Below, in pieces: positions 1 to 33,957 of a stretch of DNA of 33,957 nucleotides. The translations under genes and the position numbers were made by a program. Position 1 is the first letter of the stretch, and each line of letters begins with the position of its first letter. Source of the DNA: a virus; IMG/VR virus record IMGVR_UViG_3300037333_000151, positions 1 to 33,957 of that record. The stretch is one strand, 5' to 3'. The notes under the pieces were generated by a model, which saw nothing but the letters and a program-made list of their open reading frames with translations, had not been told where the DNA came from and made no database searches.

Positions 1-152
1 CGTTACCCTACAAAAAAAGAGGAAAAAGAGTTTAAAGAGCTTGAAGAAGAGGTAAAAGGGCTTTTTAAAAAGCTCTCTAAATACGAAAAAGAGTTGCAAA
101 GAATCGAGAAAAAAATCGAATACGCGGAAAAAAGAGAAGATTACGAAACGGC
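1..152. repeat. Terminal overlap, left copy (equals 33806-33957)
   Basis: These 152 bases recur at the right end of the window with a single difference (A at 26, T at 33831). The overlap shows that the sequence is circular or circularly permuted with a unique length of about 33,805 bp. The last 126 bases of the overlap are identical. An exact overlap of that size is typical of a circular contig closed by a k-mer assembler, though a biological terminal redundancy cannot be excluded from sequence alone. Confidence 0.95.
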
Positions 153-387
153 GGAAAAACTGCTTGATATAAAAGAAGCAATCGAAGAAAAAATCGAAAA
201 ATTGGCGGACGAGTTTGAGAAAAAAGGCGGGGAGAATTACCCGGAAGAGATAGCGAAGAAGACTTTTGAGCTTTTGGTTGGCGGGGAAGATAAAGAAAGA
301 TTAAGAACTTATGCGGAGATGGTCGGATACTTGAAGATTATGAATCTTTTAAGGGAAGAAAGAGACAAAATAGAAAAAAAGCAATAG
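1..387 (+). CDS. Tail assembly chaperone, 3' part (lambda G-like; gene begins at 33725)
   Basis: This is the C-terminal 128 codons of a 155-aa protein whose first 27 codons lie at 33725-33805; the reading frame is continuous across the circle. It is charged and helical (many Glu/Lys), as expected of the N-terminal chaperone that coats the tape measure protein during tail assembly in siphophages. It sits between the tail tube gene and the tape measure gene, the invariable position of this family. A slippery A-AAA-AAG lies two codons before the TAG at 385-387, so a fraction of ribosomes should shift into the -1 frame and make a longer G-T product. Residue 36 is Lys here (AAA at 25-27) but Ile in the right-end copy. 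The family is assigned by position, size and frameshift signal, not by strong sequence identity. Confidence 0.85.
   Translation, partial: RYPTKKEEKEFKELEEEVKGLFKKLSKYEKELQRIEKKIEYAEKREDYETAEKLLDIKEAIEEKIEKLADEFEKKGGENYPEEIAKKTFELLVGGEDKERLRTYAEMVGYLKIMNLLREERDKIEKKQ
375..381 (+). promoter_or_regulatory. Programmed -1 frameshift slippery site A AAA AAG
   Basis: The heptamer A-AAA-AAG is in the correct phase with the upstream frame (codons GAA AAA AAG CAA TAG). It is the classic slippery sequence, used for example in E. coli dnaX. After a -1 slip the next codon starts at 381 and the new frame is open without interruption to 713. The position just before the stop of the gene ahead of the tape measure matches the conserved G/GT frameshift of tailed phages. 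Confidence 0.88.
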
Positions 388-428
388 TAAATATTGCTAA
401 ATGCCTGCGGGAAGGTAAGTGTAGCAAT
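381..428 (+). promoter_or_regulatory. Stem-loops stimulating the -1 frameshift
   Basis: Two mutually exclusive hairpins follow the slippery site. One pairs GCAATA (381-386) with TATTGC (392-397) directly after it. The other pairs ATTGCTA (393-399) with TAGCAAT (422-428), continued by an inner stem TGCCT (402-406) with AGGTA (413-417, one G-U pair), starting 11 nt after the slippery site. The second resembles the spacing of known frameshift stimulators; the first could regulate its folding. Hand-folded only. Confidence 0.55.
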
Positions 429-713
429 CTAAAAGATTTCGAGGTGGTGCTTGCAAATGTTGCCTCTAAATGTTCTATAAGTGCGGGGGCGATGGGAGCA
501 AGCGGATTTATATACGAAAGCGTAAAAGACGAGCTAAGCTGGGCGGGGCTTAGGAAGAAGTTTTATACCCGTCTGCTTATGCAAGTCGGAACGCTTATAG
601 TAATGGAAGAAGAACATTACAAAAAAGCGGTTGTGGAGCGCGGGGAGATGAGCGACGATGAGATAGCGAACGTTTTAAAAACGGCGTTTTTGGTAGAAAA
701 CAAAAAGGAGTAG
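381..713 (+). CDS. Tail assembly chaperone -1 frameshift extension (T part of a G-T fusion)
   Basis: This frame is reached by a -1 shift at 375-381 and stays open for 110 codons to the stop at 711-713, giving a predicted fusion of about 264 aa. The T domain normally binds the tail tube protein while the G domain binds the tape measure. An independent GTG start near 444 is possible but has no convincing ribosome binding site, while the stretch 381-443 is free of stops, which favours the fusion. It ends five bases before the tape measure start and carries that gene's Shine-Dalgarno sequence (AAAAGGAG). Confidence 0.8.
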   Translation, partial: AIVNIAKCLREGKCSNLKDFEVVLANVASKCSISAGAMGASGFIYESVKDELSWAGLRKKFYTRLLMQVGTLIVMEEEHYKKAVVERGEMSDDEIANVLKTAFLVENKKE

Positions 714-717
714 CGGC

Positions 718-3700
718 TTGGCGTACAAAGTAGGAACGGTTCTTTTAGAAATAAAATCCGATACGGCAAAATTAGTGAGCGGAATGGATAGAGCCGAAAA
801 ATCTATTTATAAGCTAAAAAGAAGCTTTGCCGACTTGGTAAAAGCCGCTGCCGCAATCTACGGCATTACAAAAACTTTCCAGATGCTTAATTCTATGATA
901 ATCGAAACTTCTGCAAAATTTGAAAAATTTTCTTTAATTTTAGAGACGCTTGAGGGTAACAGTAAAAAAGCGCAGGCGGATTTGGAATGGATTAAAAAAT
1001 TTGCGCAGACTACGCCTTATGAGATAGATAAAGTTACGGAAGCGTTTGTGAAATTAAAGAGTTACGGACTTGACGCACAAAAAGAATTGAGAGTGCTTGG
1101 AGATACCGCTGCGGCAATGGGTAAGCCTCTCGATATGGTTGTAGAAGCAATAGCGGATGCGGTTACGGGAGAATTTGAAAGATTAAAAGAATTCGGAGTT
1201 AAAGCGTATCAACAAGGCAATAAAGTTGCGTTTACATGGGCGGATGCAAGCGGTAAAGCAAGATATATTGTAGTAAACAATAACAGGGAAGTTATAGAAA
1301 GTACGCTTACTGCGATTTGGAACAGTAAATATGCCGGAAGCATGAAAAAACTCTCTAACAGTTGGGACGGCATTATTTCTAATATGAAAGACGCCTGGAC
1401 GAATTTTAAGGCGGATACTGCAAAATTGTCTTTTGCGGAGGCGAAAAAAGACCTTTTAGTATTAAAAAGTGTTTGGACGGATACGCTAAATGATATGAAA
1501 GGACCAGTTGCGGATTTCGAGACTTCTGTCGTTAAGGGATTTAAACAGATTGTGTTAGGTGCGGCGATTTTGGATGATAGTATAAGCGATATTGTTGGGG
1601 TTGTTACGCATACGTTTAAAGGCGTTGTTTACGGGATAGAATATATGCTTTATGGTATCCCTGCAGCAGTGGAAGATGCAATTAACGGGGTTTTGGCGTT
1701 ATTAAATAAACTCCCGGATTGGATTAAAAATAAAATTGGTGTTAAAGATTTTAGAGTAAATATGGGCTGGTCTGTTAAAAGAGATAAATACGCGGACGCA
1801 AGCATTAAAGAATTTGCAAAAGTAAAAGAAATTTTTACAGATAATATTGTAGCCGGAAAAACCGGAGAAACTTACGCTTATTGGAAAAAGAAATTTGAAG
1901 AGGCGGAGAAAGAAGTTATTGCACAAAGCAATAAAACTTTAAAAAAACAAAAACAAATAGGACAACAGGGGCAATTTAATAGAAGTGAATTTAAACAAAA
2001 CAATATATCTACTAAATCTTATCTTGATTATGCACAAAGAAAAGCATTAACACAGCAGGCAAAACTTGAAAATAAACTTGCGGATTATGCATATAAACAA
2101 AAACTTGCCTTATTAAAACAAATTAATAATGAATATAATAAAACAGTGAAAACAAGACAGCAACTTTTAGATGATTGGTATAAAAAAACTGTACAGGCAA
2201 TTAATATTTATCTAAAAGGAGAGGAAAAAGCGTCTGCTCTTGCGAAAGTGCAACTTATTTATAAGAAAAAAGAGGCTGAAATACAAAAACAGGACCTACA
2301 AAACGCGCAGAAACTTATAGCTAAATATAAAGGCGAATATATAAGTGAATTTGGTACACAGCAGGAGCAGTTAAGCGCCTGGTATAAAGAGCAATACGAA
2401 TATATACAAAAAACGATTAAAGATGAAAAAGAAAGAGTAAAAGTCCTAAAAGAATTAAATACATTAATGGCGGCTAAAATGAATAAGCTACAAGATGAAA
2501 ACAAACCCGTTACGGCAATAATGCAACAAGCAAAAGAGCTTATGAAATTATTAGACGCTTATAAAAACGCTGAAACTGAAGAAGAAAAGAATACATATAA
2601 AACAATCTTAACCGAAACTTTTGAAGGCAGATTACTTTTTATTGCAGATAAAGCAGGTGAAAAATTTGGATTTAAAGTTAACAAAAATATAGTAGCAGGC
2701 TTTTTGCTTGCGGAAAAATACATAAAAGAAGCAGCCGGGATATTTAAAGGCATAGCGGAAGCGTTTTTTAATAGCATGTACGATTCTATAAAAGACAGAT
2801 ACACAGGCCTCATAGACTCCTTACAACAAAAAGTTTACACAAAAGAGCTACAAAGCACGGCATATAACGCATTCGGACAAAGCGGATACGGTGCGGTTGC
2901 GAGTTATGAAGGTAGCATTACAAACGTACAAATGTTAAAAACGCAAATGAGCATGTATTACGAGCTTTCTAAAAGAGCGAAAGAGTGGAAAGAATCAATA
3001 CAAGATACGATTGAAATTGCAGGAACTACATGGGCGGCATTAGGCGCTGCTTCTGGAATGGGGATTAATTCTGTTTCACAAATGATAGATGGAATTAATT
3101 TTGCGATGCAAGGGCAAAAGTGGGCCGAAGAAATAACCGGTTTTAAGAACTTTCAGCAAAATTATATAGACGCGGTTGATAAATTTAAACAGGCGGTAAG
3201 AGATTTGGCTAAAAGCCTTATCGACATAGCCGGTCGAGTTTACAACTCTATAAAAGATTACAGAAGTCTATACGACAAAATAACCGGTACGAACACTTAT
3301 AAACTGCAAGAAGAAGCGGAAGCGTTACAAGAAGTTAGTAAATATACACAAGATTTAAGTGTAGATTCTATTGCAAGTTTTACGCAGGATATTTTACAGG
3401 CGCAAAAAGATTTCACAGAAAACGCGGTTGTTAGTACAAAAGATTTAGAAAGTCTTACAAGTGCAACGGATTTGTTTAGTAAATACGGACTTGCAATAGA
3501 TAGCTTAAACGAAAAATTTAAAGACAGCTTGTCCATCGTTGCGGATTTAATTGCACAGCAAAGAGAAGCAAATGACGCTATAAACGATTATATAGCAGAA
3601 CTTAAAGGAATTGCCGGAGATACTAATTACAACTTAGAATACACACAACAGCAATATGCGATAGCTAAACAGGAATATTTAGAAGGTAAAATTGACAGCA

Positions 3701-4875
3701 ATACTCTTTTAGAAAAAGCAAAAGCTTTTCAAGAGGCTGCTGGGAATAATTCTGATTTAATTAATCTGCTTGCGAATTCGCTTGAAGGCGTTACGCAGCA
3801 AAGCACAGAAGATTATTTAAAAGGCATTTTGGAAAGCACGCAAAATCTTGCGACTGTGGGGCTGCCTGATACGAATATAGAGGATTTAACTGCTCCGCAA
3901 GAAAATACTCTTGACGCAATAAAAGATACAAACTCTTATTTAGAAAAACTGCTTGATTTGTTTAAAGGCGGTTTTACAGATATGTTTGGAGATGTAATAA
4001 ATATTTTAAAAGATATTTTAAGTGCGATTGGAAATGTGATTGGGGCAATTTTTAATGTTGCAGGCAATATTATCGGTAGCGTTATAAGTATAGGTGAAAA
4101 GTTATTTAATGGTCTTTTTAGTGCCGCCGGCAATATTATCGGTAGCGTTATAAGTATAGGTGAAAAGTTATTTAATGGTCTTTTTAGTGCCGCCGGCAAT
4201 ATTATCGGAAATATTGCAAATGAAATAGGAAAAATTTTGGGTGGTATAACTAGCGCAGTTGGCAGTATTACCGGAGCGATAGGAAACGTTATAAGCAGTA
4301 TTGCGGATTGGAGTAAAAAAATATTAGACGGAATAGTCGCGGCAGCGGGGAGTATTATTAAAGGTACTTTATCGTTTGCGGTAAACAGTGCGGGAATGAT
4401 TGTGGATTTAGCTGGGACTGTTATTACGGATGTAAGCAAATGGGCTAGTGATTTGATGGGCGGAGTCGGCGATGCAATCGGCAGTGTTGGAGATGCGCTA
4501 GGGAATGTTTTTGGAGGAATAGGCGATGCTCTTGGTGGATTGTTTGCAGAAGGTGGCTTTACCGGAACAGGCACTTATACTGACAGTACTGGCGAAAGAG
4601 TAGCCGGTATTGTTCATGAAGGCGAATGGGTTGCCCCTAAATGGATGGTTAATAGCTTTCCTTCTTTGTTTGCAAGTTTAGAAAAAGCAAGGATAACTAA
4701 AAGCGATATAAGTATCCCTGCACTCTCAATAGCAAACAATAATGTAAACGTAAGCGTAAATTTAACGGAAATACAAATAACAAATTCTATTCTAAAAGAG
4801 CAGTTAAGCTTGCATAGGAAAATGTATAGATTGCTCTTAAAATTTGACGAAGAAGGCATTAAATGCGTTTCTTAG
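718..4875 (+). CDS. Tail tape measure protein
   Basis: The product has 1385 aa and is the largest in the genome. It is used as the ruler for tail length and is later ejected. At roughly 0.15 nm per residue, a rule known for the family, the tail would be about 200 nm long. The N-terminus (about 1-250) has the usual tape measure start with aromatic and Ala-rich helices; residues about 400-700 are long charged coiled coil; residues about 1080-1290 are Gly/Ala/Ile/Val-rich amphipathic or membrane-like segments with a tandem 22-residue repeat; the end has a GGFTGTG segment and a helical tail. The TTG start at 718 is chosen because AAAGGAG lies 7 nt upstream. The end overlaps the next gene by 13 nt. 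No lysozyme or peptidase domain was recognised. Confidence 0.93.
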   Translation: MAYKVGTVLLEIKSDTAKLVSGMDRAEKSIYKLKRSFADLVKAAAAIYGITKTFQMLNSMIIETSAKFEKFSLILETLEGNSKKAQADLEWIKKFAQTTPYEIDKVTEAFVKLKSYGLDAQKELRVLGDTAAAMGKPLDMVVEAIADAVTGEFERLKEFGVKAYQQGNKVAFTWADASGKARYIVVNNNREVIESTLTAIWNSKYAGSMKKLSNSWDGIISNMKDAWTNFKADTAKLSFAEAKKDLLVLKSVWTDTLNDMKGPVADFETSVVKGFKQIVLGAAILDDSISDIVGVVTHTFKGVVYGIEYMLYGIPAAVEDAINGVLALLNKLPDWIKNKIGVKDFRVNMGWSVKRDKYADASIKEFAKVKEIFTDNIVAGKTGETYAYWKKKFEEAEKEVIAQSNKTLKKQKQIGQQGQFNRSEFKQNNISTKSYLDYAQRKALTQQAKLENKLADYAYKQKLALLKQINNEYNKTVKTRQQLLDDWYKKTVQAINIYLKGEEKASALAKVQLIYKKKEAEIQKQDLQNAQKLIAKYKGEYISEFGTQQEQLSAWYKEQYEYIQKTIKDEKERVKVLKELNTLMAAKMNKLQDENKPVTAIMQQAKELMKLLDAYKNAETEEEKNTYKTILTETFEGRLLFIADKAGEKFGFKVNKNIVAGFLLAEKYIKEAAGIFKGIAEAFFNSMYDSIKDRYTGLIDSLQQKVYTKELQSTAYNAFGQSGYGAVASYEGSITNVQMLKTQMSMYYELSKRAKEWKESIQDTIEIAGTTWAALGAASGMGINSVSQMIDGINFAMQGQKWAEEITGFKNFQQNYIDAVDKFKQAVRDLAKSLIDIAGRVYNSIKDYRSLYDKITGTNTYKLQEEAEALQEVSKYTQDLSVDSIASFTQDILQAQKDFTENAVVSTKDLESLTSATDLFSKYGLAIDSLNEKFKDSLSIVADLIAQQREANDAINDYIAELKGIAGDTNYNLEYTQQQYAIAKQEYLEGKIDSNTLLEKAKAFQEAAGNNSDLINLLANSLEGVTQQSTEDYLKGILESTQNLATVGLPDTNIEDLTAPQENTLDAIKDTNSYLEKLLDLFKGGFTDMFGDVINILKDILSAIGNVIGAIFNVAGNIIGSVISIGEKLFNGLFSAAGNIIGSVISIGEKLFNGLFSAAGNIIGNIANEIGKILGGITSAVGSITGAIGNVISSIADWSKKILDGIVAAAGSIIKGTLSFAVNSAGMIVDLAGTVITDVSKWASDLMGGVGDAIGSVGDALGNVFGGIGDALGGLFAEGGFTGTGTYTDSTGERVAGIVHEGEWVAPKWMVNSFPSLFASLEKARITKSDISIPALSIANNNVNVSVNLTEIQITNSILKEQLSLHRKMYRLLLKFDEEGIKCVS
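4063..4208 (+). repeat. 66-bp tandem repeat, 2.2 copies, inside the tape measure gene
   Basis: Units at 4063-4128 and 4129-4194 appear identical at every base, followed by a partial third unit (4195-4208). Each encodes 22 residues beginning AGNIIGSVISIGEK. Identity at synonymous positions points to recent duplication. Removing or adding one unit keeps the frame. Confidence 0.93.
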
Positions 4876-5729
4876 ACAGCAGGGATAAGTTTACACTTAT
4901 TAGCAGCACCGCTTATGTAGAAGATTATCCGGTTTGGGAAAGCGGCACTACATATAATACAGATGATATGGTTATTTATAACAACAGGATTTATAAAAGT
5001 TTAGTAGATAACAATGCCGGAAATGAGCCGCCTAATATAGATTATTGGTTTGATGAAGGCGCTACAAATCCTTATAGGTGTTTAGATGAATATGTAAATA
5101 CACAAACGGAAAATTTTACTGATTTTGAAATGGATTTTGACATTACGGCAAGTAATGCTATCGCCTTTGTAAATACAGAATGCGCTAGAATCGAGCTTTA
5201 TTTATATGATTCAAGTAACAATTTAGTTTGGGATAAAACATTAACAACCGTAACAAACATTGCAAGCTGGGAAGATTATTTTTTCGGACAGCTTGAATTT
5301 ATTAATAAATTCTTCGTTTCTTTTCCTTTTGTTTTTAAAGGTTTTTTAAAAGTAAAAATAATCGGGACAAACGTAAAAGTAGGCGTTTTGCAAATCGGTT
5401 ATTTACAAAATGTCGGGCTAACTCTTATTGATGTAAGCGCAAGTATAGATGATTACAGTAAAAAAGATGTAGACGACAATGGAAACGTTTATCTGCAAGA
5501 GGGGAATTATGCGGACAGAACGGAATGTAAAGTTATTTTGGATGACACTTCTTTTAATGTTGTTAAAAAGCGTCTTGTTAATGTAAGAGCACAGCCTATT
5601 GTTTGGCTGGCAAGCGAAACTGATAAATATAGAGAATTGAATTTATATGGTTATTATGAAAATTTTGAATTTGAAATAAAAGACGGGACAAAAACCGAAT
5701 GTAAATTAACACTAAGGGGACTTGTATGA
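4863..5729 (+). CDS. Baseplate / distal-tail-like protein with N-terminal carbohydrate-binding module
   Basis: The product has 288 aa. Residues about 20-70 form a small aromatic module (Y.VWESGTTYNTDDMVIYNN, then IYKSLVDNNAGNEP and YWFDEG), typical of chitin-binding-like CBM5/12 modules in phage tails. The C-terminal 80 residues resemble the end of distal tail or baseplate proteins: a segment QPIVWLAS, then LYGYYENFEFEI, then a TECKLTLRGLV ending. Its place directly after the tape measure fits a Dit-type hub protein that also touches surface sugars. The ATG at 4863 overlaps the tape measure end; the last 4 nt overlap the next gene. The family call rests on motif and position. Confidence 0.7.
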   Translation: MRFLDSRDKFTLISSTAYVEDYPVWESGTTYNTDDMVIYNNRIYKSLVDNNAGNEPPNIDYWFDEGATNPYRCLDEYVNTQTENFTDFEMDFDITASNAIAFVNTECARIELYLYDSSNNLVWDKTLTTVTNIASWEDYFFGQLEFINKFFVSFPFVFKGFLKVKIIGTNVKVGVLQIGYLQNVGLTLIDVSASIDDYSKKDVDDNGNVYLQEGNYADRTECKVILDDTSFNVVKKRLVNVRAQPIVWLASETDKYRELNLYGYYENFEFEIKDGTKTECKLTLRGLV

Positions 5730-6193
5730 TAACACAGACAATAAGCACATTGCCTGTAGTAGTAGGTAGATATGACGCGGATTTTATAGATACTGCTGAT
5801 AAATTTTTAAACACTTTGCCGGGTTGGGCAAATGAATTAAATACATTTATTACACAATTTAATACGGATTTGGAATGGATAAACACAGCGGCTACAAACG
5901 CTTTTGCCGCGGCGAATTTTAAAGGCGTTTGGGATAGTAGTATAGAGTATAAAGCAGGGGGGAGCGTAACGTATAACGGACTTCCTTACTTTGCAATAGA
6001 AGATAACACAAACGAACAGCCAGACGCTTCGGATAAATGGATACAGATTTTAACGACAAATGGGGGACAGGTTTATGGAGACCTAGAGTTTACGCAAGAT
6101 GTTTTAGGTGTGATTTTAATTGATAGAGATGATAATACAAAAAAATACCGCTTATTTATTCAAGGCGGTAACCTTGGAATAGAGGAGGTTTAG
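5726..6193 (+). CDS. Tail fibre or baseplate protein with carbohydrate-binding module
   Basis: The product has 155 aa. The N-terminal half is helical; residues about 65-110 carry a CBM5/12-like module (FKGVWDSSIEYKAGGSVTYN, then YFAIEDNTNEQP and KWIQI), related to the module in the preceding protein. The C-terminus (YRLFIQGGNLGIEEV) resembles that of the 76-aa protein at 7237-7467, which suggests an exchangeable end module. The terminal codons GAG GAG GTT also provide the Shine-Dalgarno for the next gene. Likely a small part of the receptor-binding apparatus. Confidence 0.65.
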   Translation: MITQTISTLPVVVGRYDADFIDTADKFLNTLPGWANELNTFITQFNTDLEWINTAATNAFAAANFKGVWDSSIEYKAGGSVTYNGLPYFAIEDNTNEQPDASDKWIQILTTNGGQVYGDLEFTQDVLGVILIDRDDNTKKYRLFIQGGNLGIEEV

Positions 6194-6511
6194 TTGACTC
6201 CTGCAAGATATGATTTTACGCTAATAACTAATACAACTAACGATATGGAATTTGTATTTGAAGATTTTAATCTTGAGGGGTTAAAGCCAATTTTAATTAT
6301 AAGGGAATACAACAATAATAATGCAAAAATAATAATTGATTTAACCCCATTTCTTATAAAAACTGATAATTTTACGATTAAAGTTTTACTTCCTCCAAAC
6401 GCAATAGAAACAGAAAGAGAATACGGTTATTATACGCTTTACTTAAAAGACCAGAACGAGAATGTATATGCGGTATTGAATGGCAGAGTATTTTTTAGGA
6501 GATATGCATGA
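6194..6511 (+). CDS. Small tail / baseplate protein, unknown (BppU-like position)
   Basis: The product has 105 aa. It starts with TTG right after the previous stop, with GAGGAGG 5 nt upstream. The sequence is beta-rich with a regular hydrophobic alternation (MEFVFEDFNLEGLKPILIIR, later REYGYYTLYLKDQNENVYAV), as seen in N-terminal domains of baseplate upper proteins that attach fibres. I do not recognise a family with certainty. It overlaps the following gene by 4 nt (ATGA), so translation is probably coupled. Confidence 0.7.
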   Translation: MTPARYDFTLITNTTNDMEFVFEDFNLEGLKPILIIREYNNNNAKIIIDLTPFLIKTDNFTIKVLLPPNAIETEREYGYYTLYLKDQNENVYAVLNGRVFFRRYA

Positions 6512-6735
6512 CAATTTGTGTAAAAGAAAGTGCAAAAGTGTTAGTGACAGCAAAAGAAGACAGAAAAGTATGTTTATCTATAAAACCTATACAAATAAGT
6601 GTAACAGTTGCAAATGCTGGAATAAGGGGCGTAGGTGTCCCTGCGGGCGGAAGGGCGGGGTCGGTTTTGATTAAAAAAACAGACCTCGACTTTGATACTG
6701 CATGGGCTGAAGCCCTTGACGGCGGAGAATTTTAA
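6508..6735 (+). CDS. Short tail fibre-type protein
   Basis: The product has 75 aa. It contains the fibre-trimer motif seen in many phage tail proteins (VPAGGRAGSVLIKKTDLDFD followed by TAWAE), equivalent to GG..GQVL.K.SD.DYDT.W in other fibres. It ends LDGGEF, similar to the DGGTF end of the next protein. AGGAG lies 6 nt before the ATG. An overlapping frame in this stretch is Cys/Lys-rich and lacks family features. Confidence 0.72.
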   Translation: MTICVKESAKVLVTAKEDRKVCLSIKPIQISVTVANAGIRGVGVPAGGRAGSVLIKKTDLDFDTAWAEALDGGEF

Positions 6736-6754
6736 AAAATAAAAGGAGAAGCAT

Positions 6755-7234
6755 ATGGCAAATACAATTCTGGTTAAAAGAAGCAGTGCGACGGATGTAC
6801 CGAGTTCTTTAAAGTTTGGAGAAATAGCTTATTCTGCAAAAAGTGGTAAATTTTTTATTGGTGTAGATGATAACGGGACTGTTGTGGATATAGGCGTTAA
6901 CAACCTTAGTGATGTGTTACAGCAGTTATCAGATGCTCTTGCAAATAAATTAGATACTACGGCAACAGCAGCGGACAGTGCGAAGTTGGGAGGCAATACT
7001 CCTGATTACTATTTGAACATAAATCATGTGGCAAACAGTATTACAAGTGCGGATATAGACAACTGGAATACTGCTTACAATCTTATTGCAAGTGATTCTG
7101 ACGGGGTAATAGATAAAATACAGGAAATTTTTGATGCATTTAAAGGTATAAGTGATGACGGAAGTTTTAATTTACTTGAAGTATTGAATAGTAAATTAGG
7201 GGTAGATAGCACAATAGATGGGGGGACATTTTAG
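6755..7234 (+). CDS. Tail fibre protein with hyaluronidase/Mtd-type N-terminal module
   Basis: The product has 159 aa. The N-terminus (ILVKRSSATDVPSSLKFGEI, then KSGKFFIGVDDNG) is the phage fibre module found at the N-terminus of many fibre and tropism proteins, where it makes a small beta domain for attachment. The middle has a repeat-like SAKLGGNTPDYY segment typical of fibre shafts. It ends with DGGTF. It is paralogous to the start of the 76-aa protein that follows. AAAGGAG precedes the ATG. Confidence 0.75.
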   Translation: MANTILVKRSSATDVPSSLKFGEIAYSAKSGKFFIGVDDNGTVVDIGVNNLSDVLQQLSDALANKLDTTATAADSAKLGGNTPDYYLNINHVANSITSADIDNWNTAYNLIASDSDGVIDKIQEIFDAFKGISDDGSFNLLEVLNSKLGVDSTIDGGTF

Positions 7235-7236
7235 CA

Positions 7237-7467
7237 ATGTCTAATACGATTTTGCTTAAAAGATCTGACGAAGCGGGGAAAATCCCTACTTCAAACGATC
7301 TGAATGTGGGCGAATTGGCTATAAACACAACAGATGGTGTTCTTTATACAAAACTTGCTAATGGCAGTGTTGTAGCTATTGCGAAAAGTGTTTTAGAAGA
7401 CGAAGAAACAGGTAAACATTATTATCTTAAAGTAATAAATGGACAATTAATTTTAGAGGAGGTTTAA
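7237..7467 (+). CDS. Short tail fibre module, paralogue of the preceding gene's N-terminus
   Basis: The product has 76 aa. Its first 45 residues repeat the module of the previous gene (MSNTILLKRSDE, LNVGELAINTTDGVLYTK). The C-terminus (YYLKVINGQLILEEV) repeats the EEV end of the protein at 5726-6193. The protein therefore looks like a shuffled pair of modules with no shaft. The last codons again serve as Shine-Dalgarno (GAGGAGG) for the next gene. Confidence 0.72.
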   Translation: MSNTILLKRSDEAGKIPTSNDLNVGELAINTTDGVLYTKLANGSVVAIAKSVLEDEETGKHYYLKVINGQLILEEV

Positions 7468-7468
7468 T

Positions 7469-8347
7469 ATGGCAAGTGGAGATAAGATTTTAGTTGGAAG
7501 TAATTTTAATTTTAAAAACAAAATTATTAACGGTGACTTTTCAATATGGCAGAGAGGGACAAGTTTCAGCACATCTACTGCTAATGATCTTCCTTATACT
7601 GCCGATAGGTGGAAAATAGGCTATCACCCAGAAGATGCAGAAGTTACAGTAGAACAAGCAGAATTTGGATTAAAATTTACAAATAATCAGACTTCTGATA
7701 ATAGTTCAATAAAACAATTAATTGAACCTAACATTATGCCAGAATTATTATCTAACAACGGAATATATTATTATACTTTATCATATCTTATGAAAAATGA
7801 GAATTTAGAAACAGATTATTCAACTCTAAGTGCTATTGCATTTAGAGTTGAATATACAGATGGAACAAGCTATCAATTTCCTGCTACTGTTGGAACAAAT
7901 GGGGATAAACAAACTTGGTTAATAACAGTAGATACGAATAATATTGATTATACTAAAACAATATATGCTTTTTCAGTAGAATTATATCTCAAACCTTCAA
8001 CAACATACATTTATGAAGTTCAATTAGAAAAAGGGAAATACGCTACAGAGTTTGAAGTCGTTCCTTATGATATTCAGTTAATGAGGTGTTTGAGATATTA
8101 TGAGCAGGGGCGATTTGTAAACCAACGATTCTGTGGATCTGCGAGTAATTATGGGAATGATGATGTTAAATTTTATGTTAGAAAAAGAACTATTCCTTCT
8201 ATGAAGATAGCTCAAAATAATTTTGCCAATTGTTCATATTTAGGTGTTCAAGTTATGAGTGAAGATTCTTTTCATGTTAATGTAACAACGAGTGAGGCGA
8301 TAGATATTTTAATAGATTTTAATTTCGAAGCAGATGCAGAACTATAA
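7469..8347 (+). CDS. Tail fibre / receptor-binding protein
   Basis: The product has 292 aa. It shows the standard opening of a fibre tip domain: KIINGDFSIWQRGTSF, then YTADRWKIG, and later YEVQLEKGKYATEFEVVPY followed by LMRCLRYYEQG. This domain is a beta-sandwich of the carbohydrate-binding type, common at the distal end of fibres. The last 80 residues after the RYY segment are probably the variable receptor-contact region. It is the largest fibre gene here and the best candidate for host recognition. Confidence 0.85.
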   Translation: MASGDKILVGSNFNFKNKIINGDFSIWQRGTSFSTSTANDLPYTADRWKIGYHPEDAEVTVEQAEFGLKFTNNQTSDNSSIKQLIEPNIMPELLSNNGIYYYTLSYLMKNENLETDYSTLSAIAFRVEYTDGTSYQFPATVGTNGDKQTWLITVDTNNIDYTKTIYAFSVELYLKPSTTYIYEVQLEKGKYATEFEVVPYDIQLMRCLRYYEQGRFVNQRFCGSASNYGNDDVKFYVRKRTIPSMKIAQNNFANCSYLGVQVMSEDSFHVNVTTSEAIDILIDFNFEADAEL

Positions 8348-8361
8348 AAGGAGATAGCAAA

Positions 8362-9027
8362 ATGATAAGTATTAATCAAATAGAAAAAGTTCAAGAAATT
8401 AGAAACTGGGATACAAATGAATTAACAGGGTATAAAGTGAACGATACAATTTTCGTTCCTATTGATAACGGGAATACAATGTATAGGAACATACAAGAAT
8501 GGGTTAAGAAAGGAAACACAATAACCCCTGCTTATACAGATAAGGAAAGACTTGCATATTTGAAAAATCAGTTATATAGACAAATTCAGAACATTGCAGA
8601 CACTAAAACAAAAGAAGCTAAAAATTATATCGCTCAAATGAATATGACACAAGACCAGTGGGAAAGATACCAGATTAAATATCAAAAAGCAAAAGAAGCA
8701 GTGGATTCAGGAGACTACTCATATTTTGATGCAGAAGCTTCGTTGGTGGATGGAATAACTGCAGAAGATTTAGCGAAAGCAGTAATAAATGCTTATGAAA
8801 CAGCACAATCAGCATTTGCGAATTTCGTTCAATTGATTGAGGTGTATAGAAGAAAAGCAAATAAAGAGGTTGACGGTTTACAAAATGTAGATGAAATAAA
8901 TTTAGCAAAAGAGTATTTAGAGAAAGCAAAAGCATTTGATGAAAATACAACCGAAGATGATATTAAAGTATTGTTCGATGAATTTGAAACGGCATTAAAT
9001 GATTTAAGAAACTCAAATACTGATTAA
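8362..9027 (+). CDS. Tail fibre-associated protein, possible assembly chaperone
   Basis: The product has 221 aa. An N-terminal part (about 1-65) with NTMYRNIQEWVKKGNTITPA resembles the start of DUF4376-type or tail fibre assembly proteins, which typically follow the fibre gene. The rest is helical and acidic (KEYLEKAKAFDENTTEDD). Placed directly after the receptor-binding protein, with AAAGGAG before the ATG. It may be a chaperone or a fibre attachment protein; the distinction cannot be made from sequence alone. Confidence 0.6.
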   Translation: MISINQIEKVQEIRNWDTNELTGYKVNDTIFVPIDNGNTMYRNIQEWVKKGNTITPAYTDKERLAYLKNQLYRQIQNIADTKTKEAKNYIAQMNMTQDQWERYQIKYQKAKEAVDSGDYSYFDAEASLVDGITAEDLAKAVINAYETAQSAFANFVQLIEVYRRKANKEVDGLQNVDEINLAKEYLEKAKAFDENTTEDDIKVLFDEFETALNDLRNSNTD

Positions 9028-9039
9028 TAAGGCGAAAAT

Positions 9040-9375
9040 ATGAAAATAAAATATTCAAATTTTAAACTTCAACCTTTACGTAATCACAAATTTAAACTTA
9101 TTGAAGAAGTTAAATATAAAGATTTAATAATCCCGAAAAACTTCCGCACAGATGGAGCTTCTGTCCCAAGAATGTTTTGGAGCATATTTCCTCCTAACAG
9201 GACGGATTACTTGCCTTGTGCGATTATTCACGATTACCTGTGCGATAAGGGCGAATACAAAAAAGCGGACGAGTATTTTAGAGAATGTCTAAAAGAGATA
9301 AGTGTTTCAAAAGTAACGAGATGCGTTTTTTATTATGCAGTTCGGATATATCACAAATTAAAGTATAAGGAGTAA
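9040..9375 (+). CDS. DUF1353 family phage protein
   Basis: The product has 111 aa and carries the DUF1353 signature: LIIPKNFRTDGASVPRMFWS, IFPP, then CAIIHDYLCDKG. The family is common in tailed phages near the tail/lysis boundary. Its function is not established; conserved His and Asp in the HDYLC segment suggest metal or catalytic chemistry, but that is speculative. It stands between the fibre genes and the lysis genes, three bases before the next ORF. Confidence 0.88.
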   Translation: MKIKYSNFKLQPLRNHKFKLIEEVKYKDLIIPKNFRTDGASVPRMFWSIFPPNRTDYLPCAIIHDYLCDKGEYKKADEYFRECLKEISVSKVTRCVFYYAVRIYHKLKYKE

Positions 9376-9378
9376 AAA

Positions 9379-9876
9379 ATGTTACCTATTTTGGGAATGC
9401 TTGCGAGTGCAGGATTAGACTTGGTAAATAAGTTTATAGACGCAGGGAAAGATAAAGCGGTTGAAGTAATAAAAGAAAAAACGGGTATAGACTTAACACA
9501 AAAAAAAACACTTTCGCAAGAGGATATACAAAAACTTAAAGAGTTTCAAGAAAAAGAGAAAGAGTTTTTATTGAAACAAATTGAATTGGCAAATCAGGAC
9601 AGGGCAGATGCGAGAAGTATGCAAAGAGAAGCTTTAAAGCAAGATAGTTGGTTTGCCAAAAACTTTATATATCTATTCGCAATAGCTTGGAGCGTTTTTG
9701 CTTTTGCGTATATTGGATTTATTACGTTTGGAAATATTCCACAGCAAAATATAAGATTTGCAGATACTATACTTGGATTTCTACTTGGGACAGCATTAGC
9801 GGGTATTTTACAGTTTTTTTATGGAAGCTCTTTGGGGAGTAAGATTAAAGACGAAAAAATGTTTGAAGGTAAGTAA
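9379..9876 (+). CDS. Holin-like protein (GTA holin 3TM type)
   Basis: The product has 165 aa. A charged N-terminal half includes a coiled coil and the motif QDRADARSMQREALKQDSWF, which matches the family of holins named from gene transfer agents. Two clear membrane segments follow, about residues 95-117 and 128-149; a weak hydrophobic stretch at residues 1-14 may be the third. A short charged tail ends the protein. Three genes upstream of the lysozyme and adjacent to another membrane protein, it is the best candidate for the pore that times lysis. Confidence 0.75.
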   Translation: MLPILGMLASAGLDLVNKFIDAGKDKAVEVIKEKTGIDLTQKKTLSQEDIQKLKEFQEKEKEFLLKQIELANQDRADARSMQREALKQDSWFAKNFIYLFAIAWSVFAFAYIGFITFGNIPQQNIRFADTILGFLLGTALAGILQFFYGSSLGSKIKDEKMFEGK

Positions 9877-9877
9877 A

Positions 9878-10312
9878 ATGGTTTTAAGTTTAGAACATAC
9901 GGTTGCTTTTTTTGTTGGCTCTATTATATTTAGTGCGGGTGGCGCTTGGTTTATCGTTAAAAATACCGCACAAAAAGCGGATACGGCAAATAGAAAAGCC
10001 GATGCGGTTGGAAAAAAAATTGACGATATGAGGAATGAGTTGATTGAGATGAGGACAGCTATTGATAAGGATTTGAATTCTTTAAAAAGAGAAATCGAAA
10101 TTGTAAACGAATCGCACGTAACAAGTAAAGATATTGAGAGATTTGTAACAAAAAAAGAATGCCAAGCAAGGTTTTCAGGTGTAGTGCAAAAAAGCGAACT
10201 TGATTTGATTTTAGAAAAACTTGACTTGCGATTCACTCATTTAGAGCAAGACAATAAAGAAATAAAAAAAGACATCAAGGATATACTTAAAATATTGAAG
10301 GAGAGAATATGA
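9878..10312 (+). CDS. Membrane-anchored coiled-coil protein of the lysis cassette
   Basis: The product has 144 aa. One N-terminal membrane segment (about 9-27, TVAFFVGSIIFSAGGAWFIV) is followed by a long charged coiled coil. The shape fits an i-spanin or second holin-type protein, or an accessory of the phage slt/lysis group, but no family was recognised. ATG at 9878 follows the previous stop by one base and is preferred over an upstream in-frame start inside the neighbouring gene. The last 4 nt overlap the lysozyme gene. Confidence 0.65.
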   Translation: MVLSLEHTVAFFVGSIIFSAGGAWFIVKNTAQKADTANRKADAVGKKIDDMRNELIEMRTAIDKDLNSLKREIEIVNESHVTSKDIERFVTKKECQARFSGVVQKSELDLILEKLDLRFTHLEQDNKEIKKDIKDILKILKERI

Positions 10313-10710
10313 ACGTTAAAGATTTTATAATCAAACACGAAGGGCTTAGACTTAAACCGTATCTTTGTCCTGCCGGCAAACTTACAATCGGCATCGGCAG
10401 AAACATCGAGGATAACGGAATAAGCGAAGATGAAGCGTCATATATGCTAAACAACGATATTAAAAGATGCGAAAACGAATTAAGAGAGATTTTCCCGAAT
10501 TTCGATGAACTTCCGGAAAACGTTAAAATCGCTCTAATCGATATGATTTTTAATTTAGGTAAACCGAGATTTTTACAATTTAAAAAGATGATACAGGCGG
10601 TAAAAGAGGGGGATTTTAAAAAAGCGGCGGAAGAGGCTAAAAATTCAAGGTGGTGTAGGCAAGTGGGGCAAAGGTGCGAAGATGTTTATAACATGCTAAC
10701 AAACACTTAG
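10309..10710 (+). CDS. Endolysin, T4-type lysozyme (GH24)
   Basis: The product has 133 aa and hydrolyses the glycan bond of peptidoglycan. The active-site segment is HEGLRLKPYLCPAGKLTIGI, giving Glu11, Cys20 and Thr26, exactly the E-8aa-D/C-5aa-T spacing of T4 lysozyme with Cys in place of Asp20. The C-terminus has the family's W(C)RQVGQRCEDVYNML. There is no signal peptide or SAR segment, so export should depend on the holin. ATGA overlap with the preceding gene. This is the last + strand late gene. Confidence 0.92.
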   Translation: MNVKDFIIKHEGLRLKPYLCPAGKLTIGIGRNIEDNGISEDEASYMLNNDIKRCENELREIFPNFDELPENVKIALIDMIFNLGKPRFLQFKKMIQAVKEGDFKKAAEEAKNSRWCRQVGQRCEDVYNMLTNT

Positions 10711-10714
10711 TGAA

Positions 10715-10732
10715 CCCTCAGAGAAGGGCTTT
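10715..10732. terminator. Weak candidate terminator between convergent genes
   Basis: CCCT (10715-10718) can pair with AGGG (10725-10728) with a 6-nt loop and is followed by C-TTT. It lies between the stops of the lysozyme (+) and the acidic gene (-), where a terminator is expected, but the stem is only 4 bp. Confidence 0.3.
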
Positions 10733-10739
10733 GGAGAGA

Positions 10740-11126
10740 TTAATCTATTAAATCTCCTTTAGCTTCTTCAAGAGTTTCAAAGTATTGTAAAGGCTCTCCG
10801 TCAATGTCAAGTTCATACCAATCAAGCTCAGGGATATAGTTTATTAAAGTTCTTCCTGCTTCAGTTTCTGTGTCAATTATGTTATGTTTTTTAGAAGATT
10901 GAACTTCTTTAATTACAATATAGTTTTTATCATGCGCTGCTAAATCGTTGCAGTCTATATCTTCAACTTCAAACTCAACATATAAGTCAGCTTTTTCATT
11001 GTCAACAGCTACACTTCCTATCATTTCATCAGTATCAATAATGTCATTGCATACATCTACATCATAGAAGTCATACCCTGTGGCTTTTCTTATTTTTTCG
11101 CTTAGTTCTAAAAGTGTCATTCTCAT
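10740..11126 (-). CDS. Highly acidic small protein behind its own strong promoter (moron candidate)
   Basis: The product has 128 aa with about 34 Asp/Glu against about 11 Lys/Arg, so a net charge near -23. It begins MRMTLLELSEKIRKATGYDF; acidic stretches include DVDVCNDIIDTDEM and FEVEDIDCNDLAAHD. The ATG at 11126 has AAGGAG 6 nt upstream; the ATG two codons earlier would have no spacing. It stands alone, opposite to the late genes and transcribed from a perfect consensus promoter, which is how morons look. Such charge and size are typical of DNA mimics that inhibit restriction, CRISPR or other DNA-binding proteins, but no known family was recognised, so that role is inference only. Confidence 0.75.
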   Translation of the reverse strand: MRMTLLELSEKIRKATGYDFYDVDVCNDIIDTDEMIGSVAVDNEKADLYVEFEVEDIDCNDLAAHDKNYIVIKEVQSSKKHNIIDTETEAGRTLINYIPELDWYELDIDGEPLQYFETLEEAKGDLID

Positions 11127-11157
11127 TTTCATCTCCTTTTTGTTTTTTCTTAATGCT

Positions 11158-11186
11158 ATTATACACCTATTTGGTATAAATGTCAA
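11158..11186 (-). promoter_or_regulatory. Consensus sigma-70 promoter for the acidic gene
   Basis: On the - strand TTGACA (11181-11186), a 17-bp spacer and TATAAT (11158-11163) form a perfect consensus promoter. The start would lie near 11151, about 25 nt before the ATG. Confidence 0.88.
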
Positions 11187-11193
11187 GAGCTTT

Positions 11194-11239
11194 TATGTAA
11201 AATATGTATAAATATGTAAAAATTTGCGAATTATATGTA
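11194..11239. repeat. Phased TATGTA repeats, candidate operator
   Basis: TATGTA occurs at 11194, 11203, 11213 and 11234, that is at 9, 10 and 21 bp steps close to the DNA helical repeat. The cluster sits between the two divergent promoters and could bind a regulator of both, for instance the HTH-like product at 11284. AT-rich background makes chance occurrence possible. Confidence 0.45.
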
Positions 11240-11246
11240 TTTGTTG

Positions 11247-11255
11247 TGCTATAAT
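11247..11255 (+). promoter_or_regulatory. Extended -10 promoter for the HTH-like gene
   Basis: TGC-TATAAT (11247-11255) lies 28 bp upstream of the start at 11284. No good -35 hexamer is present, as is common for extended -10 promoters. Confidence 0.65.
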
Positions 11256-11283
11256 TACACTAAATAAGTATAAGGAGGATAAA

Positions 11284-11757
11284 ATGTTTAAAGTACCTTT
11301 AAAAGAAATAGAAAGAAAATTTAATATCCCTTACCGCACAATTCAGAATTTTAACGAAGCGGAAGGATACAGGAAAGAAGTTGTAAATATTTTTAGTGAC
11401 CTAATAATTTTAGAAGAACTCGCAAAAAAAGATATAGAAAAATTTAAAGAGGCGGAAATTCCTTACATAACAGAGGGGATAGACAATTATTTAACAGAGA
11501 TTTTGTTAAATAAAACCGAAGCATTAAATCAGGCACTTACGGAGCTTATAAAAGATAATAATAAAATAAAAGAACTTACAGAAAATGCAATGCTACAAGA
11601 TTTTTTAGAGCCGGAAGAAATAAAAGCTACACAATATAGAATAGATAAGTATTTAGATAAATTAAGTAGATACTTTCTTGTAAAAGATCTTTTCGAAGAA
11701 ACATACAATTATTTAAAAAGTGTAAAAAAAGAAGGCAAACATGTCTTAAAAGATTAA
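11284..11757 (+). CDS. HTH-like regulatory protein, divergent from the acidic gene
   Basis: The product has 157 aa. The N-terminus (FKVPLKEIERKFNIPYRTIQ followed by NFNEAEGYRKEV) reads as a helix-turn-helix with its recognition helix at YRTIQNFNEA. The rest is helical and charged. The ATG at 11284 is preceded by AAGGAGG; an in-frame start 20 codons upstream would lie across the promoter. It has its own promoter and points towards the zinc-finger gene, which it overlaps by 4 nt tail to tail. Function unknown; it could control the divergent acidic gene. Confidence 0.65.
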   Translation: MFKVPLKEIERKFNIPYRTIQNFNEAEGYRKEVVNIFSDLIILEELAKKDIEKFKEAEIPYITEGIDNYLTEILLNKTEALNQALTELIKDNNKIKELTENAMLQDFLEPEEIKATQYRIDKYLDKLSRYFLVKDLFEETYNYLKSVKKEGKHVLKD

Positions 11758-12287
11758 CCCTTCTTTCTTAATTTCTTATACCTGCTCTGCACACTTCCGA
11801 TAGTCCTGTTTAACTTTAGGGCTATCTCTTTTTTTGTTAGTTTATTCCAGTTCTGCAATAAAAATTCGTCCTCTTCTTTAGAATAGGGCGTTTTATAAGT
11901 GTTGCTTTGCATACTAATCTCTCTTGCGTTATCGTTTTCTTCTTTAAAGCGTTGTAACTTCTGTAATTTTCTTTTTTCGTTGTAGTAAATTTCAGGGTGT
12001 TCTTTTCTATATTGTCTTTTATATTCTCTGTATTTTTCTATATGCCTGTTATATGTTTGCCTAACATTGTAATTATTTTTACATCTTTTAGAGCAAAAAT
12101 ATTTTTTGCTATCTGTTGTTACAAATGTTTCTCCGCAGTTTTTACATTCTCTAACATAATATTGCTTTTTCTCTCTTGCGTATTTTCTTTTTTTATACGC
12201 TAAATCCCTGCATTTTTTAGAACAATAAACCTGATCTTTACGTTTAGGCTTAAACGCTTGTAAGCAGTGCGGGCAGATTTTAAGCAT
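11754..12287 (-). CDS. Double zinc-ribbon protein with C-terminal Myb/SANT-like helix-turn-helix
   Basis: The product has 177 aa. Two CxxC...CSxxC clusters are visible: CPHC with VYCSKKC (about 5-26) and CKNC with YFCSKRC (about 48-69). A basic linker follows, then a C-terminal domain of about 45 residues (YSKEEDEFLLQNWNKLTKKE, IALKLNRTIGSVQSRYKKL) that reads as a Myb/SANT-like DNA-binding fold, as in phage and transposon regulators. Its start overlaps the integrase end by 8 nt, so it is the last gene of the leftward operon. It probably binds DNA; a role in integration control or in a homing-type nuclease assembly is unproven. Confidence 0.72.
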   Translation of the reverse strand: MLKICPHCLQAFKPKRKDQVYCSKKCRDLAYKKRKYAREKKQYYVRECKNCGETFVTTDSKKYFCSKRCKNNYNVRQTYNRHIEKYREYKRQYRKEHPEIYYNEKRKLQKLQRFKEENDNAREISMQSNTYKTPYSKEEDEFLLQNWNKLTKKEIALKLNRTIGSVQSRYKKLRKKG

Positions 12288-13443
12288 TTAGGAACCCCTC
12301 CCACCATTCGAGCAGTTTTCGTCTTTCTTCTAAAAAGTCACTACGCATATAAGCCCTTGTAACTTTATTTCCGATGGCATGTGCAAGCTGTGTTTCTATT
12401 ACTTCGCTGCTAAATCCGTGCTCTTTTTGCTTTTCGTAACAGATAGTACTAAAAGAAGTCCTAAATCCGTGCGGCTTATGATTTTTAATGCCTAATCGTT
12501 TTAGATACATTATAAAAACATTTTCACTTAAAGGTTTTTTAGGGTCTGCAGGAGAATAAAATACATACTTAGAGCGCTTAATTTTATGCGCTTCTAAAAG
12601 GATATTTTTTAGAGTTTCCGTTAAAGGCAGTCTAAATTCTTTTTTATTCTTCATTTCGCTCGCGGGAATAATTACTATATCTTTGTCTAAATCTACCCAG
12701 CTCCATTCCATTTTTCTTACATTTCCGCTTCTTAGCGCTGTTAAAATTAAAAATTTAAGTGCTAATTGTGTTATTTTATATACGCCTTCTACTTCAAAAA
12801 GCATTTTTACTAAATTTTTAAACTCTTCTTCGTTTGTGATTGCTTCTATATGCTTTTCTTCTCTTTTAGGCAGCAATTCGTTTATATCTATCGCTTCGCA
12901 TATGTTGTATTCTACATAATCTTTATGCATTGCAAAGCGAAATATTTGCTTTATAAGCAAAAAGACTTTTCTTCTTAATTCTACTTTATCTCCCGTTTTT
13001 GCTTTAGATAGCGTTTTCTTAACTATATTATCTAAAACTGCATTTATATCTGCTTTTGTTATTTCCCTTATATCTTTATCTCCTAAAATATCTAATATAT
13101 AGTTTTCTAATTTAGCGGTCTGATCTTTAAAGTGCTTAATGCTCCATTCCTGTTTCTTTATCCGCATAAACTCTTTTGCAACTTTTTTAAATGTTTTAAT
13201 TTCTGCTGCTTCGTTATTTTGCAGTCTGCCTTTAACCTTTATCGCTTCCTCTCTTGCTTTTTGCAAGGATATGTAAGGGTATTCGCCTAATGTAATTGTC
13301 TTTTCTTTTTTGTCTTGTCTGTATCTTATACGCCAAATTTTTTTACCTGTCGGCCGCACGTCTAAGTAAAGCCCGTTTATATCGAATAATTTATACGCTT
13401 TCTCTTTAGGTTTAGCCACTTTAATCTTCGTATTCGTAAGCAT
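12280..13443 (-). CDS. int: Tyrosine recombinase, P4-type integrase
   Basis: The product has 387 aa and catalyses site-specific recombination between attP and attB. The N-terminal DUF4102 arm-binding domain (residues 1-80, with GLYLDVRPTGKKIWRIRYR and TLGEYPYISLQKARE) marks the P4/tRNA-targeting subgroup. A core-binding region follows (about 85-180). Catalytic residues are Arg238 (TALRSGN), Lys265, His325 and Arg328 (PHGFRTSFST), His355 (LAHAIGN) and the nucleophile Tyr365 (TRAYMRSDF). All are present, so the enzyme should be active. The ATG has AAGGA 7 nt upstream. attP lies directly upstream (13444-13707) and an excisionase-like gene beyond it. Confidence 0.96.
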   Translation of the reverse strand: MLTNTKIKVAKPKEKAYKLFDINGLYLDVRPTGKKIWRIRYRQDKKEKTITLGEYPYISLQKAREEAIKVKGRLQNNEAAEIKTFKKVAKEFMRIKKQEWSIKHFKDQTAKLENYILDILGDKDIREITKADINAVLDNIVKKTLSKAKTGDKVELRRKVFLLIKQIFRFAMHKDYVEYNICEAIDINELLPKREEKHIEAITNEEEFKNLVKMLFEVEGVYKITQLALKFLILTALRSGNVRKMEWSWVDLDKDIVIIPASEMKNKKEFRLPLTETLKNILLEAHKIKRSKYVFYSPADPKKPLSENVFIMYLKRLGIKNHKPHGFRTSFSTICYEKQKEHGFSSEVIETQLAHAIGNKVTRAYMRSDFLEERRKLLEWWEGFLNA

Positions 13444-13707
13444 TTTTGCTTCCTTTAGGGGTAAAATTTTTTGTTACAAATTACGTTACCCAAAATCTTA
13501 CCCCGTTTTTTAAATTTTGTAAAGATTGTTCAGATTTGTTTAGATTTGTAGTATTGTAGAATTTAGCCTTATTTTAGGGGATTTTGTTTGTAGAAATTTT
13601 TGGAGATTTTTCTTTTTGGTGGAGGTGTCGGGAGTTTAACGAAAACGGATAAAAAGCGGGAATTTAGGGGATAATAAAAGATATATAAATTTTAATTTCC
13701 TAAATTT
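13444..13707. other. attP: attP region: arm-type repeats around a tRNA/tmRNA-like core
   Basis: No gene lies in these 264 bp. The motif TTTAGGGGNN occurs at 13454-13463, 13573-13582 and 13663-13672. The inverted form TTACCCC occurs at 13498-13504 and 13708-13714. A helically phased series AGATTGTT, AGATTTGTT, AGATTTGTA runs from 13523 to 13550. They lie on both sides of the core at 13617-13641, the arrangement expected for arm-type integrase and accessory-protein sites. GGGGTAAAATTTT (13458-13470) and the complement of 13492-13504 form a 12/13 inverted repeat. Confidence 0.75.
13617..13641 (-). other. attP core resembling the 3' end of a tRNA or tmRNA gene
   Basis: Read on the - strand, the segment is TTAAACTCCCGACACC followed by TCCACCA. 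It looks like a T-loop end, T-stem 3' strand (CCCGA), acceptor 3' strand (CACCTCC), discriminator A and CCA. The A73-CCA end with CTCC before it fits alanine-type acceptors, i.e. tRNA-Ala or ssrA. The CCA end points toward int, as in islands and phages that carry P4-type integrases. Confidence 0.62.
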
Positions 13708-13998
13708 TTACCCCGTTTTTGTAATTTCGCTTTCGTTTTTTAGATAATTTAAAACGTCTATCTTCCTATATTTTCTCTTTCCGTTTCTTATAATATATCC
13801 AATTTTGTCCTCTCTTGCAAGTTTATCTAAACTTTCAGGCGTGCAGCCTAAATATTTAGCAGCCTGTTCGCGTGGAATTATACTATACAAATCGAGAGGG
13901 TCATTTGTTTTTAATTTTTCTATCTCTTCTAAAAGCGGCGTTATAACTTCCAATACCGCTTCTTTTATTTCTTCTTTCGTAGGGATTTCGATAGGCAT
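13708..13998 (-). CDS. Excisionase-like helix-turn-helix protein
   Basis: The product has 96 aa. After a helical lead (residues 1-40), a MerR/HTH_17-type domain is visible: IPREQAAKYLGCTPESLDKL, then a wing (GYIIRNGKRKYRKIDVLNYL). The fold, size and position just before attP and int match recombination directionality factors, which bend attP DNA and favour excision. Its stop coincides with one of the inverted TTACCCC sites. A two-base gap separates it from the gene upstream. Confidence 0.72.
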   Translation of the reverse strand: MPIEIPTKEEIKEAVLEVITPLLEEIEKLKTNDPLDLYSIIPREQAAKYLGCTPESLDKLAREDKIGYIIRNGKRKYRKIDVLNYLKNESEITKTG

Positions 13999-13999
13999 T

Positions 14000-14605
14000 T
14001 TAGTCTCCTTCTAAATCAAATCTACCTGAATTTAAAATATCACAAATTTTTTGAGCATCTTCTTCTGTTTTAAAATACACTCTATCAGGAAAATAATAAT
14101 AATCAGTTACACTTGTAACAAATTGTTTATCATATTCTTCTGCTAAATCTTTTTTGATGGTCCAATTATTTTTACTTTCATTAAATTCATATCCTCTACT
14201 ATCCTCACATTCTTGGTCTCTTAATGCTAACAATTTTGCGAATTTTTTAATCTGTTTTAATGCTTTTTCTGCTGTTTCTCTATCGTTTCTTCCTATACCC
14301 GTTTTTACACCTCTATAATCAAACATTGTTACAACTCTGTTTTCTTTTAAACAAATCAAATACTTATCTTCTTTTAATTTAATTTTAGGTCTTTTAGGAA
14401 TTTCAAATTTAACTTCATCCCAAAAAAGAGTTTGTTTTACTCTGCTTTCTTTTTTTCCTTCATAGTCATACCAAGATACCTTATCAACAGAATTAAATTC
14501 AACAAAAATAGGATAAAAACTACCTTCAATTTTTGTAACTTCTCCCCATCCAAACTCAAAACTCCAAACTCTGTCACCTGTCTTAACTCCTTCAAAATAA
14601 CTCAT
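14000..14605 (-). CDS. Phage protein of unknown function
   Basis: The product has 201 aa. The first 60 residues are beta-rich (GDRVWSFEFGWGEVTKIEGS, then FYPIFVEF and YDYEGK), like a small barrel of the type seen in a family of phage-encoded proteins near recombination genes. The C-terminus holds YYYFPDRVYFKTEEDAQKIC. No catalytic motif recognised. AAAGGAG precedes the ATG. It is part of the leftward operon between SSB and the excisionase-like gene. Confidence 0.65.
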   Translation of the reverse strand: MSYFEGVKTGDRVWSFEFGWGEVTKIEGSFYPIFVEFNSVDKVSWYDYEGKKESRVKQTLFWDEVKFEIPKRPKIKLKEDKYLICLKENRVVTMFDYRGVKTGIGRNDRETAEKALKQIKKFAKLLALRDQECEDSRGYEFNESKNNWTIKKDLAEEYDKQFVTSVTDYYYFPDRVYFKTEEDAQKICDILNSGRFDLEGD

Positions 14606-14620
14606 TGTTTCTCCTTTTTT

Positions 14621-15073
14621 TTAAAACGGTATTGCATCCTCGTCAATATCAACTTCCGGTATATTTGCTTGACTGTTGTTTGTCTGAGGGGGTGCATAAT
14701 CCGCACTTTGCCCGTAGTTTCGGGCTTGATTTGTTTCACCGTTGTTTGTTTTGCAATCCATAAACTGCACTTTCTCTGCTACCACAACGTGTTTGCTGCG
14801 CTTTTGTCCGTCGTTGCCGACCCATTGTTCAAACGCCAGCCGTCCCTCGACTAAAATCCTTTTGCCTTTATGTAGAAACTGATTTGCAATTTCCGCCGAA
14901 CGTCCGAATACCTTTACGTCAATAAACATAACTTCCTGCTCCTGCTGTCCGGAAACATCTTTGTAGGTCCTGTTCGTAGCTATTCCGAAGTTTGCAACAG
15001 CAGTCCCGGACGGAAGATATTTAAGCTCTACGTCACGGGTGAGGTTGCCGACTAAGATTACTTTGTTAAACAT
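14621..15073 (-). CDS. ssb: Single-stranded DNA-binding protein
   Basis: The product has 150 aa. The OB fold occupies about residues 1-105 (MFNKVILVGNLTRDVELKYL, FGIATNRTYKD, FIDVKVFGRSAEIA, KGKRILVEGRL). A Gln/Asn-rich linker leads to the acidic tip DIDEDAIPF, the docking site for partner proteins. The ATG at 15073 overlaps the TGA of the upstream gene and has AAGGA 6 nt upstream, so it is preferred over the GTG one codon earlier. Together with the ERF protein it would support annealing-type recombination. Confidence 0.95.
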   Translation of the reverse strand: MFNKVILVGNLTRDVELKYLPSGTAVANFGIATNRTYKDVSGQQEQEVMFIDVKVFGRSAEIANQFLHKGKRILVEGRLAFEQWVGNDGQKRSKHVVVAEKVQFMDCKTNNGETNQARNYGQSADYAPPQTNNSQANIPEVDIDEDAIPF

Positions 15074-15207
15074 CACAATTCCTTTACAATTTTTGCATCA
15101 GGCTCGCTTTTTAATAAATATCTGCGGGCACTATTTTTATTTGTAGAAGTAATTTGCACTTCGTATAATTTGCCCTCTTTTTCTATTACAAATTTAAAAA
15201 CTTTCAT
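15073..15207 (-). CDS. Small protein (44 aa), unknown
   Basis: The product begins MKVFKFVIEKEGKLYEVQIT and ends KIVKEL. The start has an excellent ribosome binding site (AAGGAG, 5 nt spacing), its 5' end overlaps the previous gene by 14 nt and its TGA overlaps the SSB ATG. This tight coupling on both sides supports a true gene. It looks like a small beta-beta-alpha domain; no family recognised. Confidence 0.72.
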   Translation of the reverse strand: MKVFKFVIEKEGKLYEVQITSTNKNSARRYLLKSEPDAKIVKEL

Positions 15208-15526
15208 TTGCTCTCCTTATTAAATTTTCCCACTCTTGTCTTATTACGCTCATTTCTATACCATTCTGCCCCGCAAGTTTAAAAACAAACTCTATATGCT
15301 GCACCAGCTCGGAGTTGCTTATATCCCGTGTAGAAACAGGATAGCCGTTGTCGTTGCGGGGATAGTCTGAATTTACGATTTTTAAAAGCTGTTTGAATCC
15401 GTAAAAAGTAAGGCCCCGAAGATATAATACTCCGAAGCCTTCAACTTTTAGCTTTATTGGGGCTTTTAGGAAAAACTCACGCAACTGGGCGTGATAAAAC
15501 CGGTTAAAGTTTTGAGAGATTTTCAT
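15194..15526 (-). CDS. Phage protein of the recombination cluster, unknown
   Basis: The product has 110 aa (KISQNFNRFYHAQLREFFLK at the N-terminus; a basic, mixed fold). No family recognised. It lies between the ERF protein and SSB, with its start overlapping the ERF stop by one base, so a role in recombination or replication is plausible from context only. Confidence 0.65.
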   Translation of the reverse strand: MKISQNFNRFYHAQLREFFLKAPIKLKVEGFGVLYLRGLTFYGFKQLLKIVNSDYPRNDNGYPVSTRDISNSELVQHIEFVFKLAGQNGIEMSVIRQEWENLIRRANESF

Positions 15527-16188
15527 TATCCGCCCATTGCCTCAACTGTTTGTGTCTCTTCTAAATAAGTTCTTATCAACTGTTTTAGTTTTACGTCTTG
15601 TTTTAATAGCGTTTCTTTAACTTTGTCATCCGTAAGCTCATAACCCATGTTTCTCATCCAATTTGTAAAATCTCCGAGGTGGCTTTTGTCCACACCTTCT
15701 TTTACGATAAAAGCTAAAAACTCTTTTTTAACGTCTTTTTGCGATTGTTTCTGCGGTTTAGGGAATTTTTCTTGCGTATTATTAGTGCTTTTACCAGCCG
15801 CAGCGTTTCCGTCATCGTCTTCCTGTGGAAGGTTTAGCAATGTCACCAATGCGTCTCTTCTCGCATAAGTGGTAGCCGCTATATGCTTTTGCGGGTCTGT
15901 TTGGTCTTTTGCTATTATAGGCGAAAAAGTTTCTTCATAATCACTCGGATTATCAATATCAATAACTTTTAAATTAATAACCCATTGCCCTATATCTTTA
16001 TCAAAAAACTTTTTTTCAGACAATCTTAGCCCATTCATACTCAAAGGCTCTTTTATGTCTGCTAAAATACTGTTAACATCTGCGTATAAACTATTATAAT
16101 ACGGGTTTTTCTTATCCTTTTTAATTGCTCCCATAGTTGTAAAAAAGTTAGACATTTTTTGGTGGAATGTTAGTTTTTTATCACTCAT
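15526..16188 (-). CDS. erf: ERF-family single-strand annealing protein
   Basis: The product has 220 aa. The core contains the family pattern: an N-terminal MGAIKKDKKNPYYNSLYADV, then LSMNGLRLSE, and the hallmark HIAATTYARRDALVTLLNLP followed by the acidic EDDDGN. ERF proteins form rings on single-stranded DNA and anneal complementary ends, which circularises the phage genome and drives recombination. A Gln/Lys linker and a helical C-terminal domain follow. Its start overlaps the HNH gene by 4 nt. SSB is encoded two genes downstream. Confidence 0.9.
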   Translation of the reverse strand: MSDKKLTFHQKMSNFFTTMGAIKKDKKNPYYNSLYADVNSILADIKEPLSMNGLRLSEKKFFDKDIGQWVINLKVIDIDNPSDYEETFSPIIAKDQTDPQKHIAATTYARRDALVTLLNLPQEDDDGNAAAGKSTNNTQEKFPKPQKQSQKDVKKEFLAFIVKEGVDKSHLGDFTNWMRNMGYELTDDKVKETLLKQDVKLKQLIRTYLEETQTVEAMGG

Positions 16189-16985
16189 ACTATATCCTTA
16201 ATAATTTGTCTTATTGTTTCTCTATTTGAATTAAACTTTTTTGCCATTTCAACACAAAAACTTTCATTACTTCTATGCTCATTTTCTTTGTATGTTTCTT
16301 TAATTTTTTTAATTTCATCTAATTTTATTTTGTATTTTCTCCAAACCGGCTCTAAACCACACCTTCTAACTAATCTTAAAATAGTGTGTCTATCCAAACC
16401 TGTCAATTCACTAAGTTCCATAGCTTTAAAATACCCACTTGTAGCAGCTTCTATAATGTCATCAAGTTCATCTTCCGTTTTACCTGTTTTTGTTATAGTT
16501 TCTTTCCATTTTGCGTTAACGTTATATTTGTGAACAATCCGTGAAATATTTTCTTTTTTCGTTATCCATCTGCAATTATTAGGCTCATAATTTCCGTCGT
16601 TATCAATTCTGTCTATTTCAAGTCCTTCTTTGTAACCATTTTTTAAAGCCCATTCACAAAACTTACTAAAATCATTTTTCCAAACGTCACACATTTTGAT
16701 GCCTCTCGCTCCATAATCTTTAAATGATTTCTGATTTTTGTTATAACATCTTCTTTTAATTCCACACCAAACGTTATATAATTTTCTATATTTTTTACTT
16801 AATCCATGAGTTCTAAGATTCGTTGTCTCACTTCTCTGCTCTGCGCTGCATTTATAACATTTAGTTGATTTATTTGTTTTTATATTATATTCATAAACTT
16901 CATACTTGTTGCCGCATAAAGTGCATTCCGCTATTACATAGTGTTTTTTATTAGAATTTTTAATTATTTTCCAATAATTTTTCAT
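16185..16985 (-). CDS. HNH homing-type endonuclease with N-terminal zinc-binding region
   Basis: The product has 266 aa. Residues about 20-50 hold CTLCG and CYKC (a zinc ribbon). Residues about 65-145 carry the HNH pattern common in free-standing phage homing nucleases: LYNVWCGIKRRCYN, SFKDYGARGIKMCDVW and LEIDRIDNDGNYEPNNCRW. The C-terminus has two HTH-like segments (ELTGLDRHTILRLV, and FNSNRETIRQIIKD) that may read the target site. It interrupts a tight recombination operon (Gp157-like upstream, ERF downstream) and is AT-rich, as expected for a mobile intergenic gene. AAAGGA precedes the ATG. Confidence 0.88.
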   Translation of the reverse strand: MKNYWKIIKNSNKKHYVIAECTLCGNKYEVYEYNIKTNKSTKCYKCSAEQRSETTNLRTHGLSKKYRKLYNVWCGIKRRCYNKNQKSFKDYGARGIKMCDVWKNDFSKFCEWALKNGYKEGLEIDRIDNDGNYEPNNCRWITKKENISRIVHKYNVNAKWKETITKTGKTEDELDDIIEAATSGYFKAMELSELTGLDRHTILRLVRRCGLEPVWRKYKIKLDEIKKIKETYKENEHRSNESFCVEMAKKFNSNRETIRQIIKDIV

Positions 16986-17451
16986 CTTTTTTCCTTTTTT
17001 TGTTTATTTTTACTTGTTTAGGCGTAGGCGTTACAACTTCCTCATAGTGCGCTACACCTAGCTTAACAAGCGCTTCTTTGTCTACATCAAGGACGAATTT
17101 TTTAGACTTTCTCTCACTTTCGGGCTTGATTGTTACGGACGACACATAAGTACCTTTTAGTTTGTCTATTCCGTTAGATTCAAGCCATTCGGCTACTCTT
17201 TCGCTAACTTGCGTCTTTTGCTCCTGCATTTCTTTTATCTTCTCGTCAATCGCTTTTTTATAGTTCTTTAACTTTTCAATTTCGTCATCTATATTTTGCA
17301 AGCCAAACGCAATATAATCCGCAAGCCCTTGTTCTATCGGCAACCCTTTCTCCTGCAACTCTTGTGTTTTATATTCAAGCACAGCTCCGACTTCGTCAGG
17401 AGCGATTACTTCTAATCGTGTATGTTTTCTTTGTAATACAGCTAAATCCAT
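16960..17451 (-). CDS. Siphovirus Gp157-like protein
   Basis: The product has 163 aa. A central coiled coil (DDEIEKLKNYKKAIDEKIKE, then RVAEWLESNGIDKLKGTYVS, then SVTIKP) matches the Gp157 family found beside recombination genes of siphophages. A link to phage resistance or to DNA metabolism has been proposed for the family, but the function is not established. AAGGAG precedes the ATG. The end overlaps the HNH gene by 26 nt. Confidence 0.8.
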   Translation of the reverse strand: MDLAVLQRKHTRLEVIAPDEVGAVLEYKTQELQEKGLPIEQGLADYIAFGLQNIDDEIEKLKNYKKAIDEKIKEMQEQKTQVSERVAEWLESNGIDKLKGTYVSSVTIKPESERKSKKFVLDVDKEALVKLGVAHYEEVVTPTPKQVKINKKRKKDEKLLENN

Positions 17452-17460
17452 GCTTTCTCC

Positions 17461-17607
17461 TTAAATGTTATAAAAGCCGTCGTAACTTTGTATTCTCCAA
17501 GAGCGGTTTGAATAATTTTGTCGCTCTCTCCTTTCAAGCTCTCTTAGTTTTTCATCTAAGATAAGTTGTTTTTTGTTTTCTTTTTTGTTATTATTTTTTG
17601 TATTCAT
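17461..17607 (-). CDS. Small basic protein (48 aa), unknown
   Basis: It begins MNTKNNNKKENKKQLILDEK and ends SYDGFYNI, with a charged helix in the middle. The ATG overlaps the upstream stop (ATGA), AAAGGA lies upstream, and the stop is 9 nt before the Gp157-like start. It fills an otherwise empty gap in a compact operon, which supports it as a true gene. Function unknown. Confidence 0.62.
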   Translation of the reverse strand: MNTKNNNKKENKKQLILDEKLRELERRERQNYSNRSWRIQSYDGFYNI

Positions 17608-17774
17608 CTTTTTATCCTTTCTGTTATAATTTCAAACGTGTAAAACTTAACTTTTCGGACGATATAATTAAAATCGTCCGGATCTTGACCTGTGCTCTCT
17701 ATAAAATCCCTTGCGGCACTTTCCGCTCTTTTTTCATCTTTACAGTTTACTTTAAGAATGTATTTTTTACCCAT
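17604..17774 (-). CDS. Small phage protein (56 aa), unknown
   Basis: Starting at 17774 (MGKKYILKVNCKDEKRAESA) rather than 15 codons earlier, because the ATG follows the upstream stop by one base and AAAGGA is 6 nt upstream. A beta-alpha-beta outline (YILKVNC, DFIESTG, FNYIVRKVKFYTFEI) is visible. No family recognised. Confidence 0.65.
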   Translation of the reverse strand: MGKKYILKVNCKDEKRAESAARDFIESTGQDPDDFNYIVRKVKFYTFEIITERIKR

Positions 17775-17775
17775 C

Positions 17776-18060
17776 TCAGATCCTTTCAAAAGGCGTTTGT
17801 TTAAGATTCGCAAAGCCATATTTTTCCTGCATCTTTTGCAACATTTCTGCTTTTAATTTATAAGCCAATTCCGTTTTTAATCCGAAAGTTTCATCGATTT
17901 TATAATTTAATTCGCTGTCCAGCTTTTTATTTAAAATCGCCTCCGCTTTTTTGCGCAAACGATAAAAATATTGCTCGCTAAATCCCGTGATTTCGCAGAA
18001 CTCTTTTGCTTTTATGTTTATATTGTTAAGTAGAAGAATTAAAGCTCTGTTTGTACTCAT
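17776..18060 (-). CDS. Helix-turn-helix-like protein, unknown
   Basis: The product has 94 aa. The N-terminus contains NINIKAKEFCEITGFSEQYF followed by YRLRKKAEAIL, which fits a helix-turn-helix with the recognition helix at SEQYFYRLRK. The C-terminal half is helical. CAAGGAG precedes the ATG. It may be a regulator in the leftward operon. Confidence 0.62.
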   Translation of the reverse strand: MSTNRALILLLNNINIKAKEFCEITGFSEQYFYRLRKKAEAILNKKLDSELNYKIDETFGLKTELAYKLKAEMLQKMQEKYGFANLKQTPFERI

Positions 18061-18072
18061 TTCAACTCCTTG

Positions 18073-18231
18073 CTACATATAATTACTCGGAAACTTCCAA
18101 TTATCAACAACGTCCGCGTTTTCGTCCGACCACTTTTTGTTTTTACGCCTCTGTACTATGTCGTAGGCTTTTAATAAAGCATACGGTGCGATAATTGCCG
18201 ACACTAACACACACGCGATAAGTAAGTCCAT
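18073..18231 (-). CDS. Small membrane protein (52 aa)
   Basis: One membrane segment at residues 2-21 (DLLIACVLVSAIIAPYALL) is followed by a basic stop-transfer (QRRKNKK) and a short tail ending PSNYM. GGAGAG lies just before the ATG and the stop is followed by the ribosome binding site of the next gene. Position and signals support a real gene; function unknown. Confidence 0.68.
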   Translation of the reverse strand: MDLLIACVLVSAIIAPYALLKAYDIVQRRKNKKWSDENADVVDNWKFPSNYM

Positions 18232-18310
18232 TTTCTCTCCTTTTTTTTGCTTCTTGTTTCATTCTTGCCGCTTTTAATTTTGCGCGGTATTTTTTAGTTA
18301 AAGGGGTCAT
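18143..18310 (-). CDS. Small basic protein (55 aa), overlapping the next gene
   Basis: The ATG overlaps the upstream TGA (ATGA at 18307-18310). The first 28 residues are strongly basic (TPLTKKYRAKLKAARMKQEA, KKRRENG). The frame then overlaps the 52-aa membrane protein gene by 89 nt, so the C-terminal half may be only a by-product. Plausible as a coupled small gene, moderately uncertain. Confidence 0.45.
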   Translation of the reverse strand: MTPLTKKYRAKLKAARMKQEAKKRRENGLTYRVCVSVGNYRTVCFIKSLRHSTEA

Positions 18311-18570
18311 TTTTGTCCTTTATTTCTAATAGGAATATATGTTACTCGTCCATAAGAGTCTTTTTTAACTACACATGAACATTTATGTCCTGTTTTTGCT
18401 AATCCTCTGTCGTAACTCAAAAATTCATCACCCTTGTAACACATTATTTCTGCGCTATTTCCAACTATCATACGACAATAATTTTTACTAAAGACACCCG
18501 CAGACAAATGTGTGAAAACTATTAAAAGCGCAACAAGCGTCCCTACTAACAGGGCTACATATTTATTCAT
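18307..18570 (-). CDS. Small exported or membrane-anchored protein
   Basis: The product has 87 aa. It has an N-terminal hydrophobic segment (about residues 4-26, VALLVGTLVALLIVFTHLSA) that could be a signal anchor, then a Cys-containing soluble part (NYCRMIVG, EIMCYKG, HKCSCVV). Four cysteines suggest disulfides in the periplasm. AAAGGAG precedes the ATG. It is the first gene after the structured leader in the leftward direction. Function unknown; phage envelope proteins at this position often alter host surface or exclusion. Confidence 0.65.
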   Translation of the reverse strand: MNKYVALLVGTLVALLIVFTHLSAGVFSKNYCRMIVGNSAEIMCYKGDEFLSYDRGLAKTGHKCSCVVKKDSYGRVTYIPIRNKGQK

Positions 18571-18592
18571 TCGCTCTCCTTTATTTTTTCTC

Positions 18593-18698
18593 GGCAGCGG
18601 CGGCCGCGAATCCGCAACCCTTACCGCCTTACGTGAGGGCGGCGAGAAAGGATGAAAAAAGGGGTATCAGGAAATCATCCGCCCTCGCGTAAAACGGT
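18593..18698 (-). ncRNA. GC-rich structured leader of the leftward operon (candidate antiterminator-type RNA)
   Basis: A GC-rich island in an AT-rich genome with no ORF. It includes the palindrome GCGGCCGC, a strong hairpin CCGCCTT-acgtg-AGGGCGG (18624-18642), and a 20-bp imperfect inverted repeat (18623-18642 with 18679-18698, 17/20) enclosing GGATGA/TCATCC (18650-18655, 18675-18680). Nothing resembles a U-tract terminator. As RNA from pL it would fold strongly; a cis-acting antitermination element such as HK022 put is one option, a regulator binding site or small RNA another. Confidence 0.5.
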
Positions 18699-18726
18699 AG
18701 GTTTAACAATAGGCTTTCAAAGAGCT

Positions 18727-18735
18727 TGCTATAAT
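18727..18735 (+). promoter_or_regulatory. Extended -10 promoter for the gene at 18774
   Basis: TGC-TATAAT (18727-18735) precedes the start by 38 bp. TTAACA at 18703-18708 is too far (21 bp) for a normal -35. Initiation near 18742 would place the 14-nt shared element at the very 5' end of the transcript. Confidence 0.62.
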
Positions 18736-18740
18736 TAGCA

Positions 18741-18754
18741 GTTGAGTGCGGGGA
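18741..18754 (+). repeat. 14-nt leader element, copy 1
   Basis: GTTGAGTGCGGGGA occurs here on the + strand and at 19112-19125 on the - strand, in both cases between a promoter and the start of a small gene. It is GC-rich compared with its surroundings. Perfect over 14 nt. Confidence 0.88.
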
Positions 18755-18773
18755 AATTTTAAGGAGCGCATAA

Positions 18774-18998
18774 ATGAAAATAACTTACGATGAATTTATA
18801 CAACTAAAACGTGAAGTTGAATCCCTTAAAAAAGAACTTGAACGTTGTAAGAAAAACGCTTCCGCAGCTGCTTATAATGCAGCAGTAACTCTTTTAGAAG
18901 ATTTAATTAAAACTGGAAACGTAAAAGTAACCGAAAAAGCATTTGAAAATATTAGTGCCGATATTTTGGAAACCACTCGGAAGCCTTTTGAGGACTGA
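18774..18998 (+). CDS. Small coiled-coil protein, antisense to the leftward early transcript
   Basis: The product has 74 aa. The first 27 residues are an ideal coiled coil (KITYDEFIQLKREVESLKKE); an Ala-rich helix and a mixed tail follow. TAAGGAG precedes the ATG. It has its own promoter and leader element, and its 3' end overlaps the 48-aa gene on the other strand by 47 nt. Function unknown; it sits where lambda has N/rex-type genes. Confidence 0.68.
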   Translation: MKITYDEFIQLKREVESLKKELERCKKNASAAAYNAAVTLLEDLIKTGNVKVTEKAFENISADILETTRKPFED

Positions 18999-19098
18999 TT
19001 CCGAGAAGCTTGGCATGCAGTTTGATTCTTCGCTTATAGTTTAAGCGACTTTTATATGCGGCTGCTAATAATTCTTTTTTGGAACGACCAATTCTCAT
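18952..19098 (-). CDS. Small basic HTH-like protein (48 aa), first gene after pL
   Basis: Protein starts MRIGRSKKELLAAAYKSRLN and ends with KLLGISPQKASEWFPKYRH, which reads as a compact helix-turn-helix with recognition helix SPQKASEWF. It is strongly basic. AAAGG lies 7 nt before the ATG and the pL promoter about 70 nt upstream. It shares its leader element with the convergent gene. Likely a small DNA- or RNA-binding regulator; in lambda this slot holds N, but no arginine-rich N homology is visible. A gene this short could be missed by automatic calling. Confidence 0.62.
   Translation of the reverse strand: MRIGRSKKELLAAAYKSRLNYKRRIKLHAKLLGISPQKASEWFPKYRH
18976..19005. other. Stem-loop in the overlap of the convergent gene pair
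   Basis: CTCGGAA (18976-18982) pairs perfectly with TTCCGAG (18999-19005) across a 16-nt loop, spanning the stop of the + gene and the end of the - gene. No U-tract follows. It may protect mRNA ends or pair with the opposite transcript. Confidence 0.45.
19030..19053 (+). terminator. Candidate terminator after the + gene (inside the 48-aa gene)
   Basis: TCGCTTA (19030-19036), loop TAGTT, TAAGCGA (19042-19048), then C-TTTT. It lies 32 nt after the + gene stop. The T-run is short, so efficiency is uncertain. Confidence 0.38.
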
Positions 19099-19111
19099 AT
19101 CAAAACCTTTC

Positions 19112-19125
19112 TCCCCGCACTCAAC
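19112..19125 (-). repeat. 14-nt leader element, copy 2
   Basis: On the - strand this is GTTGAGTGCGGGGA, identical to 18741-18754, placed 13 nt before the ATG of the 48-aa gene and downstream of pL. Confidence 0.88.
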
Positions 19126-19145
19126 AACCAACTTTCAATCATCTC

Positions 19146-19161
19146 ACACCCGGTTGGGTGT
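19146..19161 (-). promoter_or_regulatory. Leader hairpin of the pL transcript (nut-like position)
   Basis: ACACCC-AACC-GGGTGT on the - strand forms a perfect 6-bp stem with a 4-nt loop within the first 25 nt of the predicted pL RNA. Position recalls boxB of lambda nut sites, but no boxA-like sequence is clear. Confidence 0.5.
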
Positions 19162-19173
19162 TTTGGTAGTGCT

Positions 19174-19203
19174 ATTATAAGAAAATTTCTTACACAATGT
19201 CAA
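19174..19203 (-). promoter_or_regulatory. Leftward early promoter pL
   Basis: TTGACA (19198-19203, - strand), an 18-bp spacer, and TATAAT (19174-19179). Initiation near 19167. The operator palindrome at 19178-19192 fills the spacer, so repressor binding would block this promoter. It would drive the 48-aa gene and then the recombination, xis and int genes. Confidence 0.85.
19178..19192. promoter_or_regulatory. Repressor operator OL1
   Basis: TAAGAAAATTTCTTA is a perfect 15-bp palindrome between the -35 and -10 of pL. It shares the core AAGAAnnnTTCTT with the site at 20403-20417 by pR. Confidence 0.78.
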
Positions 19204-19211
19204 GAGATTTG

Positions 19212-19226
19212 AAAGAAAAATTCTAA
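19212..19226. promoter_or_regulatory. Repressor operator OL2
   Basis: AAAGAAAAATTCTAA matches the AAGAAnnnTTCTT core at 9 of 10 fixed positions. Centre 34 bp from OL1. Confidence 0.6.
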
Positions 19227-19233
19227 CTTTTTG

Positions 19234-19248
19234 TAAAAAATATTCTTT
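19234..19248. promoter_or_regulatory. Possible operator OL3
   Basis: AAAAAAATATTCTTT matches the core at 9 of 10 positions (AAAAA-ATA-TTCTT), centred 22 bp from OL2. It overlaps the -35 position of the + strand promoter for 19294. The AT-rich context lowers confidence. Confidence 0.42.
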
Positions 19249-19260
19249 CGTTAGTTTAGA

Positions 19261-19266
19261 TATAAT
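19261..19266 (+). promoter_or_regulatory. -10 element of the promoter for the gene at 19294
   Basis: TATAAT at 19261-19266, 27 bp before the ATG; no clear -35. Candidate operator OL3 occupies the -35 position, so the repressor may activate or repress here. Confidence 0.58.
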
Positions 19267-19293
19267 GTCAGAAACTTATAAAAAGGAGAAAAG

Positions 19294-19686
19294 ATGAAAA
19301 AAATTTTATATTTAATTTTATTTAGTTTAATTGGAATGTTTATATATATGTTTAGTTTAATTAATGTGAACGATTCTAGCCAAAGCCAAAAAAAACATAA
19401 TTTAATAATTGAAATAAACAAAAACAAACAATTACAAATAATAAAATATTTTAAAAGCGAAAAAGAACCAAATGTTAGAGATGCGGTTTGGAGAAATAAA
19501 AATGTTTTAGCTCTTGCGGTAAATAACGGATATGATGAAAAGGGTTACGCTGAATATGTATGTGTTACTTTATATAACAACTTTCATGTTAATAAAATTT
19601 GGATAGAATTAATAAATTGGTACGAAATGCTTAAAGCAAAACAATTAAAAGTAAAAACAAGATATTTTTGTAATTTACATAAATAA
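19294..19686 (+). CDS. Membrane-anchored protein beside the repressor (exclusion candidate)
   Basis: The product has 130 aa. One N-terminal membrane segment (about 3-24, KILYLILFSLIGMFIYMFSL) is followed by a soluble part with WRNKNVLALAVNNGYDEKGY and YVCVTLYNN. It could be a signal anchor, with the domain outside the membrane. AAAAGGAG precedes the ATG. It is convergent with the repressor (4 bp apart) and has its own promoter, so it could be expressed in the lysogen. Genes in this place often encode superinfection exclusion or lysogenic conversion functions; no family recognised. Confidence 0.65.
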   Translation: MKKILYLILFSLIGMFIYMFSLINVNDSSQSQKKHNLIIEINKNKQLQIIKYFKSEKEPNVRDAVWRNKNVLALAVNNGYDEKGYAEYVCVTLYNNFHVNKIWIELINWYEMLKAKQLKVKTRYFCNLHK

Positions 19687-19689
19687 GTT

Positions 19690-20310
19690 TTATAATTTAC
19701 TTGTAACTTCCAAACATTTAGCCATCCTAACTTCATCCCCTTCTTTTATTGCAATCGGTGGATATTTGTCATTAAGCGGCATAAGCATTACAGGTTTTCC
19801 GTTTTCATCCATTATCACTTTTTTGATCCCACTTTCGCTACCGTTAATCGTATAATGTACTATATTTCCGTTATCGATATAAGCTTCTCTATCGCATAAA
19901 ACAATGTCGCCTTCTTTGATTTTAGGGAGCATACTATCGCCTACCGCTTTTACGTAATATCTGCCTTCTTTGTAAAGATGTTCAGGAACAGGATACATCT
20001 CAAATTCAGAATTTTCATAAAAATGATTTGTAGGAACACCGCAACTTGCTTCGCCTATTATAGGCAGATAATGAGTTACAGGAATTTCTTCACCTAAAAG
20101 ATACAAAATATTTACATTAAAATAATTAGCGATTTTTTTTAGTATTTCTAATGGAATATTTGCTTTCCCTTTAAAATAATCACTTATTCTTACTCTGTAT
20201 TTTGCTGGAACAGGCTCATTTTTAGGTATATCAAAAATAATCCTTGCAAGGTCTGCATTATTCATATTGTGTTCTTTCATTAATTTTTTAATTACATCAA
20301 TAGTATCCAT
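19690..20310 (-). CDS. Phage repressor, XRE-type HTH plus S24 (LexA-like) peptidase
   Basis: The product has 206 aa and maintains lysogeny by binding OL and OR. Residues about 1-75 form the DNA-binding domain (MNNADLARIIFDIPKNEPVP, YRVRISDYFKGK, then LEILKKIANYF). Residues about 85-200 are an S24 peptidase with Ser126 (VGDSMLPKIKEGDIVL) and Lys163/164 (GIKKV). The self-cleavage bond is probably Cys90-Gly91 (EASCGVPT). RecA-stimulated autocleavage would induce the prophage. The ATG at 20310 has AAAGGA 6 nt upstream; longer in-frame starts would run through pRM and pR. Confidence 0.93.
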   Translation of the reverse strand: MDTIDVIKKLMKEHNMNNADLARIIFDIPKNEPVPAKYRVRISDYFKGKANIPLEILKKIANYFNVNILYLLGEEIPVTHYLPIIGEASCGVPTNHFYENSEFEMYPVPEHLYKEGRYYVKAVGDSMLPKIKEGDIVLCDREAYIDNGNIVHYTINGSESGIKKVIMDENGKPVMLMPLNDKYPPIAIKEGDEVRMAKCLEVTSKL

Positions 20311-20340
20311 CTTAAATCCTTTCGTTAGATTTTTTCCTAC

Positions 20341-20346
20341 ATTATA
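20341..20346 (-). promoter_or_regulatory. -10 of pRM (repressor maintenance promoter)
   Basis: TATAAT on the - strand, 31 nt upstream of the repressor ATG. There is no -35 consensus; operator OR1 covers that position, so repressor could control its own synthesis. Confidence 0.65.
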
Positions 20347-20358
20347 CAATATAATAAG

Positions 20359-20373
20359 TAAGAAAAATACTTG
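20359..20373. promoter_or_regulatory. Repressor operator OR1
   Basis: TAAGAAAAATACTTG matches the AAGAAnnnTTCTT core at 9 of 10 positions. It lies between pRM and pR and touches the -35 of pR. Confidence 0.65.
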
Positions 20374-20399
20374 CGTTTTGAATTTGAATCTGCTACAAT
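20371..20399 (+). promoter_or_regulatory. Rightward early promoter pR
   Basis: TTGCGT (20371-20376), a 17-bp spacer and TACAAT (20394-20399) with an extended TGC (20391-20393). It sits just upstream of OR2 and the gene at 20431. Confidence 0.68.
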
Positions 20400-20402
20400 A
20401 CG

Positions 20403-20417
20403 AAAGAATAATTCTTA
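20403..20417. promoter_or_regulatory. Repressor operator OR2
   Basis: AAAGAATAATTCTTA carries a perfect AAGAAT-A-ATTCTT dyad over the start point of pR. The same core as OL1. Confidence 0.75.
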
Positions 20418-20430
20418 CAAAGGAGAAAAT

Positions 20431-20613
20431 ATGGAATATCCGCACAGGGCGCAAGTGTGGGAGTGGAAAACAGGTAAGGTAATCCCTAAGCCTAAGACAC
20501 TGCAAAAATTACCGGATGAAAAATTAAAAGAGGAACTTGCGGCATTAGCAATTAAAAAATATTTGCCTTTTATTAAATCAAAAAAAGTCAAAAAGGAGTT
20601 GCTAAATGATTAA
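20431..20613 (+). CDS. Cro-position protein, short HTH remnant-like
   Basis: The product has 60 aa. QVWEWKTGKVIPKPKTLQKL matches the recognition helix and following helix of XRE/Cro-type proteins (normally vs.WesGkr.Ps...l..i), but the first two helices of the fold are missing. The ATG at 20431 has AAAGGAG upstream and follows OR2. Its position, first after pR and opposite the repressor, is that of cro. It overlaps the next gene by 8 nt. It may be a minimal Cro, an unusual fold, or a degraded one. Confidence 0.65.
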   Translation: MEYPHRAQVWEWKTGKVIPKPKTLQKLPDEKLKEELAALAIKKYLPFIKSKKVKKELLND

Positions 20614-20893
20614 AAAAACTTCATATGTAGCTTATCAAGAGCTAAAAAAAGAAGGGAAAGAGCTTTCTCAAAAAACAAAAATATTTCTTTATATAAAAGA
20701 AAATCCAAACGTATCGCGAACACAAATAGCGAAAGCTTTAAATTTAGGAATTAATGCAGTTACAGGAAGAGTAAATTTGCTATTAAATCAAGGTTATTTA
20801 GAAGTTGCAGAAATAAGCCCGTGTCCAATCACGGGCAAAAAAGTTGAAAAATTAAGAGTAAGCAATTATAGCATAAAAAAGGCAGAAAAATGA
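20606..20893 (+). CDS. Winged helix-turn-helix protein
   Basis: The product has 95 aa. The domain SRTQIAKALNLGINAVTGRV, NLLLNQGYLEVAE, then CPITGKKVEKLRV is a MarR-like winged helix of the type common next to phage replication genes, where the C-terminal PITGKK segment is characteristic. It probably binds DNA near the origin or regulates the early operon. It overlaps genes on both sides (8 nt and 4 nt). Confidence 0.7.
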   Translation: MIKKTSYVAYQELKKEGKELSQKTKIFLYIKENPNVSRTQIAKALNLGINAVTGRVNLLLNQGYLEVAEISPCPITGKKVEKLRVSNYSIKKAEK

Positions 20894-21582
20894 ACTTTTT
20901 TCAAATGCCTAACTTTTTATGGGATATGGATTTAGATATTTATGAAAGAGCTGTTTTGACTCATATTGTCAGAAAAACTATCGGCTGGGGGAAAACGACT
21001 GACGGAATTAGTTATTCACAATTTCAAAAAGCTCTTGGGATAGGAAAAAGAAAAATTATTGAAACTATAAAAAAACTTGAAGAAAAAGAAATCATTCAAG
21101 TGACTAGGCAAAAGAATGAAAAAGGGCATTCAGTTAATTTATACAAAATCCATGATGAAATTATTAAAAAAGCTAACTCTGACCTTGTATCTGAGGGAAA
21201 CAAGGGTTGTATCCGAGAGGAACAAGGGGTTGTATCCGAGAGGAACAAACAAAATACATCTATAACAAAAAACACTATTACAAAAGAAAAAGAAACTTCT
21301 GAAGAAAAACTAACTCTCTTAGACTTAGTTGATTCCTTTCTAAAAGAATTATCCTCTAAAAGCAACATAAATTTATTAAGACTTAAAAACAAATATGAAA
21401 GAGTATTTTATGAACTTAAAAAATATTACCCGCTTGAAGAAATACAAGAGGTAATTAATTATGCTCTAAAAGAAGAAAAGTATTTGCCTACGCTAACAAA
21501 TCCATCTTTTTTAAGCAATTCGTTTGAAAATATAAAAGTAGTTAAAGATAAAACGCTACAAGAGGAAGAAAGATGGTATTAG
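20890..21582 (+). CDS. Replication initiator, lambda O-like
   Basis: The product has 230 aa. The N-terminal domain carries the O-type signature (MPNFLWDMDLDIYERAVLTH, IVRKTIGWGKTTDGISYSQF, GKRKIIETIKKLEEKEIIQV), a winged helix that binds origin iterons. A low-complexity linker (residues about 97-140) is encoded by the iterons themselves; the C-terminal helical part would contact the helicase or its loader. As in lambda, the origin therefore lies inside the gene. It overlaps the next gene by 10 nt. Confidence 0.87.
   Translation: MNFFQMPNFLWDMDLDIYERAVLTHIVRKTIGWGKTTDGISYSQFQKALGIGKRKIIETIKKLEEKEIIQVTRQKNEKGHSVNLYKIHDEIIKKANSDLVSEGNKGCIREEQGVVSERNKQNTSITKNTITKEKETSEEKLTLLDLVDSFLKELSSKSNINLLRLKNKYERVFYELKKYYPLEEIQEVINYALKEEKYLPTLTNPSFLSNSFENIKVVKDKTLQEEERWY
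21185..21251 (+). repeat. ori: Origin iterons inside the initiator gene
   Basis: Three tandem units start at 21185, 21207 and 21230 (22 and 23 bp apart) with the pattern TTGTATCYGAGRGRAACAA. The second and third are identical over GTTGTATCCGAGAGGAACAA; the first is diverged. An AT-rich tract without G-runs follows (21252-21320), suited to unwinding. Confidence 0.82.
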
Positions 21583-21962
21583 TAAACGAAGCTATTGTCG
21601 CATATCAGAGGGGGATTATAAACGGGTTAGCTCAAGAAACTTTTAATCCTGATGAAATTAATAAGAGATTTGAAGTTTGCGAGAAGCTTATCCCTAAATA
21701 CAAAGATTACTTTACGTCTAAACAACTTGAGATTATGAGATTAATTTATGCAGACGCTAAGAGATACAATCAAGACGGTCATGTTGCTTTCGGATTAAGC
21801 GAAGCGAATATAAAACTTCTTTTAGTGAAGTTTTCACATTTAGAAGAAGAGCTTATGGAAGTTTTAGGGACAGGAGCAAGACCTGTAGAAGTAATTGAAG
21901 AAGATTTAAAAATGCTTGAAAAACTAACAATCGAAAACAGACTTTTAGGAGTTAAGAAATGA
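21573..21962 (+). CDS. Early protein between initiator and helicase, possible loader
   Basis: The product has 129 aa, all-helical in appearance (IVAYQRGIINGLAQETFNPD, YKDYFTSKQLEIMRLIYADA). It occupies the place where other phages encode a helicase loader or an initiator partner, and is coupled to both neighbours by short overlaps (10 nt and 4 nt). No ATPase motif is seen, so it is not DnaC-like. Function unknown. Confidence 0.62.
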   Translation: MVLVNEAIVAYQRGIINGLAQETFNPDEINKRFEVCEKLIPKYKDYFTSKQLEIMRLIYADAKRYNQDGHVAFGLSEANIKLLLVKFSHLEEELMEVLGTGARPVEVIEEDLKMLEKLTIENRLLGVKK

Positions 21963-22885
21963 ACAAATTAGCATTAGTTGAAAAAATAAGAAAAATAGAG
22001 CTTAAATTAGCTCACGGGCATTTTTCTACGCTTGAAGAGAAATTTGCTCTGCATGACGAACTTGAAAAGTATTCAAGGATTTTAAGAGATATTCAACAGA
22101 AAGAGGAAGATTCAGAGCCGTTTATAAGTGCTTATGATTTACTTAAAAGTCCTCCGCCTGTAATCGAAACGATACCTACGGGGATAAAGGCAATTGATGA
22201 TAATTTAGGTGGGATAGTAAAAGGTGCTTTTATTCAGCTTGCAGCGGCGAGCGGGGCAGGGAAAACGACTTTGATGGTAAAAATACTGTCTTCGCTTGCT
22301 AAACACGAAAAAGTTGTGCATTTTGACTTTGAAATGGGACAAGTGAAAATGCATAGAATGCTTAGTAATTATTTAAAAACCGATACGCAGAAAAAAAATT
22401 ACAAAATTGATTTTACGCACAATACGCTTGATGCCTTAGTAGACAAGATAATGATTGCAAAAGAGATGGGCGTTGAGATATTTGTGATTGACAGCATGAT
22501 GAAGATTATTACTGATGATAAAAATCGTTATGACGCTGAAAGAAGAATAAGCGAGAAACTAAGCGAAATAACCGCAAGACATAATAAAACTATCGTATTA
22601 ATTAATCAGTTAAGCAAAGAAGCTTTAAAGGAAGGTAGAGGCGGATTAAAAGGCAATATTGAGCAAGAATACAATAGCGACATAATCTTACTTCTGCAAA
22701 AGAGAGCTTTGCCTAAAGAAAAACCTGAAGATATACAAAGATTTGATGAAACTAAAAGAAAACTTGTATGTTCGAAAAATCGTTTTGGTGACGTGTTTGA
22801 GGCTATTATCGAAAGGGAAGAAGTTATGCCTGAAAAAAATTATGAACACACAACCGCACAGGTTGTAGAGATGCCGACAATTTAA
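21959..22885 (+). CDS. DnaB-type RecA-fold ATPase / replicative helicase domain
   Basis: The product has 308 aa. Walker A is AASGAGKT (96-103), Walker B ends VIDS (Asp178), and later segments VLINQLSKEALKEGRGGLKG and QEYNSDIILLLQ correspond to DnaB motifs H3 and H4. PTGIKAIDDNLGGI before Walker A is also DnaB-like. The normal DnaB N-terminal domain is replaced by a short coiled coil (about 1-60). It should assemble on single-stranded DNA opened at the iterons. Could alternatively be a RecA/RadA-like accessory ATPase. Confidence 0.82.
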   Translation: MNKLALVEKIRKIELKLAHGHFSTLEEKFALHDELEKYSRILRDIQQKEEDSEPFISAYDLLKSPPPVIETIPTGIKAIDDNLGGIVKGAFIQLAAASGAGKTTLMVKILSSLAKHEKVVHFDFEMGQVKMHRMLSNYLKTDTQKKNYKIDFTHNTLDALVDKIMIAKEMGVEIFVIDSMMKIITDDKNRYDAERRISEKLSEITARHNKTIVLINQLSKEALKEGRGGLKGNIEQEYNSDIILLLQKRALPKEKPEDIQRFDETKRKLVCSKNRFGDVFEAIIEREEVMPEKNYEHTTAQVVEMPTI

Positions 22886-22919
22886 GAGTAAAAATCTTAT
22901 GTTAAGAAAGGAATTAAAA

Positions 22920-23189
22920 ATGTGGGTACATACAAAAGCTTATAAAGCAAGAAAACAAAAAGCGGAAGCAAAAGAAAATAAAGTTTTAGAAGTTTTAGAA
23001 AAGATGCCTAAAAACAAAGAAGGGTTTGTTGTTACGAATTTTAGAGTTTTAGCAAACAGAGCTGGAATTGCTTACGGAGCGATTGCAAGTGTTGTTAAAA
23101 GACTTGAAAGAAAAGGATTTGTAGAAGTTAGTGAGAGTTTTAAATACGTTTCAAGTAAACATGAAAAAGCGATAAAGGTTTTGAAATGA
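22920..23189 (+). CDS. Winged-helix protein, unknown
   Basis: The product has 89 aa. Residues about 40-80 read as a winged helix (NFRVLANRAGIAYGAIASVV, KRLERKGFVEVSES). The ATG at 22920 has AAAGGA 7 nt upstream; the longer form starts at a less well placed codon. Four-base overlap with the next gene. A regulator or replication accessory. Confidence 0.65.
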   Translation: MWVHTKAYKARKQKAEAKENKVLEVLEKMPKNKEGFVVTNFRVLANRAGIAYGAIASVVKRLERKGFVEVSESFKYVSSKHEKAIKVLK

Positions 23190-23698
23190 GAAATGAATAT
23201 TTAGTGCTTTATGCAATAGCAGATTTGTTTATTTATCACCTTATTAACTCTGAGGTCGCGAAAGTTATTGAAGGCGAAATAATTGTCCAGGTGCCGGAAT
23301 ATAAATTAAGCAAAGCCGACAGAGCGATAATGAAAGACATGTTTGCGATATTGCAGTTTCTAAATAAAGAGTTCACGGAAGTGTCTTTTAAAGCTATAAA
23401 AGCTAAATATGAGAATATTCTCAAAGGATTTGAAAACAACCGTTTCGTGAAACAGGGCTGGGCTGCATTGCCTGCAGCGTTAAGTATATACAGCGAATAC
23501 GTAAAAAATAACGACAGAAAATTTAAAGTGCATAAAAACAGAGTAGCTAAACTTACAGAGCTTGTAGCAAAAGAAGCGCAGGTTGAGGGCGAGGGAGAAT
23601 ACAGACATTTAAGCCCGCTGATTTTAAATTCGTATCAGTTCGGGGAGATGATTTACAGACAAATTACAGGAGAAAACGATGTTAGAAAAAGTGCTTAA
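23186..23698 (+). CDS. Early phage protein, unknown
   Basis: The product has 170 aa and is helical (LVLYAIADLFIYHLINSEVA, IMKDMFAILQFLNKEF, VKQGWAALPAALSIYSEYVK). No recognised motif. It is coupled to the genes on both sides by overlaps, in the rightward early operon. Confidence 0.65.
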   Translation: MRNEYLVLYAIADLFIYHLINSEVAKVIEGEIIVQVPEYKLSKADRAIMKDMFAILQFLNKEFTEVSFKAIKAKYENILKGFENNRFVKQGWAALPAALSIYSEYVKNNDRKFKVHKNRVAKLTELVAKEAQVEGEGEYRHLSPLILNSYQFGEMIYRQITGENDVRKSA

Positions 23699-23927
23699 TA
23701 AAATCGGAATTTATACCGCAAAGCAATATTTAGCTTTGCAAGCGGATCTAAATGCTTTTAAAGAGCGCAACGGGTATCTAAGGCTTGCATTAGATGCAAA
23801 AGAAGATGAAATAAAAAGACTTGCCGGAGCGTTACAGGCGAGCGAGGAGGCGAAAGCGAACGCTTTAACGGAACTTAAGAAAATAAGAGAGAAATATATC
23901 AGAAGGGTTAAAGGGAGGAAGATATGA
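23679..23927 (+). CDS. Small coiled-coil protein
   Basis: The product has 82 aa. Almost the whole sequence from residue 16 is a charged helix (LQADLNAFKERNGYLRLALD, KEDEIKRLAGALQASEEAKA) ending in a basic tail. GGAG precedes the ATG; the start lies 20 nt inside the preceding gene. Function unknown. Confidence 0.65.
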   Translation: MLEKVLNKIGIYTAKQYLALQADLNAFKERNGYLRLALDAKEDEIKRLAGALQASEEAKANALTELKKIREKYIRRVKGRKI

Positions 23928-24205
23928 CGAGGGAAGAAGCGTTGAAATTTATTTTAGAAAATTCACGTGAAGATTATAATAATCACAGTGTCGTTATGCC
24001 TGTTGAAAAAGCAACTGAATTAAAAAATAAAATCTTTGATTATTTCGAAAAAGAAAGAGTTTGTAAGAATTGTAAATATTACAAGAAAAAAATAGATATG
24101 TGCGGAAATATGGAAAATGGCGCAATGAATGGTGGTTCCTTTATGTTGGTAAGTGAAGTTTTTGGTTGTAATAGATTTGAAAGGAAAGAAGATGAAAGAG
24201 ATTAA
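23924..24205 (+). CDS. Small protein with Cys-rich C-terminal half
   Basis: The product has 93 aa. A helical N-terminus is followed by a cluster CKNCKYY, MCGN and GCNRF, four or five cysteines that could bind one zinc. This pattern occurs in small phage proteins of unknown role. ATGA overlap with the preceding gene; end overlaps the YopX-like gene. Confidence 0.65.
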   Translation: MTREEALKFILENSREDYNNHSVVMPVEKATELKNKIFDYFEKERVCKNCKYYKKKIDMCGNMENGAMNGGSFMLVSEVFGCNRFERKEDERD

Positions 24206-24593
24206 GTTTCGTGTATGGGATGTTTTAAACAAAAGAATGCTTGATTGGGGAGATATATTTAATTTACCTGCTTGGGAAATTTTCCCGGGGACACCTGAAC
24301 AAAGAGCTTTTGAAGTAATGCAATATACAGGACTAAAAGACAAAAACGGCAAGGAGATTTATGAGGGGGATATTTTAGCGGTTACAGTCGAAAGGTTTAA
24401 AGACCAGAAAAATAAAATAGAAAAAGCGGTTGTGATTTGGGAAAACGGAGGGTTTAAAGTGAAAATGTTTCCTCAACCGCAATTTATTCGCATGAGAAAA
24501 CCGTATTTAGAAGATTATGTAATTAAGTGGTTAGGACTTGAGGTAATAGGAAACATTTACGAAAATCCTGAGCTTTTGGAGCAGGGAAAATGA
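24192..24593 (+). CDS. YopX family protein
   Basis: The product has 133 aa. It has the family's opening (MKEIKFRVWDVLNKRMLDW) and the hallmark VMQYTGLKDKNGKEIYEGDI. YopX proteins are widespread in phages of many hosts and their function is not known. The ATG at 24192 is preceded by AAGGAAAG; the upstream in-frame start lies inside the previous gene. Confidence 0.9.
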   Translation: MKEIKFRVWDVLNKRMLDWGDIFNLPAWEIFPGTPEQRAFEVMQYTGLKDKNGKEIYEGDILAVTVERFKDQKNKIEKAVVIWENGGFKVKMFPQPQFIRMRKPYLEDYVIKWLGLEVIGNIYENPELLEQGK

Positions 24594-24793
24594 AAATCTA
24601 CAAACACGACAAAAGATTTGCAATCAAAGAAACACCTTACGGCTGGATTGATGTTTTGGTTAAGGATGAGTTTACGGGCGAGTATAAAGTTGAATATAAA
24701 GTGATTGATTTAGAGGCAGCTTATCAGGTTGTTTATTCGCTTAGCGGTAAAAAACAGTTTGTGACTGATGAAGATTTTGAGGAGGCGGAATGA
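24590..24793 (+). CDS. Small phage protein (67 aa), unknown
   Basis: The sequence is beta-rich and acidic (KRFAIKETPYGWIDVLVKDE, VTDEDFEEAE). Coupled by ATGA overlaps on both sides. No family recognised. Confidence 0.62.
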   Translation: MKIYKHDKRFAIKETPYGWIDVLVKDEFTGEYKVEYKVIDLEAAYQVVYSLSGKKQFVTDEDFEEAE

Positions 24794-24999
24794 TAACTTT
24801 ACACAAAACACCTGAAAGAATGAAAGAGTTGGTTAAGACTATACCGTATCCGGTGTTTAACGCTTTAAGCAATTCGGAAGGGGATTATGTTGTTTTGAAA
24901 AATTACAAAGGTACGGTTGAGTATAGATTTAAGGGCAGCTGGAGCGAGTGCTTGCAGTTGCTTTGTGATTTGAAGGAGGCAAAGGAGAGAGATGAATAA
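24790..24999 (+). CDS. Small phage protein (69 aa), unknown
   Basis: Short mixed protein (LHKTPERMKELVKTIPYPVF, YVVLKNYKGTVEYRFKGSWS). Overlaps the previous gene by 4 nt and the next by 8 nt, with the ribosome binding site of the nuclease gene in its end. No family recognised. Confidence 0.62.
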   Translation: MITLHKTPERMKELVKTIPYPVFNALSNSEGDYVVLKNYKGTVEYRFKGSWSECLQLLCDLKEAKERDE

Positions 25000-25363
25000 G
25001 TTTATTCCGAAAGAAAGACAAGAGCAAATTATGTTAGTACAGTATCTTAAAGCAAGAAGGATACCTCATTATGCGGTCCCCAACGGAGGTAGCAGAAACA
25101 AAATAGAAGCCGCAAGAATGAAAGCAGAGGGGATAAGCGCAGGAGTGCCGGATATTTGTATTCCTGTGCCGAATAATAAATATCACGGATTATATATCGA
25201 GATGAAGAGAAGAAAAGGTGGAGTAGTGAGTGAGAAGCAGAGAGAGTGGATAGATAGGTTAAACAGTAACGGATACCTTGCTGTTGTGTGTAGAGGGTTT
25301 GAGGAAGCGAGGGAAGTTGTAGAAAATTATTTAAAGGAGATTGAATGCCTAAAAGACCTTTGA
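24992..25363 (+). CDS. VRR-NUC domain nuclease (PD-(D/E)xK)
   Basis: The product has 123 aa and is a stand-alone VRR-NUC domain. Visible are the N-terminal Glu/Gln (RQEQIMLVQYLK), AVPNGGSRNK, GVPD (Asp54), LYIEMK (Glu70, Lys72) and SEKQREW (Gln83). All catalytic positions are present. The phage forms resemble Holliday-junction or flap nucleases and often stand, as here, just before an HNH gene and terminase, so a role in preparing replication products for packaging is plausible. Confidence 0.9.
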   Translation: MNKFIPKERQEQIMLVQYLKARRIPHYAVPNGGSRNKIEAARMKAEGISAGVPDICIPVPNNKYHGLYIEMKRRKGGVVSEKQREWIDRLNSNGYLAVVCRGFEEAREVVENYLKEIECLKDL

Positions 25364-25713
25364 AGCCGTGCGCGTATCCTGGCTGTCCGAATTTAGTTAA
25401 AGTAGGGCAAAAATATTGTGAAAAACACAGGAAGCAATCGCATATGGAATATAAGAGAAAAAGAAAAGATAAGCAAGAACAAAAAATTTACAGTTCAGCA
25501 AGATGGAAAAAGATAAGAGAGATGAAAATGAAAGAGTGTGGCGGATTATGTCAAGAGTGCTTAAAAAAAGGATTTATAGTCAAAGCGGAAGTTGTAGACC
25601 ATATTATCGAAATTAAAGACGGCGGCTGTGCGTTTTGTTTAGAGAATTTACAGTGCTTATGTAAAAGCTGTCACGCTAAGAAGACGGCTCGCGCAAGGGA
25701 GGGGCGGGTTTGA
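25345..25713 (+). CDS. HNH endonuclease adjacent to terminase
   Basis: The product has 122 aa. An N-terminal CAYPGCPNLV with KYCEKH forms a zinc site. The HNH motif is VVDHIIEIKDGG (Asp85-His86), ENLQCLCKSCHAKKT (Asn101, His110), with CQEC before it. HNH proteins next to small terminase in HK97-type phages are required for DNA cleavage at cos by the terminase complex; that role is likely here. The start overlaps the VRR-NUC end by 19 nt. Confidence 0.9.
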   Translation: MPKRPLKPCAYPGCPNLVKVGQKYCEKHRKQSHMEYKRKRKDKQEQKIYSSARWKKIREMKMKECGGLCQECLKKGFIVKAEVVDHIIEIKDGGCAFCLENLQCLCKSCHAKKTARAREGRV

Positions 25714-25799
25714 AATTCCGCAGGCACGGGCGTTACATCGGCCGCGGAGTCACGAAAAAACAAAAACTGATTTTAGGGAGGTGGGAGTATGAAAGTTAG
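25710..25799 (+). CDS. Possible short basic ORF between HNH and small terminase
   Basis: A TTG-start frame of 29 codons (starts LKFRRHGRYIGRGVTKKQKL) overlaps the HNH stop (TTGA) and the terminase start, with GGAGG about 6 nt upstream. Arg/Lys-rich and GC-rich. It may be a coupled leader peptide or only a by-product of the cos-like sequence. Confidence 0.33.
   Translation: MKFRRHGRYIGRGVTKKQKLILGRWEYES
25714..25788. other. Candidate cos region
   Basis: A GC-rich patch (centre 25719-25755, including CGGCCG at 25739-25744 and CGCGGAGTCACG) lies in an AT-rich genome exactly between the HNH and small terminase genes, where HK97-type phages have cos. No overhang length can be read from the sequence. 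Confidence 0.48.
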
Positions 25800-26154
25800 A
25801 GTTCCTGGACATTTAGGCAAAGAAGCAAAAAAAGCATTTAAAGCAATTGTTGAATATTTACAAGCAAAACAAAAGTTTGAAAATATTGATACGTTATTGA
25901 TAGAGCAGTTTGCAGTTGCTTATGAAAGCTACCGAAAAAATTACGAAACAATAAAAGAGCAGGGCGAAATTCTTTACAGTGATAAAGGCAACGCTTACAT
26001 GCACCCGGCAAAAAGTGCACTTGCCCAAGCGGTAAATACGATGCAAAGCTTAGCGAAAAGCTTGGGGATAGGCGAATACAACAGGAAGTTGGCGGGATTT
26101 GGCGTGGTGCAGGAAGAAGATGAATTTGAAAAATTCTTAAAAGGCACAGAGTGA
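25789..26154 (+). CDS. terS: Terminase small subunit (P27 family)
   Basis: The product has 121 aa. An N-terminal DNA-binding helical part (GHLGKEAKKAFKAIVEYLQA), a middle segment TLLIEQFAVAYESYRKNYET with the typical EQFAxAY, then HPAKSALAQAVNTMQSLAKS LGIG and an acidic end EEDEFEKFL match the P27 type. It recognises the packaging site and hands it to the large subunit. GGAGGTGGGAG precedes the ATG; GTGA overlap with terL. Confidence 0.9.
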   Translation: MKVRVPGHLGKEAKKAFKAIVEYLQAKQKFENIDTLLIEQFAVAYESYRKNYETIKEQGEILYSDKGNAYMHPAKSALAQAVNTMQSLAKSLGIGEYNRKLAGFGVVQEEDEFEKFLKGTE

Positions 26155-27851
26155 CGCTTAATGATTTAATAGCAAAAGTTAAAGAACTTACAAAAGACAA
26201 AAAAATCGGAAAATTACAACGCCTTGGCCGTGAAAGATTTTTGAAGGACTTGATTAGGGCTAAAACAGACCCTGATTTGAAATTTGATATTAAAAAAGCT
26301 GAACGAGTAGTTAAGTTTATACAAATGCTTCCTTATACAAAAGGCGCTAAGGCGGGACAAAAAATACAACTACAAGAATGGCAAACTTACGACATCATTT
26401 ACCCTATATTTGGTTTTTACAAAAAAAATGATGACGGAGAGTGGGTTAGACGATACAATAAAGCATATAATGAAGTTGCAAGAAAAAATGGAAAATCTGA
26501 ACTTGCCGCGACTATCGGTTTATATTTAGCTTTTGCGGATGGAGAAATGGGTGCTGAAGTTTATACGGTGGCTACAAAAAAAGACCAAGCAAAGATCGTC
26601 TGGAAAGCAAGCGAATTTATGAAAAAAAACTCTCCTCTTAAAAAGCATGTAAAGACCGCATATTCTACGATGATAATGGAATCTACCAATTCCATATATG
26701 CCCCTCTTGGCGCAGATAGCGAAACTCTTGATGGCCTTAACGTGCATGGCGCTATTATTGATGAGTTTCACGCGCATAAAAACTCTGGCTTATATGATGT
26801 TATTGACTCTGCGACAGGCGCAAGAAAAAACCCTCTTATTTTTATTATTACTACTGCGGGGGTTAATAAAAATTCTCCTTGTTTTATTGAAAGAGGATAT
26901 GCTATAAAAATATTAGAAGGGATTATAGAAGATGATAACTATTTTGTATTTATAGCAACGATAGACGATGAAGACATAGAAAAAGAAAACTACTTTACCG
27001 AAGAAGTTTGGAGAAAAGCAAACCCTAATCTTGGTGTGTCTCTTTATTTAGATGATTTTAAAAAACTTGCAAGAGCTGCAAAAGAAGTGCCTACGAAATT
27101 AAATAACTTTTTAACAAAGCGTCTAAATGTTTGGACCGATAGTGTTGAAAGATGGATAAGCACGGATAAATGGAACGCAAGTTTTAGATATGTGATAAAC
27201 GAAGAAGAGTTAAAAGGCAAAGTTTGCTTTGGTGGACTTGACTTGTCTTCTACTACGGATATAACCGCACTTGTGTGGCTTTTTAAACAAGAAAACGGAG
27301 ATGATGAGTGGATAGACGTATTATGCCGCTTTTGGATACCTCAGGAAAATATGCGTGAGAGAGTAAGACGGGATAAGGTGCCTTATGATGTTTGGATAAA
27401 ACAGGGTTGGATACAAACAACTCCTGGGGATGTGATTGATTACGATTTCATAGAAGCACAGATTAAAAAAGATTTTGAGAAGTTTAAAGTAAAAGAGCTT
27501 GCATACGACAAATGGAATGCTACGAGTATAATCAATAATCTTATGAACGAGGGAATTGAAAACCTTGTGCCTTTTGGGCAGGGATTTGCTTCTATGTCCG
27601 CATCTACAAAAGAGCTTGAAATGCTTGTCTTAAAAAGAAAATTTAATCATGGAAATAATCCGGTTTTGAAGTGGATGATGAGTAACGTTGCTATAAGACA
27701 AGATTCGGCCGGAAATATAAAAATAGACAAAGCAAAAAGCAGCGAAAAAGTTGACGGAATGGTTGCGGCGGTAATGGCGCTTGGGCGTATGATTGTAAAT
27801 CAAGACGAAGGAGAAAGTGTTTATGAACAGCGTGGGATTAGAACATTGTGA
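26151..27851 (+). CDS. terL: Terminase large subunit
   Basis: The product has 566 aa, the packaging motor and nuclease. The ATPase has the Walker A-like ARKNGKSE (110-117) and Walker B AIIDE (201-205, Asp204-Glu205), followed by the coupling motif FIITTAG. The RNase H-like nuclease begins at GGLDLSSTTD (Asp364), with the second acidic site around LAYDKWNA. It belongs to the HK97 cos group (Terminase_1). The start is GTG, coupled to terS by GTGA. Confidence 0.96.
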   Translation: MTLNDLIAKVKELTKDKKIGKLQRLGRERFLKDLIRAKTDPDLKFDIKKAERVVKFIQMLPYTKGAKAGQKIQLQEWQTYDIIYPIFGFYKKNDDGEWVRRYNKAYNEVARKNGKSELAATIGLYLAFADGEMGAEVYTVATKKDQAKIVWKASEFMKKNSPLKKHVKTAYSTMIMESTNSIYAPLGADSETLDGLNVHGAIIDEFHAHKNSGLYDVIDSATGARKNPLIFIITTAGVNKNSPCFIERGYAIKILEGIIEDDNYFVFIATIDDEDIEKENYFTEEVWRKANPNLGVSLYLDDFKKLARAAKEVPTKLNNFLTKRLNVWTDSVERWISTDKWNASFRYVINEEELKGKVCFGGLDLSSTTDITALVWLFKQENGDDEWIDVLCRFWIPQENMRERVRRDKVPYDVWIKQGWIQTTPGDVIDYDFIEAQIKKDFEKFKVKELAYDKWNATSIINNLMNEGIENLVPFGQGFASMSASTKELEMLVLKRKFNHGNNPVLKWMMSNVAIRQDSAGNIKIDKAKSSEKVDGMVAAVMALGRMIVNQDEGESVYEQRGIRTL

Positions 27852-28101
27852 TATAAATTCTTTTTACGAAATAGTAGAAAGATTAAAAGACGTTATTTCG
27901 CAGAAATACAGAAGACGGGCGGTGCTTGATAAGTTTGTAGCTGATGAGCTTGGTATGAAATATCACACGTTCCGTATGTATAAGTACAAAAACATCCTTC
28001 CTATGAAAGAGCTTATCTCTTTTTGCTGCAGGGAAAAAATATCTCTTGACTGGCTTCTTTACGATAAGGATTTCCGCATAAAAAGGCTTGAATGTATATA
28101 A
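27823..28101 (+). CDS. CI-repressor-type HTH protein in the late operon
   Basis: The product has 92 aa. Residues about 18-82 match the N-terminal DNA-binding domain of phage CI repressors (Phage_CI_repr): FVADELGMKYHTFRMYKYKN, ILPMKELISFCCREKISLDW, LLYDK. There is no peptidase domain. The ATG at 27823 has GGAG 9 nt upstream; a GTG two codons earlier is an alternative. It overlaps the end of terL by 29 nt. Unlike the repressor at 19690, this one is expressed with the packaging genes, so it may be a late regulator or an anti-immunity factor. Confidence 0.78.
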   Translation: MNSVGLEHCDINSFYEIVERLKDVISQKYRRRAVLDKFVADELGMKYHTFRMYKYKNILPMKELISFCCREKISLDWLLYDKDFRIKRLECI

Positions 28102-28111
28102 AAAATTGACA
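28093..28111 (+). repeat. 19-nt direct repeat, copy 1 (also 32977-32995)
   Basis: TGTATATAAAAAATTGACA spans the stop of the HTH gene and the following gap. The identical 19 nt lie in the coding start of the gene at 32960, with further partial similarity on both flanks. It contains TTGACA but no spaced -10 follows here. Confidence 0.75.
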
Positions 28112-28149
28112 ATTTAAGCCTCTCTTTTTTTAACTGCTACACTGCTATT

Positions 28150-28326
28150 ATGGAAAAAATTAAACTGATTTTTGGACTTTATTTTCTGTTTTTATTGTTA
28201 AGTGCGGGGCTTGGTGTAGGCACATATTTTATTTATCCTGTTATCGCAAGATACGTTTTTGGTGTTTGTGTGATTTTGTCCGTTTTGATTGTAACGGCAA
28301 TAATTTACAGCGAGGTTAAAACGTAA
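28150..28326 (+). CDS. Small double-membrane-segment protein (58 aa)
   Basis: Sequence starts MEKIKLIFGLYFLFLLLSAG and ends IIYSEVKT. Two membrane segments (about 5-29 and 35-52) are joined by a short turn. Its TAA overlaps the portal ATG by one base, which supports coupling. No strong ribosome binding site is seen before the ATG. Function unknown: a holin-like or exclusion protein is possible, but its position between terL and portal is unusual for either. Confidence 0.6.
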   Translation: MEKIKLIFGLYFLFLLLSAGLGVGTYFIYPVIARYVFGVCVILSVLIVTAIIYSEVKT

Positions 28327-29525
28327 TGGGAATATTAAGCAAGTTTTTTGACAGAGCACCTATACTGCCCGATACAAACAAAAGCAGTATTTTTAAGTTG
28401 TTTGTAGACGGGAACGTAGGCGTAATTGACAGCGATACTGCTATGAGGCACACGGCGGTTTACAGCTGTGTAGATATTATCACTTCTTCTCTTGCAAGCG
28501 TAGCACTTAACGTTTATAAAAAAGATAACGGCAAAAGAGTGCTTGCCGATACGCATCCGCTTTATGATATTTTGAAATACTCTCCAAATTCTTATTTAAC
28601 ACGTTTTGACTATATCAGGATGGTATTTCAGGATATTTTGCTTAGAGGAAATCATTATTCGCAGGTTGTCAGAAATCAAAAAGGCGAAATTATCGGGCTT
28701 TACCCTCTTATTGCTGACAATATGCAGGTTAAGCTAAGACAAAACGGCAGAAAAGTTTTTGTTTACCAGACGGCCGATAAGCAATACGCTTTAAATCAAG
28801 ATGAGATTTTACATATTTTAGGACTGCCGGACAAAGACGGACTTACAGGATTAAATCCTATTGAATACAACCGCAAGGCGATTGAGCTTTCTATGACGAC
28901 TGAGCAGTTTGGAATTAATTTTTTTAAAAACGGAGCAAACGGAAGCGGAATTTTATATCATGATAAAGTCTTAAGCGATACGGCTTATGAGAGACTAAGA
29001 AAAGAATTTGCGGATAAATACACGGGGCTCATGAACAGTGGGAAGCCTCTTATTTTAGAAGACGGACTTAAATACGAAAGGCTTAGTCTTAGCAATGAAG
29101 ATTCGCAGTTTTTAGACACACGCAGATTTCAAAAAACAGAAATTGCCGCGCTTTTTAAAGTGCCTCCGTATATGCTTGGCGATATGAGCAAAGCTACTTT
29201 TAACAATATGGAACAGATGATGACTAACTTTGTTATGAACTGCCTTATGCCGCATGCGGTAAATTTCGAATTAGCGGTTAAAAAATACTTACTTAGAAAC
29301 AAATCTTTTTACGTGAAATTTAATCTTAATTCTTTGATGCGCGGAGATTTTAAAACAAGAACGGAAGGTTACAGAACATTGATAAATATCGGGGTTTTAA
29401 CACCTAACGAAGTTAGGGAGCTTGAAGAATTTAACGCAAAAGGCGCTGAGGCTGACGAGCTTTATATGCAAATGAACATGGCGCCTTTAAAAAATCTTGC
29501 AAAGGGAGAAAATGAAAACGATTAA
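28326..29525 (+). CDS. Portal protein (HK97 family)
   Basis: The product has 399 aa. Family features are the N-terminal AVYSCVDIITSSLASVALNV, HPLYDILKYSPNSYLTRFDY, LRGNHYSQVVRNQKGEIIGL, then LNPIEYNRKAIEL and the core FKVPPYMLGDMSKATFNNME. Twelve copies make the vertex through which DNA passes; it also nucleates the procapsid and binds the terminase. The length is usual. The 3' end overlaps the protease gene by 14 nt. Confidence 0.96.
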   Translation: MGILSKFFDRAPILPDTNKSSIFKLFVDGNVGVIDSDTAMRHTAVYSCVDIITSSLASVALNVYKKDNGKRVLADTHPLYDILKYSPNSYLTRFDYIRMVFQDILLRGNHYSQVVRNQKGEIIGLYPLIADNMQVKLRQNGRKVFVYQTADKQYALNQDEILHILGLPDKDGLTGLNPIEYNRKAIELSMTTEQFGINFFKNGANGSGILYHDKVLSDTAYERLRKEFADKYTGLMNSGKPLILEDGLKYERLSLSNEDSQFLDTRRFQKTEIAALFKVPPYMLGDMSKATFNNMEQMMTNFVMNCLMPHAVNFELAVKKYLLRNKSFYVKFNLNSLMRGDFKTRTEGYRTLINIGVLTPNEVRELEEFNAKGAEADELYMQMNMAPLKNLAKGENEND

Positions 29526-30222
29526 GATACAAGGAGAGATTGGATGGGACGTATTAGCGCAAGAAGTAGAGACAGACCTTAAAAACGTAAGCGGGGATAT
29601 TGTGGTTGAGCTTGACTCTCCAGGCGGTGACGTTTTTGAGGGTGTAAAGATACATAACCTTTTAAAAGATTACGACAAAGGAAAAGTTAGCGTTGTAATA
29701 AACGGCGTTGCGGCGAGTATGGGAAGTTATATCGCTATGGCCGGGGATGAAATAAAGGCATACGATAACGCTGTATTTATGATTCACAACCCTTGGACTG
29801 TGGCGATTGGTGATTATGTGGAGATGAGAAAGACGGCGGATGTGCTTGAAGGTTTAGCAAAACTGCTTGCTAACAAATATATAAAAAAGACCGGCAAGTC
29901 TGAGAACGAAATTAAAAGCCTTATGGATGATGAAAGCTGGTTTTTTGGAGAAGAGATTAAGTCTGCCGGGTTTGCGGATGAAATTATAAGCACGGATGAA
30001 AAAGAAGATAAGCAATCCCTTATAGCTCTTAAAAAAGAGCAGTTTAAGGCGGTTGTTAGAAAAATGAAAGAGCGTGAAGAAGAGGTGCAAAAAGAAAAAA
30101 TTGCGGCGTTGGCGCAAATGCTAAATAAACAAACAGATGATAAAGAAAACAAAAAACAAAAAGCAAGTTATGAGCTTGCAAAAGCAAAATTAAATTTACT
30201 TAAAAGGAGTCTAAATGGATAA
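29512..30222 (+). CDS. Prohead maturation protease (ClpP / S14 type)
   Basis: The product has 236 aa. It removes the scaffold (delta) domain of the capsid protein in HK97-type assembly. The catalytic Ser69 lies in GVAASMGSY and His92 in FMIHNPW; the acidic partner is probably Asp140 in LMDDESWF. DSPGGD (35-40) is the oxyanion-loop segment of the family. The C-terminus is a charged helix. The start at 29512 has GGGAG upstream. It overlaps portal by 14 nt and capsid by 8 nt. Confidence 0.95.
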   Translation: MKTIKIQGEIGWDVLAQEVETDLKNVSGDIVVELDSPGGDVFEGVKIHNLLKDYDKGKVSVVINGVAASMGSYIAMAGDEIKAYDNAVFMIHNPWTVAIGDYVEMRKTADVLEGLAKLLANKYIKKTGKSENEIKSLMDDESWFFGEEIKSAGFADEIISTDEKEDKQSLIALKKEQFKAVVRKMKEREEEVQKEKIAALAQMLNKQTDDKENKKQKASYELAKAKLNLLKRSLNG

Positions 30223-31369
30223 ATTACAAGCACTTATGGATAGAAGAGCTAAAATTTTTGAAGAAATGAAAGCGTTGGTTGATAAAGGTGAAGATAGCTG
30301 GAATGCGGAAACAAAAGAAAAATACGCAAAAATGGAAGCTGATTTTGATGCGCTTACGGCACAGATACAAGCTATGCAAAAAGTGAGAGATTTTGAAGAC
30401 AAGCTAAACACGCCTACAAGAGAGCCTATTACGGGAGCGAGCGCGGGCAAAACAAGTGCGGATGAATATAAAGCTGCGTTTGAAGCGTTTATAAAAGGGC
30501 AGTTGACACCTGATTTTAAAGCGGTATTACAAACGGGAGTAGATGAAAACGGCGGATATGTTGTGCCGGTTGAATATCAGAAAAAAGTTTTGGAAAAATT
30601 GGTTGAGCTTAGCAGAACGAGAGCTATTTCAAATGTAATCCCTACAAAATCAGACAGAAAAATTCCTATTGGAGGAGAATTACCGCAATTTGCGTGGATT
30701 GAGGAGACAGGAACTTACGGAGACGTAGATACAAACTTTGCGCAAAGCACACTTGGTGCTTACAAACTCGGCGGGATTATTAAAGTGAGCGAGGAAATTC
30801 TACAAGATACGTTTATCGACCTTGAAAACTACCTTGCTACGCTTATAGCAAGAGGGCTTGCAGTAGCGGAAGGTAAAGCGTTTGCGGTAGGAGACGGACA
30901 AAACAAACCGACTGGGTATATGACGCTTGATGCTGCGGTAACACTTGCTACTACAAACGGGATTACGGGAGATGAATTAATTGATATTTATTATTCTCTA
31001 AAATCTCCTTACAGAGAAAACGCGACCTGGAGAATGAACGACCAAACGCTTAAAGTTATTAGAAAACTAAAAGATGGAAACGGAAACTATATCTATGCGC
31101 CTGCATTAGTGATGGGCGAAAGAGATGCGATTCTTGGTAGACCGATTGAGCTTGATCCGTTTGTTGACACTCTCGGAGCAGGGAAAAAAGTAATATGTCT
31201 CGGAGATTTTAACTATTACTACATTGCGGACAGGGGCAACATGTCTATGCAAAAACTTACAGAAGCATTTGCTGTTAACGGGCTTATCGGATTTAAAGTA
31301 AGCAAAAGAGTTGACGCTAAACCTGTTCTTAGCGAAGCGTTTACAATTGCGAAATCTGCTGACAGTTAG
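30215..31369 (+). CDS. Major capsid protein (HK97 fold)
   Basis: The product has 384 aa. Residues 1-100 are a coiled-coil delta domain (DKLQALMDRRAKIFEEMKAL) expected to be cut off by the protease. The mature part begins near the ALQTGVDENGGYVVPVEYQ segment and has the family pattern TRAISNVIPTKSD, FAWIEETGTYGDVDTNF, LGGIIKVSEEILQDTFIDLE and RPIELDPFVD, and ends with FKVSKRVDAKPVL. The length is typical. AAAAGGAG before the ATG. Confidence 0.96.
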   Translation: MDKLQALMDRRAKIFEEMKALVDKGEDSWNAETKEKYAKMEADFDALTAQIQAMQKVRDFEDKLNTPTREPITGASAGKTSADEYKAAFEAFIKGQLTPDFKAVLQTGVDENGGYVVPVEYQKKVLEKLVELSRTRAISNVIPTKSDRKIPIGGELPQFAWIEETGTYGDVDTNFAQSTLGAYKLGGIIKVSEEILQDTFIDLENYLATLIARGLAVAEGKAFAVGDGQNKPTGYMTLDAAVTLATTNGITGDELIDIYYSLKSPYRENATWRMNDQTLKVIRKLKDGNGNYIYAPALVMGERDAILGRPIELDPFVDTLGAGKKVICLGDFNYYYIADRGNMSMQKLTEAFAVNGLIGFKVSKRVDAKPVLSEAFTIAKSADS

Positions 31370-31378
31370 GAGTAATGG

Positions 31379-31759
31379 ATGAAAGTTAAACTCTTAACCT
31401 CTCTTGTGAGAGGCAGTGAATCTTACGGAGCTGGTGAGGTTATTAACGTATCTGAGCAAGAAGCAGTAAGATTTGTAGAAAAAGGCCTTGCCGAGCCTGT
31501 AAATAAAAAAGAATTTGAAAAACTACTTAAAAAAATTAAAGAAGAACGCAGAAAAAAAGAAGAGCAAGAAGCATTACTAAAAGCGCAGCTTGAAAAAGAA
31601 AGAATAGAAGCGGAGCTTAATGCGCTATATGCGGAAGTTATTGAAAAAGAGGCACTGCTTGCGGGTGTAACGCTTAGCGATAAAGACAAGTTAAAGCTTA
31701 TTGAAGAGCTTAAAAACAGAGAAAGCAAAGTAACGGCGGATGATAAAGATACTAAGTGA
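31379..31759 (+). CDS. Head-associated coiled-coil protein, unknown
   Basis: The product has 126 aa. The first 45 residues (KVKLLTSLVRGSESYGAGEV, SEQEAVRFVEKGLAEPV) form a small beta domain seen at the start of several phage head-associated proteins. A long charged helix follows (FEKLLKKIKEERRKKEEQEA). It lies between capsid and connector and overlaps the latter by 20 nt. Could be a minor head or connector-linked protein. Confidence 0.68.
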   Translation: MKVKLLTSLVRGSESYGAGEVINVSEQEAVRFVEKGLAEPVNKKEFEKLLKKIKEERRKKEEQEALLKAQLEKERIEAELNALYAEVIEKEALLAGVTLSDKDKLKLIEELKNRESKVTADDKDTK

Positions 31760-32240
31760 GGCGGACGCTTTTGATAGCGGACTTATTGACCTTGAAGACG
31801 TAAAACTTTATCTAAGAGTTGTTGATACGGCTGAGGATGAGCTCATAAAAAGTCTTGTTCGTGCGGCAATAAAAAAAGCGGAAGCTATAACAAACAGGGC
31901 AATTACGCAAAAAGAGCTTATTTATTATTTAGACAATGCCCTTGAATTTGAGCTTCCTTATCCGCCTTTTATAGAGATTGTAAGTGTAAACGTAGAAAAT
32001 TACGAGCTTGATACAAGAGGCGAGCTTGCGAAAATTACACTGCAAGAAGCGCAGGATATAGAAGTGCAATATAAAGCAGGGTATAGCATACTGCCGGAAG
32101 ATTTAAAAATCTGGATTTATTCTACTACCGCTACATTATACGAAAACAGAGAAACTATAAGCGACGTTGAATTTTACAACGTGCCGACACGCTTTATTGA
32201 TAGCCTGCTTGACAGATATAAAGTAAGGTGGTTTGGGTGA
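31740..32240 (+). CDS. Head-tail connector protein (gp6-like)
   Basis: The product has 166 aa. Residues contain the family pattern LEDVKLYLRVVDTAEDELIK, LVRAAIKKAEAITNRAIT, and LELPYPPF-like FELPYPPFIEIVSVN, ending with the helix DSLLDRYKVRW. This is the adaptor ring that attaches beneath portal in HK97-type phages. The stop overlaps the next start (GTGA). Confidence 0.88.
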   Translation: MIKILSEADAFDSGLIDLEDVKLYLRVVDTAEDELIKSLVRAAIKKAEAITNRAITQKELIYYLDNALEFELPYPPFIEIVSVNVENYELDTRGELAKITLQEAQDIEVQYKAGYSILPEDLKIWIYSTTATLYENRETISDVEFYNVPTRFIDSLLDRYKVRWFG

Positions 32241-32551
32241 GAATAGGGCGTTTTAGGCATTTAATAAGTGTAATTGATTATGACGTTTCGATAAATGAAT
32301 ACGGAGAGGAAGAGAAAACGGAAAAAGAAGTTTTAAAAACCTGGGCGGAGGTTAAGCCTTTAAAAAGCACGGAGATTTTTGCGCAGGGGGATTTTTTAAG
32401 CACTACGCACAGGATAATTACGCGCTACACTAACAAAATAAAGCCTACACAAAAAATTAAGCTTGGAGAGCGGGAATTTGAGATAACGGGAATAAGGGAC
32501 TTTTTTGAAAGGCATCGTTTTTTGGAGATTTTAGCAAAGGAACTTAATTGA
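32237..32551 (+). CDS. Head closure / head-tail joining protein
   Basis: The product has 104 aa. Pattern RIGRFRHLISVIDYDVSINE, TWAEVKPLKSTEIF, HRIITRYTNKIKPTQKIKLG, then FEITGIRDFFERHRFLEI matches the Phage_H_T_join family, which plugs the portal after packaging. The GTG at 32237 overlaps the TGA of the preceding gene. Confidence 0.9.
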   Translation: MRIGRFRHLISVIDYDVSINEYGEEEKTEKEVLKTWAEVKPLKSTEIFAQGDFLSTTHRIITRYTNKIKPTQKIKLGEREFEITGIRDFFERHRFLEILAKELN

Positions 32552-32976
32552 TAGACGTTAAGGTTAAAATGAACGTTAGCGAGATTGTTATGGAGCTTGA
32601 AAAGCTTGAAAAGAAGATACAGAAAAAACTTGTAAGAAAAGCTATGCGAGAAGGCGCTAAGGTTTTGCTTGAAGAAGCGAGGGCAAGAGTGCCTGTAAGG
32701 ACCGGCAACCTTAAAAAGTCCCTGGGAATAAATACTCGCACAAAAAAAGGTAACGTAATTATGTATGTATCCCCCCGTAGAGGTAAAGGCGTTAAATATG
32801 ACGGATTTTACGGGCAGTATGTAGAACTTGGACACGTATTAAAAAGAAAAGGCAAAGTAATAGGGCACGTGCCTCCGCACCCTTTTTTGCGCCCTGCGTT
32901 TGAGGCAAAAGGTGAAGAGGCGGTTAGGGTGTTTTCTAAGACTTTAAAAAGGCTTTTGGATGAGTATCGAGGCTGA
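32548..32976 (+). CDS. HK97 gp10-like neck / tail completion protein
   Basis: The product has 142 aa. The domain KLEKKIQKKLVRKAMREGAK, EEARARVPVRTGNLKKSLGI, then YGQYVELGHVLKRKGKV and HPFLRPAFEAKGEEAVRVF is the gp10 family. It forms part of the neck between head and tail. The TTG at 32548 overlaps the upstream TGA; ATG at 32569 is an alternative. The end overlaps the next gene by 17 nt. Confidence 0.92.
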   Translation: MIDVKVKMNVSEIVMELEKLEKKIQKKLVRKAMREGAKVLLEEARARVPVRTGNLKKSLGINTRTKKGNVIMYVSPRRGKGVKYDGFYGQYVELGHVLKRKGKVIGHVPPHPFLRPAFEAKGEEAVRVFSKTLKRLLDEYRG

Positions 32977-33298
32977 TGTATATAAAAAATTGACATATCT
33001 AAGCGTGCCGGTTTATCCTGTTAAAATTAAGCAGGAAAGCGATTTCCCTTGTATTGTTTATACGGTTGTTAGCGAGGTTGACAGGGTCGCGGAAAATGCG
33101 GGGGAAGTTGCTTATAAAAATTACAGATTCCAGGTTGACGTTTTTTCTAAGAGTTACAAAGAGGCAAAAGAGCTAAAAGATAAGGTAATAGAAGCGGTAA
33201 CGGAGCTTGGCGCTACGGATATAAGCGTTGTGGATATGTGGGAAGAAGAGGTTTTTTTATACAGAGAATTAATTGATTTTACAATAAAAGGAGTGTAA
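32960..33298 (+). CDS. Tail terminator / completion protein (DUF3168-like)
   Basis: The product has 112 aa. Pattern EADVYKKLTYLSVPVYPVKI, FPCIVYTVVSEVD, YRFQVDVFSKSYKEAKELKD, and VDMWEEEVFLYRELIDFTIK is typical of the tail terminator group (gpU / DUF3168), which stops tail tube growth and joins it to the neck. Its start contains the second copy of the 19-nt repeat. Confidence 0.88.
   Translation: MSIEADVYKKLTYLSVPVYPVKIKQESDFPCIVYTVVSEVDRVAENAGEVAYKNYRFQVDVFSKSYKEAKELKDKVIEAVTELGATDISVVDMWEEEVFLYRELIDFTIKGV
32977..32995 (+). repeat. 19-nt direct repeat, copy 2
   Basis: Identical to 28093-28111 but in another reading frame, so the identity is not due to protein similarity. Confidence 0.75.
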
Positions 33299-33715
33299 AT
33301 GGCGCAGAGTAAAACGCTTGGAACGATTATAAGAATAAACGGCACGGATATTGGAGCGGTTTTGGCACTTGGGACAATTTCTTTGGAAAGGAACACAAAA
33401 GAATACAGAGCGCTAAACAAAGAAGAGGTAGAAGTTGTTGTTGGAACAGTAAAAACGGGAAGTTATCCGATTAAGGTTGCGTTCGACCCTGCGGATACGG
33501 GCGCACAGGGAGCGCTTAAAGACGCATTCTTAAACGCGAATCCTGTAAAACTTGAAATTGAGCTAAGCGACAAAGGCGATAATAACGGGACTATTTTTAC
33601 ATGGGACGCGGCGGTTATTGACAAACTTGATATTGAGCAGGAAGAAGACGGGCTAAATATCGCAAACTTTAACGTAATTACGCCTGGATTGCCTAACATT
33701 ACGGCTGCAAGTTAA
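33299..33715 (+). CDS. Major tail tube protein
   Basis: The product has 138 aa. A beta-rich pattern (TLGTIIRINGTDIGAVLALG, KTGSYPIKVAFDPADTGAQG, LEIELSDKGDNNGTIFTWDA, AVIDKLDIEQEEDGLN) is that of siphophage tail tube proteins, which stack as hexameric rings. It is the gene before the chaperones, as expected. AAAGGAG precedes the ATG. Confidence 0.92.
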   Translation: MAQSKTLGTIIRINGTDIGAVLALGTISLERNTKEYRALNKEEVEVVVGTVKTGSYPIKVAFDPADTGAQGALKDAFLNANPVKLEIELSDKGDNNGTIFTWDAAVIDKLDIEQEEDGLNIANFNVITPGLPNITAAS

Positions 33716-33724
33716 GGATAACGG

Positions 33725-33957
33725 ATGAAACTTACGCTTGACGTGCCTATTGAAGTAAAGATTGAAGAAAACGGAAAAGTAAAAGAAACGCTAAAAGTTA
33801 CCTTCCGTTACCCTACAAAAAAAGAGGAAATAGAGTTTAAAGAGCTTGAAGAAGAGGTAAAAGGGCTTTTTAAAAAGCTCTCTAAATACGAAAAAGAGTT
33901 GCAAAGAATCGAGAAAAAAATCGAATACGCGGAAAAAAGAGAAGATTACGAAACGGC
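33725..33957 (+). CDS. Tail assembly chaperone, 5' part (continues at base 1)
   Basis: The gene starts MKLTLDVPIEVKIEENGKVK at an ATG with AAGGA upstream (33715-33719). Codon 28 falls at 33806, which is base 1 of the window. Codon 36 is ATA (Ile) here and AAA (Lys) in the left copy, a polymorphism or an assembly error. The role and frameshift are described for the 3' part. Confidence 0.85.
   Translation, partial: MKLTLDVPIEVKIEENGKVKETLKVTFRYPTKKEEIEFKELEEEVKGLFKKLSKYEKELQRIEKKIEYAEKREDYET
33806..33957. repeat. Terminal overlap, right copy (equals 1-152)
   Basis: 151 of 152 bases match the window start; the difference is T33831 against A26. It joins the two halves of the chaperone gene into one frame. 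Confidence 0.95.

Follow-up and report, generated by a model that had tools for sequence, protein, structure and literature searches.

Integration at the 3' end of the tmRNA gene (ssrA) is a classic mode of action of tyrosine integrases. In the Islander collection, tmRNA is the most enriched target (PMC4383910), and islands and prophages in tRNA and tmRNA genes have a tyrosine integrase and an attP that carries the 3' part of the target gene and restores it (PMC4383910, citing Williams 2002 and 2003). CP4So, a cryptic gammaproteobacterial prophage in ssrA of Shewanella oneidensis, has a P4-like integrase next to ssrA and a 26-nt repeat at the ssrA 3' end, and its excision changes ssrA by one base (PMC5148205). 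Islands in ssrA are also known from Dehalococcoides (PMC3146451), and the temperate tailed Nitratiruptor phages NrS-1 to NrS-5, from vent Campylobacterota, have been reported to integrate into tDNA, with tRNA-Asn, tRNA-Arg and tRNA-Ser as targets (PMC9723563).

The DNA analyzed here (the window, 33,957 nt) is an IMG/VR virus record, in which positions 13617-13633 very probably represent the attP core of a temperate tailed Campylobacterota phage, likely from Nautiliaceae, integrating at the 3' end of tmRNA. The phage shows no difference in kind from the Islander set, from which it differs in its little-studied host group. It shares with CP4So the type of integrase and a repeat at the ssrA 3' end, but the repeat of CP4So is longer. 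Unlike the Dehalococcoides islands, which are not phages and use a serine recombinase, it encodes a P4-type tyrosine integrase, and its predicted target is tmRNA in contrast to the tRNA genes used by the NrS phages. It adds an ordinary and unsurprising member to the well-known class of elements with P4-type integrases at ssrA.

The record is classed as linear. Comparison of its ends revealed a terminal direct repeat with copies at 1-152 (+) and 33806-33957 (+, one mismatch), and the related contig L171 spans the join of the window ends. The gene order also fits a joined circle, with terminase, portal and capsid genes at 26-31 kb and the tape measure gene at 0.7-4.9 kb. Thus, the 152-bp end repeat, the contig across the join and the gene order identify a complete phage genome of approximately 33.8 kb with an unrecombined attP, and the record is circularly closed or permuted.

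Positions 13617-13641 read TGGTGGAGGTGTCGGGAGTTTAACG on the + strand and CGTTAAACTCCCGACACCTCCACCA on the - strand. The first-pass annotation regarded this 25-nt segment as an attP core of 22-26 nt that corresponds to the 3' terminus of either a tRNA-Ala or a tmRNA gene of the host. All of the elements that it described on the - strand, namely the T-stem 3' strand, the acceptor 3' strand, the A discriminator and CCA, are present at 13633-13617, where the - strand reads TCCCGACACCTCCACCA. Alignment with the candidate-host tmRNA (ending in ACTCGGGTTCGATTCCCGACACCTCCACCA) shows that 17 bases are kept (13617-13633, -), comprising T60 as the last T-loop base, CCCGA of the T-stem 3' strand, CACCTCC of the acceptor 3' strand, A73 and CCA. 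The T-loop differs at three places between the phage (TTAAACT) and the tmRNA (TTCGATT), so strict identity stops one base into the loop, near the position anticipated from the sequence. The remainder of the annotated segment, a diverged T-loop (13634-13641, -), lies outside this identity, and the proposed core length had to be reduced to about 17 bp. The exact 25-mer had no matches in viral contigs, and no related attP was found in named phages. Rfam RNAs, tRNA and tmRNA included, are absent from the window.

When the whole window was shuffled 200 times with dinucleotides preserved, the longest stretch anchored at the tmRNA 3' end was usually 6-8 bases and never exceeded 11, compared to 17 in the window. 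A coincidental match, which has nothing but its short length in its favor, is next to impossible in view of these values and of the position of the match beside the integrase gene, and a chance origin of the 17 bases is excluded.

For identification of the target gene, 36 distinct tRNA and tmRNA genes (ARAGORN, 31 loci) of G065, which we take to be Nitratiruptor sp. SB155-2, were compared with the window. The longest exact match in the attP region was 17 bases for tmRNA (TCCCGACACCTCCACCA), whereas the best tRNA gene matched 10 bases and both tRNA-Ala genes 8. A search of 150 genomes of the order for CTCCCGACACCTCCACCA (18 bases), allowing at most one mismatch, gave only tmRNA 3' ends and one displaced copy (G104). 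The 17-mer occurs 96 times in viral contigs, and 87 of these occurrences are preceded by tmRNA-type T-arm sequence, such as GGACTCGGGTTCGA. An origin of the core from a tRNA-Ala gene, with phage integration at that gene, would be compatible with the end CTCCACCA, which is common to tRNA-Ala, and with an integrase relative in G019 (51% identical) adjoining tRNA-Ala(GGC). It is nevertheless extremely improbable, since no tRNA end in the 150 genomes comes within one mismatch of the core and the attP contains no tRNA-Ala 3' end beyond 8 matching bases. This match length, 8 against 17, ruled out tRNA-Ala as the target, and from the initial pair of candidates only tmRNA was retained.

The integrase gene (12280-13443, -) encodes a P4-type tyrosine integrase of 387 aa (PHROG 1, integrase) with arm-binding (PF13356, 9e-21), core-binding (PF22022, 1.2e-14) and catalytic (PF00589, 2e-18) domains. 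This Arm-DNA-bind_3 / Phage_int_M / Phage_integrase architecture is the one that P4-type tyrosine integrases have, in line with the P4-type system suggested earlier. The integrase gene is the first gene beyond CCA, so the CCA end of the core points toward its start codon, located 173 bases from the core end, and the orientation proposed in the first-pass annotation is correct. Upstream of attP, a small HTH_17 protein (13708-13998, -; PF12728 at its cut-off, PHROG 668) is a candidate excisionase or regulator.

The motif GGGGTA is present in six copies in the window, three of them within 13458-13714 and flanking the core on both sides. Putative arm-type sites are located on the integrase side at 13458-13504 (GGGGTA at 13458 on the + strand and at 13504 on the - strand) and on the opposite side of the core at 13705-13720 (-, AAAAACGGGGTAAAAA). 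GGGGTA or GGGGTC is also found between the tmRNA and integrase genes in G001 and G139, as well as beside the phage DNA at the attR of G139, and these motifs may serve as integrase arm sites.

A scan of species genomes revealed one integrase relative (54-57% identical) in the Nautiliaceae MAG JAMORJ010000019.1 (G001:C19), which has the same orientation as a tmRNA gene and starts 217 bp downstream of it. Overall, integrase relatives with 51-57% identity start 217-218 bp downstream of tmRNA and are oriented as are the core and the integrase gene in the window. Adjacent tmRNA-integrase pairs were also found by coordinates in G026, G058, G071, G003, G123 and G099. Many large phages encode tmRNA, as illustrated by the viral contigs with the 17-mer, and the 17 bp might therefore be a leftover of a tmRNA gene once carried or captured by the phage, with no role in integration. 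This origin is very unlikely, because the phage has kept an exact copy of the 3' end alone, located in the intergenic region next to the integrase gene. The orientation of this copy is that of the tmRNA-integrase pairs in the relatives, its spacing is similar, and GGGGTA motifs flank it on both sides.

Integration at the tmRNA 3' end is in agreement with the duplicated tmRNA ends of these relatives. In G001, the tmRNA 3' end and its flank recur at the start of contig C59, representing a longer displaced fragment. In G139, an integrase gene (51%) follows tmRNA on contig C75, and contig C10 contains a displaced tmRNA end of 19 bases (ATTCCCCACACCTCCACCA) between phage genes (endolysin, tape measure, major capsid, scaffold) and DNA similar to the tmRNA downstream flank of G052. 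Both are draft genomes, and each junction pair is split over separate contigs. Displaced tmRNA fragments of 16 bases in G060 and 14 bases in G066 are located 42.6 kb and 10.2 kb from their tmRNA genes, respectively. With displaced fragments of 14-19 bases or longer marking the far end of the element in several genomes, the 17-base core has the usual size. The attL and attR junctions with a duplicated core, expected from the first-pass annotation, are therefore present in relatives (G139, G001, G060 and G066), whereas neither such junctions nor a lysogen of the window phage were found in the genomes examined.

Other integrase relatives of similar distance use different targets, including tRNA-Met (G049) and the tRNA-Ala(GGC) of G019, and tmRNA use is scattered over the integrase tree with no clustering. 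Since close relatives use tRNA-Met or tRNA-Ala, kinship alone does not predict tmRNA, and integrase phylogeny was rejected as a target predictor; the predicted target is assigned from the core sequence. Among related integrases in Campylobacterota, the target thus changes between tmRNA and a variety of tRNA genes.

The sequence downstream of tmRNA in G104 has a 47-bp match (85%) to the phage flank. The 16-kb element located there (L165 1126-17280; G104:C1:265127-281280) is bounded by a tmRNA gene on one side and by a displaced tmRNA end of 25 bases on the other. The integrase at the far end of this element is a different, unrelated one, and the element is therefore not an integrated relative of the window phage. 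It carries an apparent S-adenosylmethionine synthetase gene (L165 8206-9702), which, judging by its sequence, seems complete.

The exact 17-mer ends tmRNA genes in both candidate-host families, with 5 of the 21 genomes in the family of the Nautiliaceae MAG G001 and 12 of the 22 in that of Nitratiruptor. Nucleotide-level matches to other phage genes were found mainly in the family of G001 (for example, in G208, G049, G034 and G089), many members of which have an ssb gene about 70% identical to that of the phage. In G208, a tmRNA site that seems to be empty contains the exact core, and small contigs of this genome carry relatives of several phage genes (up to 78% identity). These matches, together with the core and gene relatives of G208, make Nautiliaceae the probable host family, followed by Nitratiruptor or its kin as the second likeliest host. 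The expectation that the target gene would identify the host was thus borne out to the level of Campylobacterota and, probably, Nautiliaceae. Capsid homology was discarded as a guide to the host, as it gave only distant matches (29-43%) in scattered genomes. For CRISPR spacers, searches of 399 genomes by DNA sequence matching produced no clear match close to identity, only homologous gene fragments and short matches at noise level.

According to the proposed mechanism, the integrase would bind the arm sites flanking the core. It would recombine the core with the identical 17-bp stretch that ends the tmRNA (ssrA) gene of the host and would serve as attB, with strand exchange presumably inside the 17 bp. 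At attL, the phage copy would complete the tmRNA gene just upstream of the integrase gene, and the displaced 17-bp host fragment would land at attR. The expected junctions are tmRNA-TCCCGACACCTCCACCA-AAAAGAAAAATCTCC for attL and CGTTAAAC-TCCCGACACCTCCACCA-host flank for attR. Sequence alone thus suffices to propose, for an uncultured phage, the likely host family and the precise site of integration. The phage adds a tmRNA-targeting P4-type integrase from deep-sea vent Campylobacterota, for which few phages are known.

The attP region (13444-13707) separates the integrase gene from a leftward gene group including the HTH_17 gene and ssb (14621-15076, -), and integration would place the integrase gene downstream of tmRNA, apart from this group. 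It is conceivable, though rather doubtful, that the phage is the first recognized tmRNA-integrating temperate phage of Nautiliaceae with an integration-dependent switch of integrase expression, in which integration would sever the integrase gene from phage promoters.

Further sites with tmRNA-like ends were observed. In L241, near 7465-7478 (G043:C14 near 17464), the core-like end CCTCACCTCCACCA lies ahead of an integrase relative; ARAGORN detected no tRNA or tmRNA there, and this end does not match that of the G043 tmRNA. In the viral contigs L117 and L130, an apparent tmRNA 5' start lies no more than about 10 bases beyond a tmRNA 3' end, suggesting that these viruses may have permuted (two-piece) or tandem tmRNA genes.

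Follow-up and report, generated by a model that had tools for sequence, protein, structure and literature searches.

Within a 33,957-bp phage genome (the whole stretch of DNA analysed, referred to below as the window), two small genes face each other, overlap at their 3′ ends and carry the same 14-nt element in their leaders. Related phages contain further pairs of this type with other, pair-specific elements at the corresponding positions. Comparison of the sequences established the architecture of these cassettes, their fixed spacing, the co-variation of their two elements (arms), their tandem arrangement and their place behind a promoter with CI-type operators. The explanation that we prefer, with a probability of roughly 0.45, is a modular array of cassettes with matching leaders that heads the CI-controlled PL operon and in which a long-range helix in the read-through RNA would limit or process expression of the first gene.

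The window is IMG/VR record IMGVR_UViG_3300037333_000151 (33,957 bp, 35% GC). An exact direct repeat of 126 bp at the contig ends (27-152 = 33832-33957) indicates that the record is probably a complete circular assembly. Judged by its sequence, the window is a lambda-like temperate phage, and it encodes an integrase, an SSB, an ERF recombinase, an S24 CI repressor, an O-like replication protein and a terminase. The sole relative of the integrase found in genome contigs was 54% identical and belonged to a Nautiliaceae genome, and the best phage relatives of the helicase were those of Helicobacter phages. These relationships suggest that the host is probably a Campylobacterota species, perhaps one of the Nautiliaceae, which would place it among hydrothermal-vent-type bacteria.

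The preliminary description of the region had placed one 14-mer in the leaders of both facing genes, and the two copies of GTTGAGTGCGGGGA were confirmed as exact, at 18741-18754 on the plus strand and at 19112-19125 on the minus strand, each directly upstream of the SD of one of the convergent genes. The plus-strand copy (distal arm) lies at the start of the transcript of the 74-aa gene, 19 nt before its ATG, and the minus-strand copy (proximal arm) is part of the PL leader and precedes the ATG of the 48-aa ORF by 13 nt. The window contained exactly these two copies and no further ones at ≤1 mismatch. No other perfect inverted repeat of 14 nt in the window had ≥9 G/C; shuffled sequences gave an expectation of 0.03 such GC-rich repeats per whole window, and none of 60 had one within 1 kb.

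The ORFs of 74 aa (18774-18998, plus strand) and 48 aa (18952-19098, minus strand) overlap by 47 nt (18952-18998), as had been described. The distal gene encodes a predicted coiled coil and has the SD AAGGAG and a coding-like codon usage. The PL-proximal ORF encodes a basic protein and has the SD GAAAGG, and its codon usage was within the non-coding range. The HTH-like character previously assigned to the 48-aa protein proved weak: the match to Pfam HTH_28 (E = 0.01) was below the family cutoff, the single-sequence AlphaFold model consisted of three helices (pLDDT 75), and a fold search with this model gave no significant match. Homology searches with the 74-aa and 48-aa proteins returned nothing, or coiled-coil noise. 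A separate promoter for each gene, also part of the earlier account, was found again: TTGACA-18-TATAAT on the minus strand, and on the plus strand the extended -10 sequence TGCTATAAT (18727-18735), which has no clear -35 and no CI-type operators and whose upstream context is conserved in the relatives. The two stem-loops noted before (18976-18982/18999-19005, with 7-bp arms, and 19030-19048) both exist, but the terminator-like one did not exceed the chance expectation. The cassette is bounded by the repeats GAGATGATTGAAAG (19132-19145, minus strand) and AAGCTCTTTGAAAG (18714-18727, minus strand).

Relatives of the early region were found through the CI protein (L167, an IMG/VR phage with 68% identity), through the DNA of 18590-18770 (L170, whole contig L178, from genome G469, and L171/L179 from genome G029) and through a conserved 52-aa neighbour gene (L181/L183 from genome G097). 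L178 and L183 are prophage contigs from two genomes of the same order. Searches with the terminase and the helicase led to no relatives of the early region. In L167, L178 and L183 the same region carries pairs of convergent small genes, the two leaders of which contain near-identical elements, and the element differs between pairs: it is TATAATGTTAAGTGAGGGAGG in L167, TGTTAGGGACGG and TAAGTGAGAAGCCC in the two tandem pairs of L178, and TAATGTTAAGTGAGGGGAT in the complete cassette of L183, which lies behind a truncated pair with the visible arm GTTGAGTGTGGGAA. In the five complete cassettes of the four phages (window, L167, L178 with two, L183), the perfect repeats are 14, 21, 14, 12 and 19 nt long. 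Conservation of the pair and of the 14-mer in related phages had been proposed as a check; the architecture was kept, whereas the genes and the element were both replaced. Because four more pairs have matching leaders with a pair-specific sequence, the shared element is, on this comparison, under constraint. The tandem pairs of L178 and L183 are joined by a conserved junction, GCTAATTATAGCGAGATGATTGAAAG, which is identical in both phages and has a recognisable counterpart, GCTAATTATAGCAAGCTCTTTGAAAG, at the far end of the cassette in the window. A TTGAAA-containing repeat flanks the cassettes at nearly every boundary.

The geometry of the cassettes was constant. The distance from arm to ATG was 13–14 nt for the PL-proximal gene and 19–23 nt for the distal gene in all five complete cassettes, and the proximal SD was always of the GAAAGG type and the distal SD of the AAGGA(G) type, never swapped (5/5). 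The position of the arms is fixed relative to the start codons and varies relative to the promoters. The arms are 223–439 nt apart, and the 3′ overlaps of the ORFs measure 47, 146, 47, 167 and 62 nt. A scan of 70.7 kb (window, L167, L178, L183 and L179) for perfect inverted repeats of ≥12 nt with ≥5 G/C, 150–520 nt apart, returned only the five cassette elements. The ten cassette proteins showed no significant mutual similarity, and comparison with Pfam and PHROGs gave almost no known families, no toxin family and, for most of them, no DNA-binding signature; one distal protein of L183 matched a PHROG annotated as kinase. The proximal ORF of L167 has a non-coding-like codon usage.

The 14-mer of the window did not behave as a general motif. 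It was present in at least 119 viral stretches, and among the matches listed none had a second copy nearby. When AAGG was required behind it, only chance matches in coding sequence were found in viral contigs and one match in 397 genomes, and no multicopy host motif was seen. Matches in L184 and L188 were each rejected as isolated chance matches, that in L184 lying in coding-looking sequence. Rfam gave no credible match for window positions 17900-20800, L167, L178 or L183.

The minus-strand promoter (19203-19174, TTGACA-18-TATAAT, 12/12) contains in its spacer the perfect palindrome TAAGAAA-A-TTTCTTA (19178-19192), a putative CI operator. The palindrome recurs with 3 mismatches beside the promoter at 19212 (second putative CI operator, 19212-19226) and 19234, and twice in the CI-cro gap (putative CI operators at 20359-20373 and 20403-20417); local shuffles gave P = 0.0025 and 0.0055 for this recurrence. 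A 14-nt consensus built from the operator sites matched the window at ≤1 mismatch only at 19179, 19213 and 20404. Since the palindrome is shared between this promoter and the CI-cro gap, we assign the promoter as PL, the early promoter of the leftward operon, with operators of the CI type, which makes the 48-aa ORF the first one in the early-left operon. PL and PR share palindromes in the window, L167 and L178, with a different palindrome sequence in each phage, and in three phages the leftward PL operon that begins with the array has CI-type operators. The CI-type S24 repressor is encoded at 19690-20310 (minus strand). A 60-aa Cro candidate (20431-20613, plus strand) stands at the head of the rightward operon, and L178 has a similar ORF in the same place. 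The conserved 52-aa gene (18073-18231, minus strand) belongs to the early-left operon and is a marker common to L167, L178, L183 and L171.

Several other elements were observed around the early promoters. The 5′ leader of PL contains the hairpin ACACCC-AACC-GGGTGT (19146-19161, minus strand); related hairpins at the start of the leader recur in L167 and L178 with other stem sequences, followed by GAGATgATTGAAA. Moron-like genes that face CI, between CI and the array, differ in each phage (window 19294-19686, plus strand; L178 5493-5924, minus strand; L167 5481-6110, minus strand), and that of L167 encodes a DNA/RNA non-specific endonuclease (PF01223). Elsewhere in the window, at 11150-11290, a second 12/12 sigma-70 promoter (11186-11163, minus strand) stands back to back with an extended -10 promoter (11247, plus strand). 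These promoters drive two unknown genes, probably morons, that neighbour the genes for lysis and integrase.

We compared the arms of the five cassettes for co-variation. The identity of the arms within cassettes (67 of 70 positions) was the best of 120 pairings, the next best reaching 63. A PL-strand helix model of 20 pairs had 96% of its cells in standard pairs and double changes at 13 of the 20 pairs, a value reached by none of 500 shuffles; the alignment behind these numbers consists of five related sequences and was anchored manually at the arms' GTT, and the shuffle control leaves the relatedness between cassettes in place. Sliding the arms by 1–3 columns destroyed the pairing signal. On the PL strand 96% was paired versus 91% on the other strand, and 10 G-U pairs were counted there, flanks included, versus 5. 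This comparison is only suggestive that the PL strand tolerates differences between the arms better, as G-U pairs.

Predictions of RNA folding gave a consistent picture of pairing between the arms. In the PL read-through RNA of the window the arms were predicted to pair with a probability of 1.0, which was worth about -16 kcal/mol of ensemble energy, and in every cassette the true distal arm gave a lower ensemble energy than all 30 shuffles of the arm. For L178, in which two cassettes share one transcript, cross-pairing between cassettes was the weakest (-11 and -12 kcal/mol versus -34 to -41 kcal/mol for the matched arms). The co-variation, the predicted pairing and the weak cross-pairing in L178 make a long-range helix in RNA our preferred candidate for the function under selection. 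A shared RNA element had been among the earlier suggestions, and pairing of RNA fits best because the leaders match within pairs while their sequence differs between pairs. Masking of the SD by the helix was not consistently predicted between cassettes: pairing of the SD was predicted with and without the far arm, and its accessibility showed no consistent fall when the far arm was present. On these predictions only blocking beside the SD or cleavage would remain as the action of the helix.

We infer the following sequence of events for a cassette, which consists of two convergent, 3′-overlapping small genes with an arm, private to the cassette, between the promoter or leader and the SD of each gene. 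RNA polymerase starting from PL would read through the cassette, and the arm of the first gene would then pair with the complement of the far arm to form a helix of 20–27 bp, the end of which lies 1–6 nt from this gene's SD. Translation of the first gene would be possible only until the far arm has been transcribed, which would result in a burst of synthesis. Afterwards the helix beside the SD would hinder the loading of ribosomes, and RNase III may cut it and so detach the cassette from the operon RNA. Each cassette would fold as a closed domain. The far gene, which has its own promoter, could be made in the lysogen and would oppose PL by convergent transcription and antisense RNA. With convergent overlaps of 47–167 nt, mutual antisense is geometrically unavoidable, and an antisense action is putative.

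The identity of the two arms could also be maintained in DNA. Arms that serve as recombination sites or targets of gene conversion would make the cassette an invertible segment or an exchangeable unit, and recombination between the inverted arms would keep them identical and could swap the gene read from PL. The cassettes do look like invertible segments in that the convergent genes lie inside exact inverted repeats (perfect over 12–21 nt) with the promoters outside, the direct repeats at the boundaries and the tandem arrangement suggest exchange of cassettes, and gene conversion would also account for two identical DNA copies. We nevertheless consider this unlikely. The RBS modules inside the arms never swap and have the same orientation in 5/5 cassettes, so that both orientations were not found among the five; the arm sequences are too different for one recombinase; and as a candidate for such an enzyme the scanned window proteins contained just a tyrosine integrase. 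The G segment of phage Mu likewise holds convergent alternative genes between inverted repeats, and differs in that no invertase was seen here, the arm sequence is not conserved and the RBS modules were never swapped. Transposon ends were also considered and rejected, as there was neither a target duplication nor repeated copies.

Recognition of the arms by a protein, as DNA operator or RNA site, seems less probable still. A single regulator for a shared operator, as once proposed, does not fit elements that differ from pair to pair even within the L178 operon, so each cassette would need a regulator of its own, such as the basic 48-aa protein with its weak HTH signal. Cassette-specific arms in two identical DNA copies suit cassette-encoded regulators, and the far arm, at about +1 of its promoter, is well placed for a repressor. 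The proteins are nevertheless non-homologous between cassettes and mostly lack a DNA-binding signature, the sites are not palindromic, and their position is tied to the start codons and not to the promoters. In lambda-type phages the same nut/boxB site occurs in both the PL and the PR leaders, and one N protein recognises one type of site. The 14-mer was absent (≤3 mismatches) from the PR leader and the sequence after it, and the elements differ between the two cassettes of one L178 operon; the antitermination signal suggested in the preliminary description is unlikely on these grounds. We regard as very improbable an antisense pair resembling a type I toxin-antitoxin system, in which one partner, RNA or gene, would silence the other and the arms would do no more than stabilise a 5′-3′ fold of the mRNA. 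It would agree with the overlapping convergent transcripts and with the 5′-3′ long-distance interaction that controls aapA mRNAs in epsilonproteobacteria (PMC6733600), but, read by sequence, the ten proteins include no small hydrophobic peptide, both transcripts contain ORFs with SDs, and the fold is found again in cassettes whose genes are unrelated. Chance, or a neutral 14-nt duplication of recent date, would be in keeping with the AT-rich 14-mer repeats that are common in the window; it is effectively refuted by five independent cassettes that differ in sequence and share one geometry, and by the lack of other such repeats in 71 kb.

The cassettes share features with several described systems. 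In lambda (PR-PRE) and coliphage 186 (pR-pE), convergent lytic and lysogenic promoters lie 320 and 340 bp apart (PMC6593788), and there as here a CI-controlled early promoter faces a second promoter, at about 425 bp by the estimated start sites of the window; transcriptional interference between PL and the distal promoter is expected by analogy. In those phages CI is the product of the opposing promoter, and leader arms that match have not been described for them, whereas here both transcripts encode variable small proteins and the arms are cassette-specific and in tandem; the opposing transcript of the window does not express CI, which is on the other strand and farther away. In hok and in aapA/IsoA of H. 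pylori (PMC6733600), leader sequence close to the SD at the 5′ end pairs with a remote 3′ segment, and antisense transcription overlaps in cis; aapA comes from the same phylum. Those systems oppose a small toxin and an ORF-less antisense RNA (PMC6733600), whereas the cassettes contain two ORFs and many unrelated proteins in a phage operon, and masking of the SD is not consistently predicted for them. Start-associated and extended start-associated sequences of Cluster K mycobacteriophages are likewise short repeats directly before the starts of small non-structural genes, some of them with 17-bp inverted repeats, and are of unknown function (PMC3203893). They follow one 13-bp consensus, GGGATAGGAGCCC, at many starts, with local repeats (4–13 bp spacer; PMC3203893), whereas the cassette element has another sequence, serves two starts per cassette and has repeats 223–439 nt apart. 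A repeated early-operon target recognised by base pairing is also found in phage P4, in which the small processed CI RNA acts on two sites, seqA and seqC (PMC4825925); here the arms pair with each other's complement.

A GC-rich hairpin adjoins the window cassette (18618-18704, arms 18622-18642/18679-18699), and similar hairpins occur in L167 (about 7040-7115), L171 (1501-1598) and L178 (about 6965-7065). Their arms resemble cassette arms and their loop is SD-like, and they are perhaps gene-less mini-cassettes. On the PL strand the window hairpin is complementary at 16 of 18 positions to the leader of the 48-aa ORF, including the SD. Trans-acting antisense of the P4/P1 type is thus a possibility suggested by sequence, which we demoted in view of the relatives, where the hairpin resembles a mini-cassette whose RBS sequence is similar; a conserved RNA acting in trans was not established. 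Directly after the arrays of L167 (about 6960-7060), L178 (about 6890-6965) and L183 (about 3890-3990), a different, conserved element was observed, consisting of two hairpins, stem-CCGAGCC-stem (CCGGTC in L178) and then stem-GAGGCAGGGT(G/T)AA-stem. It shows compensatory stem changes, had no Rfam match and was not found in the window; its appearance is that of an RNA acting in cis, conceivably put-like.

The preliminary description had known no module of this kind, and we likewise found no description of such cassettes in the literature (open-access papers). None of the families tested accommodates an array of facing gene pairs whose arms are private to each cassette and co-vary; the mechanism that we infer employs the known parts of convergent transcription and long-range pairing. 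We tentatively propose a new class of accessory-gene array, in which interchangeable cassettes of facing genes with co-evolving arms would each fold on themselves and be switched off or cut out without cross-talk to their neighbours, the second gene being on a private promoter. If the arms act in RNA, small genes would be loaded as modules into a repressor-controlled operon, each privately regulated, and orthogonal pairing codes would have evolved side by side. The array is also a hot spot for small, uncharacterised phage proteins. In a phylum with few phage studies, these are candidates for a role in counter-defence or in the takeover of the host.
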